Shown: positions 1-38,257 of the stretch, one piece after another | Layout of the letters: every line of letters starts with the position of its first letter | Position numbering within the stretch: position 1 is the stretch's first letter | IMG/VR virus record: IMGVR_UViG_3300029893_000035 | Span: 299 to 38,555 of that record | DNA: 38,257 bases | Reading direction: 5' to 3' (one strand) | DNA from: a virus | Notes under the pieces: model-generated | What the model saw: only the letters and a program-made list of their open reading frames with translations | The model's database searches: none | Told to the model about the DNA's origin: nothing | Program-made: the position numbers and the translations under genes

Positions 1-690
1 GGCATGGCCCGCCCTAATTGTTTCGGACGAAGCTTATGGCTTGCATGGACCTCCGGGAAAAATTTCCCGAATTACAGAAAATTAGAGAAGTTAGGTGAAA
101 TATTGGGGAGAAATTTATATTTTATTTTTGATGATTCTTTTTCTTCAATAAATGATGTTGTCGAATATAAGAGAATTGAAAGGAACAAAAATATAAGGGT
201 CAGATACGCTAATGACCCGAATTACAGGGTAAAGACGAATTTGAGACAGTGGAAAACAACCCCTATTGCCATAAGAAACAGAATGTTGAAGGGAATGTCT
301 CAGGAGGAAAGAGAGGCATACTTTCAAGCGAAGCAAAACGCCCATGCGGAGAATAGAGAAAAACACATACCGCATTGTAAACAACCAATTTACGGGTGGT
401 ATGAAGTTTTGAAAAAATACAATTATTGTTGTGCATATTGTGGAGTTAGAAGGTCTAGGAAGAAATGTGAAACAATTTCGCTTCAAATGGATCACATATT
501 CCCAATTCGTTCTAAGTATTTTGAACATTCAATACACAATATAGCCCCGGCTTGCAGAAAGTGCAATGCGTCTAAGGGGAGTAGTGATCTTAGATCCTGG
601 GCCATTCGTACCAACAAACAACCCTCATTATTGGTTCTAAACCAATATTGGGAACAAATACGGAGAAAAAACAATGAAGCGTCTATTTAG
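1..690 (+). CDS. HNH endonuclease (C-terminal part; gene spans the window ends)
   Basis: The protein carries a classic HNH nuclease core: a CxxC pair (CAYC), a DHI motif (QMDHIFP) and a second pair (CRKC) preceded by HNIAPA, with a conserved Asn after it. HNH proteins beside terminase genes help cut concatemers at cos sites in many phages, so a packaging role is likely. An ATG exists at base 4, but the frame is open to base 1 and continues in register from the ORF at 38138-38257. The true start is therefore probably 38138, giving about 269 aa in a circular map. The end overlaps the terS start by 17 nt. The middle (about residues 50-130) is lysine- and arginine-rich and not recognised. Confidence 0.85.
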   Translation, partial: GMARPNCFGRSLWLAWTSGKNFPNYRKLEKLGEILGRNLYFIFDDSFSSINDVVEYKRIERNKNIRVRYANDPNYRVKTNLRQWKTTPIAIRNRMLKGMSQEEREAYFQAKQNAHAENREKHIPHCKQPIYGWYEVLKKYNYCCAYCGVRRSRKKCETISLQMDHIFPIRSKYFEHSIHNIAPACRKCNASKGSSDLRSWAIRTNKQPSLLVLNQYWEQIRRKNNEASI

Positions 691-1135
691 GTTTGACACC
701 CCCACCGGGAAAAAGAGACAGCCAAGAATGCGGTTTCCAACGGAAATAAAGGCGGGGTTGCAGGATAGAGAAATAAGACGAAAGGAAGGCAATGGTAATT
801 TGACACCCCCGCCAAAGGGAGGGGATGAATTAGACGGTTTCGTTTCGGCAAAACTGAAAAAGGAACAAGCATTAGCGGAGAAGTCGCAACACGATGCTGA
901 ATTAAGGCGTCTTGAAATTGCAAAACAACACGGTGATTTGTTACCCGTCGAGGATGTTCGCAAACAATTGGAATTGGAACACGCACAATGGTTGTCCGCC
1001 ATCGATGATTGGAGACAAATAATTGTGAAAAAGGTTGCTCGTCTCGGAATTCCTGTTGAATTGCAGGAATCCATAACCGAAATGATAAATAAGGAAATAA
1101 CCATTATGCGTCAAAAGAGAGCATCCAATGGTTGA
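674..1135 (+). CDS. terS: terminase small subunit-like protein
   Basis: This 153-aa protein lies directly before the large terminase. Its central and C-terminal part is a long charged helix (KLKKEQALAEK..., LRRLEIAKQHGDLLP) followed by a helical EDVRKQLELEHAQWLSAID region. That is the pattern of the C-terminal half of Nu1-like small terminases, with the typical GDLLP/GELVP turn before the last helices. The usual N-terminal helix-turn-helix is not obvious; the first 55 residues are basic and proline-rich. The small subunit would recognise the packaging site and assemble with the large subunit. It overlaps both neighbours (17 nt with HNH, 8 nt with terL), which points to translational coupling. 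The call rests on position and helix pattern. Confidence 0.65.
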   Translation: MKRLFRFDTPTGKKRQPRMRFPTEIKAGLQDREIRRKEGNGNLTPPPKGGDELDGFVSAKLKKEQALAEKSQHDAELRRLEIAKQHGDLLPVEDVRKQLELEHAQWLSAIDDWRQIIVKKVARLGIPVELQESITEMINKEITIMRQKRASNG

Positions 1136-3203
1136 TTTCAAATATGCAGATATAAAGGCAGTAGCGGAACAGGCACGGTCAATCGTTGCCCCTCCCGCTG
1201 ATGTTCTCACTCACAGGTCTGTTGCTTCTGAAATTGTATTCCCTGACGGTCCGCGTGTGGGGCAAACTTACGATCCCGAATTGGACCCCATCCATGATGC
1301 CATCGTGACGGTTTTAGACACAGGTGAGTATACCCGTCATGTGTGGGTTGGAGCGGTGCAGACCGGTAAATCTTTATTGATGACGCTTACCATGCTGCGG
1401 GTTGTGACACAACTGAAACAGTCTCTTGTATATAGTCAACCGACCATGCCGAAAATTGCTGAGGCGTGGACAGGTAAAATGGAGCCTATTATTTCGGCAT
1501 CATCTTACCGGACATGGCTGCCGACAAAGGGCATGGGGTCAAAGGGCGGGCAATCTGCCCCATTTATTCTTTTCCATAATCCTAAAACAAAATCCCGCGC
1601 AGGCATGTTCTACTTCATTCCAGGGGGAGGCAAATCGGAGGCTGCGCAGGCGGGCACAACCGCCCCGTGGATTTTCAACGACGAGGTTGATTCCTATAAG
1701 ACGCGCCATCGCATTGAATTGATTGCCAAGCGTGCCGATTCATTCGGTAGACATGCACGCCGCATTTATACAAGCACCGTGAAGTCCGATGACTCGTCAA
1801 TTATTCTCGGGATGTATGAGGAAAGCACACAATCCCGTCTGTGGTTCAAATGCCCGCATTGCGGGAAATGGGGTCCGCTGGAATGGGAAAATGTCGTATA
1901 TGATAAAGTTGACGAAATAACCGCCGGTCAATCTGTCCGATATGCCGCACCGTGTTGCGGGGTGCGTTGGACGGAAACGGATAGAATGCATGCATTGCAG
2001 CAATGGCGCATCGTTCACCAAGGGCAAGAGGTTGACGATATGGGCAAGATAATAGGTGATGCTCCGCGAGTCCTTACATTCGGATTATTGTGGACCGGTC
2101 TTGACTCCACCATTCGTCCGCTTTCGGTTCTCGCAATTGAACATTTCCGCGCCCTCAAAGCCCTTGAAGCTGGCGACCATGGCCCTATGCGTTCCTTTTA
2201 CCGTGACCAATTATGCCGCATGTATAAAGGTGAAATAGAGGAATTGGAAATTGCCGGGGACCTTTCTTGGCAAAAGCTGCATATCCGTTCGCTCCGCGAC
2301 AAGTGGGGACCATACCGTATTGTGACTGACCGTGACCAAGCGGACCCGGATCGGTATTTATATTCCCGGCGCGTCTGTGAACCGCCGCCGGAAGCGACAC
2401 ACTCTGTTGTGACCATCGACGTACAGGCGAACCGTATTTACTGGATGATTCGCGCATTCAACCTTGACAAGACTTCATGGATTTGCGGTTTTGGATATGA
2501 ATATTCCCGCTATGACCATGACAACCATAATGAACAGGAATTGCACCAAGTCTTAGACCGTGTTGCCTTGGTGACCCCAGCATATTGCGGAATCACAACC
2601 CTTGTTCTCGGGGGTGTTGACGTTGGTGATAATACCGATGCCGTAAAGCGGTGGGTTGAAGCAAAGGGCGGAATTTGGCGAGCGATGAAGGGCCACACAA
2701 ATAACATGAAGGCGGACGTTCAAGACGTTGAAGGGCTCGTCTATGTCCGCGACGGAATCATGCTGATGCAAGCGGACAATGCCCGTGATATGTTCCATTC
2801 CACGTTCCGCCGTCCTATCGATTCGGCAGGGGCAACACATATTGCGAATGGAATTGGAGCCCAAGAGGCAACGCTTTTCAAGCATCTTGTCAGTGAGCAA
2901 ACATCCATTGATATGAAAACGAAAAAGCGGATAACCAAGACGGGTCCGGGGCGCAATGACTGGCTCGACTGTGCGAAAATGACGGAGGTTTTGATTTACG
3001 GATTCATTCAAGATTTCCGATCCCATGAAGCACCCCGGACGGCGCAACCGATCCGGAGCGAGAATAAACCCCGGCATGCCGACGATGAAACCCCGAAAAC
3101 TATAAAGATCGGGTCAACGCTCGCCTCCCGCAACGCCAATCGGCAAGCCTATGGCGGCGGAATCCATCGAATTCAGCGGAGAAGTAGCCGGTTCAATTGG
3201 TGA
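1128..3203 (+). CDS. terL: terminase large subunit, lambda gpA family
   Basis: This is the ATP-driven DNA packaging motor and nuclease (691 aa, normal for gpA-type large terminases). Visible features are a Walker A-like loop VGAVQTGKS (residues about 74-82), Walker B WIFNDEVD (181-188), and a zinc-binding-like pair CPHC (242-245) with CC at 276-277. The C-terminal nuclease part has VTIDVQANRIYW as the first acidic motif and GRNDWLDC near the end. It follows the small subunit with an 8-nt overlap. It is followed by a structured 90-nt gap rather than a direct overlap with the next gene. Confidence 0.95.
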   Translation: MVDFKYADIKAVAEQARSIVAPPADVLTHRSVASEIVFPDGPRVGQTYDPELDPIHDAIVTVLDTGEYTRHVWVGAVQTGKSLLMTLTMLRVVTQLKQSLVYSQPTMPKIAEAWTGKMEPIISASSYRTWLPTKGMGSKGGQSAPFILFHNPKTKSRAGMFYFIPGGGKSEAAQAGTTAPWIFNDEVDSYKTRHRIELIAKRADSFGRHARRIYTSTVKSDDSSIILGMYEESTQSRLWFKCPHCGKWGPLEWENVVYDKVDEITAGQSVRYAAPCCGVRWTETDRMHALQQWRIVHQGQEVDDMGKIIGDAPRVLTFGLLWTGLDSTIRPLSVLAIEHFRALKALEAGDHGPMRSFYRDQLCRMYKGEIEELEIAGDLSWQKLHIRSLRDKWGPYRIVTDRDQADPDRYLYSRRVCEPPPEATHSVVTIDVQANRIYWMIRAFNLDKTSWICGFGYEYSRYDHDNHNEQELHQVLDRVALVTPAYCGITTLVLGGVDVGDNTDAVKRWVEAKGGIWRAMKGHTNNMKADVQDVEGLVYVRDGIMLMQADNARDMFHSTFRRPIDSAGATHIANGIGAQEATLFKHLVSEQTSIDMKTKKRITKTGPGRNDWLDCAKMTEVLIYGFIQDFRSHEAPRTAQPIRSENKPRHADDETPKTIKIGSTLASRNANRQAYGGGIHRIQRRSSRFNW

Positions 3204-3211
3204 TTGTGATA

Positions 3212-3226
3212 CAACATAGTATGTTG
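3212..3226. repeat. perfect 7-bp inverted repeat after terL
   Basis: CAACATA and TATGTTG flank a single G, nine bases after the terL stop codon. The near-perfect dyad looks like a protein binding site or a small hairpin. It directly precedes the larger hairpin at 3230-3290. No function is known. Confidence 0.6.
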
Positions 3227-3229
3227 CAC

Positions 3230-3290
3230 GGCTCCCGTTGAGGGGAAGCCCGATGGGTGCTAATCTCATCGGGTATTCCTCACGGGAGCC
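3230..3290 (+). promoter_or_regulatory. two-tier hairpin that buries the ribosome-binding site of the next gene
   Basis: GGCTCCCGT (3230-3238) pairs perfectly with ACGGGAGCC (3282-3290). After a bulged T, GAGGGG pairs with TTCCTC, with two G-U pairs. An inner stem CCCGATG (3249-3255) pairs with CATCGGG (3267-3273). The only Shine-Dalgarno-like sequence before the ATG at 3294 is GGGAG, and it lies in the 3' arm of the outer stem. The structure could lower translation of the joining protein relative to its neighbours, or be an mRNA processing site. No T-run follows, so it is not a standard terminator. Confidence 0.7.
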
Positions 3291-3293
3291 ACT

Positions 3294-3599
3294 ATGCCTG
3301 GAACCGGGTATGAAGATTGGGTGCGGTATCGGGTCAGTGACCCGGAAACCGCCCTGTCCCGTCTGCAAATGCACGTTCAATATTTGATGGAAATTGCGAG
3401 CGGTGCGCGGACGGCGGCGGACGGTGTTCAATACGATCCGCAGAATATCAACACCCTTTTAGCTCCCGGCAGCTTCCTCATGCGGGAGCTAAATCGTTTA
3501 GAAGGGGTAGTGAATAAGGTTGGAATCCCGCGCATGCAACCGACCCGTCGCGTTGACGGTGGCACCTTCTACCCTCCGAATACGGCAACGTCGGGCTAA
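3294..3599 (+). CDS. gpW-like head-tail joining protein (probable)
   Basis: This 101-aa protein sits between the large terminase and the portal, exactly where lambda-like phages encode gpW. Residues about 20-70 (ALSRLQMHVQYLMEI, SGARTAADG, then YDPQNINTLL and a final MRELNRLEGV helix) give the helix, SGxxTAxxG turn, strand, helix layout of gpW-type connector proteins. In lambda, gpW helps close the filled head and makes the platform for tail joining. The protein is longer than lambda gpW, with a Pro/Thr/Gly-rich tail. Translation may be limited by the hairpin just upstream. Position is stronger evidence than sequence here. Confidence 0.55.
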   Translation: MPGTGYEDWVRYRVSDPETALSRLQMHVQYLMEIASGARTAADGVQYDPQNINTLLAPGSFLMRELNRLEGVVNKVGIPRMQPTRRVDGGTFYPPNTATSG

Positions 3600-3602
3600 C
3601 CC

Positions 3603-5261
3603 ATGGCTAAAAGCAAGAGTCGCGCAGCGTCCCCGAAATCAATAAAGGTGGTGAAGCGGGTTGACGCCCCCAAGGGTTCACCGGAGGCACATAAGATTTT
3701 CGCCAAGGTGCATGAAATCATTGCGGTACGCAAGCAAGCCCTGCAAGCGAGGCGCGGAAGTTACCGTGCGGCGATGAACCCGCGCAGCCGCGTTGCCACT
3801 CCCTATGGCGGCTCCGGGGATCAGCATGTGGACACTTGGTCCCGGCGCATGCTGCGGGAATTGTCCCGTGATATGGACCGCAACGCGGACACCTTTGGCA
3901 CCCTCAACGATGCTTTCGCGGCTGCCGTCATCGGTGAAGGCGTCAAATACCGTCCGACTTCCAGTGATACCGGATGGAATAAAATTGTCGCAGAGAAGAT
4001 GCACGCGAAATTGATGCAGGATCGGAACGGCATCGATATTCGCGGACTCCGCACCGGATATCGCATCGGATACGATCTTGTGCGCGCATTCAGTGTGGAC
4101 GGAGAATGCGGGTTCATCAAACTAAATAATGGCAAGATCCAATGTTTTGAATCGGAGCAATTGACGAATGGCGGTAAGGTAAAGAATAAGGACGTTGACG
4201 GGGTAATTTGCAATAGCGATGGTACGTTGGCTGAATTCCATATCTGTCCGTACAACACCATTGGTGCGCTTGACTACGGGAGCGGCGATGATTTCAAGGC
4301 GGAATTTGTTGAATGGCTCGCCAATCGTTCTCGCTTCTCGCAGACGCGCGGCATCCCCCTTATCGTCGGTGGTCTGGATGATTGGGAGCGGTTGGATTCC
4401 TTCCGTGAGTCGGAAGTGATTGCCGCAGAGCAAGGCAGCCAGATTTACGGAGCAATTGAGCATCCGGACGGCGACATGGGTACGTCCCGTCCGTTCTCGG
4501 CTACTCGCGGCAATCCAAGTGAGGTTGTGCGCGGCGGTGCGAATTATGACACGAATAACGAGGCTGGCATTGATTGGCAGCCGACCGTTGCGGGTGCGTT
4601 GCTCGACCTTCCGGACGGAAAGAAATACGTCCCGGTTGATCCGCAGCGACCGAATCCGAATGCGGTCCCCTTCATGATGGAATTGATTCGTCAATTCTGT
4701 GCGCGTACCGGTCTTCCGTATGAATTCGTCTATAATGATGTTCGCGGACTATCGTGGAGCGTGAATCGCGCCCTTGTGCAGATGGCTCGGGATCGCATCG
4801 CCATTTGGCAAACGCAATTTTTCGCTCCGATGTTCAGCAATCTGTATACGTGGCTCCTGCGGAACATGATCGATGACGGTGAAATTCCCGACCGTGATGA
4901 TTGGGACAGGCATGAATTGCAATGGTCCCGTATTTCCTGGCCGGATGAAGGGGCGGAATATGACGCGCAAACCACCGGCCTTATCAAAGGGCTTACAACC
5001 CGCCATCGGGTGCATGGTCCATTGTGGCGGGATTACCTTGACGAGAGGGCGGTTGAATTGGGCTACGCTTCGGAATTGGCAAAGGAACACAATAAGAAAT
5101 ATCCGGAATTCCAAGTGACGCCGCAATTCTTCCTCGGATTTGAGGAAGCTACCAGCAAGACGGAAACTGAGAATACGTCTGAAACGCTGGTGAACGGCGA
5201 GGCGTCGAAATCCAAGGCTAAGAATACCGATCCAAAAAAGCAAGTAAGGGATAGACAATGA
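3603..5261 (+). CDS. portal protein, lambda gpB family
   Basis: The 552-aa length, the place between gpW-like and protease genes, and the sequence pattern fit the lambda-type portal family. Recognisable stretches are the basic N-terminus, SWSVNRALVQMARDRIAIWQ in the C-terminal half (about residues 378-400) and the PDEGAEYDAQ region near residue 445. It forms the dodecameric DNA entry and exit ring of the capsid and docks the terminase. The last 45 residues are charged and probably disordered. Its stop overlaps the start of the protease gene by 4 nt (ATGA), so the two are probably translationally coupled. Confidence 0.9.
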   Translation: MAKSKSRAASPKSIKVVKRVDAPKGSPEAHKIFAKVHEIIAVRKQALQARRGSYRAAMNPRSRVATPYGGSGDQHVDTWSRRMLRELSRDMDRNADTFGTLNDAFAAAVIGEGVKYRPTSSDTGWNKIVAEKMHAKLMQDRNGIDIRGLRTGYRIGYDLVRAFSVDGECGFIKLNNGKIQCFESEQLTNGGKVKNKDVDGVICNSDGTLAEFHICPYNTIGALDYGSGDDFKAEFVEWLANRSRFSQTRGIPLIVGGLDDWERLDSFRESEVIAAEQGSQIYGAIEHPDGDMGTSRPFSATRGNPSEVVRGGANYDTNNEAGIDWQPTVAGALLDLPDGKKYVPVDPQRPNPNAVPFMMELIRQFCARTGLPYEFVYNDVRGLSWSVNRALVQMARDRIAIWQTQFFAPMFSNLYTWLLRNMIDDGEIPDRDDWDRHELQWSRISWPDEGAEYDAQTTGLIKGLTTRHRVHGPLWRDYLDERAVELGYASELAKEHNKKYPEFQVTPQFFLGFEEATSKTETENTSETLVNGEASKSKAKNTDPKKQVRDRQ

Positions 5262-6328
5262 GCAAGCCTAAACTGCAATGCCGCGCTTTTATGACTGCCG
5301 ATCTGGCAGAGGAAAGCAAGGATCAAAACGCGGATTTCCAAGGTCGCTGGCGGCTCAATGCCGGTAGCGAAATGCAAGTCACCGTCGCGGGGCTCAACGG
5401 TGATAAACCAATTCGTCTTGTGGTCGATTGTGAATCCCTCACGGTAAAGAATAACCGTGTTGTGGCCTTGTTCGACCACTCCCCGTATAATCCCATCGGA
5501 TATTGGGACGAATTCACCTTCGGCGCGCAAGGTGTTTTCGCCAATCTCTATCTCGTCAATCCTAAGGATGAAAAAGAGAATGCGGTATTTGGGGACGTTA
5601 TCCGCATTCGGGCTCTGATCCGCTCCAAGGTTCCCATTCAAGTTTCCATCGGTGCGGACGCTGGCGAAAATGGCACATGGGAAAAGGTTGAAGGTAAAAT
5701 TACGGTCAATGGAGTGGAATATGACGGAGCGGGGGAAATTCCTCTCTACGTTCTCCGCAAGGGTGTTGTCTTTGAATCCTCAATTGTCACTTTCGGCGCG
5801 GACGCTCAGACGGGGCGGCTTGCGGCGAACAAAAACCAAAACCCGTCTAACAAGGAAGCCTCTATGAGCGACACGCTCAAGGCACTTCTCTCCAAGTATG
5901 GGGAGAAGCATCACGGTCTTATCGCTCGGTGTGTTGCCGGGGGCGACGATGAGGCTACCATTCACTCCAAGATTTCGGCGTCTGAGTCGAGCGAGAAGGA
6001 CGAGGAAATCAAGGCACTAAAGGCCAAGTGCGCCGATCTGCAAGCCAAGTGCGCCGATCTGCAAGCCAAGCTTGACGATTATGCGCAGAAGGGCCAGGAG
6101 AAGCAAGAGAAGGAAACCGCTGAGAAGGTCGCCGCCAAGGGCAAGGGCTCTGACAAGGCACTTTCTTTCACGGGAACCGATGAGAATAAGGGCAAGGGTG
6201 GCGACGAGAAGCAACCCGAAACCCTGTCGCAAGCCATGAAGATCATGGCCGCTGCGGATCCCACCCTCAAGGGCTTCAAGCTGCGCGTTGCGGCTCGGGC
6301 CAAGTACCCCAACGTTTCGGAGAAGTAA
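5258..6328 (+). CDS. prohead protease with C-terminal scaffold domain
   Basis: The N-terminal 190 residues look like the assemblin-type (HK97-like) prohead protease: ALFDHSPYNPIGYW holds the candidate catalytic His74 and VPIQVSIGAD the candidate Ser130, followed by VFESSIVTFGAD. From about residue 200 the protein becomes a charged helical scaffold with a KCADLQA repeat and coiled-coil character, ending in a basic segment (FKLRVAARAKYP) that may bind the capsid protein. The protease would cleave scaffold and itself during head maturation. A strong internal start at 5864 suggests the scaffold is also made alone. It overlaps the portal gene by 4 nt and precedes the decoration protein by 3 nt. 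Confidence 0.8.
   Translation: MSKPKLQCRAFMTADLAEESKDQNADFQGRWRLNAGSEMQVTVAGLNGDKPIRLVVDCESLTVKNNRVVALFDHSPYNPIGYWDEFTFGAQGVFANLYLVNPKDEKENAVFGDVIRIRALIRSKVPIQVSIGADAGENGTWEKVEGKITVNGVEYDGAGEIPLYVLRKGVVFESSIVTFGADAQTGRLAANKNQNPSNKEASMSDTLKALLSKYGEKHHGLIARCVAGGDDEATIHSKISASESSEKDEEIKALKAKCADLQAKCADLQAKLDDYAQKGQEKQEKETAEKVAAKGKGSDKALSFTGTDENKGKGGDEKQPETLSQAMKIMAAADPTLKGFKLRVAARAKYPNVSEK
5864..6328 (+). CDS. nested in-frame scaffold protein (internal start)
   Basis: An ATG at 5864 is in frame with the protease gene and is preceded by AAGGAAG at 5852-5858, with 5 nt between them. Starting there gives a 154-aa product (MSDTLKALL...) that is purely the scaffold region. This mirrors lambda, where Nu3 scaffold is translated from inside gene C. 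The product is helical and Lys/Glu-rich and would guide capsid protein assembly before being removed by the protease. The site and spacing are seen directly; production of the short form is inferred. Confidence 0.6.
   Translation: MSDTLKALLSKYGEKHHGLIARCVAGGDDEATIHSKISASESSEKDEEIKALKAKCADLQAKCADLQAKLDDYAQKGQEKQEKETAEKVAAKGKGSDKALSFTGTDENKGKGGDEKQPETLSQAMKIMAAADPTLKGFKLRVAARAKYPNVSEK
6023..6070 (+). repeat. 21-bp tandem repeat in the scaffold region
   Basis: Two identical 21-bp units (6023-6043, 6044-6064) and a 6-bp partial third unit encode AKCADLQ twice in the coiled coil. The copies are identical at the nucleotide level, which suggests a recent duplication or slippage that lengthens the coil by seven residues, exactly one heptad. 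Confidence 0.85.
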
Positions 6329-6331
6329 GCC

Positions 6332-6679
6332 ATGGCCGTTCAAACCAATAACCCCGGCATGGCGGTGCAGGCTGGGGAAACCCTTGCTGCCCGTCGCCTT
6401 ATCAAGTACGATGGCACCTATGCCGATGGTGATGCCAACCAAGATTGGCTCGGCGTTACGCAGGAGCCCCGTTCGACCGGTGAGCAAACCCCGGTTCGCT
6501 TCCTGTCCGCTGGCACGGTCATTCTGACTGCTGCTGTTGCCATCACTGCCGGTGCGCTCGTCTACAAGGCGAATGACGGTAAGGTCGGTGTCACCAATAC
6601 CAATGCTCTTATCGGCATCGCCCTTGAGGCGGCTTCCGGTGACGGCATTGAAATCCAAGTCAAGCCCCTTGTCGGCTAA
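6332..6679 (+). CDS. capsid decoration (head-stabilising) protein, DUF2190-like
   Basis: The small 115-aa protein is Ala/Gly/Thr-rich with alternating beta strands: FLSAGTVILTAAVAITAGALVYKANDGKVGV, then IGIALEAASGDGIEIQVKPLVG. This is the typical pattern of DUF2190 and lambda gpD-type decoration proteins. It lies in the usual place between protease/scaffold and major capsid genes. Such proteins bind the outside of the expanded capsid lattice and stabilise it against DNA pressure. It starts 3 nt after the protease stop and ends 11 nt before the capsid gene, so the head genes are probably co-expressed. Confidence 0.8.
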   Translation: MAVQTNNPGMAVQAGETLAARRLIKYDGTYADGDANQDWLGVTQEPRSTGEQTPVRFLSAGTVILTAAVAITAGALVYKANDGKVGVTNTNALIGIALEAASGDGIEIQVKPLVG

Positions 6680-6690
6680 GGAACAATACC

Positions 6691-7707
6691 ATGATTAATA
6701 CCGGTAACGCTACTCCGCGCCTGGATCTTCTCGGACCCATTCTCCAAGAGGGGATGCCTGAGGAAGCTTATGTTGCGCATCGTGTTCTCCCGCCCATGCT
6801 GGTGCAAAAGCGGAAGGGTGCGATTCCTTCGTTCCTGTTCACCGACGCTCAAGCCCTGAGCATCAAGCACGCTCCTAAGACGGGTTTCGCCCGTATCCAG
6901 AGTAAGCTTGGACAGGAGGATTATTCCTGTGACGAGGCTGGCGTTGAGGAAGCCCTGTCGTTTGAGGATTACGAAATCCTTGGCAGGGATTACGCGCAGG
7001 AAGTCATCACGCGCAAGCTTGTTCATATCGTGCTGCGCGCCCGTGACTATGCCCTGGCCCAAGCCCTGTTCTCGGCTGCGGGTGAAACCACGTTCGCCAC
7101 GAATCTCGTTACCGCTCTGAATACCTGGGCGTCTGCCAACGGCACCCCTCAGGATGATATTCTGCAAGCGATCACGAATATTCTGACGCAGACCGGCAGC
7201 GTGGCCGATACCATGCTGATTGGCTGGGGGCTGTACGTGGATCTGTGCAAGTCGCCGCAGATTCGTTCGCTGGTCAAGGCTAATTTCGGTTTCGGCATGG
7301 AGAAGGGCGGCGCTGCCGCTAATTCTCTGATCCGTCCGGATTGGCTGGCGACGATCTTCGGGCTCAAGGAAATCATTGTGGCCCCTGGTGTGGTGGACGC
7401 GAACAAGGAAGGTGCGGCGAACAAGAATCTTGGGTTCATCTGGCCCAAGTCGTACGCCTTCGTGTTCAAGAAAGCCGGCAGCCAGGATAACGTTCGTGAA
7501 GTCTCGCTTGGCCGTACCTTCGTGTACGATCTGGCGTCTACCTTCAACGATCTGACCACGATGGGGGCGATTGATGCGCTCCGGGCGCTCTATATCGAGC
7601 AATACCCGGATCCGAATATCAATGCTGACGTTCTCCGCGCCCGTGAGTATATCGATATGCAAATTCTGCTGTCGAATGCCGGCGCTCTGATCAAGTCGGT
7701 TGGCTAA
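6691..7707 (+). CDS. major capsid protein
   Basis: At 338 aa, placed directly after the decoration gene, this is the main shell protein. It resembles the lambda gpE family in length and layout: an N-terminal arm, VLPPMLVQKRKGAIPSFLF, a long helical middle (DYALAQALFSAAGETTF) and a beta-rich C-terminal domain (WPKSYAFVFKK, REVSLGRTFVYD). The base composition is richer in G+C at third positions than the small genes around it, typical of highly expressed genes. A G+C-rich hairpin follows it at 7728-7752. Confidence 0.88.
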   Translation: MINTGNATPRLDLLGPILQEGMPEEAYVAHRVLPPMLVQKRKGAIPSFLFTDAQALSIKHAPKTGFARIQSKLGQEDYSCDEAGVEEALSFEDYEILGRDYAQEVITRKLVHIVLRARDYALAQALFSAAGETTFATNLVTALNTWASANGTPQDDILQAITNILTQTGSVADTMLIGWGLYVDLCKSPQIRSLVKANFGFGMEKGGAAANSLIRPDWLATIFGLKEIIVAPGVVDANKEGAANKNLGFIWPKSYAFVFKKAGSQDNVREVSLGRTFVYDLASTFNDLTTMGAIDALRALYIEQYPDPNINADVLRAREYIDMQILLSNAGALIKSVG

Positions 7708-7727
7708 TCCCTTCCAGTGATTGATAG

Positions 7728-7752
7728 GAGGGGGAGGATCGTTCTCCCCCTC
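7728..7752 (+). terminator. hairpin after the major capsid gene
   Basis: GAGGGGGAG (7728-7736) pairs with CTCCCCCTC (7744-7752) around GATCGTT, and is followed only by TGTTCATT. It may be a partial terminator that makes capsid mRNA more abundant than downstream mRNA, or an mRNA-stabilising stem. Confidence 0.5.
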
Positions 7753-7775
7753 TGTTCATTCCCCGAAAGGCCACA

Positions 7776-8192
7776 ATGAGTATCGTCAGGGCGAAAACAA
7801 ACCCCTATGGGCCAGCTACGCTTGACATTCAGATTGAGCAAGGGGCGGATTTCTACCTCCCTCTTGGGCTCGTCAAAGCTGGCGTCCCTTGGGTTTTGAC
7901 CGGATGCACGTTTGAGGCTTATTTCTCACAGGAATGGGCTCCGGGTGCAAACAAAGTCGATATGACCGTTACGGTTGTGGATGAGAATGCCGGGACCATA
8001 AACGTTAAATTCCCATCCGCTGATAGTCTTGGGTTGGTGTTGCCTCACCCTCCTAAGAAAACCGTAGATCCAACCCCGTTTAAGTTTGGTAATTGGCTTT
8101 TGAAAATTACCGATCCTTCGGACACGAATTCTCCGACGAAACGACTTCTCGGAGGCATTGTCTATTTCGAGCGTGACCCATGCCGGACGTAG
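7776..8192 (+). CDS. phage structural protein of unknown role (beta-sandwich type)
   Basis: This 138-aa protein contains an IEQGADFYLPLGLVKAGVPW segment, a VTVVDENAGTINVKFPSAD segment, and a WLLKITDPSDT... LLGGIVYF ending. The same order is seen in small immunoglobulin-like accessory proteins of phage virions. It starts a run of four beta-rich genes between the capsid and tail fibre, so it may be part of a fibre or base structure. Its last 13 bases overlap the next gene. The exact role is not recognised. Confidence 0.55.
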   Translation: MSIVRAKTNPYGPATLDIQIEQGADFYLPLGLVKAGVPWVLTGCTFEAYFSQEWAPGANKVDMTVTVVDENAGTINVKFPSADSLGLVLPHPPKKTVDPTPFKFGNWLLKITDPSDTNSPTKRLLGGIVYFERDPCRT

Positions 8193-8782
8193 ACATTTTC
8201 GTATCTGGCCCGGACTCCGTTTCGGTACAAGCCCAAGACGAAGTCATTGAAATTCAGACAACCCAAGAGGTTGTCGAGGTTAACCCCATTATCGAACCCA
8301 TTGAGGTTCACATTGATGCGGGTGACATTGTCACTGTTAATGCCTCGTCTGAACAAGTCGAGGTAACGGTTCCTGTTGTCCCAAGTGTTCAAGTTTTGGT
8401 CGGGGCATCTGTCGGTGGTAATATTGATGATATACATTACGCTGCCGTCCCGCTTTCTGGACATCGTGTTGTTTTTTACGATAGTGGTTCCGGATCATGG
8501 GTGTACGCAGACAAAGATACCCCGTCGCATTCTGACGTTCAACTCGGTGTATTAATCGGCGCAATAGGTGCCGGGCAATACGGGGCGGCTCGGCTAACCG
8601 GTATCATTGAGGAACCGACGTGGAATTGGCCCGCCCCATGTGTTCTTTATTTGGGGAATAATGGTTATATTACTGACATCCCACCATCTTCCGGCTTTTC
8701 CGCAGAAATCGGCAGAGCCATCACATCAACCAAAATCATGGTGGAGCCAGAAATGGCTATCCATCTTCTCCCAGGAGATTAA
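8180..8782 (+). CDS. beta-rich phage structural protein, unknown
   Basis: The 200-aa protein begins with some 70 residues almost free of basic residues, with regularly spaced Val, Ile and Glu (VSVQAQDEVIEIQTTQEVVEV). This suggests an extended beta or fibrous stalk. The second half (HRVVFYDSGSGSWVYADKD ... YLGNNGYITDIPP) looks like a compact beta domain of the type found in fibre and capsid accessory proteins. It overlaps its upstream neighbour by 13 nt and is followed after 3 nt by the next structural gene. No family is recognised. Confidence 0.55.
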   Translation: MPDVDIFVSGPDSVSVQAQDEVIEIQTTQEVVEVNPIIEPIEVHIDAGDIVTVNASSEQVEVTVPVVPSVQVLVGASVGGNIDDIHYAAVPLSGHRVVFYDSGSGSWVYADKDTPSHSDVQLGVLIGAIGAGQYGAARLTGIIEEPTWNWPAPCVLYLGNNGYITDIPPSSGFSAEIGRAITSTKIMVEPEMAIHLLPGD

Positions 8783-8785
8783 ATC

Positions 8786-9310
8786 ATGGCTGCTAAATCC
8801 TTCCTTCGTCGCGTAAGCGGCAAACTCACTGAAATCCTCGGTACGATTGTATCGACCGGCGCAGCAAACGACGGTGATATTGTCGCACTCGACAGTACCG
8901 GCAAGCTGGATGTGAGTGTGCTTCCGGTTGGCCTCGGGCCAGAGGTTGCGCTTGTTCCGGCTAGTGAATCGCTTGCCGCTGGTGACTTGGTGAATTTCTG
9001 GACTGATGCCGGTGTCATCAAGGCTCGTAAGGCCGATGGTGCGACCACGGGTAAGCAAGCGGACGGTTTCGTGCTGTCTGCCTTTGCTCCTGCTGCGACG
9101 GCGACCGTGTATCTGCCGTCAAATATCAATACCTCGGTCGCCGGCCTTACCCCTGGAACGGAATACTTCCTATCCGCAACGACGCCCGGCGGTCTTTCCG
9201 CCACGCCTCCTGCTGCTGGTGCGGGCAAGACATCACAAGTCGTCGGCAAGGCTCTGAGTGCGACATCGCTTGGTTTCGTTCCTGAGGCACCCATCGTTAC
9301 TGCGGCGTAA
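8786..9310 (+). CDS. beta-rich virion protein, possible fibre or decoration component
   Basis: The 174-aa protein starts with a short basic helix (KSFLRRVSGKLTEILGTIV). It continues with a region containing GDIVALDSTGKLDVSVLPVGLG, as commonly seen in collar parts of phage fibre proteins. The end (GLTPGTEYFLSATTPGGL...VVGKALSATSLGF) is the beta domain found in tail-fibre and DUF2190-like proteins. It lies 3 nt before the tail fibre gene, and the N-terminal helices of both are alike in type (RRVSGKLTEI here, RTLGKLVELTG in the fibre), hinting at a shared docking mode. Confidence 0.55.
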   Translation: MAAKSFLRRVSGKLTEILGTIVSTGAANDGDIVALDSTGKLDVSVLPVGLGPEVALVPASESLAAGDLVNFWTDAGVIKARKADGATTGKQADGFVLSAFAPAATATVYLPSNINTSVAGLTPGTEYFLSATTPGGLSATPPAAGAGKTSQVVGKALSATSLGFVPEAPIVTAA

Positions 9311-9313
9311 CCC

Positions 9314-11377
9314 ATGGCAGACTTCCGCCCCCTGGTTAGGACTCTTGGTAAACTCGTAGAATTGACAGGGGCGGACCGTCTTATTGCGAAACTGATTCAA
9401 CATGACGCGCAGCGGGAGCCAACGGGCTTTGAAGACCCTGAGGCAATCGATGTCAGTTATGATTCGGCAAATCGAACCATCACCCTGACGCAATCTGGCG
9501 GGGTGGTGTATTGGTATCGTGGGCTACAGTACACTCTTGCTAGTCCGTGGACATCGACGGCTCATGCTGCCGGGGATGGTCGATATTTTCTCATGTTCGG
9601 GGCTGGTGGCACTTTTTCATGGTCAACTACGGCCTGGGAGCTTGACGAAAGCGGACCGGCTGCCCTCGCTATCGTAGACGCTGCGTTTGGAACATTAGCT
9701 TTACGAGAGGTTCACGGGTTAATGCCGTGGCAAGATCACGAGGAAGCTCATGATCTTTTGGGGACCTATCGTAAGAGCGGCGGGACATTCAGCGTTGGCA
9801 CGTATGCCATTCAACCAGCATCGCCAACGGACGCGGACAACACCCCTGGAATAGATATTGCCGTTGTCAAGGACGAGGATTGTCCAACTACAATTCCTGC
9901 GCTCACACAGGGTACGTATTATCGGCTGCGGAACAACGGAGGGGCGGCTACCACTGACAGCGGCAGCCTTCCTTTCCGCATGGGGGCCACCTATCCGTTG
10001 ATAAACACGGGAGGGTCTGAGGTTGAGACGTCAACCGGTAGGTATTTCAATGTATATGCTTACTTCATTCCTGTCACATTAGATGCCGGGAGTCAAGCAT
10101 ATCGTGTGGTATGGCTTCAACCGCAATTCTCTTACGCATCACTAGCGGAGGCGCAAGCAGAGGCACCAGCAAATTACGATTTGGCTAATTTGACTAGTCT
10201 GCTGCCTGAATTCTGTCCACATGCCAAGGTGACTTACCGTACGAATGCGGCCTACACCGGGGCGACTGGTCGATGCCGCATAGAGGCGTTAAGCTATCTT
10301 TCTACCTCCCGTGTCCTTTCGCAACAGGGCGCATCTTTGGTTCTTGCCGATGGTTCGGTGACTAATGCTAAATTGGCTGCGATGGCAGAGAATACCATAA
10401 AGGCACGCAAGACCGCCGGAACCGGCGACCCTGAGGATTGCACATTAAGTGATGTTCTTGATTTCGTCGGGTCAGCGGCTCAAGGTGATATTCTCTATCG
10501 TGGCGCGTCCGGTTGGGACAAGTTACCGGCGGGAACCCCAGACTATTTCCTCCAGACCAAAGGGGCCGGGCAGAATCCCGTTTGGGCTGCCGCTGCTGCC
10601 GGCGGGGCTTATTTTTGGGCCAAGATCGCCAACAGCGCGGTGATCACCCTCTCCGGTGCCGGCAGCGCCACACTGAACCGCCTGCACGCGGTGTACGGCA
10701 CCATCGGGGATTACGACATCAGGATCAGCGGCCTGTCACCGGCAGTCGGTGACGTGGTGGGCTTCTACGTCGCTGATTACAGGGTGGCGAACGCTCAGTT
10801 CCGGCTCGACGCTGGCGGGACCGTCAAAATAGCCGGACGGACCCGCTATCTGGTCCTGACGCACACCAACGTCGTGCTGTTGCGCTGGAACGGATCGGAG
10901 TGGCAACCGCTGGTGCTGAATCTGGATTCGCCGCCTGTCTCGGTCGAGTCACCTACGATTTACGGAGTCACGACTAACCCGACCAAACCGTCAAGCGCAA
11001 ACATCCTGTTCGACCGTATGGTATGGAGTCGCATAGGCGGGCACCTGCACGTCAACTATGCATACGGCCACAACGCCTCTGGATCGAGCGGAAGCGGTCA
11101 ATACTACCTTGACGTTCCGATCGGCACGCTGATCTATACACATAACAAGGTCGCATACGGGACCGCACAGTTATACGCTTCGGCTGCCACAAGCGGTTAT
11201 ATCGTCCACGCTACGGTGCTCGATATCGGATCTGGGGTCTATCGCATCGCGATAGAGGGCGTCGGCGCTGGAGGCGGTACGCAGACATGGGGCGCCGCCA
11301 GCCCCAGCAACGCCCGGCTTGGTGCCACTACGATCCGTGTCAGTCTTGACGCCATGTACCCAATGGTCGACTGGTAA
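9314..11377 (+). CDS. tail fibre / receptor-binding protein (mosaic)
   Basis: The 687-aa protein has a fibre layout: N-terminal docking helices, beta-rich repeats, a collar-like stretch (LADGSVTNAKLAAMAENTIKARKTAGTG near residues 345-375), then AQGDILYRGASGWDKLP and a glycine-rich distal domain ending VSLDAMYPMVDW. The distal third, from about 10600, is GC-rich and written in different codons from the rest, which suggests exchange of the receptor-binding tip. The next gene, in the same GC-rich block, is a probable assembly chaperone. The host receptor cannot be predicted. Confidence 0.7.
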   Translation: MADFRPLVRTLGKLVELTGADRLIAKLIQHDAQREPTGFEDPEAIDVSYDSANRTITLTQSGGVVYWYRGLQYTLASPWTSTAHAAGDGRYFLMFGAGGTFSWSTTAWELDESGPAALAIVDAAFGTLALREVHGLMPWQDHEEAHDLLGTYRKSGGTFSVGTYAIQPASPTDADNTPGIDIAVVKDEDCPTTIPALTQGTYYRLRNNGGAATTDSGSLPFRMGATYPLINTGGSEVETSTGRYFNVYAYFIPVTLDAGSQAYRVVWLQPQFSYASLAEAQAEAPANYDLANLTSLLPEFCPHAKVTYRTNAAYTGATGRCRIEALSYLSTSRVLSQQGASLVLADGSVTNAKLAAMAENTIKARKTAGTGDPEDCTLSDVLDFVGSAAQGDILYRGASGWDKLPAGTPDYFLQTKGAGQNPVWAAAAAGGAYFWAKIANSAVITLSGAGSATLNRLHAVYGTIGDYDIRISGLSPAVGDVVGFYVADYRVANAQFRLDAGGTVKIAGRTRYLVLTHTNVVLLRWNGSEWQPLVLNLDSPPVSVESPTIYGVTTNPTKPSSANILFDRMVWSRIGGHLHVNYAYGHNASGSSGSGQYYLDVPIGTLIYTHNKVAYGTAQLYASAATSGYIVHATVLDIGSGVYRIAIEGVGAGGGTQTWGAASPSNARLGATTIRVSLDAMYPMVDW

Positions 11378-11700
11378 TGCCCGACACCTACGATATCACT
11401 CCTGACGGATTCTTCCTTGGCGTAGCCAACGCGCACCGTGGATACCCCGGTCCCGTCGCCGTGCCGCCGGCCTCCCTCCCGATCCGCCGCGCACGTTGGG
11501 ACGGCGCACAGTGGGTCGATGATCCCGCGCAGGAACAGGCCGACATAAACGCGGCTGCCGCCGTGCAGGCAGAGCGCACCGCGCGGCAGGAAGCCGGCAC
11601 GTACTTCCGGGCTCTCGACTGGTCACAGATACCCGATGCTGAGACGCGCAAAGCATTACGGCACTTGTGGCGGCTTATCCGACACCTAGGTTTGGAGTAA
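11377..11700 (+). CDS. probable tail fibre assembly (chaperone-like) protein
   Basis: This 107-aa protein directly follows the fibre gene, overlapping its stop by 1 nt (TAATG). It has the common arrangement of fibre-assembly proteins: an N-terminal beta part (ITPDGFFLGVANAHRGYPGP), a WDGAQWVDDPA motif, then a charged helix (QEQADINAAAAVQAERTARQEA) and a short C-terminal helical domain. Base composition is as GC-rich as the distal fibre (45 of 60 bases at 11461-11520), so both were probably acquired together. The role is inferred from position and pattern. Confidence 0.6.
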   Translation: MPDTYDITPDGFFLGVANAHRGYPGPVAVPPASLPIRRARWDGAQWVDDPAQEQADINAAAAVQAERTARQEAGTYFRALDWSQIPDAETRKALRHLWRLIRHLGLE

Positions 11701-11702
11701 TC

Positions 11703-12098
11703 ATGAGCGAGCTTCCTGCTATTTCCGAAATAGTCGAAAAGGTCGGGATGTCCGTTGCGACCATAATCGGGCTAGTGCTAGTGTTGAAATGGGTGTCCCA
11801 GGCTTACCAGAAAGAATTACTCGGAAGAATTGCTAATTTGGAGAATGAATTAAAATCAAGAGACGCGAAGATTGATGAGCGGGAGAAATTAATTCTTGCT
11901 CGCACCGATTCTTACGCGCACGACATGAAGTCCATCGCTATGCAATTGATAGCCAATGACAAAGCGAACAGGGAATTACTGAGGGACTATTACGGTGCTA
12001 TTTGCGGGTTATCTGACAGGCTTGATCGCAGGAAATGTCAAATTGAAGATGATCTTGACCCTCATCCGGCGTTGGGCAAAAAAACAACCAATCACTAG
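11703..12098 (+). CDS. small membrane protein with coiled coil, holin-like
   Basis: The 131-aa product has one transmembrane segment at residues about 16-33 (MSVATIIGLVLVLKWVSQ), then a charged helix of coiled-coil type. This layout occurs in BhlA/UviB-type holin-like proteins and other phage membrane anchors. The start was set at ATG 11703 because GGAG lies 8 nt upstream; a GTG at 11667 would extend it into the preceding gene without a better site. The following gene is a lipoprotein with a membrane segment, so the pair may be a lysis cassette. No endolysin is recognised nearby. Confidence 0.5.
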   Translation: MSELPAISEIVEKVGMSVATIIGLVLVLKWVSQAYQKELLGRIANLENELKSRDAKIDEREKLILARTDSYAHDMKSIAMQLIANDKANRELLRDYYGAICGLSDRLDRRKCQIEDDLDPHPALGKKTTNH

Positions 12099-12131
12099 AC
12101 CTCCTGACACTGAATCCACAACGGGGAGAGC

Positions 12132-12644
12132 ATGAGATATATCATTCTCGTATTATTTTTGTTCATATGTGCTTGCGGCACTACCCGTGAAACACAGACT
12201 CGCACAACGGAGCAAGAGGATATCGTAGCTGGGCCAATGACGGTCGAGACACCAATTGGTAATTTCGTTGTCCATCCTACGCAAATCCGCAGGAGTCGCA
12301 CACAATTTGAGGATACAACGGAGCGTAAGCAATTTGAATTCCCGGAGGCTCGGGAGGTTGGAGGGGCGATTATTTCTGGATTGACTGGACCGCTTTTCGG
12401 CGGTGGTCTTGTCGGAATTGTCGCAGCCTTCCTTATGAGGATGAATAATAAAAAGAAAGAGCAAGAAAAGAGGGAATTAGAGAGTCAACGGGATGAGGTT
12501 ATCGCAGGGGTTGAGCGCAGCAAGTCAAAGCTTTCTCGTATAAAGGTTGATGAGGATACAACCGCATGGGATCATCTTACTTCCGATCTTGAGAAGGAAC
12601 AATCTAAGAAAACACGGGATGTTGTCAGGGAGAAAACCGCATGA
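12132..12644 (+). CDS. lipoprotein with internal membrane segment, u-spanin candidate
   Basis: The first 14 residues are a signal peptide ending in a lipobox (ICAC, lipidated Cys15). A second hydrophobic stretch lies at about 77-103 (GGAIISGLTGPLFGGGLVGIVAAFLM), followed by a basic, charged helical tail. A lipid-anchored N-terminus plus a downstream membrane helix is the topology of one-piece spanins, which join inner and outer membranes at lysis. The about 65-residue cytoplasmic tail is longer than expected for a spanin. An alternative is a superinfection-exclusion lipoprotein. It overlaps the next gene by 4 nt. Confidence 0.45.
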   Translation: MRYIILVLFLFICACGTTRETQTRTTEQEDIVAGPMTVETPIGNFVVHPTQIRRSRTQFEDTTERKQFEFPEAREVGGAIISGLTGPLFGGGLVGIVAAFLMRMNNKKKEQEKRELESQRDEVIAGVERSKSKLSRIKVDEDTTAWDHLTSDLEKEQSKKTRDVVREKTA

Positions 12645-13048
12645 GTCGCTTAGATGAAATCAAATCCAATTCCCGCAACGTAGTCAACGGATCGTCTGTT
12701 GCTCTGTCGGAGACTTGGGAATTTCGCCGCCTGACTAGCGATTTCGGAACCGATCCGCGCACATATACGGATTGGGATGAAATGCAGGCATTGCCGACCC
12801 GCGACACCCATTCACAACAATATGATGATTTGCGGCAAGCACATTTCCGCATGGGTGTTCAATTTCTCCGATGCACCGATGATTCCCCCTCGCCGCAATT
12901 GAAGCAAGGGGACCAAGTACGAAAAGATGAAAATAGCCCTGTTTTTGCCGTGTCCGGTGTATCGTCTAGCGGACCCGGCACGATTCAGTATGCGTTGACC
13001 CGTGAGGAATTCTTGTATGCTGATGGGCAGAGAGGGGGCGGCGCGTGA
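12641..13048 (+). CDS. probable head-tail connector protein
   Basis: The 135-aa protein is not recognised by sequence. It begins a neck and tail block: it precedes a tail-terminator-like protein and the tail tube. The C-terminal half (LKQGDQVRKDENSPVFAVSGVSSSGPGTIQYALTREE) has the small beta-barrel look of head-closure (stopper) proteins, with an N-terminal helical extension. It overlaps the previous gene by 4 nt and shares a GTGA junction with the next one. Function is inferred mostly from order. Confidence 0.4.
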   Translation: MSRLDEIKSNSRNVVNGSSVALSETWEFRRLTSDFGTDPRTYTDWDEMQALPTRDTHSQQYDDLRQAHFRMGVQFLRCTDDSPSPQLKQGDQVRKDENSPVFAVSGVSSSGPGTIQYALTREEFLYADGQRGGGA

Positions 13049-13506
13049 CTTGGGTAAATGCTAGTGCTGTGCTGACGCAATATCGGGCTCAATTGCTCGC
13101 TTGCCCAACCGTGGATGCCTTGTTTGACGAGGCAAATTTTCATTATCCTTACTTCCAGGGAGGTTCCTCGGAAACCCCCGATTCACTTCCTGCATGTCTC
13201 TTGCAAGAAATTCCGCAGCGACGGGTACGGTACGCGGAGGGCGCAATTCCTCTCATTTCCGGAACCCTCAAGGCATGTTTTTATTTCCTCGTTACGGATG
13301 CCGTCAATGCTGGATTCTGTGAAACATTCGCCCGCGATGTAATTTTGGAATTGGGGCAGCAATTGAACGGGGGACTAGCCTTCTCCGATTACGAGGTAAC
13401 ACTTTCAAGCGATCCCCGTCCCGGTGCGCGTGCTGCCGGTGACACCGCACAACAAAACACATTCCGTGCTGTGACTATCACTGTCCAGTATGGTCTTTCC
13501 CGCTAA
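13045..13506 (+). CDS. probable tail terminator-like protein
   Basis: The 153-aa protein starts at a GTG overlapping the previous stop (GTGA). It has an N-terminal helix (VNASAVLTQYRAQLLACPTVDALF), a central beta pair, and a C-terminal segment typical of tail terminator and completion proteins (helix ETFARDVILELGQQL, then AVTITVQYGLSR as the last strand). Such proteins cap the tail tube at the head end. It lies just before the probable tail tube gene, the usual order in siphophages. The assignment is from layout, not close similarity. Confidence 0.45.
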   Translation: MTWVNASAVLTQYRAQLLACPTVDALFDEANFHYPYFQGGSSETPDSLPACLLQEIPQRRVRYAEGAIPLISGTLKACFYFLVTDAVNAGFCETFARDVILELGQQLNGGLAFSDYEVTLSSDPRPGARAAGDTAQQNTFRAVTITVQYGLSR

Positions 13507-13515
13507 GGACAATTC

Positions 13516-14445
13516 ATGCCCGCTGATATCTACTCCCTTGCCCCGATCAATCTCCGGATTGCCGGTGGTCTTGCTGATGTTGTGATTCCATGTGAGAATC
13601 ACGCATTTAGTCCGGAAATCCTCAATAACCCCCATTTCCATAGCGGCAATTTGTCTCCTACCGCTATTGTCGTTCCGGGTGCGAACCCGCGCGTCAACGT
13701 TAGCATGCCATTCCGGGCGGCTTACGAATTGGTTGCGCTCGGAATTGTGAAACTTACCACTCTTGACGTTTATTTGTCCAAATACGTTGATTTCGTTCGC
13801 TATCCGGGCCCCAATCATCCGAAACTCTCTCTTAGCAATGGCGCGTTTGCGGCCATTCAGATTGTTGATTGGTCAGTGAACGTTGACGGCATACTTATGG
13901 CGAATGTGAGCATTGATCTTCTCAGTAACGATGCTGAAAACCCGTTTAATTTCTCACCTAACGGAAATTCCCTCCCGACTCTTGCGACTCAACCGCGACT
14001 GAATACCCTTGGCCCGGTCCTTATCAACGGAACGATGATTCCCGGTGCTGAGTCGAATTCGGGGCAAATCAACGGTAATACGATTGTGCAACGTACGGAT
14101 GGTGATTTGTACCCGCGCGTTGCTGCGCGTACGATTATCAATCCTTCCGCTCGCATCGGTCATAAGGACCCTGTTGCGGTTCTTGCCAAATTGGGCTTGC
14201 TCGGCACCCATCTTACTGCCGATGCGGAAATGTATTTCAAGGATTATGACCCGATCACGGGCATTACCTCTGAGACTAGCGCAATCAAGCTTACTGTTGC
14301 CAAGGGCCGCGCCATGCCTGAGGCATGGAATGCGGACCAAGGTGCCGTTGCTGGAAGCGGAATTATGATCGTCGGCAGCAACGCGGACGGTCTTGGAAAT
14401 CCGTTTGCCGTTACCCTGGATGTAAACCCCCCGCCGACCGTCTAA
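13516..14445 (+). CDS. probable major tail (tube) protein
   Basis: This 309-aa protein lies between the terminator-like gene and the tape-measure-like gene, with long beta-rich stretches (VVIPCENHAFSPEIL, VNVSMPFRAAYELVALGIV, FAAIQIVDWSVNVDGILMANVSIDLLS). Length and place fit a tail tube protein, which forms stacked hexamer rings through which DNA leaves. The end (ADGLGNPFAVTLDVNPPPTV) could be a flexible tail. No conserved signature was recognised, and a different virion role is possible. Confidence 0.5.
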   Translation: MPADIYSLAPINLRIAGGLADVVIPCENHAFSPEILNNPHFHSGNLSPTAIVVPGANPRVNVSMPFRAAYELVALGIVKLTTLDVYLSKYVDFVRYPGPNHPKLSLSNGAFAAIQIVDWSVNVDGILMANVSIDLLSNDAENPFNFSPNGNSLPTLATQPRLNTLGPVLINGTMIPGAESNSGQINGNTIVQRTDGDLYPRVAARTIINPSARIGHKDPVAVLAKLGLLGTHLTADAEMYFKDYDPITGITSETSAIKLTVAKGRAMPEAWNADQGAVAGSGIMIVGSNADGLGNPFAVTLDVNPPPTV

Positions 14446-14446
14446 C

Positions 14447-15046
14447 ATGATCGTTTATTATCATCCGACGCACCATAACCCGCCCCGGTTTCTGACCGGG
14501 GCGCGGGAGTTATCTGCCCGCGCAGCAACGGAGGGCGGTTGTTATTTCGGAATCGGCCCTGTGTATCTGTGCGGATTCAGATTGGAGGATGGTAAGGATA
14601 TTGAAGATGGTTGGAAGGTTGCGGTAACTGGTGCCGTTGACCCGTTCATGCTTCGCCGGGAATTGGTTGGACAACCGACCGTTGAAATCCCCGACATGAA
14701 CGGTGCGGCGTGGACTTGCCCAATAATTATGCGTGAGGATGGAACGCGCGCATTCCCGGTTCGATATGGCAAGGATTGGAAGCCGATTATTTCCCCCGAC
14801 CAAGCCAAATTGTTTGAGTACGCAAAAGAGGCTAGGAATTTTCTCCCTCGCATTATTTACGGATCAAACGATGATCGGGAGGAATTGATGCCGGTTGCTT
14901 GCGAGTATTCCGCTTTTGCTCTTAGTTTCGCAAACCATATTTCAGTGGATGTTATCCGTACCCTCGGGATTGTTGACACGGTGTTAGCCACTGGCGTATT
15001 AGTGGCCCTGTGCAGCTTCATTGAGGAACCGGGACATGCCGGCTAA
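14447..15046 (+). CDS. tail morphogenesis protein, unknown (possible chaperone)
   Basis: The 199-aa protein follows the tube gene by 1 nt and precedes a 220-aa protein and the tape-measure-like gene, the place where tail assembly chaperones are often encoded. Its sequence (VYLCGFRLEDGKDIEDGWKVAVTGAVDP, then a C-terminal helical part) is not recognised. The end overlaps the next start by 11 nt; no classic slippery heptamer was seen at the junction, so a programmed frameshift is not supported. Confidence 0.4.
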   Translation: MIVYYHPTHHNPPRFLTGARELSARAATEGGCYFGIGPVYLCGFRLEDGKDIEDGWKVAVTGAVDPFMLRRELVGQPTVEIPDMNGAAWTCPIIMREDGTRAFPVRYGKDWKPIISPDQAKLFEYAKEARNFLPRIIYGSNDDREELMPVACEYSAFALSFANHISVDVIRTLGIVDTVLATGVLVALCSFIEEPGHAG

Positions 15047-15698
15047 AATATTTATGAAAACCGGCGGGCAAAGTTTATTTGTCGGCCCCACTCTGCAATC
15101 CGTACTGGCTAAAAATAGCTGGATGAAAGCCCTTCTCTCCCCTCAGGAAATGAAGGGGGCTATTCAATATGCGGGGAAGGTGGCAGGGGAACGATTTGCA
15201 ACCGTTTTTCTCCCTCTCCGTTTCGATGAGGAATATGCTAAACGGCTCGGCTATCGTGTGGCGTATTGGTACAAGAAATGGAAGGTTGATAATCAAGGAA
15301 GGCAAGTCGTTTTCGATGGTAAATATGGAACCCTTGCAGGGCGGGCAACCATGGTTGCAAGTCCGCAGCCAACCCCGTTCCGTTTGAGCGGTTCCAGTGA
15401 ACATGCCGTACTGACTCGTTATCGGGTTATCGCTACCTCCGTTCGCGGGGAATTGAAGATCCGTATAACATTCCCTCTCGGGTATATTGCCTACAATAAG
15501 GCAAAAGAATTTACGACATTGCTCCCGCACGAATATGCGCGTACCGTTCAAGAGGTTGACCGGGTATTGCGTACCACACTTACGGGGCAATTGGAGGATA
15601 AAGGGTATATAGACCCGCGTATCCTCGGGACTAAATCCCGTGGGGAATTGGACCCCGCCATCCGTCCCTCATTCATCCCCGAAAGAAAAGCCATATGA
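15036..15698 (+). CDS. tail-region protein, unknown
   Basis: The start was set at ATG 15036 (MPAKIF) with GAGG at 15023-15026; a TTG at 15021 lies further upstream. The 220-aa protein has a helical N-terminal half (EEYAKRLGYRVAYWYKKWKVD) and a beta-rich second half (RYRVIATSVRGELKIRITFPLGYIAYNKA). It may serve in neck or tail completion, but no family is recognised. Its stop overlaps the next start (ATGA), which supports co-expression with the tape-measure-like gene. Confidence 0.45.
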   Translation: MPAKIFMKTGGQSLFVGPTLQSVLAKNSWMKALLSPQEMKGAIQYAGKVAGERFATVFLPLRFDEEYAKRLGYRVAYWYKKWKVDNQGRQVVFDGKYGTLAGRATMVASPQPTPFRLSGSSEHAVLTRYRVIATSVRGELKIRITFPLGYIAYNKAKEFTTLLPHEYARTVQEVDRVLRTTLTGQLEDKGYIDPRILGTKSRGELDPAIRPSFIPERKAI

Positions 15699-16903
15699 CC
15701 CAAGGAAAAATCGATATTGGAATGGACCTCTCACCCCTTGAGAGGAAGGCAGCTAAAAACGAGAAGTCCGTTGCCAATGCGGAAAAGTCTTTTGCTCGTC
15801 AAGCCCAAATAATGGAACGGGCTATGAAGTACCAAGAGCAAATGGCGGTTCGCATGGCGCGTGCTTCCCGCGCCCCTGGGAATTTCGCTCCCGGTTTCAT
15901 TCCGCATCACTTGCGCCAAACCTCCGCATTGACCCCTATTGCCCCTCGGGGTTTTTGGGAGCAACAGGAACGCGGGTATGGTCCGGCTATTTATCAAAAT
16001 AATAGAATAACTGCACCCCCAGGTATGCAATTGGGTCGTATTGATGCAGCCACACAGGCGCGGGGAATGCTTCCGGCTATCGGTGGATTCGTTGAAGGTC
16101 TGATGAATGCTAAGACAGCACTTGCCGCATTCGGCGTTACTCTTCTAGGTAGTAAACTGAGTCAGGCGGTTAAGTCGGTAACAGGGACCGGAGCGGAGCA
16201 ATCCCGTTTGATTGGCGAGGCTGGGGAATTCTCGCGCAGGGTCGGCGGAAGGCTTGGAATAAAGGAAAGCACTCTGTACGGTGCGCTCCGTAAATCCTCG
16301 GATTACGATGCATCGTCCGGTTTCCTCGCCTCTGCTGAAAATATTGCCGTGACGCAGCGGAGAAAGATGCCGCAAGACGCAATTCTTGCCGGTCTGCAAG
16401 CGGTGAATGAGGGTCGGCTTACCAAGGACCAAGCTTCGTTCTACCTTGAAAAAGGCATGTATTCCAAATTGAGGGAAGCGCCACAAGGGACGTACCTCAC
16501 CAACGAATCTGCCACCCGTGCGGCGGAAACTGAGGGTAAATTCACTGTGGCGGAAGCCAACCAAGCCAGGGATTACCGCAGGGCTCAAGAAATTCAATTG
16601 CAGCGGTTCAAGGAAAAGAATCCTGCTGCTAGTGTTTTCCTTCCGGATATGGCTATCCAGGCTGGGCAAAATGTTATGTCCGGTTTCGATATGAATGTTG
16701 GGTATGTTTCTCCAGCAATCCCGCGTGAAGGTCCTAGCCCGAATACTGCCGTATCTGGCGAGCGTTCCGGCGCTCTGATGACGCAGAGCCCACGCGGATC
16801 CGGAGCCGGTCCCGTCAACGAATTAAACAACACCATGAAAGCCCTTATCAATCGCATCGATAGCATTTCCCGCCCACCTGTCGATGCTGGGAAGCAAAGG
16901 TAA
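15695..16903 (+). CDS. tape-measure-like tail protein (short)
   Basis: The 402-aa protein begins with a long charged helix (KAAKNEKSVANAEKSFARQAQIMERAMKYQEQM) and contains a hydrophobic segment (residues about 130-150, NAKTALAAFGVTLLGSKLSQ) followed by Ala/Gly-rich helices, as in tape measure proteins. It ends with another helix (ELNNTMKALINRID). Position between tube and tail-tip genes agrees. If it is the tape measure, the general rule of about 0.15 nm per residue gives a short tail of roughly 60 nm. The protein is small for that role, so confidence is moderate. Confidence 0.45.
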   Translation: MTQGKIDIGMDLSPLERKAAKNEKSVANAEKSFARQAQIMERAMKYQEQMAVRMARASRAPGNFAPGFIPHHLRQTSALTPIAPRGFWEQQERGYGPAIYQNNRITAPPGMQLGRIDAATQARGMLPAIGGFVEGLMNAKTALAAFGVTLLGSKLSQAVKSVTGTGAEQSRLIGEAGEFSRRVGGRLGIKESTLYGALRKSSDYDASSGFLASAENIAVTQRRKMPQDAILAGLQAVNEGRLTKDQASFYLEKGMYSKLREAPQGTYLTNESATRAAETEGKFTVAEANQARDYRRAQEIQLQRFKEKNPAASVFLPDMAIQAGQNVMSGFDMNVGYVSPAIPREGPSPNTAVSGERSGALMTQSPRGSGAGPVNELNNTMKALINRIDSISRPPVDAGKQR

Positions 16904-16906
16904 GCC

Positions 16907-17350
16907 ATGGCGCTCTGCACCATCCGTATTTATGATTCGGTCGGCGGCTCAGTTGTCGATCAAATTGATTTGGATTGGGTCCGCTGGCAGAATGGCAGCC
17001 CGGAGAAAACTCAAGCCGCCATTGCGCAGCCGTTAGAAAGCATGGGCGTTGACAATTCCCGCCTTCGTCACAACAGGAAGGATTACAAGCCTTTCAAGGC
17101 TACGGGGTGCCAATATTTAGCCACCTATCCCAATGCGGTGAGTGCTGCTGATAACCTTAGAGAATATGATGGGTATATTGTCACCATCGAATATACCGCA
17201 GACGGTGTTACATATACTGAGGGAATGTTCTATTACATGACCGATGCTATTTTCTCCCCACAACGCGAGGATAGCGTTGGCGGGGTATTGGGGGCTAAAG
17301 GTACGGTGTATTTTAGCGCAACACTCAAGGCAACCGGCGTCACTCTCTAA
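16907..17350 (+). CDS. tail-tip or distal tail protein, unknown
   Basis: This 147-aa beta-rich protein begins 3 nt after the tape-measure-like gene and precedes the large hub-like gene. It contains IDLDWVRWQNGSPEKTQ, YLATYPNAVSAADNL and a VTIEYTADGVTYTEGMFYYMTDA stretch. In siphophages the gene at this place usually codes for the distal tail ring. No family match is recognised, so the name rests on order. Confidence 0.4.
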   Translation: MALCTIRIYDSVGGSVVDQIDLDWVRWQNGSPEKTQAAIAQPLESMGVDNSRLRHNRKDYKPFKATGCQYLATYPNAVSAADNLREYDGYIVTIEYTADGVTYTEGMFYYMTDAIFSPQREDSVGGVLGAKGTVYFSATLKATGVTL

Positions 17351-17362
17351 TAAAGATAAACC

Positions 17363-19786
17363 ATGCCAACCGTTATCTCTATTGATCCGATCCGCCCTCC
17401 GAAATTCCGCGTCAAGTTTGCACCATCATTCGCCGGAACGATCATCACCCTTGGCGGTGGAAGCAAGATTTCCGAATCCGGCGCGGAGTGGGCTATTCTG
17501 AATGAGCCAGATATTGTCAAGGGTGGCAATTTTGCCGGTGTTGAATTGCTTGAAATTGAGCGGACATCCCTCCCTCAAGTCGGCAAAGCTTCGTTCCGAT
17601 ACGTATATGGTAAAACGGCGCTTTCGACCATCGCGCCTCCTACAACCATGATCGGTTATGAAGTGCTTTTGCAGCTTCAAGATTTTGAGGATAATTGGCA
17701 TACGGTGTTTTGGGGAACCGTTGATTATGAGGAAGATCGGATGTTGCCTGGACGGGAGAATACCCCGACCGGTGAAAAGATATTTTACTGCATTGATGGA
17801 TTTGCCCGCACGATGAAATGGCCGATGAATAGGCATTCGTTCGATCCACTAGATTCCGCACCTAGTGTTTTCGGGGATACCTATGGGCATCCGGGTTACA
17901 ATTATTATCTTGCTGCCGATGGACCTTTGCTTGGGAATAAGTCTGGTTATTCGTACACTGATCCTGAGGGGGTAGATATTCGCGCCCATATTTGGCAAGG
18001 TGCCTTCTCGACAAACGGGGATGTAAATAACCCATACCTTTGGACTGAATATGAAGCGGTGAATAATGCGTGCGCGTCAACCCGCGCCATCGGTGAACCT
18101 CTGTTCTCCCTGCGGGAAGGTTTCGCCAATTACAACAATAAGAGTCCGATTCCTGTTAATATTGATGAATCTGTTTTCAGTGTCGTTAGCCGCATTTGCA
18201 ACCGGTCACGCGGACTCGGAACGGTTGCGGTAAAATGGGCCGATCAACCAAACGGGCAGATTCGCGTGTGGCTAGGGGTTACTCCGCTAAACGATACGTC
18301 AATTGCCTTCACCTATATCAACGGCGACGGCGGGCAGGTTGACGGGGCTTCCGGATTTACCGATTTTGGAACCGGTAGGAGCCTCAGTTACAAGAATTCC
18401 GAAACTGATCCTCTCGACCTCACCGGGGACCATCGCAACCTAGATAATCTGTTTTTCCTCGGGACTCAGGAGGGGCAGCTTTACGATTACGTTGAAACGC
18501 ACGGTGAACATATTGAAATGGCTTTCACCGCTTCTCTTGAAGATTGTACGGACGGAATGGCCGGTATTTATACGGAGGCTAGTCAATTCGCTTGGGCTCC
18601 ACGGTGGAACACGGCAGAGCGTGATATATTTGAAGGGCTCGACGTTAGCCAGCGTGTCATGGATCGATACCGTCATATTTACCAAGCATTCGGGTTGCCG
18701 CGTAAGTGGCGCGGGGAAGCCAAGGACGGAAAGGGCGCGAACCCGCACCGCATCGATGTTCGATGCAAGGACGATGGTACGTTGTGGCAGCCGGAGCTAC
18801 TTAGTCTTTCCGATACTTCTCCGAATTCCTGTGAATTCCTTTCGTACCTTCCATTTTACGATGCATTCAAATATGACGTAACGTATCCGCCTAAGAGACT
18901 CGACAATAGCCCATCAAACGGCATGCCGAATCGTCGCCCGTGCCAAGTCTATTTGCGAGTTACTGAGGGGGCGTTAGATAGGTGGTTTCTGCCTGACGGT
19001 GCGCTGCCGTCAACTGTTGTTGATAAATTCCAATGGCCCGACCAATATGGCAATTTCTGTCCGACATTGAGCATTGGTCCGGATTACGTCTTTGCCGATT
19101 CACAGTATTTCCGCCAATATGGTCAACGTCTGTTTGCCGACGTTGCCAGGGACGCCACGCTTCCGGACGATAGGAAATTGAATGCGCAGCGTGACGTTAC
19201 AAAATTGGCATTTACGGTTGCCATAAAGCTGCCTTACCGCTTGTCGTTTGTGAGTGCGCCAGGGGTTGCGGATTTGAATGCCCGTCTTTCTCTATACCCT
19301 GCCGGGTATTTCAAGGATTGGAAAAAGGCCAAGCGCAAGCGCAGCATTTACGTTCCTAACGCTCATTTGTGGTGCGCCTCGGGCTCAACGATTTGGGACC
19401 TTCAACAAACGTTGAATGCAGACGCGGAGGAAGGTATGCTTGCGCTCCGCGCCCCCATGGGTGCGACGGCAACCGGTATTGCGGTGATTCGTGATGACCG
19501 CATGCGCGTTCAATTCTTTCATCAGATTGCCTCTTATTGGTATCTCAACCTCCGCAAGCGTCTGCGCTTCGGGCAGGCATATTGCGGACTCATTCCGTTC
19601 CAAAAGGACGTTGGCGGAACCCCGACAACGGATTACCCCGTTCAAATCAATGACCATATTGAATTGGCACAAATCAACGGTGCGGAGCAAACCATAAGCA
19701 CCAATTGTACGTCCGTCAAATACAACCATCAGACCCAAACAACCGTTTGGGAAACTGATTACTTTGACTTGGAGTTTAGACTGTGA
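17363..19786 (+). CDS. large tail-tip (hub-like) protein
   Basis: At 807 aa this is the largest tail protein of the window. It starts with beta strands (PPKFRVKFAPSFAGTIITLGGGSKI), contains an IERTSLPQVGKASFRYVYG motif, and its first 150 residues (ELLEIERTSLPQ...VFWGTVDYEEDR) describe a quantity measured against an axis, as in tail hub domains that ring the tail tip. The rest is a mix of aromatic-rich beta domains. It probably forms the base of the tail and carries the fibres. No lysozyme or peptidase motif was seen in it. Confidence 0.5.
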   Translation: MPTVISIDPIRPPKFRVKFAPSFAGTIITLGGGSKISESGAEWAILNEPDIVKGGNFAGVELLEIERTSLPQVGKASFRYVYGKTALSTIAPPTTMIGYEVLLQLQDFEDNWHTVFWGTVDYEEDRMLPGRENTPTGEKIFYCIDGFARTMKWPMNRHSFDPLDSAPSVFGDTYGHPGYNYYLAADGPLLGNKSGYSYTDPEGVDIRAHIWQGAFSTNGDVNNPYLWTEYEAVNNACASTRAIGEPLFSLREGFANYNNKSPIPVNIDESVFSVVSRICNRSRGLGTVAVKWADQPNGQIRVWLGVTPLNDTSIAFTYINGDGGQVDGASGFTDFGTGRSLSYKNSETDPLDLTGDHRNLDNLFFLGTQEGQLYDYVETHGEHIEMAFTASLEDCTDGMAGIYTEASQFAWAPRWNTAERDIFEGLDVSQRVMDRYRHIYQAFGLPRKWRGEAKDGKGANPHRIDVRCKDDGTLWQPELLSLSDTSPNSCEFLSYLPFYDAFKYDVTYPPKRLDNSPSNGMPNRRPCQVYLRVTEGALDRWFLPDGALPSTVVDKFQWPDQYGNFCPTLSIGPDYVFADSQYFRQYGQRLFADVARDATLPDDRKLNAQRDVTKLAFTVAIKLPYRLSFVSAPGVADLNARLSLYPAGYFKDWKKAKRKRSIYVPNAHLWCASGSTIWDLQQTLNADAEEGMLALRAPMGATATGIAVIRDDRMRVQFFHQIASYWYLNLRKRLRFGQAYCGLIPFQKDVGGTPTTDYPVQINDHIELAQINGAEQTISTNCTSVKYNHQTQTTVWETDYFDLEFRL

Positions 19787-20238
19787 ATCACGAAATAGCG
19801 ACCCTACAACGGGATATTCAGCGGCTCAAGCAAGACATGGCCTTGCGGCCAATTCGCGTACCTACTCGCGGAGGGGCGGTATCCCTGCCTTCCAGAATTC
19901 GCATAGGGAGAGGGAATTCCGTTTATATCGCTGGTGCGTTTGCTGTATATGGGAGTAAGCCCGGTCAAAATCCTACCTCTGTTTCGGCCGGAATGTGGAA
20001 CAGTGGCACCAAGCAATGGATACCGGCGGACGCGACGTGGGACGACGGCATCTGTTATGGGTATTTGGATAACGGAGAGGTTGTCGCTGTGGCTCAAAAG
20101 TTTAACAGTCTTAGTGGAAAAATTATTGATCCCGGAGCGTTAATAGAGGGAGCTTTAATCTATTCCGCCTCAACCACTAGTTACACCTTTCCCGGTCCGG
20201 GGGATACGGTAACGATCTACTTGGTGGATGAATTCTAA
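19783..20238 (+). CDS. small tail protein with N-terminal helix
   Basis: The 151-aa product starts at a GTG that overlaps the previous stop (GTGA). A short coiled-coil-like helix (HEIATLQRDIQRLKQDM) leads into a Gly-rich beta domain (SVYIAGAFAVYGSK, WDDGICYGYLDNGEVVAVAQK), the build of small tail-tip or fibre adaptor proteins. It is followed by a TAATG junction to the next structural gene. Role unknown. Confidence 0.5.
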   Translation: MNHEIATLQRDIQRLKQDMALRPIRVPTRGGAVSLPSRIRIGRGNSVYIAGAFAVYGSKPGQNPTSVSAGMWNSGTKQWIPADATWDDGICYGYLDNGEVVAVAQKFNSLSGKIIDPGALIEGALIYSASTTSYTFPGPGDTVTIYLVDEF

Positions 20239-21479
20239 TGCCCACTATCAGCCTAACAAAGACAAACGATACAATCCCTCTTGTTTTTGGCGGATTCGAT
20301 TACGAATACTATTTGCCACGTGATCTATACACTGGCGTATTTACGGATACTGGCATGAAAGGAAATGTGACCCATCGTCAAAATTACTGGCAAACAGTCG
20401 CGACCCCGTTTACTCGCGTAAATAACGGGAAGCCATCTGCTTTATTGAGGGGCGGACGGGACTGCGCTCCGGGACCCTCATCCCCTCAATACGCACAACC
20501 TATATCTGTGGCATGGGGGCTTGATGACCCTAACGTTTTCGATGGATGGTATGACTCATATTCTTCAAGCAGTAGTGGTGATTTTGTCGTGCAATGTCGG
20601 TGGTGTGATTTTGATGATTTGCAGCTTGTAACTGACATTTCGTCCTTTATGAGCCATGCAACGGTAAAATATATCCAAATAGACGGACTAAAGTATTTCA
20701 ATAACGGAAGCACCTATCAGAGTGCGCGACCGACGCATGCATACCCGATAATTGGGGACATCCCAGATTGGTATTTTTCAGCCCCGACACATATGGCCGG
20801 GGAACGTCGGAGACTTGCCCCGTTTGTCCCATGCGAACCTGCCGATGACTGGTACGTAAATCCTAACGATCCAACGACACCGCAAACCGCGAGGTATATT
20901 GATGGCGAGCTATGCACTCCAGCCTTCCCGCAACAATTCTCGGCGCTTCCTGTCCCGTACATTTCCTCGGGGAGCCAGAGTGTATTTCTAGGATCAATGG
21001 GCTGGATTAATGACGGGGAATCGGAGTATTACCGCATTGAGCGGACACAGGAGTATAGTCCCCTAAGTGGGTTTTATTGGAGAGTGAGCGCATTCCCCTT
21101 CATGTCGTTCCATCGTGGGATATTGCCTAATGTCAATCTTAGGCTCTATGGAAATGGGTATTTTTCAACCCCTGGCACCATCCGGATACGTGCTACATGC
21201 TACCCTAGTGGGACGGACGTAATCCTTTGGAGTGAATCCGTCAATGAGGTTCCGCTTGATTTCTATAGACCGAATGTTGCGCTATCGGTTCTTGGAATTC
21301 CTGTTGAGACTGTTCAAATTCGTCTTATGGCGGAAGCAATAGACGATGGAACCGGAAGCATAGACACCTTAGACATTGCCGTTTGCCAGCCAATTGAAAT
21401 GTATGGGGTGAATCCCGTACAGACAACCGATTGGCCTGAGGTTGTTCCCGGATTTGTCAGAAAAGTAGCAGTCGCCTAA
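20238..21479 (+). CDS. tail-tip accessory protein, unknown
   Basis: The 413-aa protein starts at a TAATG junction and closes the rightward structural operon. It is aromatic- and Pro-rich with beta-type stretches (RIERTQEYSPLSGFYWRVSAFPFMSFH, GTIRIRATCYPSGTDVILW) and could be a receptor-binding or tip accessory protein. Its stop overlaps by 3 nt the stop of the leftward gene on the other strand. No lytic or enzymatic motif was recognised. Confidence 0.5.
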   Translation: MPTISLTKTNDTIPLVFGGFDYEYYLPRDLYTGVFTDTGMKGNVTHRQNYWQTVATPFTRVNNGKPSALLRGGRDCAPGPSSPQYAQPISVAWGLDDPNVFDGWYDSYSSSSSGDFVVQCRWCDFDDLQLVTDISSFMSHATVKYIQIDGLKYFNNGSTYQSARPTHAYPIIGDIPDWYFSAPTHMAGERRRLAPFVPCEPADDWYVNPNDPTTPQTARYIDGELCTPAFPQQFSALPVPYISSGSQSVFLGSMGWINDGESEYYRIERTQEYSPLSGFYWRVSAFPFMSFHRGILPNVNLRLYGNGYFSTPGTIRIRATCYPSGTDVILWSESVNEVPLDFYRPNVALSVLGIPVETVQIRLMAEAIDDGTGSIDTLDIAVCQPIEMYGVNPVQTTDWPEVVPGFVRKVAVA

Positions 21480-21709
21480 CCCGCGTTTTCATCGACTATG
21501 TAGCGAATTTCATAGGCTCTGAAAACTAATTTAGATCGTTGACTTAATGTTGCCCCGATAAGGCGGACGGTCGCGCCCCGTACGTCCGCCCCTCTCATAA
21601 TCGCATAAAGCAATATCTCAACCCCGAAATCCCGCTTAGTCGCGTCTTCGCTTTGCCCCGATATATCGAATTCCTCACCATCTAGGGTGAGGATATGTGC
21701 GCGGATCAT
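21476..21709 (-). CDS. small protein at the end of the leftward operon, unknown
   Basis: The 77-aa protein (MIRAHILTLDGEEFDISGQ...) begins within the stop of the upstream 52-aa gene (TAATG). It ends in a TAG that overlaps, on the opposite strand, the TAA of the structural operon. The IRAHILTLDGEEFDI start suggests a small beta fold. No family is recognised. Confidence 0.55.
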   Translation of the reverse strand: MIRAHILTLDGEEFDISGQSEDATKRDFGVEILLYAIMRGADVRGATVRLIGATLSQRSKLVFRAYEIRYIVDENAG

Positions 21710-21867
21710 TACTTGTCCTTGGGCTTGGAACCGCCCTTGTCCTTCTCCATGACCTTGCGGAGCATGGTGTTTTGCTGGCGAAGGTCGCCAATGTATTGCG
21801 CGATTTCAACGGGGACGTTGAAAGTCCTAGTCTTTCCGTTGATTTCGATTTCAAGATTTACGTTCAC
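21709..21867 (-). CDS. 52-aa protein, unknown
   Basis: A GTG start at 21867 overlaps the dNMP kinase stop (GTGA) and has AAGGGA 9 nt upstream inside the kinase gene. The product (MNVNLEIEINGKTRTFNVPVEIAQYIGDL...) has two beta strands, a helix, and a basic KDKGGSKPKDK end. The stop overlaps the next start (TAATG). Coupling on both sides and codon regularity make it a real small gene. Function unknown. Confidence 0.65.
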   Translation of the reverse strand: MNVNLEIEINGKTRTFNVPVEIAQYIGDLRQQNTMLRKVMEKDKGGSKPKDK

Positions 21868-22451
21868 GGCTTGTCCCTTTCTACGGACATGGTTTGGTCG
21901 ATTTGGTCGAGTAGGTCTTGCATCGTTTCGTCATTCATAAAACAATGGTCGAAATACCCATATGGCACGTTCATGCTTTCACTTGCGTGCGTAGATTTAT
22001 ATTTTTCAACGGCAACCTTGCGACCGATTGCCCACATTTCCCCGCCAAGCGTATCAACGCAATTGAATTCGTTTTGGAATCGAACATCCTCAACGACAAC
22101 GCGAGCCCCTGTTTTGAAATAATTTTGAACCTTCAATTTCCAAATCTTTATCCACAATTCTTGATGAATGAGGTTCCTGCCCCATTCTGTCCCTATTGTT
22201 TGGTAGAGTTTGCGGAGGGTGAGTCCGGGGAATTCCGGGTGTATCTCCCCGGTCTTATCTCCGTTCTCAAGCGTGTGAATCTGACTCGGGTTGAGTCCCA
22301 TATCCCCCAGCATCGGACGTATCATCGATTTGAGGGTTTCGGCAAACGGAACGCGGATATAGCCGTATCGCTGCCACAAGTGACGGGCTACGGTTGATTT
22401 TCCGCATTGCGGGGCCGGGGAATAGAGTCCGACAAGGGCAGGGAGTGGCAT
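21864..22451 (-). CDS. deoxynucleoside monophosphate kinase
   Basis: The 195-aa protein has a P-loop (SPAPQCGKSTVARHL, residues about 11-25; the first Gly of the usual GxxxxGK is replaced), a GTEWGRNLIHQELWI segment typical of phage dNMP kinases, and VVVEDVRFQNEFN as the Walker B-like part. It would phosphorylate dNMPs, including those released from host DNA, to feed phage replication. AAGGATG lies 7 nt before the ATG. It sits downstream of the SNF2 helicase in the replication operon. Confidence 0.85.
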   Translation of the reverse strand: MPLPALVGLYSPAPQCGKSTVARHLWQRYGYIRVPFAETLKSMIRPMLGDMGLNPSQIHTLENGDKTGEIHPEFPGLTLRKLYQTIGTEWGRNLIHQELWIKIWKLKVQNYFKTGARVVVEDVRFQNEFNCVDTLGGEMWAIGRKVAVEKYKSTHASESMNVPYGYFDHCFMNDETMQDLLDQIDQTMSVERDKP

Positions 22452-22461
22452 TGGGGCATCC

Positions 22462-23841
22462 TTATGCTATGGTATATTTTGCAAGGGCTTTTCGTAGCGA
22501 TTGCTGGTTGAATTCTTTATCTGCCAAAACGTCATCCACCAAGGTTTCAACCGTGTCTTGAACGATCATCCGATAAATAAGCACCGGTTTTGTCTGACCC
22601 ATGCGATACAACCGGCCATTGGTCTGCCGGTAATAGTCGTTATGCCAAGGGATCGTGAGCCATACAAGAATGCGCCCACCATGCTGTAAATTGATACCGT
22701 GACCTACGCTTCCGGGGTGAATAAAGAGAAGTGGGATTTTCCCTTTATTCCAATCTTCAATTATCCTGGCGGCTTCCTTGTCGTAGGTATCGGGGCCAAG
22801 GATCGGCACCCCTGGGAATTCGTTTTTGATTGTGGCATGTTCATGCTTGTACCAATACGCCACCATAACCGGCTCGTCTATATCTTCAATGAATTCCTTG
22901 AGTGTGTCCATTTTCTCACTGTGAACGATGCGGGTATCTCCGTTGCTGTCGTAGACCGCACCGCTTGCGATTTGTCGGCACTTCTCCGTTGCCACTCCAG
23001 CATTGCCGCCGACCACATACCCGCTATCAATCTTTATCACCATGTCCTTTTCAAATTCATCGTATATCTTCATTGCCGATTTTGGCATGATAATTGGAAT
23101 CGTATGTTCAAGCATGCGCGGCAATTCAAGGTAATCCTCTGCCCGGATCGTATAGGTGATATCCGCAATAAGCTTTTCTATTTCCTCTTGCGCCCAATCT
23201 TTCGGCTTTATATCGTAATGGTTGTATGGGTTGATTTCCAAATACCTGTCGCGGAAATGCGTAACAAACTTCATCAGACGTTGCCCGCCGTCGAGCAAGC
23301 GATATTGTGACCAAAGGTCTTGCAACCGCTCAGGGCTCGGAGTGCCTGTCAATTCCACGATGCGGCGGAATCGGTTGGAGTCGGCAAGGGGCTTCAATTC
23401 CTTGAACCGCTTGGAGGCTGGGCTTTTCAATTTGCTGGATTCGTCAAGCACCAGCATGTCAAATGGCAATTGCCGCTTGGCTTGTATCTCCGACCGGACC
23501 CACTCAACCCACCATGGCAGCCAATCATAATTGAGGATGTAGAAGTCTGAGCGGAGGCGTAATTGTTGGATGCGCTCCGCTTCCGACCCACGCACAACAA
23601 TATGGCGCAGCTTGCGGAATTCGTCCCACTTCCGCAATTCATCCGGCCAAGCCACCGTCGCCACCTTGAGCGGAGCGAACACCATAACCCCGCGAATATC
23701 GAAATTGTCGAGCAATTCTTTACAAGCCGCAATGGTCGTAGCGGTCTTTCCCGTTCCGATATCCATATGCAGAGCGCACCGCTTATGCTTCTCGACAAAT
23801 CGGCATCCTGTCTTTTGATAATTATGCAACGCCAATTTCAT
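22462..23841 (-). CDS. SNF2-family DNA helicase / translocase
   Basis: Helicase motifs appear in order: a Q-like start (LHNYQKTGCRF), Walker A MDIGTGKTATT (residues about 26-36), LVLDESSKLK as Walker B (131-139), ELTGTPSPE (163-171) and, near the end, QTNGRLYRMGQTKPV as motif VI. The ATG at 23841 was chosen because it overlaps the VRR-NUC stop (ATGA) and has ACGGAGT upstream; a TTG at 23862 is less likely. The 459-aa size fits phage SNF2 proteins paired with VRR-NUC genes. It probably remodels DNA during replication or recombination. Confidence 0.92.
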   Translation of the reverse strand: MKLALHNYQKTGCRFVEKHKRCALHMDIGTGKTATTIAACKELLDNFDIRGVMVFAPLKVATVAWPDELRKWDEFRKLRHIVVRGSEAERIQQLRLRSDFYILNYDWLPWWVEWVRSEIQAKRQLPFDMLVLDESSKLKSPASKRFKELKPLADSNRFRRIVELTGTPSPERLQDLWSQYRLLDGGQRLMKFVTHFRDRYLEINPYNHYDIKPKDWAQEEIEKLIADITYTIRAEDYLELPRMLEHTIPIIMPKSAMKIYDEFEKDMVIKIDSGYVVGGNAGVATEKCRQIASGAVYDSNGDTRIVHSEKMDTLKEFIEDIDEPVMVAYWYKHEHATIKNEFPGVPILGPDTYDKEAARIIEDWNKGKIPLLFIHPGSVGHGINLQHGGRILVWLTIPWHNDYYRQTNGRLYRMGQTKPVLIYRMIVQDTVETLVDDVLADKEFNQQSLRKALAKYTIA

Positions 23842-24107
23842 AGATACTCCGTCACAAACCAATCAACGTCGCCCTTATTCCACAACGTAAATACCTCGGC
23901 TCCGCATTCCTTCATGCGGGTCTGCATCAATTTCTGAACCTTGCTTACGTTGCCTTCGTCCCGCTTCAATTCGATGAAATACACCTTACCTTTGTGGATG
24001 ACAACCCGATCCGGAACCCCGTTGAGAGAGCTACGGAATTTGAGGCACATGCCGCCGCACTCGGCAACACGGGCATTCAAATGCCGTTCAATGGTTTTTT
24101 CTAGCAT
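23838..24107 (-). CDS. VRR-NUC domain nuclease
   Basis: The 89-aa protein is a minimal VRR-NUC nuclease: N-terminal EKTIERHL, GVPDRVVI with Asp33, and KVYFIELKRDEG with Glu46 and Lys48, the PD-(D/E)XK active-site pattern, then a QKLMQTRMKECGAEV helix. Stand-alone phage VRR-NUC proteins act as structure-specific nucleases, for example on branched DNA. It is coupled to the SNF2 gene by a 4-nt overlap and to the gene before it by a 20-nt overlap. Confidence 0.9.
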   Translation of the reverse strand: MLEKTIERHLNARVAECGGMCLKFRSSLNGVPDRVVIHKGKVYFIELKRDEGNVSKVQKLMQTRMKECGAEVFTLWNKGDVDWFVTEYL

Positions 24108-24381
24108 ACCGTACCGTTATCTTGGTAATCTCAGCAAGCAAGAGGCTGCGCCGGATGGCACATATACGGGTCGCCGCACGGTCGATGATATCCCGGCGTA
24201 CCCCCTTCTCCCGGTTCAATTCCCGATAGATAATATATGTGCAGTCGGCTTCGTCCAGCTTGCCAACGTGTCCACCGAATTTCGCCCAATTGGAGGAAAT
24301 GCGGTCGAGGAATTCTTTACGTTCCTTAGGCGGATTATCGATGGCTCGCAATAGCCATTCTGGAAGGTCGCTTAGACGCAC
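24088..24381 (-). CDS. 97-aa protein of the replication operon, unknown
   Basis: The protein is helical and basic at its end (RLSDLPEWLLRAIDNPPKERKEF, CTYIIYRELNREKGVRRDIID, ITVRYARKNH). It overlaps its upstream neighbour by 10 nt and the VRR-NUC gene by 20 nt. It might be a small partner of the nuclease or polymerase, but no family is recognised. Confidence 0.55.
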   Translation of the reverse strand: MRLSDLPEWLLRAIDNPPKERKEFLDRISSNWAKFGGHVGKLDEADCTYIIYRELNREKGVRRDIIDRAATRICAIRRSLLLAEITKITVRYARKNH

Positions 24382-24653
24382 GGCAGATGCCCAAGGGTGT
24401 TGATAGCCTCCCTAGCAATATCGTCCGCATCCTCGCCTTCCTTGCATTGGCAAATCCTGCCAAGCTGCGCCATCAGTAGGACGCTTACGCTAGTGCGGGT
24501 GCTAACCTCCGGGTCAGGAAGGGAAATAATATGAGCATCCTTCAAAGCGTTAGCGATGACTGTTGCCGCCATGCGTGCGGTATCTACGTCCGCTCCCTGG
24601 CTCTGGACGATCATAGTTGTTATGATCGCTACAGTGTCGGTGTATTTGCTCAT
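24372..24653 (-). CDS. 93-aa protein after the polymerase gene, unknown
   Basis: This mostly helical protein (YTDTVAIITTMIVQSQGADVDTARMAATVIANALKD) starts at an ATG overlapping the polymerase stop (ATGA). It has two Cys close to each other (ICQCKEG) and an acidic stretch. It lies between the polymerase and nuclease genes, so it may be a replication accessory factor; this is from position only. Confidence 0.55.
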   Translation of the reverse strand: MSKYTDTVAIITTMIVQSQGADVDTARMAATVIANALKDAHIISLPDPEVSTRTSVSVLLMAQLGRICQCKEGEDADDIAREAINTLGHLPCV

Positions 24654-26530
24654 GCCTTAGCCTTTCGCTTGGTTCGCTTGGTGATGGACTCGACAAGGCG
24701 GGTTGCCTCATCGATATAATATTGGTAATCAATGTCGCTCGGTAAGGACGTTGGAAGGTCGAGGATCAGACATGCGCGCTCCCCGTTTGGAAGCTTGGTA
24801 TATGAACCGTCCTTGTCTTTGCGCTGGACCGTGGCGGCGGATTCGTCGCTGGTGCGATACCATCTAGCGATGCGACCTATTTTGTTGTCTCCATGGTACA
24901 AATCGCCTCCGTTCTTGACCCTTTGATAAAAGACAAAATCGCGGATATCGGTTGAAGCTTCCACGGTTTCACGTATAGGCTTGCTGTGTAAAAGCCATTC
25001 CTCGGCAGCCTTTTTGATAATGCGTTCATCCGTCTTGCCGTTGTCGGGGGCCGGATTGAATGCCCCTTTGTATTTTATCTTTCCGTCGATCTTTTGCGCG
25101 ATGTAATTATTTACGTCCCTGCGGCAATACGTTTGGTATTCCGCTTGCTCCAATTGATGACCGGTAATCTTCTCCCATTCCTTTGCAATATCATTTATGA
25201 TATGTAATCTGTCCCGATGCCACATGCACGTAATGCCGTCTGTATTCGCACTTAGGAGGCGAACCCCGGCAACCTCAAGCATTTCAGCCAGCATGAGGAT
25301 TTCCAATTGTCCGTTGACGGTGACGCGCATAGCGTTGACGCACGTACGGAGCGGAGAATAAATATCGTTGAATTTGCCAAATGTCGAATTCGCTACGATC
25401 TTCAAAGCATTGGCGTCCGTTGTGCGACCTTCCTTTTTGGCCTTGACGCGCATGTCTCGGATTTCTCGGAAGTCTTGAATAAATTGCGGTCCAAGGTGCT
25501 TTGGAAACAGATTCTCAACGATCATCAGAGAGGGGTAATAACTCGTAACGTCGAGGTCGATAATGGCAACGTCCTTGCTGCCATAGAAACGCCCCGGAGC
25601 ATCGTCACTATGGATTCCGCCGACTCCGATTTTATATTGGAGTCCACCTAGTTGGATGGGGTCGGCAAAAGCCGGGATCGGGTTTCCTTTCTTATCCTTC
25701 ATCCCAGCCAAAGACGGGTGACGATATTCCCATTGCTGGTTCTTATCGTCGGTCGAAACCAATTCACATTCACGCATGAATTTGTAAAAAGCTTTGAATT
25801 CCGGAGTCGTATAGCGAACACGCTTGCTCGCAATCTCAGGCATGGGCCAAACGCATATCGTGTTCTCGTCTGACTTGGCAGCCATCTTGCGGGCGACCGT
25901 TGACCAATTCCCCGTGCGCTTATTATATTTATCAATCAACAATTGCTGGGCAATGCCAGCGTCACCGTTGACAAATACACGGTCATTCAATTCAAACATT
26001 TCCTTTAGCTTCACCCTGAGGGTTACGTTTTCCTTATATGTCTGATACAGGTTCCAAACCGCAATAACGTCATTGCGGCAGTAGCTACGGATTTGCTTGA
26101 ATTTGTCTTGAGGCAATGGGGCGTTGAAATCAACGTTAGCCTCTTTCACCGATGGCATATGCTCCCGGCATTCCCATTCCTTGAGACTGCCTTTCTTATT
26201 TAAGACTTGGTACATATCTACGGAACGCGCCCATTGAACGGGACTATATTGCAGCTTCCAAATGGAGTCCGGATAACGCCCCGATTCGATCATAGTCTTA
26301 CTGAGTTTATAAACGTCCTTTTCAGTGATCTTGATATCATCCAAAATGACACGCAACAAAACATCATCGTAACTAAAATTATTATACCCAATAAGAATGC
26401 AATGCTTACTGACAAACTTACGCAACTCCGCGTATTGCGTTTGATCGAATTCATAGAAATCCTTACCATCATAGAACACAATGAGGTTGAGGTTGCTGAA
26501 AACCTCCATGTCGTAAGCTAGGATTATCAC
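24650..26530 (-). CDS. DNA polymerase family B with 3'-5' exonuclease
   Basis: The 626-aa enzyme shows the exonuclease motifs: ExoI YDMEVF (Asp7, Glu9), ExoII YNNFSYDD (Asp55) and ExoIII YCRND (Tyr150, Asp154). The polymerase motifs follow: GGIHS near 304, motif A DVTSYYPS (Asp327), motif B KIVANSTFG (377-385) and motif C SANTDGI (Asn429, Asp431). The usual DTDS of motif C is NTDG here. Only about 43 residues separate motifs A and B, so the TPR2 insert of protein-primed polymerases is not seen. It is coupled by 4-nt overlaps to the genes on both sides. Confidence 0.93.
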   Translation of the reverse strand: MIILAYDMEVFSNLNLIVFYDGKDFYEFDQTQYAELRKFVSKHCILIGYNNFSYDDVLLRVILDDIKITEKDVYKLSKTMIESGRYPDSIWKLQYSPVQWARSVDMYQVLNKKGSLKEWECREHMPSVKEANVDFNAPLPQDKFKQIRSYCRNDVIAVWNLYQTYKENVTLRVKLKEMFELNDRVFVNGDAGIAQQLLIDKYNKRTGNWSTVARKMAAKSDENTICVWPMPEIASKRVRYTTPEFKAFYKFMRECELVSTDDKNQQWEYRHPSLAGMKDKKGNPIPAFADPIQLGGLQYKIGVGGIHSDDAPGRFYGSKDVAIIDLDVTSYYPSLMIVENLFPKHLGPQFIQDFREIRDMRVKAKKEGRTTDANALKIVANSTFGKFNDIYSPLRTCVNAMRVTVNGQLEILMLAEMLEVAGVRLLSANTDGITCMWHRDRLHIINDIAKEWEKITGHQLEQAEYQTYCRRDVNNYIAQKIDGKIKYKGAFNPAPDNGKTDERIIKKAAEEWLLHSKPIRETVEASTDIRDFVFYQRVKNGGDLYHGDNKIGRIARWYRTSDESAATVQRKDKDGSYTKLPNGERACLILDLPTSLPSDIDYQYYIDEATRLVESITKRTKRKAKA

Positions 26531-27354
26531 GCTTGATTCTCCGTTGCACCGGGGCGGCTAATGACTTTATATTTCAAATTATATTCACCCGTCCATTCAC
26601 GATCCCCGACATAGGTCGGCCTTCTAATTATTATTTGCCCTTGTTTATTTACATACCTCGGGCTTAGCAAATGCATTGTGTGCCCCCTTCTCAAATGTGG
26701 TGCAGGGGATGAGTGTGTGCCTCCCATGTTGACCCGCTGAGCATATTTAAATTTCAATTGATCGAAATTTAGAATTATAAATCTTTCCCTCTGATGAAAT
26801 CTTCTCGCTTTCTTAGGTGAATTTGGAATGGAACGGGGGCTTTCTGAAACGACGTAATGAAGTGGACTCTGGATTAGAAAATAGCATTTCATAATCAGAC
26901 CAAGATCATTCGCTAGGTTATCCGCTCCATCGACATTGGATAAATTCGGCTCCCTTACGAAATAGGTCATATCTTCTCCTGCTCTATGATCCATTTCGTG
27001 TGTGGGATAATACATTTCCGGTGAAATCGCAAAACTACGGAGTAATTTAGTCTCACCTTGATAAAATAAAACACTAGCTTGCGCAGATATTGGATAGTCG
27101 GGGCGGGAAAAGTCTATTTTAATCCATGAAAGTCCAACGCAGCCGTCATGTAGCATCGTTTTAACCCTAAGTATTCCATTCGGGAGTGCGAAAGTTATGC
27201 ACCCGTCGATAAACACGGAAGGATCTACTTCCTTCGGGTGATTATCGAAAATATACAATGGCCCATTGTTCAAATCTAAAATAGGATCGTTGCTTGTTTC
27301 TTTCAATTCGTCGAATAGAGAGGCGGATAAATTATAATGTTCCATCGGGGTCAT
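26527..27354 (-). CDS. AcrVA2-like protein (possible anti-CRISPR relative)
   Basis: This 275-aa protein has an N-terminal alpha/beta region and a C-terminal motif PHLRRGH (219-225) followed by basic residues and RRPTYVGDREW. As I recall it, the anti-Cas12a protein AcrVA2 ends with the same P-H-[IL]-R-R-G-H motif and a similar basic, proline-valine tail, and has the same order of parts before it (beta region, ~LIxxCYFL hydrophobic helix, linker). AcrVA2-like proteins are widespread in phages without CRISPR targets, so the general role may differ. AAGGAAAC lies 7 nt before the ATG. The gene starts only 19 nt after a tRNA and overlaps the polymerase gene by 4 nt. Confidence 0.5.
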   Translation of the reverse strand: MTPMEHYNLSASLFDELKETSNDPILDLNNGPLYIFDNHPKEVDPSVFIDGCITFALPNGILRVKTMLHDGCVGLSWIKIDFSRPDYPISAQASVLFYQGETKLLRSFAISPEMYYPTHEMDHRAGEDMTYFVREPNLSNVDGADNLANDLGLIMKCYFLIQSPLHYVVSESPRSIPNSPKKARRFHQRERFIILNFDQLKFKYAQRVNMGGTHSSPAPHLRRGHTMHLLSPRYVNKQGQIIIRRPTYVGDREWTGEYNLKYKVISRPGATENQA

Positions 27355-27373
27355 TGTCGTTTCCTTGGTGTTT

Positions 27374-27447
27374 TGGTTGGGGGAGTGGGAATCGAACCCA
27401 CATACCGGGAGTCAAAGTCCCGTGTCCTACCGTTGAACGATCCCCCA
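27374..27447 (-). tRNA. tRNA-Gln (anticodon TTG), with encoded CCA
   Basis: On the minus strand the sequence folds as a cloverleaf: acceptor TGGGGGA (27447-27441) with TCCCCCA (27384-27378), an anticodon arm CGGGA-CTTTGAC-TCCCG giving anticodon TTG (27415-27413), and a T arm GTGGG-TTCGATT-CCCAC. Position 73 is A and the CCA end is encoded (27376-27374). The tRNA lies inside the leftward operon, between the DUF2815 and AcrVA2-like genes, so it is probably cut from the common mRNA. It would support reading of CAA/CAG codons. Confidence 0.95.
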
Positions 27448-27453
27448 ATGGTT

Positions 27454-27477
27454 GAGCCCACCTTAGCCGGTGGGCTC
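27454..27477 (-). terminator. 9-bp hairpin between the DUF2815 gene and the tRNA
   Basis: GAGCCCACC (27454-27462) and GGTGGGCTC (27469-27477) form a perfect stem with a TTAGCC loop on the plus strand. No T-run follows on either strand, so it may be a processing stem beside the tRNA or a partial terminator rather than a complete one. Confidence 0.5.
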
Positions 27478-27501
27478 TGGAATCAAAGAGCAAGCGAAAG
27501 A

Positions 27502-28119
27502 CTAAAGCGGAGCCTCGTCATTGTCGGAAGGCCGACGCTTTCCCTTGGGCGCGGAATCGTCGCCATCCTCCGGAACCTCGTCAAACTCATTCTCAGTAAA
27601 CCGCGAACCGCCGAATGCATCATCGTCCGCGACCTTGAGAATGCCGCTCAGACTGACGGACACCCCCTTGCCCCCCTTGGGGTTGCTCCATGCGTAGACC
27701 GATACGGAAGCGTAGTACCAAGCGCCCGAATAAATCTCCCGCTCGGACTCCGGAGCCCGCTTGGTGCCGTCACTGTCCTTGACCATGATTCCCGGCTGCG
27801 CGGTTGACTTGGCGGGGATGATCCATGCCCCCTCAAATTCAGGACGGGCATTGCCATCGTTGTCCGTGTATTCGTCCCCGTCGCGGATCGGATAGTGCTT
27901 GCACTTGTCGAAAGGCAGCGGCTTGCCGAATTTATCGGTCATGGCCTTTCTGAATTCGGACTCAAGCTTGGCAATGAATGCCTTGCTGTCCTTGCTGTCC
28001 TTGGGAAGTACGATGGTGATACCGTACTTTTCCTCTCCATCGTCGCCAACGCGACGGGGCTTGAATACCGTGACATAGCTGCCACGGAATTTCGGTGTAA
28101 GAAAGCGGGTTGCCGCCAT
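27502..28119 (-). CDS. DUF2815 single-stranded DNA-binding protein
   Basis: The 205-aa protein matches the DUF2815 pattern: TPKFRGSYVTVFKPR, EKYGITIVLPKDSKDS, KHYPIRDGDEY and YSGAWYYASVSVYAWSNPKGGKGVSVSLSGILKVADDDAFGG. The fold is a beta-barrel for single-stranded DNA, and the tail is strongly acidic (ENEFDEVPEDGDDSAP...DNDEAPL), as in SSB proteins that recruit partners. It follows the DUF2800 gene by 14 nt and has AAGGAAT before its ATG. It is part of the conserved phage module with DUF2800, polymerase, VRR-NUC and SNF2 genes. Confidence 0.88.
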   Translation of the reverse strand: MAATRFLTPKFRGSYVTVFKPRRVGDDGEEKYGITIVLPKDSKDSKAFIAKLESEFRKAMTDKFGKPLPFDKCKHYPIRDGDEYTDNDGNARPEFEGAWIIPAKSTAQPGIMVKDSDGTKRAPESEREIYSGAWYYASVSVYAWSNPKGGKGVSVSLSGILKVADDDAFGGSRFTENEFDEVPEDGDDSAPKGKRRPSDNDEAPL

Positions 28120-28133
28120 GGGATATTCCTTGC

Positions 28134-29369
28134 TCAGAGGTTGTGTACGTTGTCGTTCTCGTTGTCGATGCCTCTGAATTCATCGGCAATTGAGAAACTA
28201 GGTCTTGGGTCATCTGCGCTCGCCACGGTCGCGGAGCCCTTAGGCTTGACCGTGTGTTGACGCATGAATTGCTCACGCTTGGTCTTGTCGCTAAATAGGT
28301 TTTCGATCTTGCCAATTCCCAGGAGTGACCGGGGCGCGTATTCGTCGGCCTTGAAGCCAAGACGATACAACGCCTCCATGACGTTACCTTCGGAAGCCCA
28401 CTTGCGATTACTCTTACCCTCAACCAATTTGAGTCCGGGGACATTTTCCCCGCGCATCAATTCGTTATAAATATAATCTCCAATACCCTTGAGCCATGCG
28501 CGGACTTCCTCCCCAGCCTTCCAGATATTGATAATTTCATCCATCGTCAGGGAATTGAAATGCGGAGTCTTTACCGATCCGTCCTTGGCGATTTGTTCAA
28601 AATCAATAGCGGCTTGCTCCGTTGCGAATTTCGCATATGTCTTGCATTTACCCTTGGCGGGACACCACTGGCAGCCCTTTTCGCTGGCTTTGAATTCGAC
28701 ATTGCCCGCTTTGATTGCCGCGACGATTTCAACAATGCGATTACGAAAATGCTTGAGTCCGTCAATGGTATCCTCCCATTCCTGCGCATCCTCGCAGCTA
28801 CGGGGTTGCCAAATGACGAGGGTGATCCGCGTGACGGTATCCCACCAATTTTCCTCATCCATGAAGCCGCAGGCATAGAGGCGCATTTGACGATTTTTGA
28901 CAGGGCTAACCGGCACCCCCTGCCCGTACTTCAAATCTACCACAATAATATGATCGTCCTTGCGCAACACTACGTCACACGTTCCAACGTCCCCGGTGCA
29001 ACGGATCTTCACTTTGCGTTCATGGTACAATTCATATCCGTCAAGTACCTTTGCCTGCACCCACTCAAATACCAATCCAACCGCATTGCACATTTCATTA
29101 TCGGCCTTGAACCGCTTATTGAAGGTCTTTCCCTTGAAATTGATTGGATGCTTGTTCTTGCGCAAGCTAAGGTCCAATAACTCATGCGCGGCGGTTCCTT
29201 CGTCCGCCGCCTCCGTCCGCTTGGACTCAAGCCCTAGCTCGGCAATATAGGACGGTTGAGCGGTACACGTTGCCCACGTATCCGCCTTGCTTGGAGAGAA
29301 AATCTTAGCGTGGCCGCGCTCCGCGTGTGCGGGGTCGGACACAACCTTGGAAATGAGTTTGCGAGGCAT
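28134..29369 (-). CDS. DUF2800 PD-(D/E)XK exonuclease, probable Fe-S enzyme
   Basis: The 411-aa protein shows the DUF2800 start FSPSKADTWATC with Cys35, DEGTAAHELLDL with His62, CDVVL (Asp132), VVDLKYGQG (Asp145, Lys147) and RQMRLYA (Gln161). After the nuclease core come Cys233, Cys236 and Cys242 in GCQWCPAKGKC. One Cys before and three after the core is the Cas4/AddB arrangement that holds a 4Fe-4S cluster. The likely role is 5'-3' processing of DNA ends in replication or recombination. It shares a TAATG junction with the gene before it. Confidence 0.88.
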   Translation of the reverse strand: MPRKLISKVVSDPAHAERGHAKIFSPSKADTWATCTAQPSYIAELGLESKRTEAADEGTAAHELLDLSLRKNKHPINFKGKTFNKRFKADNEMCNAVGLVFEWVQAKVLDGYELYHERKVKIRCTGDVGTCDVVLRKDDHIIVVDLKYGQGVPVSPVKNRQMRLYACGFMDEENWWDTVTRITLVIWQPRSCEDAQEWEDTIDGLKHFRNRIVEIVAAIKAGNVEFKASEKGCQWCPAKGKCKTYAKFATEQAAIDFEQIAKDGSVKTPHFNSLTMDEIINIWKAGEEVRAWLKGIGDYIYNELMRGENVPGLKLVEGKSNRKWASEGNVMEALYRLGFKADEYAPRSLLGIGKIENLFSDKTKREQFMRQHTVKPKGSATVASADDPRPSFSIADEFRGIDNENDNVHNL

Positions 29370-29590
29370 TAGTTTTTCTCAGGCACGGATTCACGGGCAT
29401 TGATATCCGCCTGACACTCGCGGATCATGTCGGCAATTGCTTGTGGCTCAATCGGAACACCACCCGTGAGGATGTAACCGATCCTGCCGTCCTTGCAAAT
29501 GGCTGCCATCATCCCCGCATTTTCATGCTTGTGAATTTCACAGAAAACACGGGCGGTCTTTTCCAGAATGCCCATATTCTCAAGCATCAT
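29369..29590 (-). CDS. small protein before the DUF2800 gene, unknown
   Basis: The 73-aa product (MMLENMGILEKTARVFCEIHKHENAGMM...) has a helical start and a C-terminal region with ILTGGVPIEPQAIADMIREC. I set the start at ATG 29590 because it overlaps the stop of a 43-aa ORF (ATGA). A GTG at 29650 would add 20 residues (MPSLLAGSIPDKLIHCL...) that also look helical, so the ends of the two genes may once have been one. Function unknown. Confidence 0.5.
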   Translation of the reverse strand: MMLENMGILEKTARVFCEIHKHENAGMMAAICKDGRIGYILTGGVPIEPQAIADMIRECQADINARESVPEKN

Positions 29591-29718
29591 GCCGATAGTG
29601 AGGCAATGGATGAGTTTGTCCGGGATTGATCCTGCCAAAAGGCTTGGCACGCATGAAGCGCCAGCATACGGCGCATCATCTGTTCCGGAGATTCGTTCTT
29701 GTCGGGTTTGTTGTCCAT
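29587..29718 (-). CDS. 43-aa ORF, start of a small gene pair or split gene
   Basis: ATG 29718 is preceded by AAGGAAT at good spacing, and the product MDNKPDKNESPEQMMRRML... is helical to about residue 28 and then Ser/Thr-rich. The second half overlaps, in another frame, the 20 extra residues of the following gene. Either this is a true small gene with an ATGA junction, or a frameshift has separated the first 28 codons from the following gene. Confidence is limited. Confidence 0.4.
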   Translation of the reverse strand: MDNKPDKNESPEQMMRRMLALHACQAFWQDQSRTNSSIASLSA

Positions 29719-29800
29719 GGTTGTTATTCCTTGGTCGTTAGGTGGGTAGGACTCTGGCCGCGCATATTACCGGGGACCAGCGCACCGGATTGAGGTTATT

Positions 29801-30037
29801 ATGACCGCTCGCACATTTTGCGCTTATGCGTATGGCGAATGGCCTAGGACCGTTTTCGCCAAGGGTCGCCCCGCGCCCACATGGTGCGGGGCCAGGATTG
29901 TCAATGGCACTTGGGATTGGCTACCCCTCGGAAGGATACCCGCCGTGCGCCAGCGGTCCGAATCCGGAGTCCCCGGCCCGCACTTCTCCCGTCAACTCGC
30001 TTTCGCTTTAGACGGGAATTTCGATGCGGTCGTCTAA
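29801..30037 (+). CDS. lone rightward 78-aa ORF in the leftward operon, uncertain
   Basis: This ORF (MTARTFCAYAYGEWPRTVF..., with PTWCGARIVNGTWDWLPLG) runs against its neighbours and fills the only gap of about 380 nt in the leftward operon. GAGG lies 6 nt before its ATG. It ends inside a strong hairpin at 30034-30089. It is GC-rich and not recognised. It could be an acquired single-gene unit with its own terminator, or a non-coding stretch that happens to be open. Confidence 0.35.
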   Translation: MTARTFCAYAYGEWPRTVFAKGRPAPTWCGARIVNGTWDWLPLGRIPAVRQRSESGVPGPHFSRQLAFALDGNFDAVV

Positions 30038-30089
30038 CGCCAAACCCCACCGGCCTAGCGGACGGTGGGGGAAACTCTTTTGGCGTTAG
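30034..30089. terminator. two-stem hairpin, probable bidirectional terminator
   Basis: CTAACGCCAAA (30034-30044) pairs with TTTGGCGTTAG (30079-30089), and inside it CCCCACCG (30045-30052) pairs with CGGTGGGG (30063-30070). AATTTTTAG follows on the plus strand. It separates the rightward ORF from the end of the leftward AT-hook gene and could end transcription from both sides, more clearly on the plus strand. Confidence 0.65.
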
Positions 30090-30101
30090 CCTCTGTAATT
30101 T

Positions 30102-30386
30102 TTAGATATCGTCGCTGCCCTTGGCGGCAGCCGGGGCGGCAGCCTCGGCCTTGGGCGGGCGACCCGGACCCCGCTTGCCCTCGGCCTTGGGCGGGCGACC
30201 CGGACCCTTGCGCTTCTCACCCTTCGCCGCCTTCTCGGTCGGCTCGGCACGCGGCTTACGCGGCTTGCGGGTGCGACCCCCAAGAGTCGAATGGATTTCC
30301 GCCAGGGCGGCTCCGATCTTCTCAAGGCGGGTGCGGACGGCGGAAGCCTCCGACTCGCTCAGGATGACAAGGTTATTGCTGTTCAT
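30102..30386 (-). CDS. AT-hook DNA-binding protein A
   Basis: The 94-aa protein has an N-terminal helix (SESEASAVRTRLEKIGAALAEIHSTLGG) and a basic tail with two AT-hook cores (GRPPK in KGPGRPPKAE, twice), Ala-rich spacing, and an acidic end GSDDI. AT-hooks bind the minor groove of AT-rich DNA. The likely role is DNA organisation or gene regulation. A second AT-hook protein with a near-identical end lies just upstream. AAAGGGG precedes the start. Confidence 0.7.
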   Translation of the reverse strand: MNSNNLVILSESEASAVRTRLEKIGAALAEIHSTLGGRTRKPRKPRAEPTEKAAKGEKRKGPGRPPKAEGKRGPGRPPKAEAAAPAAAKGSDDI

Positions 30387-30445
30387 GGGAAAACCCCTTT
30401 CTATGGGGTTGTGGTTGATTGGAAGGAAAATGTTGAGGGGTAGGG

Positions 30446-30847
30446 TCAGATATCGTCGCCGCCGGCCTTGTCCAGCTTGGCGATCAGATTCTTGAAATGC
30501 ACGATAGCTTGAGGAAGGTCTTCGTCCGGGACAACCTTGCTCGACTCACCGTAGAGCTTCATGGCCTTTTGGGCTTCCTCGCGGCTCGTCTTTTCCGCGT
30601 ACGCATTGGCGACCTTGCGAAGCTCGGCCCGCTTGGGGTGATCCTCAGTAATCGTCTTGTCATCCTCGGCGGGGGTATCGTCGCCCTTGCCAGCCTTGGG
30701 CGGACGCCCCGGCTTGCGCTTGGGCTCGGCATCGCCGCCATCATCCTTGGGGGGCGCAGTATCGCCACCAGCGGCAACCTTCATGATTTCCGCCATGGCT
30801 CCGTAATGGAAGGCCAGCTTGCGGAGTAGGTCAGGGGTGAGGGTCAT
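30446..30847 (-). CDS. AT-hook DNA-binding protein B
   Basis: The start was set at ATG 30847 (MTLTPDLLRKL...), with AAGGAA close upstream; an earlier start at 30916 would run through the operator-like region. The 133-aa protein has an N-terminal helix, one AT-hook (KRKPGRPPK), then an acidic region and a C-terminal helical domain (HPKRAELRKVANAYAEKTSREEAQKAMKLYG), ending GGDDI. The shared C-terminal tip with protein A suggests common descent or a common partner. Probably a nucleoid-type or regulatory protein. Confidence 0.7.
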   Translation of the reverse strand: MTLTPDLLRKLAFHYGAMAEIMKVAAGGDTAPPKDDGGDAEPKRKPGRPPKAGKGDDTPAEDDKTITEDHPKRAELRKVANAYAEKTSREEAQKAMKLYGESSKVVPDEDLPQAIVHFKNLIAKLDKAGGDDI

Positions 30848-30890
30848 AAATTCCTTTTCCGGCGTGGCCGGGGTTAGGGTTCGCTCGTAA

Positions 30891-30916
30891 GGTATGACAG
30901 GTTTGCATATGGTCAA
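30891..30916 (-). promoter_or_regulatory. TTGACC box with a GGTATGACA operator-like element
   Basis: On the minus strand TTGACC (30916-30911) is followed after 11 nt by TGTCATACC (30899-30891). The element is a one-base variant of the GGTATGGCA repeat of the 36.9-37.2 kb region and also occurs before the ribbon-helix-helix gene. This may be an internal promoter and operator for the AT-hook genes. No good -10 box was found. Confidence 0.4.
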
Positions 30917-31326
30917 GGTGATTTTTTATCCCAATAAATCCAGCCAAATAAACGGACGGCATAATACATAGTGTATCGGGTGCGCCAGCCAACCCCGTCC
31001 CTCCGCATTTGCTCCAAAAACATCCCGTCCGCCTCTGACCGTTTCATGGCTACCAAATTGGGGTAGAGTCCGGAATTATTGTATTCATAAATCTGCCGGT
31101 GACAGTCATACAGATAATCATGCAGGAAGGCGGCGGGGAGGTATCGACCAATCGGAGTAAGCCAGAATCCCAGCCACTTGGGAATGCTGGCACCGTCGCA
31201 TATATAATACGGTGGAATTTCGATATTGAAATGCAGGAAGGTAAGGGGCTCAAGTAATTGATATCGGGTGCATGCGCGATTCATCTTGACGCACATGCCG
31301 TCGAGCATGGGGAGCGCATTAGGCAT
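30913..31326 (-). CDS. DUF1353 family protein
   Basis: The 137-aa product has the DUF1353 core: ICDGASIPKWLGFWLTPIGRYLPAAFLHDYLYDC, then KRSEADGMFLEQMRRDGVGWRTRYTMYYAVRLFGW. The GASIP, HDYLY and AVRxFG motifs are all present. The biochemical function of the family is not established; it is common in phages and prophages. ATG 31326 (MPNALPML) was chosen as the family-like start; it overlaps the end of the Acb2-like gene by 8 nt. Confidence 0.85.
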   Translation of the reverse strand: MPNALPMLDGMCVKMNRACTRYQLLEPLTFLHFNIEIPPYYICDGASIPKWLGFWLTPIGRYLPAAFLHDYLYDCHRQIYEYNNSGLYPNLVAMKRSEADGMFLEQMRRDGVGWRTRYTMYYAVRLFGWIYWDKKSP

Positions 31327-31534
31327 GGTCGGGGATTCCAGGGGGCGGGGTGAGGGCTGCGCGGACAAAGCAATCCTTGGCTTCCAATAATTTCCGGAGT
31401 CCAGCAGATTTCTCCGGACCGTCCGGAAGGTTGTCGTTCATATGCTGGGCTAATTCCGCCATCGGCTTTGAGACTGCCTGTAATTTCTCAGGCAGATGCC
31501 GGTATGCGAAATATTGCATTATCGGGTTGGACAT
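31319..31534 (-). CDS. Acb2/Tad1 hairpin-like small protein (candidate anti-CBASS/Thoeris)
   Basis: ATG 31534 (MSNPIMQYFAYRHLPEKLQ...) has AAGGA 7 nt upstream and gives 71 aa. The pattern FxYxHLPExLQxVSxPxxxLA, a DNLPDGPEKSAGLRKLLEAKDCFVRAAL helix, is a two-helix hairpin. I recall this family, common in phages, as grouped with the Acb2/Tad1 hairpin domain. Acb2 binds cyclic nucleotide signals and blocks CBASS, and Thoeris in some cases. Assignment to that domain is from memory of the pattern, and sponge activity is inference. Confidence 0.6.
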   Translation of the reverse strand: MSNPIMQYFAYRHLPEKLQAVSKPMAELAQHMNDNLPDGPEKSAGLRKLLEAKDCFVRAALTPPPGIPDHA

Positions 31535-31764
31535 GGTGTTTTCCTTATCAAAGCGGATTTGTGTTCCTGCTTTCTGATGTAGTCGGTTGGAACATGAGGA
31601 TTTTCCCGCATCCATTCTAATACTAATTCCTTATACACACGATCCCGCTTCGTCTTGCTATCGTCGCGGAAAACAATAAGTGTCTTTTCGTCGGTGATCT
31701 TCAATATTGAGAAATATTTTATTCCCTCTGTTGTGCTTTCTCTCTGATAATATGGGTGCCTCAC
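31519..31764 (-). CDS. 81-aa protein, unknown
   Basis: It starts at a GTG overlapping the previous stop (GTGA), with GGGAGG a few bases upstream. The sequence (MRHPYYQRESTTEGIKYFSILKITDEKTLIVFRDDSKTKRDRVYKELV...) has a small alpha/beta look and a basic end. It overlaps the Acb2-like gene start by 16 nt. It may be a small inhibitor or accessory protein; no family is recognised. Confidence 0.55.
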   Translation of the reverse strand: MRHPYYQRESTTEGIKYFSILKITDEKTLIVFRDDSKTKRDRVYKELVLEWMRENPHVPTDYIRKQEHKSALIRKTPCPTR

Positions 31765-31973
31765 GTTGAATGCCTCCCCTTCTCAAGCCGTTTTGGAAGG
31801 TGCCTTGCTCGGCATTCTGGGCAATAATCCTTTTGCCCCTCCGGGGTCAGACGATAGAGCCAATCGCTTTTCCGCAAGCAAAGGCGGGCAAGGCGGGGGC
31901 TACTCATATTATCAATTATTTTCCACTCCCCGCAGGAGTCGCAAAACACAGTGACGGCATGGGAAACGCTCAC
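31761..31973 (-). CDS. zinc-ribbon-like small protein A
   Basis: The 70-aa protein has two Cys pairs, CDSC near the start (FCDSCGEW) and CPEC near the end (DYCPECRARHL), a probable zinc ribbon. It starts at GTG 31973 overlapping the previous stop (GTGA) and ends with a GTGA junction to the next. Phage zinc ribbons often bind host proteins or nucleic acid; the target is unknown. Confidence 0.65.
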   Translation of the reverse strand: MSVSHAVTVFCDSCGEWKIIDNMSSPRLARLCLRKSDWLYRLTPEGQKDYCPECRARHLPKRLEKGRHST

Positions 31974-32242
31974 TTTTCCCCCGCTAGGATTTTCGCCACC
32001 GTCTCAAAATCGTAGGCAATAATGATGGTATCCCCTGAGTCCGGATAGAGGATGCAATGACCTTGCATGAATTTTATTGTCTGTTCAGCGGGTTCACCCG
32101 TTACTGGAAACGGGAACATGAGTGATGACGCCTCATGTATCCACATAGGACGGACCATGCGAATATAACGGGTGTTGAATAAATAATTGCTTGGCGGGGT
32201 ATTCACATTCCCGCTATACGCCGGTAATTCTACAAGGGGCAT
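31970..32242 (-). CDS. 90-aa protein, unknown
   Basis: The sequence is hydrophobic and Pro-rich at the start (MPLVELPAYSGNVNTPPSNYLF) with a beta-rich end (FMQGHCILYPDSGDTIIIAYDFETVAKILAGEK). The stop overlaps the next start by 4 nt (GTGA) and the start follows the upstream stop by 1 nt. Function unknown. Confidence 0.55.
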   Translation of the reverse strand: MPLVELPAYSGNVNTPPSNYLFNTRYIRMVRPMWIHEASSLMFPFPVTGEPAEQTIKFMQGHCILYPDSGDTIIIAYDFETVAKILAGEK

Positions 32243-32243
32243 G

Positions 32244-32501
32244 TCATCCCCCGTTCACGGTCGGTTGCTCAATAACCGCGACAACAATAGTAATTGTCAC
32301 CCCGTGCTTCGCAGCATCCTGTAAGAATTGCTCCCATTTCTCGGATTTATTTATCTCTGCCATTTTCGCCATGGCATTGCCCATGGACGCGCCAATGGCG
32401 GCATGCGGATCCCGGTGGAATTTCACCGCAACGGGGTCGATGACTTGCCGCACATGGTATGCGTGCAAAACCTTGGGCTGGGGATTAGGTACGTCAATCA
32501 T
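32244..32501 (-). CDS. 85-aa protein, unknown
   Basis: The product has an N-terminal strand region (VLHAYHVRQVIDPVAVKFH), a helix (DPHAAIGASMGNAMAKMAEINKSEKWEQFLQDAAK) and an end strand (GVTITIVVAVIEQPTVNGG). The start overlaps the upstream gene by 8 nt. A compact alpha/beta fold is likely. No family is recognised. Confidence 0.5.
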   Translation of the reverse strand: MIDVPNPQPKVLHAYHVRQVIDPVAVKFHRDPHAAIGASMGNAMAKMAEINKSEKWEQFLQDAAKHGVTITIVVAVIEQPTVNGG

Positions 32502-32697
32502 TGACTAGTCTCCGGATTCTATGCCGCTCGCAGCGTTCCCGCTCGGGTTGCGGCAATTGGGTGATGATATGGGGAGGAAGATCGTTTGTGTTTTTCCAAC
32601 CGTTGTCGTAATATTGAAAATAAAACGGACCAACCCGGAGGCACACAACCGCCGGGCAGGATTTACCGTTTATGAAATTTCTAACGTTACCCCGCAT
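32494..32697 (-). CDS. 67-aa protein, unknown
   Basis: ATG 32697 (MRGNVRNFINGK...) overlaps the end of the 59-aa gene by 11 nt; a TTG at 32706 is a less likely start. The product has a strand pair (CPAVVCLRVGPFYFQYYDNGWK) and a basic end (QPERERCERHRIRRLVND). It may be a small nucleic-acid- or protein-binding factor; function unknown. Confidence 0.5.
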   Translation of the reverse strand: MRGNVRNFINGKSCPAVVCLRVGPFYFQYYDNGWKNTNDLPPHIITQLPQPERERCERHRIRRLVND

Positions 32698-32866
32698 TGT
32701 GTTCAAGACTAATAATGTATTCCCGCAATGCAGTAAATGCGGATTCCTCGCTCACATACGGCCCATTATAATTCTCCGACTCGTCAACAAAATACCATCC
32801 GTCATCAAAGCCCATTTCGCTTTGCAACTGTTTGACATGGCGGTTTATCGGAGAGTCGGTAATCAT
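32687..32866 (-). CDS. 59-aa protein, unknown
   Basis: ATG 32866 overlaps the stop of the zinc-ribbon gene before it (ATGA). The product reads MITDSPINRHVKQLQSEMGF..., WYFVDESENYNGPYVSEESAF..., a small fold with a WYFVDE beta strand and helix that occurs in short phage proteins. It is a regular coding sequence too short to be found by long-ORF rules. Function unknown. Confidence 0.65.
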   Translation of the reverse strand: MITDSPINRHVKQLQSEMGFDDGWYFVDESENYNGPYVSEESAFTALREYIISLEHNAG

Positions 32867-33072
32867 TTTGCCGCACTCTCTCTAAATGGGACCGCATATT
32901 TCAAAATATCATTTATTTTATTGATCGTATCCTCTCGACATTGGGCGCACAAATCCTTGCGATCCTCGGCAACGGTGCTGCCGTCGATAATAAGGGTAAA
33001 CGCGGAAGTATAAACATCGGCGGAGGGTGCGGGAGCGATCTTCCCGCATTTCTCGCAAATGGTGGCATTCAT
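32863..33072 (-). CDS. zinc-ribbon-like small protein B
   Basis: The 69-aa product has CEKC near the start and CAQC in the middle (DLCAQCREDTINKINDIL), giving a zinc ribbon followed by a helix. It is the second such protein in this block. The start lies 1 nt after the upstream stop, and its stop overlaps the next start (ATGA). The partner is unknown. Confidence 0.65.
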   Translation of the reverse strand: MNATICEKCGKIAPAPSADVYTSAFTLIIDGSTVAEDRKDLCAQCREDTINKINDILKYAVPFRESAAK

Positions 33073-33073
33073 G

Positions 33074-33265
33074 TTATGCCTTCGTCCGCTGCCAGTGACC
33101 GGTGTTCAATTTCCGCACATTATTACGGATGCGATGGACGCGCAATGTCTCCCGCACCAGATGCGGCTCCGTCACCGTTGCCGGGTTGCCCTGGTCGGGA
33201 ATGAAAGTCCGCCCGTCGCCTTTGATCGGCAGATAATTAGTGGGGGTGCATGGGGTTTGACGCAC
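33074..33265 (-). CDS. 63-aa basic protein, unknown
   Basis: The GTG at 33265 (MRQTPCTPTNYLP...) follows AAGGAAGT and the stop of a 32-aa ORF by 2 nt, so it is my preferred start. An ATG at 33301 would give 75 aa. The end (VRETLRVHRIRNNVRKLNTGHWQRTKA) is strongly basic and may bind nucleic acid. No family is recognised. Confidence 0.45.
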   Translation of the reverse strand: MRQTPCTPTNYLPIKGDGRTFIPDQGNPATVTEPHLVRETLRVHRIRNNVRKLNTGHWQRTKA

Positions 33266-33267
33266 GG

Positions 33268-33366
33268 TTACTTCCTTGGTTTGGTTTGTGGATACGGCCA
33301 TCCGACGATCACCCACGGTCCGCAACGGACGTAGGTTCCCCGGACGATGACGGGACGGGGTTTCAT
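33268..33366 (-). CDS. 32-aa micro-ORF
   Basis: ATG 33366 follows the TAG of the preceding gene directly (TAGATG) with AAGGGA upstream. The product MKPRPVIVRGTYVRCGPWVI... is basic with a short VIVGW strand. Its stop lies 2 nt before the GTG of the next gene. The tight packing suggests it is translated, but its short length leaves doubt. Confidence 0.45.
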   Translation of the reverse strand: MKPRPVIVRGTYVRCGPWVIVGWPYPQTKPRK

Positions 33367-33663
33367 CTATCGTCCCTTTCTTTTCTCAAAAAAGACTTTG
33401 CCATTTCTAACTCGTATGTAAAAATTCGGTTCCTTTTTCTTTATGTGTTCTTTCAACCGTGTCAAAGCAATCGACTTGTCATCGCTCTTTTTTCTGTAAC
33501 GATTGATTGTCTTTTCACTCAGCCATACTTGCAATTTCATATCTATATTTTCTTGCCTTATTTTGTAAATCAATTCATAAGGCCAAAATGACTTGTCCCC
33601 TTTTGGTCGGTGCATTGGAACATCCGAATAAAGGGATAAGCGCATGTGATTGGTTACGATCAT
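33367..33663 (-). CDS. 98-aa basic protein, unknown
   Basis: The product (MIVTNHMRLSLYSDVPMHRPKGDKSFWPYELIYKI...) is very basic at its end (HIKKKEPNFYIRVRNGKVFFEKRKGR), with INRYRKKSDDKSIALTRLKEHI as a likely helix. No ribosome-binding site lies before ATG 33663; a better one (GAGG) lies before ATGAGTAAAAAA at 33674, which reads only four codons before a stop, in another frame. A nucleic-acid-binding role is likely from charge alone. Confidence 0.45.
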   Translation of the reverse strand: MIVTNHMRLSLYSDVPMHRPKGDKSFWPYELIYKIRQENIDMKLQVWLSEKTINRYRKKSDDKSIALTRLKEHIKKKEPNFYIRVRNGKVFFEKRKGR

Positions 33664-33676
33664 TTTTTACTCATGG

Positions 33677-33805
33677 TTACCTCGCCCCCTTGCAGCGGTA
33701 AACCTCAACGTCGAAACCGTGTCCATCGTCCTTGAAGGGGCAGAAACGGACCTTGACCCGTTCCTTTTCCTTCAATGCAAAGACTTGCTCCCGATGCGCG
33801 GGCAA
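33677..33805 (-). pseudogene. C-terminal part of a small gene after an in-frame TAA
   Basis: After the TAA at 33811-33809 the same frame stays open for 43 codons (DLPAHREQVFALKEKERVKVRFCPFKDDGHGFDVEV... to TAA at 33679-33677). With the preceding 26 residues from ATG 33889 (MRCLVTRLSDGT...) it would make a natural 70-residue protein. A CAA-to-TAA change could have split it. A TTG at 33805 could start the second part alone (42 aa), but no good ribosome site is visible. Confidence 0.4.
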
Positions 33806-33808
33806 ATC

Positions 33809-34237
33809 TTATCGATGAATTGCGAGGGGAATTGGACACCCCCCGACCGGGAGTGTTCCGTCGCTAAGACGGGTGACGAGACAACGCATGGTGTTTCCCT
33901 TTCTGGAAACGGGGTTGGCGATGATAAACGCAGAATTGAGCGGGCTTGCGACGGGGCATAACGCCCCATTGCTTGAAACAACCCGGATGGCGGCATGTAC
34001 GGGTCGTTCTGAAACAAATGGGATCATCAATTTTTGTTTATTCTGCCGCGCATAAATAATCATAATCTTTTCAATCTTATATGCTGATTTTCCATCGGCT
34101 TGCCAGAAGGCATTATCCTTCGCGCATTTCCTGGCTTCCCACCTTGTATAGAAAATTTGGCTCCTGTAAAAATGACCATCCCGATACATGCATACCCATG
34201 CTGCTTCACTGGCGATACCTATTTTGTTGAATTTCAT
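33809..34237 (-). CDS. 142-aa protein, possibly two joined small genes
   Basis: The N-terminal half (MKFNKIGIASEAAWVCMYRDGHFYRS..., FYTRWEARKCAKDNAFWQADGKSAYKI) looks like a compact alpha/beta protein. From about residue 90 the sequence is less regular, and at residue 117 an internal ATG (33889) has AAAGGG upstream and could start a separate 26-aa stretch. The start overlaps the ribbon-helix-helix gene stop (ATGA). The function is unknown, and the true boundary between the two parts is uncertain. Confidence 0.5.
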   Translation of the reverse strand: MKFNKIGIASEAAWVCMYRDGHFYRSQIFYTRWEARKCAKDNAFWQADGKSAYKIEKIMIIYARQNKQKLMIPFVSERPVHAAIRVVSSNGALCPVASPLNSAFIIANPVSRKGNTMRCLVTRLSDGTLPVGGCPIPLAIHR

Positions 34238-34407
34238 GGCGCGTCCGCGTCCATATAGGCGTCAATAATCCGCCGGATCAATTCGGAACGTCCGATTTTG
34301 ATATGAAATCCTTTGGTCGAGAGGTAGCGGATTTGTCGATCCGTCAGGCAGACGATCACACGCTTTACGTGCGTCTTGCCATCCGGATCCTTCGGGGGTC
34401 GGCCCAT
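34234..34407 (-). CDS. ribbon-helix-helix (Arc/MetJ/CopG-type) regulator
   Basis: This 57-aa product heads the leftward operon. Residues 13-22 (HVKRVIVCLT) give the DNA-binding strand, then DRQIRYLSTKG and GRSELIRRIIDAYMD form the two helices of a ribbon-helix-helix fold. AGGAG lies 8 nt before the ATG. Such proteins bind DNA as dimers and often repress their own operon. A GGTATGACA element lies 25 nt upstream, a likely operator. The stop overlaps the next start (ATGA). It may be the early-gene switch of the phage. Confidence 0.8.
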   Translation of the reverse strand: MGRPPKDPDGKTHVKRVIVCLTDRQIRYLSTKGFHIKIGRSELIRRIIDAYMDADAP

Positions 34408-34431
34408 GGGTATCTCCTAATTATGAAAACT

Positions 34432-34459
34432 TGTCATACCTAAAAACAGGGCCGGTCAA
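34432..34459 (-). promoter_or_regulatory. TTGACC box and GGTATGACA element before the ribbon-helix-helix gene
   Basis: On the minus strand TTGACC (34459-34454) is followed after 13 nt by GGTATGACA (34440-34432). It occupies the stretch where the leftward early promoter should lie, between the divergent ribbon-helix-helix and primase genes. A -10 box is not clear; CATAAT further on is a weak option. Confidence 0.45.
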
Positions 34460-34560
34460 GAGGGACGGGGTTGTGTGTCGGAATGGACCGACCTAGGAAA
34501 AATTGGGATGCTTGCGGGGATGGGGGTAGGTGGGTAGTCTGCGCGATTACCACCAAACGA

Positions 34561-34591
34561 AAACCCCGGAGGGACCGCCCCTCCGGGGTTT
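34561..34591. terminator. 12-bp hairpin between the divergent operons
   Basis: AAACCCCGGAGG (34561-34572) pairs perfectly with CCTCCGGGGTTT (34580-34591), with a 7-nt loop. It lies about 50 nt before the primase start. TTTTCGTTT follows on the minus strand and TTTGCG on the plus strand. It may be a bidirectional terminator, or an attenuator in the primase leader. Confidence 0.65.
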
Positions 34592-34640
34592 GCGCTCACC
34601 TAACCCACCAGGGGACCATGCGTCCCGACAAGGGCTTATC

Positions 34641-36791
34641 ATGCTGTCGCTATTCGCCAATGCAACCGCAAAGACCCCATATAAATCCCTCCCCGCCGAT
34701 GAAGCATGGCGGCTGCTGAGAAACCCCCCGGAGCGTGTCAAGCGAATTATTGAGCGGCTACGGGCAGAGCCCGACGAGTATAAGGCCAAGGAAATCAAGT
34801 GCGAATTGCCAGCGATAACATGGAGCGGATCATTCAGCCGGCGCGAGGCGGCGGGCTTGGTCGAACATAGCGGGCTCTACGTCTACGACATTGACGATTA
34901 TGGCGATGTGGACGCATGTTGTGTCGAATTGACCCGTTTACAGGAGAAGGCACTACCATGGATCGTCGGGGGGTTCGTCTCCCCCTCAGGAACCGGCTTC
35001 AAAGTCGTTTTGGCAGGGCCGACCGTCGAGGCGGGCGAGAGCGCAACGGCTGCCCATAAGGCTGCGTGGCACGCTGGCGCGGCCCTGCTGCGGGCATCCT
35101 GCGGCTGGACCCTGGACGCGGCTGCCGACCCCTGCCGGTTGTGCTTCCTGGGCAACGGGGAGGGGGTCTGGACGGCAGCCTACTATGAACCCTTCACGGT
35201 CGAGGAAGGGGAGGGGGCAGGGGACGGCGAGGCGGACAACCCGGACGGGGTGACGGTGGATGATATACCGGAGCCGACCAAGCGCAGCCTCCCCCTTGAC
35301 ACCGTTCGGGACATGCTGTGGACGGTCGGCGCGGATCGACCGTACGCGCAATGGCGCAACCTCCTGTGGGCAGTCATCGCAGAGGTAGGCAAGGACGATG
35401 ACGTTGTGGCGATGCTGGAGCGGTGGAGCCAGGAGACAGGCGGCGAGCGGGGACATTGGAGCGCCAAGGACCGGCGGCATTTCCACGATCTGATCAAAGC
35501 GGCCGGTGATGGTGAGGGGGTCACAATCGCCACCCTCGTCAAATTGGCGAAGGAAAAGGGATGGGTTGATTGGCGGCAGCGCCTCAAGCGCAATCAAAAC
35601 GGGAAGGTCATCAAATCCCAATTCAATATCGACGTTCTCTTGAAGCACCATCGGGCCATCAAAGGTCGCTTCCGCATGGATATATTCAGCGGTACGAAAG
35701 AGGTAGCCCCGTGCGCGGACTCTTGGTTCCATCCCAAGGGGGTTCCGGTGGAACGATGGTCGGCCCTGGACATGGAGGTTGGATTTGAACGGGAATATAA
35801 TATCAATGTCGGTACTGCCGATCAATGGTTGCTCGCCATGGAGGGCGAGGCGGTGAAGCACCCCTATAATCCCCGTGTTGATTATTTGAACGGGTTGCCG
35901 GCGTGGGATGGGGTTGAACGGGTCAAGGATCTATGGGTGAAGGGGTTTGGCGCGGAGCGTACTGATTTAGGGGCTGCCGTTGCGCGATGCTGGTTATGCG
36001 CAGCGGTCAAACGGCAATTCGCCCCCGGCACCCCGTTTCAAATCGTCCCGGTGTTGAAGGGTCCGGGTGGCACCGGCAAGACGGAGGGTTTGAAGATATT
36101 GGCGGGTAATCCATTCTGGATGGTCAATAGTAAAATTGATATGTCGAGCAAGGAAGGATATTCAGTCGTGCAGGGTGGCTGGATTGTCGAGTTAGCCGAA
36201 ATGGCGAACATGAAGCGCACCGATCAAGAGGAAATCAAAGCCTTCGTAACGCAGACGCATTGCCGCTTCCGCAAGCCATGGGACCGCAATCCCTCCGACG
36301 TTGCGGCAACATGGGTTTTCGTCGGCACCACCAATGAAGATCATTTCTTGAAAGATATGACTGGCAATCGACGGTGGATACCACTTGAAGTAAAAGGATT
36401 CGATGACAACGGCAAGGAAGGATTGCAATGGCTGGCCGCGCATCGGGATCAATTGTGGGCAGAGGCTTGCCATTATCTGAAAGGCGGCGCAGCCGAATGG
36501 GATTTGAACCCCAAATGGTACGTTGATGCCCGCAGGGCGCAGGATAATGCTTTGTATCTGAGTGAGGTTGATGTCGCAATTGGAGAAATGACGGGGCAAT
36601 ATGAGCGCATCGGTAAGGAAGCTACGTTGAGTATTCGGGAAATTGGAACGGCGGTTGGGTACGAGGCGCGAAATAGGTTGGAGGAAATGCAGATTGCTGC
36701 CGCGTTGAAGCATTACGGTTGGAAGCGGGATAATCGCGCCATGGTCAACGGGGTTCGGGTTATCCGCTGGCGTTATACCCCGCCTTTGTAG
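34641..36791 (+). CDS. VirE-type primase-helicase (BT4734-like primase, PriCT and VirE ATPase)
   Basis: Start ATG 34641 was chosen because MLSLFANATAKTPYKSL is the usual beginning of BT4734/VirE N-terminal domains; a GTG at 34530 lies upstream of a hairpin. The 716-aa protein has YVYDIDD (Asp83, Asp85), FVSPSGTGFKV (114-122), DPCRLCFL with Asp163 and Arg166, a PriCT-like segment (WRNLLWAVIAEVG) and the VirE ATPase with GPGGTGKT (474-481) and GTTNEDHFLKDMTGNRRWIPL. It is the likely replication initiator and helicase-primase. The first half is GC-rich, the second not. It is followed by a terminator. Confidence 0.88.
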   Translation: MLSLFANATAKTPYKSLPADEAWRLLRNPPERVKRIIERLRAEPDEYKAKEIKCELPAITWSGSFSRREAAGLVEHSGLYVYDIDDYGDVDACCVELTRLQEKALPWIVGGFVSPSGTGFKVVLAGPTVEAGESATAAHKAAWHAGAALLRASCGWTLDAAADPCRLCFLGNGEGVWTAAYYEPFTVEEGEGAGDGEADNPDGVTVDDIPEPTKRSLPLDTVRDMLWTVGADRPYAQWRNLLWAVIAEVGKDDDVVAMLERWSQETGGERGHWSAKDRRHFHDLIKAAGDGEGVTIATLVKLAKEKGWVDWRQRLKRNQNGKVIKSQFNIDVLLKHHRAIKGRFRMDIFSGTKEVAPCADSWFHPKGVPVERWSALDMEVGFEREYNINVGTADQWLLAMEGEAVKHPYNPRVDYLNGLPAWDGVERVKDLWVKGFGAERTDLGAAVARCWLCAAVKRQFAPGTPFQIVPVLKGPGGTGKTEGLKILAGNPFWMVNSKIDMSSKEGYSVVQGGWIVELAEMANMKRTDQEEIKAFVTQTHCRFRKPWDRNPSDVAATWVFVGTTNEDHFLKDMTGNRRWIPLEVKGFDDNGKEGLQWLAAHRDQLWAEACHYLKGGAAEWDLNPKWYVDARRAQDNALYLSEVDVAIGEMTGQYERIGKEATLSIREIGTAVGYEARNRLEEMQIAAALKHYGWKRDNRAMVNGVRVIRWRYTPPL

Positions 36792-36814
36792 GCTTGAGGG
36801 GTCGAAATGAAGGC

Positions 36815-36851
36815 GAACCCTGCCGGGAAATCTCGGCAGGGTTCATTTTTT
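36815..36851 (+). terminator. Rho-independent terminator after the primase gene
   Basis: GAACCCTGCCG (36815-36825) pairs with CGGCAGGGTTC (36834-36844), with loop GGAAATCT, followed by ATTTTTTG. It is a strong, complete terminator for the single-gene primase transcript. Confidence 0.88.
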
Positions 36852-36926
36852 GACGTTTTGCACGGTAAAAACAGGGTGGAATGTTTGCGCGAAAATGCGT
36901 TTTCAATTTATTTCCCTGTAAAAAGA

Positions 36927-37195
36927 GGTATGGCAGTCATTGCCATACCTAGGTATGGCAGTATAAGTCACGCATTCTCAATTATTTATATAATATTGCC
37001 ATACCTAATATATAAAGTCTAATCTTCTATAAAAAAGTAAGACATAGTATATTGGTAATTATTTATTTTACGGTCTACACCACACATGATGTATGGGAAA
37101 GATAGCCAATAGGTATGGCAGTATGGCAAATTCATGTAAACTCATTATGTTGTAATGGGTTATACTGCCATACCTAGGTATGGCAGGGTATGGCA
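36927..37195. repeat. cluster of GGTATGGCA elements, two perfect 20-bp palindromes
   Basis: GGTATGGCA occurs at 36927, 36952, 37112, 37177 and 37187 (a shortened copy at 37121), and its reverse TGCCATACC at 36941, 36997 and 37166. TGCCATACCTAGGTATGGCA is a perfect palindrome at 36941-36960 and 37166-37185. The region between is AT-rich and non-coding. The same motif with A for G (GGTATGACA) precedes two early genes. A protein-binding array for replication start or regulation is likely. Confidence 0.85.
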
Positions 37196-37360
37196 AAAAC
37201 CAATAAAAAACTCAATAAAACCCCCGGCACCCCCTAAAAGGGCTCCTAGAAAATAAATAATTACCCCTATGGGGTGGGGGTCGGCCTATTGTTTTATGGT
37301 TTTCCGTCCGAATTGAGTATATACTAAACCCGTTTTTGGCATTTCGGAAGGGGTGACAGA

Positions 37361-37610
37361 GGGGTAAAACAATTATGGGAAATCGGTAAAAATTAGTTTT
37401 TATGAACCCATTTTATCAATAAGAAATTCTAAAAATAATTATTTGTTGGCTGGAAATAACTCCCAGGGAATTTTCCGGCCGGGGTAAAACAATTATGGGA
37501 AATCGGTAAAAATTAGTTTTTATGAACCCATTTTATCAATAAGAAATTCTAAAAATAATTATTTGTTGGCTGGAAATAACTCCCAGGGAATTTTCCGGCC
37601 GGGGTAAAAC
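37361..37610. repeat. perfect 120-bp tandem duplication plus a 10-bp third edge
   Basis: Bases 37361-37480 and 37481-37600 are identical over 120 bp, and the 10-bp start GGGGTAAAAC is present a third time at 37601-37610. The unit is AT-rich, non-coding and contains short inverted repeats (TCCCAGGGA, GGAAA...TTTCC). It may be part of an origin or packaging region. The 10-bp repeat at each edge could have mediated the duplication. A library or assembly artefact is possible. Confidence 0.95.
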
Positions 37611-37618
37611 CGTCCAGA

Positions 37619-37740
37619 TTTTGAAATCTTTTCAAGTAATATTAGGTTATTTTGGGTGTTTTCAAGTTACCGGTATCTTGAAATCATTTTCAAGTTACCA
37701 GTATATTGAAATCATTTTCAAGTTACCCGATACTTGAAAA
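37619..37740. repeat. 28-bp iterons with inverted TTTTCAAG / CTTGAAA arms
   Basis: TTTTCAAG appears at 37629, 37659, 37687 and 37715 (spacing 30, 28, 28). The inverted arm TTGAAA follows each of the last three, at about 37678, 37706 and 37734. Units are TTTTCAAGTTACC then a variable stretch and TTGAAATCA. Regular direct repeats with an internal dyad, in an AT-rich region beside the primase gene, are typical of initiator binding sites, so this is a candidate origin. Confidence 0.8.
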
Positions 37741-37957
37741 TACCCGGAAGGGTTATTGTTTCCGGCATCTGATAAATACCCGGAAGGGGCGGGAATGTCA
37801 ACGGGAAAATTCCCCCGATCCGGTCCCCGCTCCGGTCCGCCGGATTATCCGGTGATTGTGAGTGATTACGCAAAGGGGGAAAATACCCTTATCGGTACCG
37901 GACAATTCCCGGACGCTGGCGGACGTAGCGGGAATTATGAGTTATTGGAAAATACCC
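37736..37957 (+). repeat. scattered AAATACCC direct repeats
   Basis: AAATACCC occurs at 37738, 37774, 37881 and 37950, the first two followed by GGAAGGG. A shorter AAATACC lies at 37987. The copies run from the end of the iterons through the small ORF at 37795. They could be another binding site set or a remnant of duplications. Confidence 0.5.
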
Positions 37958-37998
37958 CGACCGGCGGACAATTATTTGATACTGATAAATACCTATAA
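37795..37998 (+). CDS. small 67-aa protein with internal repeats, uncertain
   Basis: ATG 37795 (MSTGKFPRSGPRSG...) is preceded by AAGGGG at 37784-37789. The product is Gly/Pro/Asp-rich with repeated parts (TGKFP, TGQFP, then TGGQLF; RSG twice) and looks disordered. A TTG at 37756 would give an 80-aa form. The repeats at DNA level (AAATACCC) raise doubt that this is a real gene rather than non-coding control DNA. Confidence 0.35.
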   Translation: MSTGKFPRSGPRSGPPDYPVIVSDYAKGENTLIGTGQFPDAGGRSGNYELLENTPTGGQLFDTDKYL

Positions 37999-38137
37999 TT
38001 TCCTCGTGTGCTTCTACATAATTACCCGTTGCCAATTTTCCCGGATGCTCCATATTGCCAGCGTGCCACGGGAATTCCCCTGGCGCACACTAACCCGTCC
38101 CGCCCTAATCCGGCCGGACATGCGAAAGGACTAGACC

Positions 38138-38257
38138 ATGGACGCTAACGAATTGCCCGTAACGCTCCGCAAGTTTGCGAGCATGATAGACGATTTCCAG
38201 GATGAACGGAAAATGGAGGGCGGGGAAGGGGTATGGGTTTATCTGAATGCTTCCCGC
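38138..38257 (+). CDS. N-terminal part of the HNH endonuclease, open at the window end
   Basis: ATG 38138 has AAAGGA 7 nt upstream. The frame stays open through exactly 40 codons (MDANELPVTLRKFASMIDDF..., GVWVYLNASR) to base 38257. The same frame is open at base 1 and leads into the HNH protein, so both parts are likely one gene of about 269 aa in a circular genome. It would be the first gene of the rightward late operon. Confidence 0.75.
   Translation, partial: MDANELPVTLRKFASMIDDFQDERKMEGGEGVWVYLNASR

Follow-up and report, generated by a model that had tools for sequence, protein, structure and literature searches.

Genes and repeats at the vapE locus

The window analyzed here is a stretch of 38,257 nucleotides (positions 299 to 38,555) of IMG/VR virus record IMGVR_UViG_3300029893_000035. 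The record spans 38.6 kb and contains TerL as well as an extended series of late-type genes that point rightward; as an element it does not fit the definition of a PICI, a small phage satellite lacking a full set of virion genes of its own. A run of Ns is located at G000:C1:289-298 of the parent record, just left of the window, which makes the contig a scaffold with a gap.

The window encodes a VapE-family primase-helicase of 716 residues, composed of a BT4734-like N domain, PriCT_2, and a VapE-like domain (Table 1). The VapE-like domain matched PF05272 in Pfam with an E-value of 2.7e-60, and the protein matched PDB entry 7pds with an E-value of 2e-31; the latter is the solved structure of a VapE homologue, named 'similar to D. 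nodosus vapE'. The small leftward gene that the initial annotation described as encoding a ribbon-helix-helix (RHH) protein is present upstream of vapE. Between the two genes, about 50 nt before the VapE start, a strong GC-rich hairpin (34562-34590; CCCCGGAGGG/CCCTCCGGGG) is possibly a terminator or attenuator.

Table 1. Location of genes, candidate operators, and iterons in the window.
Feature	Position	Strand	Basis or remark
First gene beyond the 30890 site; its product has an AT-hook-like GRPPK stretch	30446..30847	-	sequence; shorter ORF translated
Candidate operator AGGTATGACAGGTTTGCATA, upstream of AT-hook gene	30890..30909	+	includes motif 30891-30899
TTGACC, possible -35 of AT-hook operon promoter	30911..30916	-	consensus match only
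Small RHH-like protein, 57 aa	34234..34407	-	translation; relative in L015
Candidate operator AGGTATGACAAGTTTTCATA, upstream of RHH-like gene	34422..34441	-	includes motif 34432-34440
TTGACC, possible -35 of RHH-like gene promoter	34454..34459	-	consensus match only
VapE-family primase-helicase, candidate origin initiator	34641..36791	+	Pfam PF08800, PF08707, PF05272
Terminator-like hairpin, end of VapE gene	36815..36844	+	between vapE and iterons
Iteron, left set	36927..36935	+	motif count
Iteron, left set	36941..36949	-	motif count
Iteron, left set	36952..36960	+	motif count
Iteron, left set	36997..37005	-	motif count
AT-rich gap between iteron sets, candidate melting site	37006..37111	.	base composition
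Iteron, right set	37112..37120	+	motif count
Right-set iteron, variant AGTATGGCA; forms an overlapping direct repeat, 8-bp pitch	37120..37128	+	motif scan
Iteron, right set	37166..37174	-	motif count
Iteron, right set	37177..37185	+	motif count
Iteron, right set	37187..37195	+	motif count

Distribution of the repeated motif

Copies of GGTATGRCA were counted over the window and in shuffled sequence. The window contains 10 copies, compared to 0.58 expected, and no shuffle reached 10. Eight exact GGTATGGCA copies lie in a cluster at 36927-37195 together with the variant at 37120-37128; of the nine copies that the initial annotation reported at 36.9-37.2 kb, eight are therefore exact and the ninth is the variant. 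The sole two copies outside the cluster, GGTATGACA at 30891-30899 (+) and 34432-34440 (-), are located exactly where that annotation placed them. The excess over chance stands for the window as a whole and not for these two sites (2 copies versus 0.48 expected, Poisson P about 0.08); the excess comes entirely from the cluster. Position 7 of the motif is G in all copies of the cluster and A in both promoter copies, and the cluster and the two promoter sites are two different elements.

An origin-like layout downstream of vapE

The iteron unit of the window is AGGTATGGCAG. The nine iterons are arranged as 4 + 5 on either side of a gap of about 108 bp that is 72% AT; in 100-nt windows the GC content at the gap is 26-27%, and the gap holds the AT maximum of the span. 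The first iteron is found 135 bp downstream of the VapE stop codon, past the terminator-like hairpin. Inverted pairs of iterons are separated by 2 bp when head-to-head and by 5 bp when tail-to-tail. A search for DnaA boxes (TTWTNCACA) in 36.8-38.2 kb gave no match, and an origin of the DnaA-box type was rejected for this reason; no Rfam element was found in the non-coding region. The resemblance of this region to a replication origin, already suggested in the initial annotation, is borne out by the iteron sets, the AT-rich gap, and the placement 3' of vapE. For Streptococcus thermophilus phages, an origin adjoining the primase gene has been described.

In SaPIs, the C-terminal domain of the Rep helicase binds iterons located directly downstream of the helicase gene (PMC7581432). 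In every PICI origin, an AT-rich region is flanked by two iteron sets and the whole is located 3' of the gene for the initiator; this layout was stated to occur in no other known bacterial replicon (PMC6092414). The window shares with these origins both the position directly 3' of an initiator helicase gene and the multiple short iterons in two sets around an AT-rich gap. Its candidate initiator is related to the self-loading Rep type, self-loading being only predicted here. It differs in that the locus is part of a 38.6-kb phage contig, the helicase is a VapE-type fusion with a primase, and the unit is AGGTATGGCAG; the resemblance to PICIs is limited to the layout of the origin. In SCCmec, the isolated C-terminal domain of the Cch2 helicase likewise binds repeats of a putative origin just downstream of its gene, as proposed here for VapE; however, these are three 5-nt AAGTG direct repeats, the primase is a separate protein, and the element is a genomic island and not a phage (PMC7581432).

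We infer that the cluster is a replication origin of the SaPI/PICI layout to which the neighbouring VapE binds, and we consider this reading likely. VapE, encoded just upstream, would bind the AGGTATGGCAG iterons, probably via its C-terminal domain, assemble on both iteron sets, melt the AT-rich gap between them, and, as the replicative helicase, load itself. The binding, melting, and loading steps are suggested by the SaPI and SCCmec precedents.

Survey of vapE loci in other phages

Two collections of vapE loci were examined. The first was a panel of 18 named VapE phages, picked for diversity before the repeat search; the second consisted of 80 VapE loci from IMG/VR (L039-L118), obtained with a separate query and reduced to 17 representatives below 70% identity. 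Each locus was scanned in 400-nt windows, both strands included, and its strongest 8-mer cluster was recorded. Among the named phages, the strongest cluster was located directly 3' of vapE in 8 of 18 (Dina, NatCom_18656, GaryLarson, LFP01, SA137, P738, LPPA36, and PS3) and directly 5' of vapE in BcepNY3; the VapE loci of EC99P2, BV57P2, BF486P2, Javan453, ctHz2215, and ctUhy936 had no such cluster. In the IMG/VR representatives, the strongest cluster lay at most 700 nt 3' of vapE in 14 of 17 loci (including two weak ties at 3 copies), versus 1.03 expected from position. The same placement was found in 12 of the 14 representatives with at least 4 copies.

The iteron units often follow the frame AGGT-NNN-GRCAG. 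The unit is AGGTTGGGCAG in L047, L070, and L109, AGGTGGGRCAG in L084, AGGTTTTGCAG in L095, and GGTGGGACAG in phage LPPA36. Many of the surveyed loci contain two mainly opposed iteron sets around a gap, and the AT maximum falls within the largest inter-iteron gap in 14 of 21 loci. VapE-family phages, for example L047, L070, L109, L084, and L095, thus repeatedly carry PICI-like iteron arrays of origin layout 3' of vapE, and the linkage of this layout to vapE extends across phages. A layout described in print as exclusive to phage-inducible islands is found repeatedly next to vapE in many larger phages, and the iteron units vary from phage to phage. We found no report of a PICI-like origin layout in VapE phages in the open-access papers searched. 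The recurrence provides a simple means of locating origins in VapE phages; the loci also supply natural origin-initiator pairs with which DNA recognition by VapE-type helicases can be tested.

Repeat arrays also serve as partition (centromere-like) or other protein-binding sites, and further repeats adjoin the cluster (37361-37745). The strong and recurrent location 3' of vapE, the agreement with the published SaPI/PICI layout (PMC7581432, PMC6092414), and the lack of a partition gene among the proteins checked make it very improbable that the cluster serves such a function and is not an origin. A host protein or another phage protein could bind the repeats instead of VapE. By linkage, VapE is the best candidate for the protein that reads the iterons.

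Among the usable sequences of the survey, iteron similarity correlates with VapE similarity. For the VapE C-terminal domain, the partial correlation with the iterons was 0.40 (P 0.001) when all of the 19 sequences that could be used were included; after near-duplicates were removed it was 0.13 (P 0.12). We do not claim a covariation of the iteron with the C-terminal domain, as significance was lost upon dereplication. The model of this domain, of moderate confidence, has two helices followed by short strands and is compatible with a winged helix; a structure search against the PDB yielded no match at E <= 0.001.

The window VapE shares only about 27-37% identity with the relatives compared. 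An alignment of nine VapE sequences was too divergent for use as a search query. Close relatives were looked for with four proteins (VapE, the DNA polymerase, the RHH-like protein, and the DUF2800 protein) and with two DNA elements (the 20-bp origin palindrome and the promoter operator), and none near enough for footprinting was found. With VapE relatives this distant and no close relative, the exact origin cannot be footprinted by conservation. The best relatives of the DNA polymerase are 40-42% identical; in their records no VapE was found, nor was a match to the small protein, though the latter alone shows little.

A candidate operator at two leftward promoters

The two promoter copies of the motif are part of a longer element that the initial annotation overlooked. 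The promoter sites agree at 18 of 20 bases and form a pseudo-palindrome, AGGTATGACANGTTTNCATA, which can be written AGGTATGACA-R-GTTT-K-CATA. The element does not occur elsewhere in the window, origin included, even when 3 mismatches are allowed (0.05 expected). In a comparison of 44 upstream regions, these sites were the only pair with 18/20 identity, and such a pair appeared in 1 of 60 shuffled sets; judging from these counts, the 20-mer common to both promoters is unlikely to be due to chance. The inner part of the element, TATGACA-nnn-TTnCATA, forms an imperfect palindrome of 17 bp that would suit a dimer; at the RHH-like gene it lies 14 nt upstream of the start codon. The halves of the operator are separated by 3 bp, tail-to-tail.

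The TTGACC that had been noted beside both promoter motifs is found 11 nt from the 30891 site and 13 nt from the 34432 site; the motifs, however, have opposite orientations relative to their genes. A common promoter -10 element was ruled out on account of this orientation, and the operator element is not simply a common -10 box. The GGTATGACA sites would instead belong to a distinct pseudo-palindromic operator of 17-20 bp that overlaps two leftward early promoters.

The frequency of the 9-mer outside the origin (2 versus 0.48 expected) would allow the two sites to be coincidental matches without a common reader. Both sites, however, are situated just upstream of leftward genes and near a TTGACC, and agree at 18 of 20 bases, as seen in only one of 60 shuffles; we regard coincidence as rather unlikely.

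The small RHH-like protein

A search of the genome collection gave a single relative of the 57-aa protein, a MazE-like antitoxin in L015 with 41% identity over 39 residues. This antitoxin meets the Pfam RHH_1 cut-off. The 57-aa protein itself had no PHROG or NCBIfam match, no Pfam match up to an E-value of 10, and no convincing match in the PDB. A single-sequence model gave helices at residues 23-31 and 42-55 and no strand (pLDDT 64, a poor model). Because its relative matches RHH_1, an RHH fold is likely, if unproved; because its own sequence has no match to an RHH model, we call the protein RHH-like and do not assign it to the family.

The RHH protein MazE6 controls its own gene by binding 18 bp of operator at the -10 region of the promoter (PMC9477884). 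The candidate operator at 34422-34441 is comparable in size. MazE6, however, belongs to a toxin-antitoxin pair (PMC9477884), and no toxin gene was identified beside the RHH-like gene of the window. Since RHH antitoxins bind operators of similar size at their own -10 regions, self-repression of the RHH-like gene via 34422-34441 is plausible; the 17-bp pseudo-palindrome 14 nt before the start codon likewise makes a dimeric RHH protein plausible at this promoter, as the initial annotation had proposed, whereas its extension to the origin repeats is unsupported. The RHH-like protein is the likeliest reader of the operator, and may repress both its own gene and the AT-hook gene, the product of which has no family match. 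This is a serious possibility that we advance tentatively.

The plasmid pRN1 of Sulfolobus has a similar combination of genes: a small CopG-type regulator (orf56) for which binding to its own promoter has been proposed, and a large primase-helicase (orf904) with the origin downstream of the replication gene (PMC4234260, PMC3869888). It differs in that a common transcript covers orf56 and orf904, a stem-loop of 100 nt takes the place of iterons at the origin, and the plasmid is archaeal (PMC4234260, PMC3869888).

Which protein reads which sites

Alternatively, the two promoter sites could be outlying iterons to which VapE itself binds, repressing the early genes once replication begins. AGGTATGACA(G) fits the iteron frame, the G/A at that position varies in other origins (for example AGGTGGGGCAG and AGGTGGGACAG in L084), and both sites overlap putative promoters. 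However, three relatives whose iterons are clean have no iteron copy beyond the origin anywhere in their records, the remaining scanned loci contain at most one, and the common GTTTNCATA extension would be left unexplained. Binding of VapE to the promoter sites is therefore unlikely.

The initial annotation envisaged a single regulon, in which one small protein controls early transcription and the origin. The 10-base core AGGTATGRCA is common to both classes of sites, the origin contains inverted pairs, and the leftward gene nearest to vapE is that of the RHH-like protein. Against binding of the RHH protein to both classes, iterons of the same frame adjoin vapE in phages where no RHH protein could be detected: RHH_1 was found in 0 of 13 iteron-bearing VapE records, with positive controls, in a search that the window's own protein would also escape, and tblastn with the RHH-like protein against the panel gave no convincing relative (best E-value 0.18). 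In addition, position 7 distinguishes the two classes, the 20-bp operator is missing from the origin even at 3 mismatches, and the spacing of the inverted pairs differs between origin and operator. Because iteron clusters adjoin vapE in records without an RHH_1 match, RHH binding of the origin is unsupported, and with it the model of one protein and one regulon. Coupling of early transcription with replication through the RHH protein at both classes of sites is highly unlikely; of the models considered, the one with RHH binding at the origin has the least support.

The probable origin with the repeated motif most likely belongs to the neighbouring helicase-primase and not to the small DNA-binding protein. 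The speculative one-protein regulon gives way to a testable origin-initiator pair. In a broader reading, which we consider doubtful, iteron origins with the PICI layout would be general to VapE-family phages, and the iteron-like sites at the early promoters would here let VapE or the RHH-like protein couple replication and early transcription.

Neighbouring repeats and the replication module

To the right of the origin, the non-coding stretch 37361-37600 is a perfect 120-bp tandem duplication, either real or an assembly artefact. At 37629-37745, three 28-bp near-palindromic repeats (TTTTCAAGTTACCNGTATNTTGAAAT-like) and a half copy form a second, unrelated set beside the origin. Further to the left, a replication module at 22462-29369 encodes a DUF2800/PD-(D/E)XK exonuclease, the g27 protein, a DNA polymerase, the small g23 protein, and a SNF2 helicase. 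This module is present as a block in phage MW202897 at 35-45% identity; that phage also has genes annotated as pyrimidine hydroxymethylase and glucosyl transferase.
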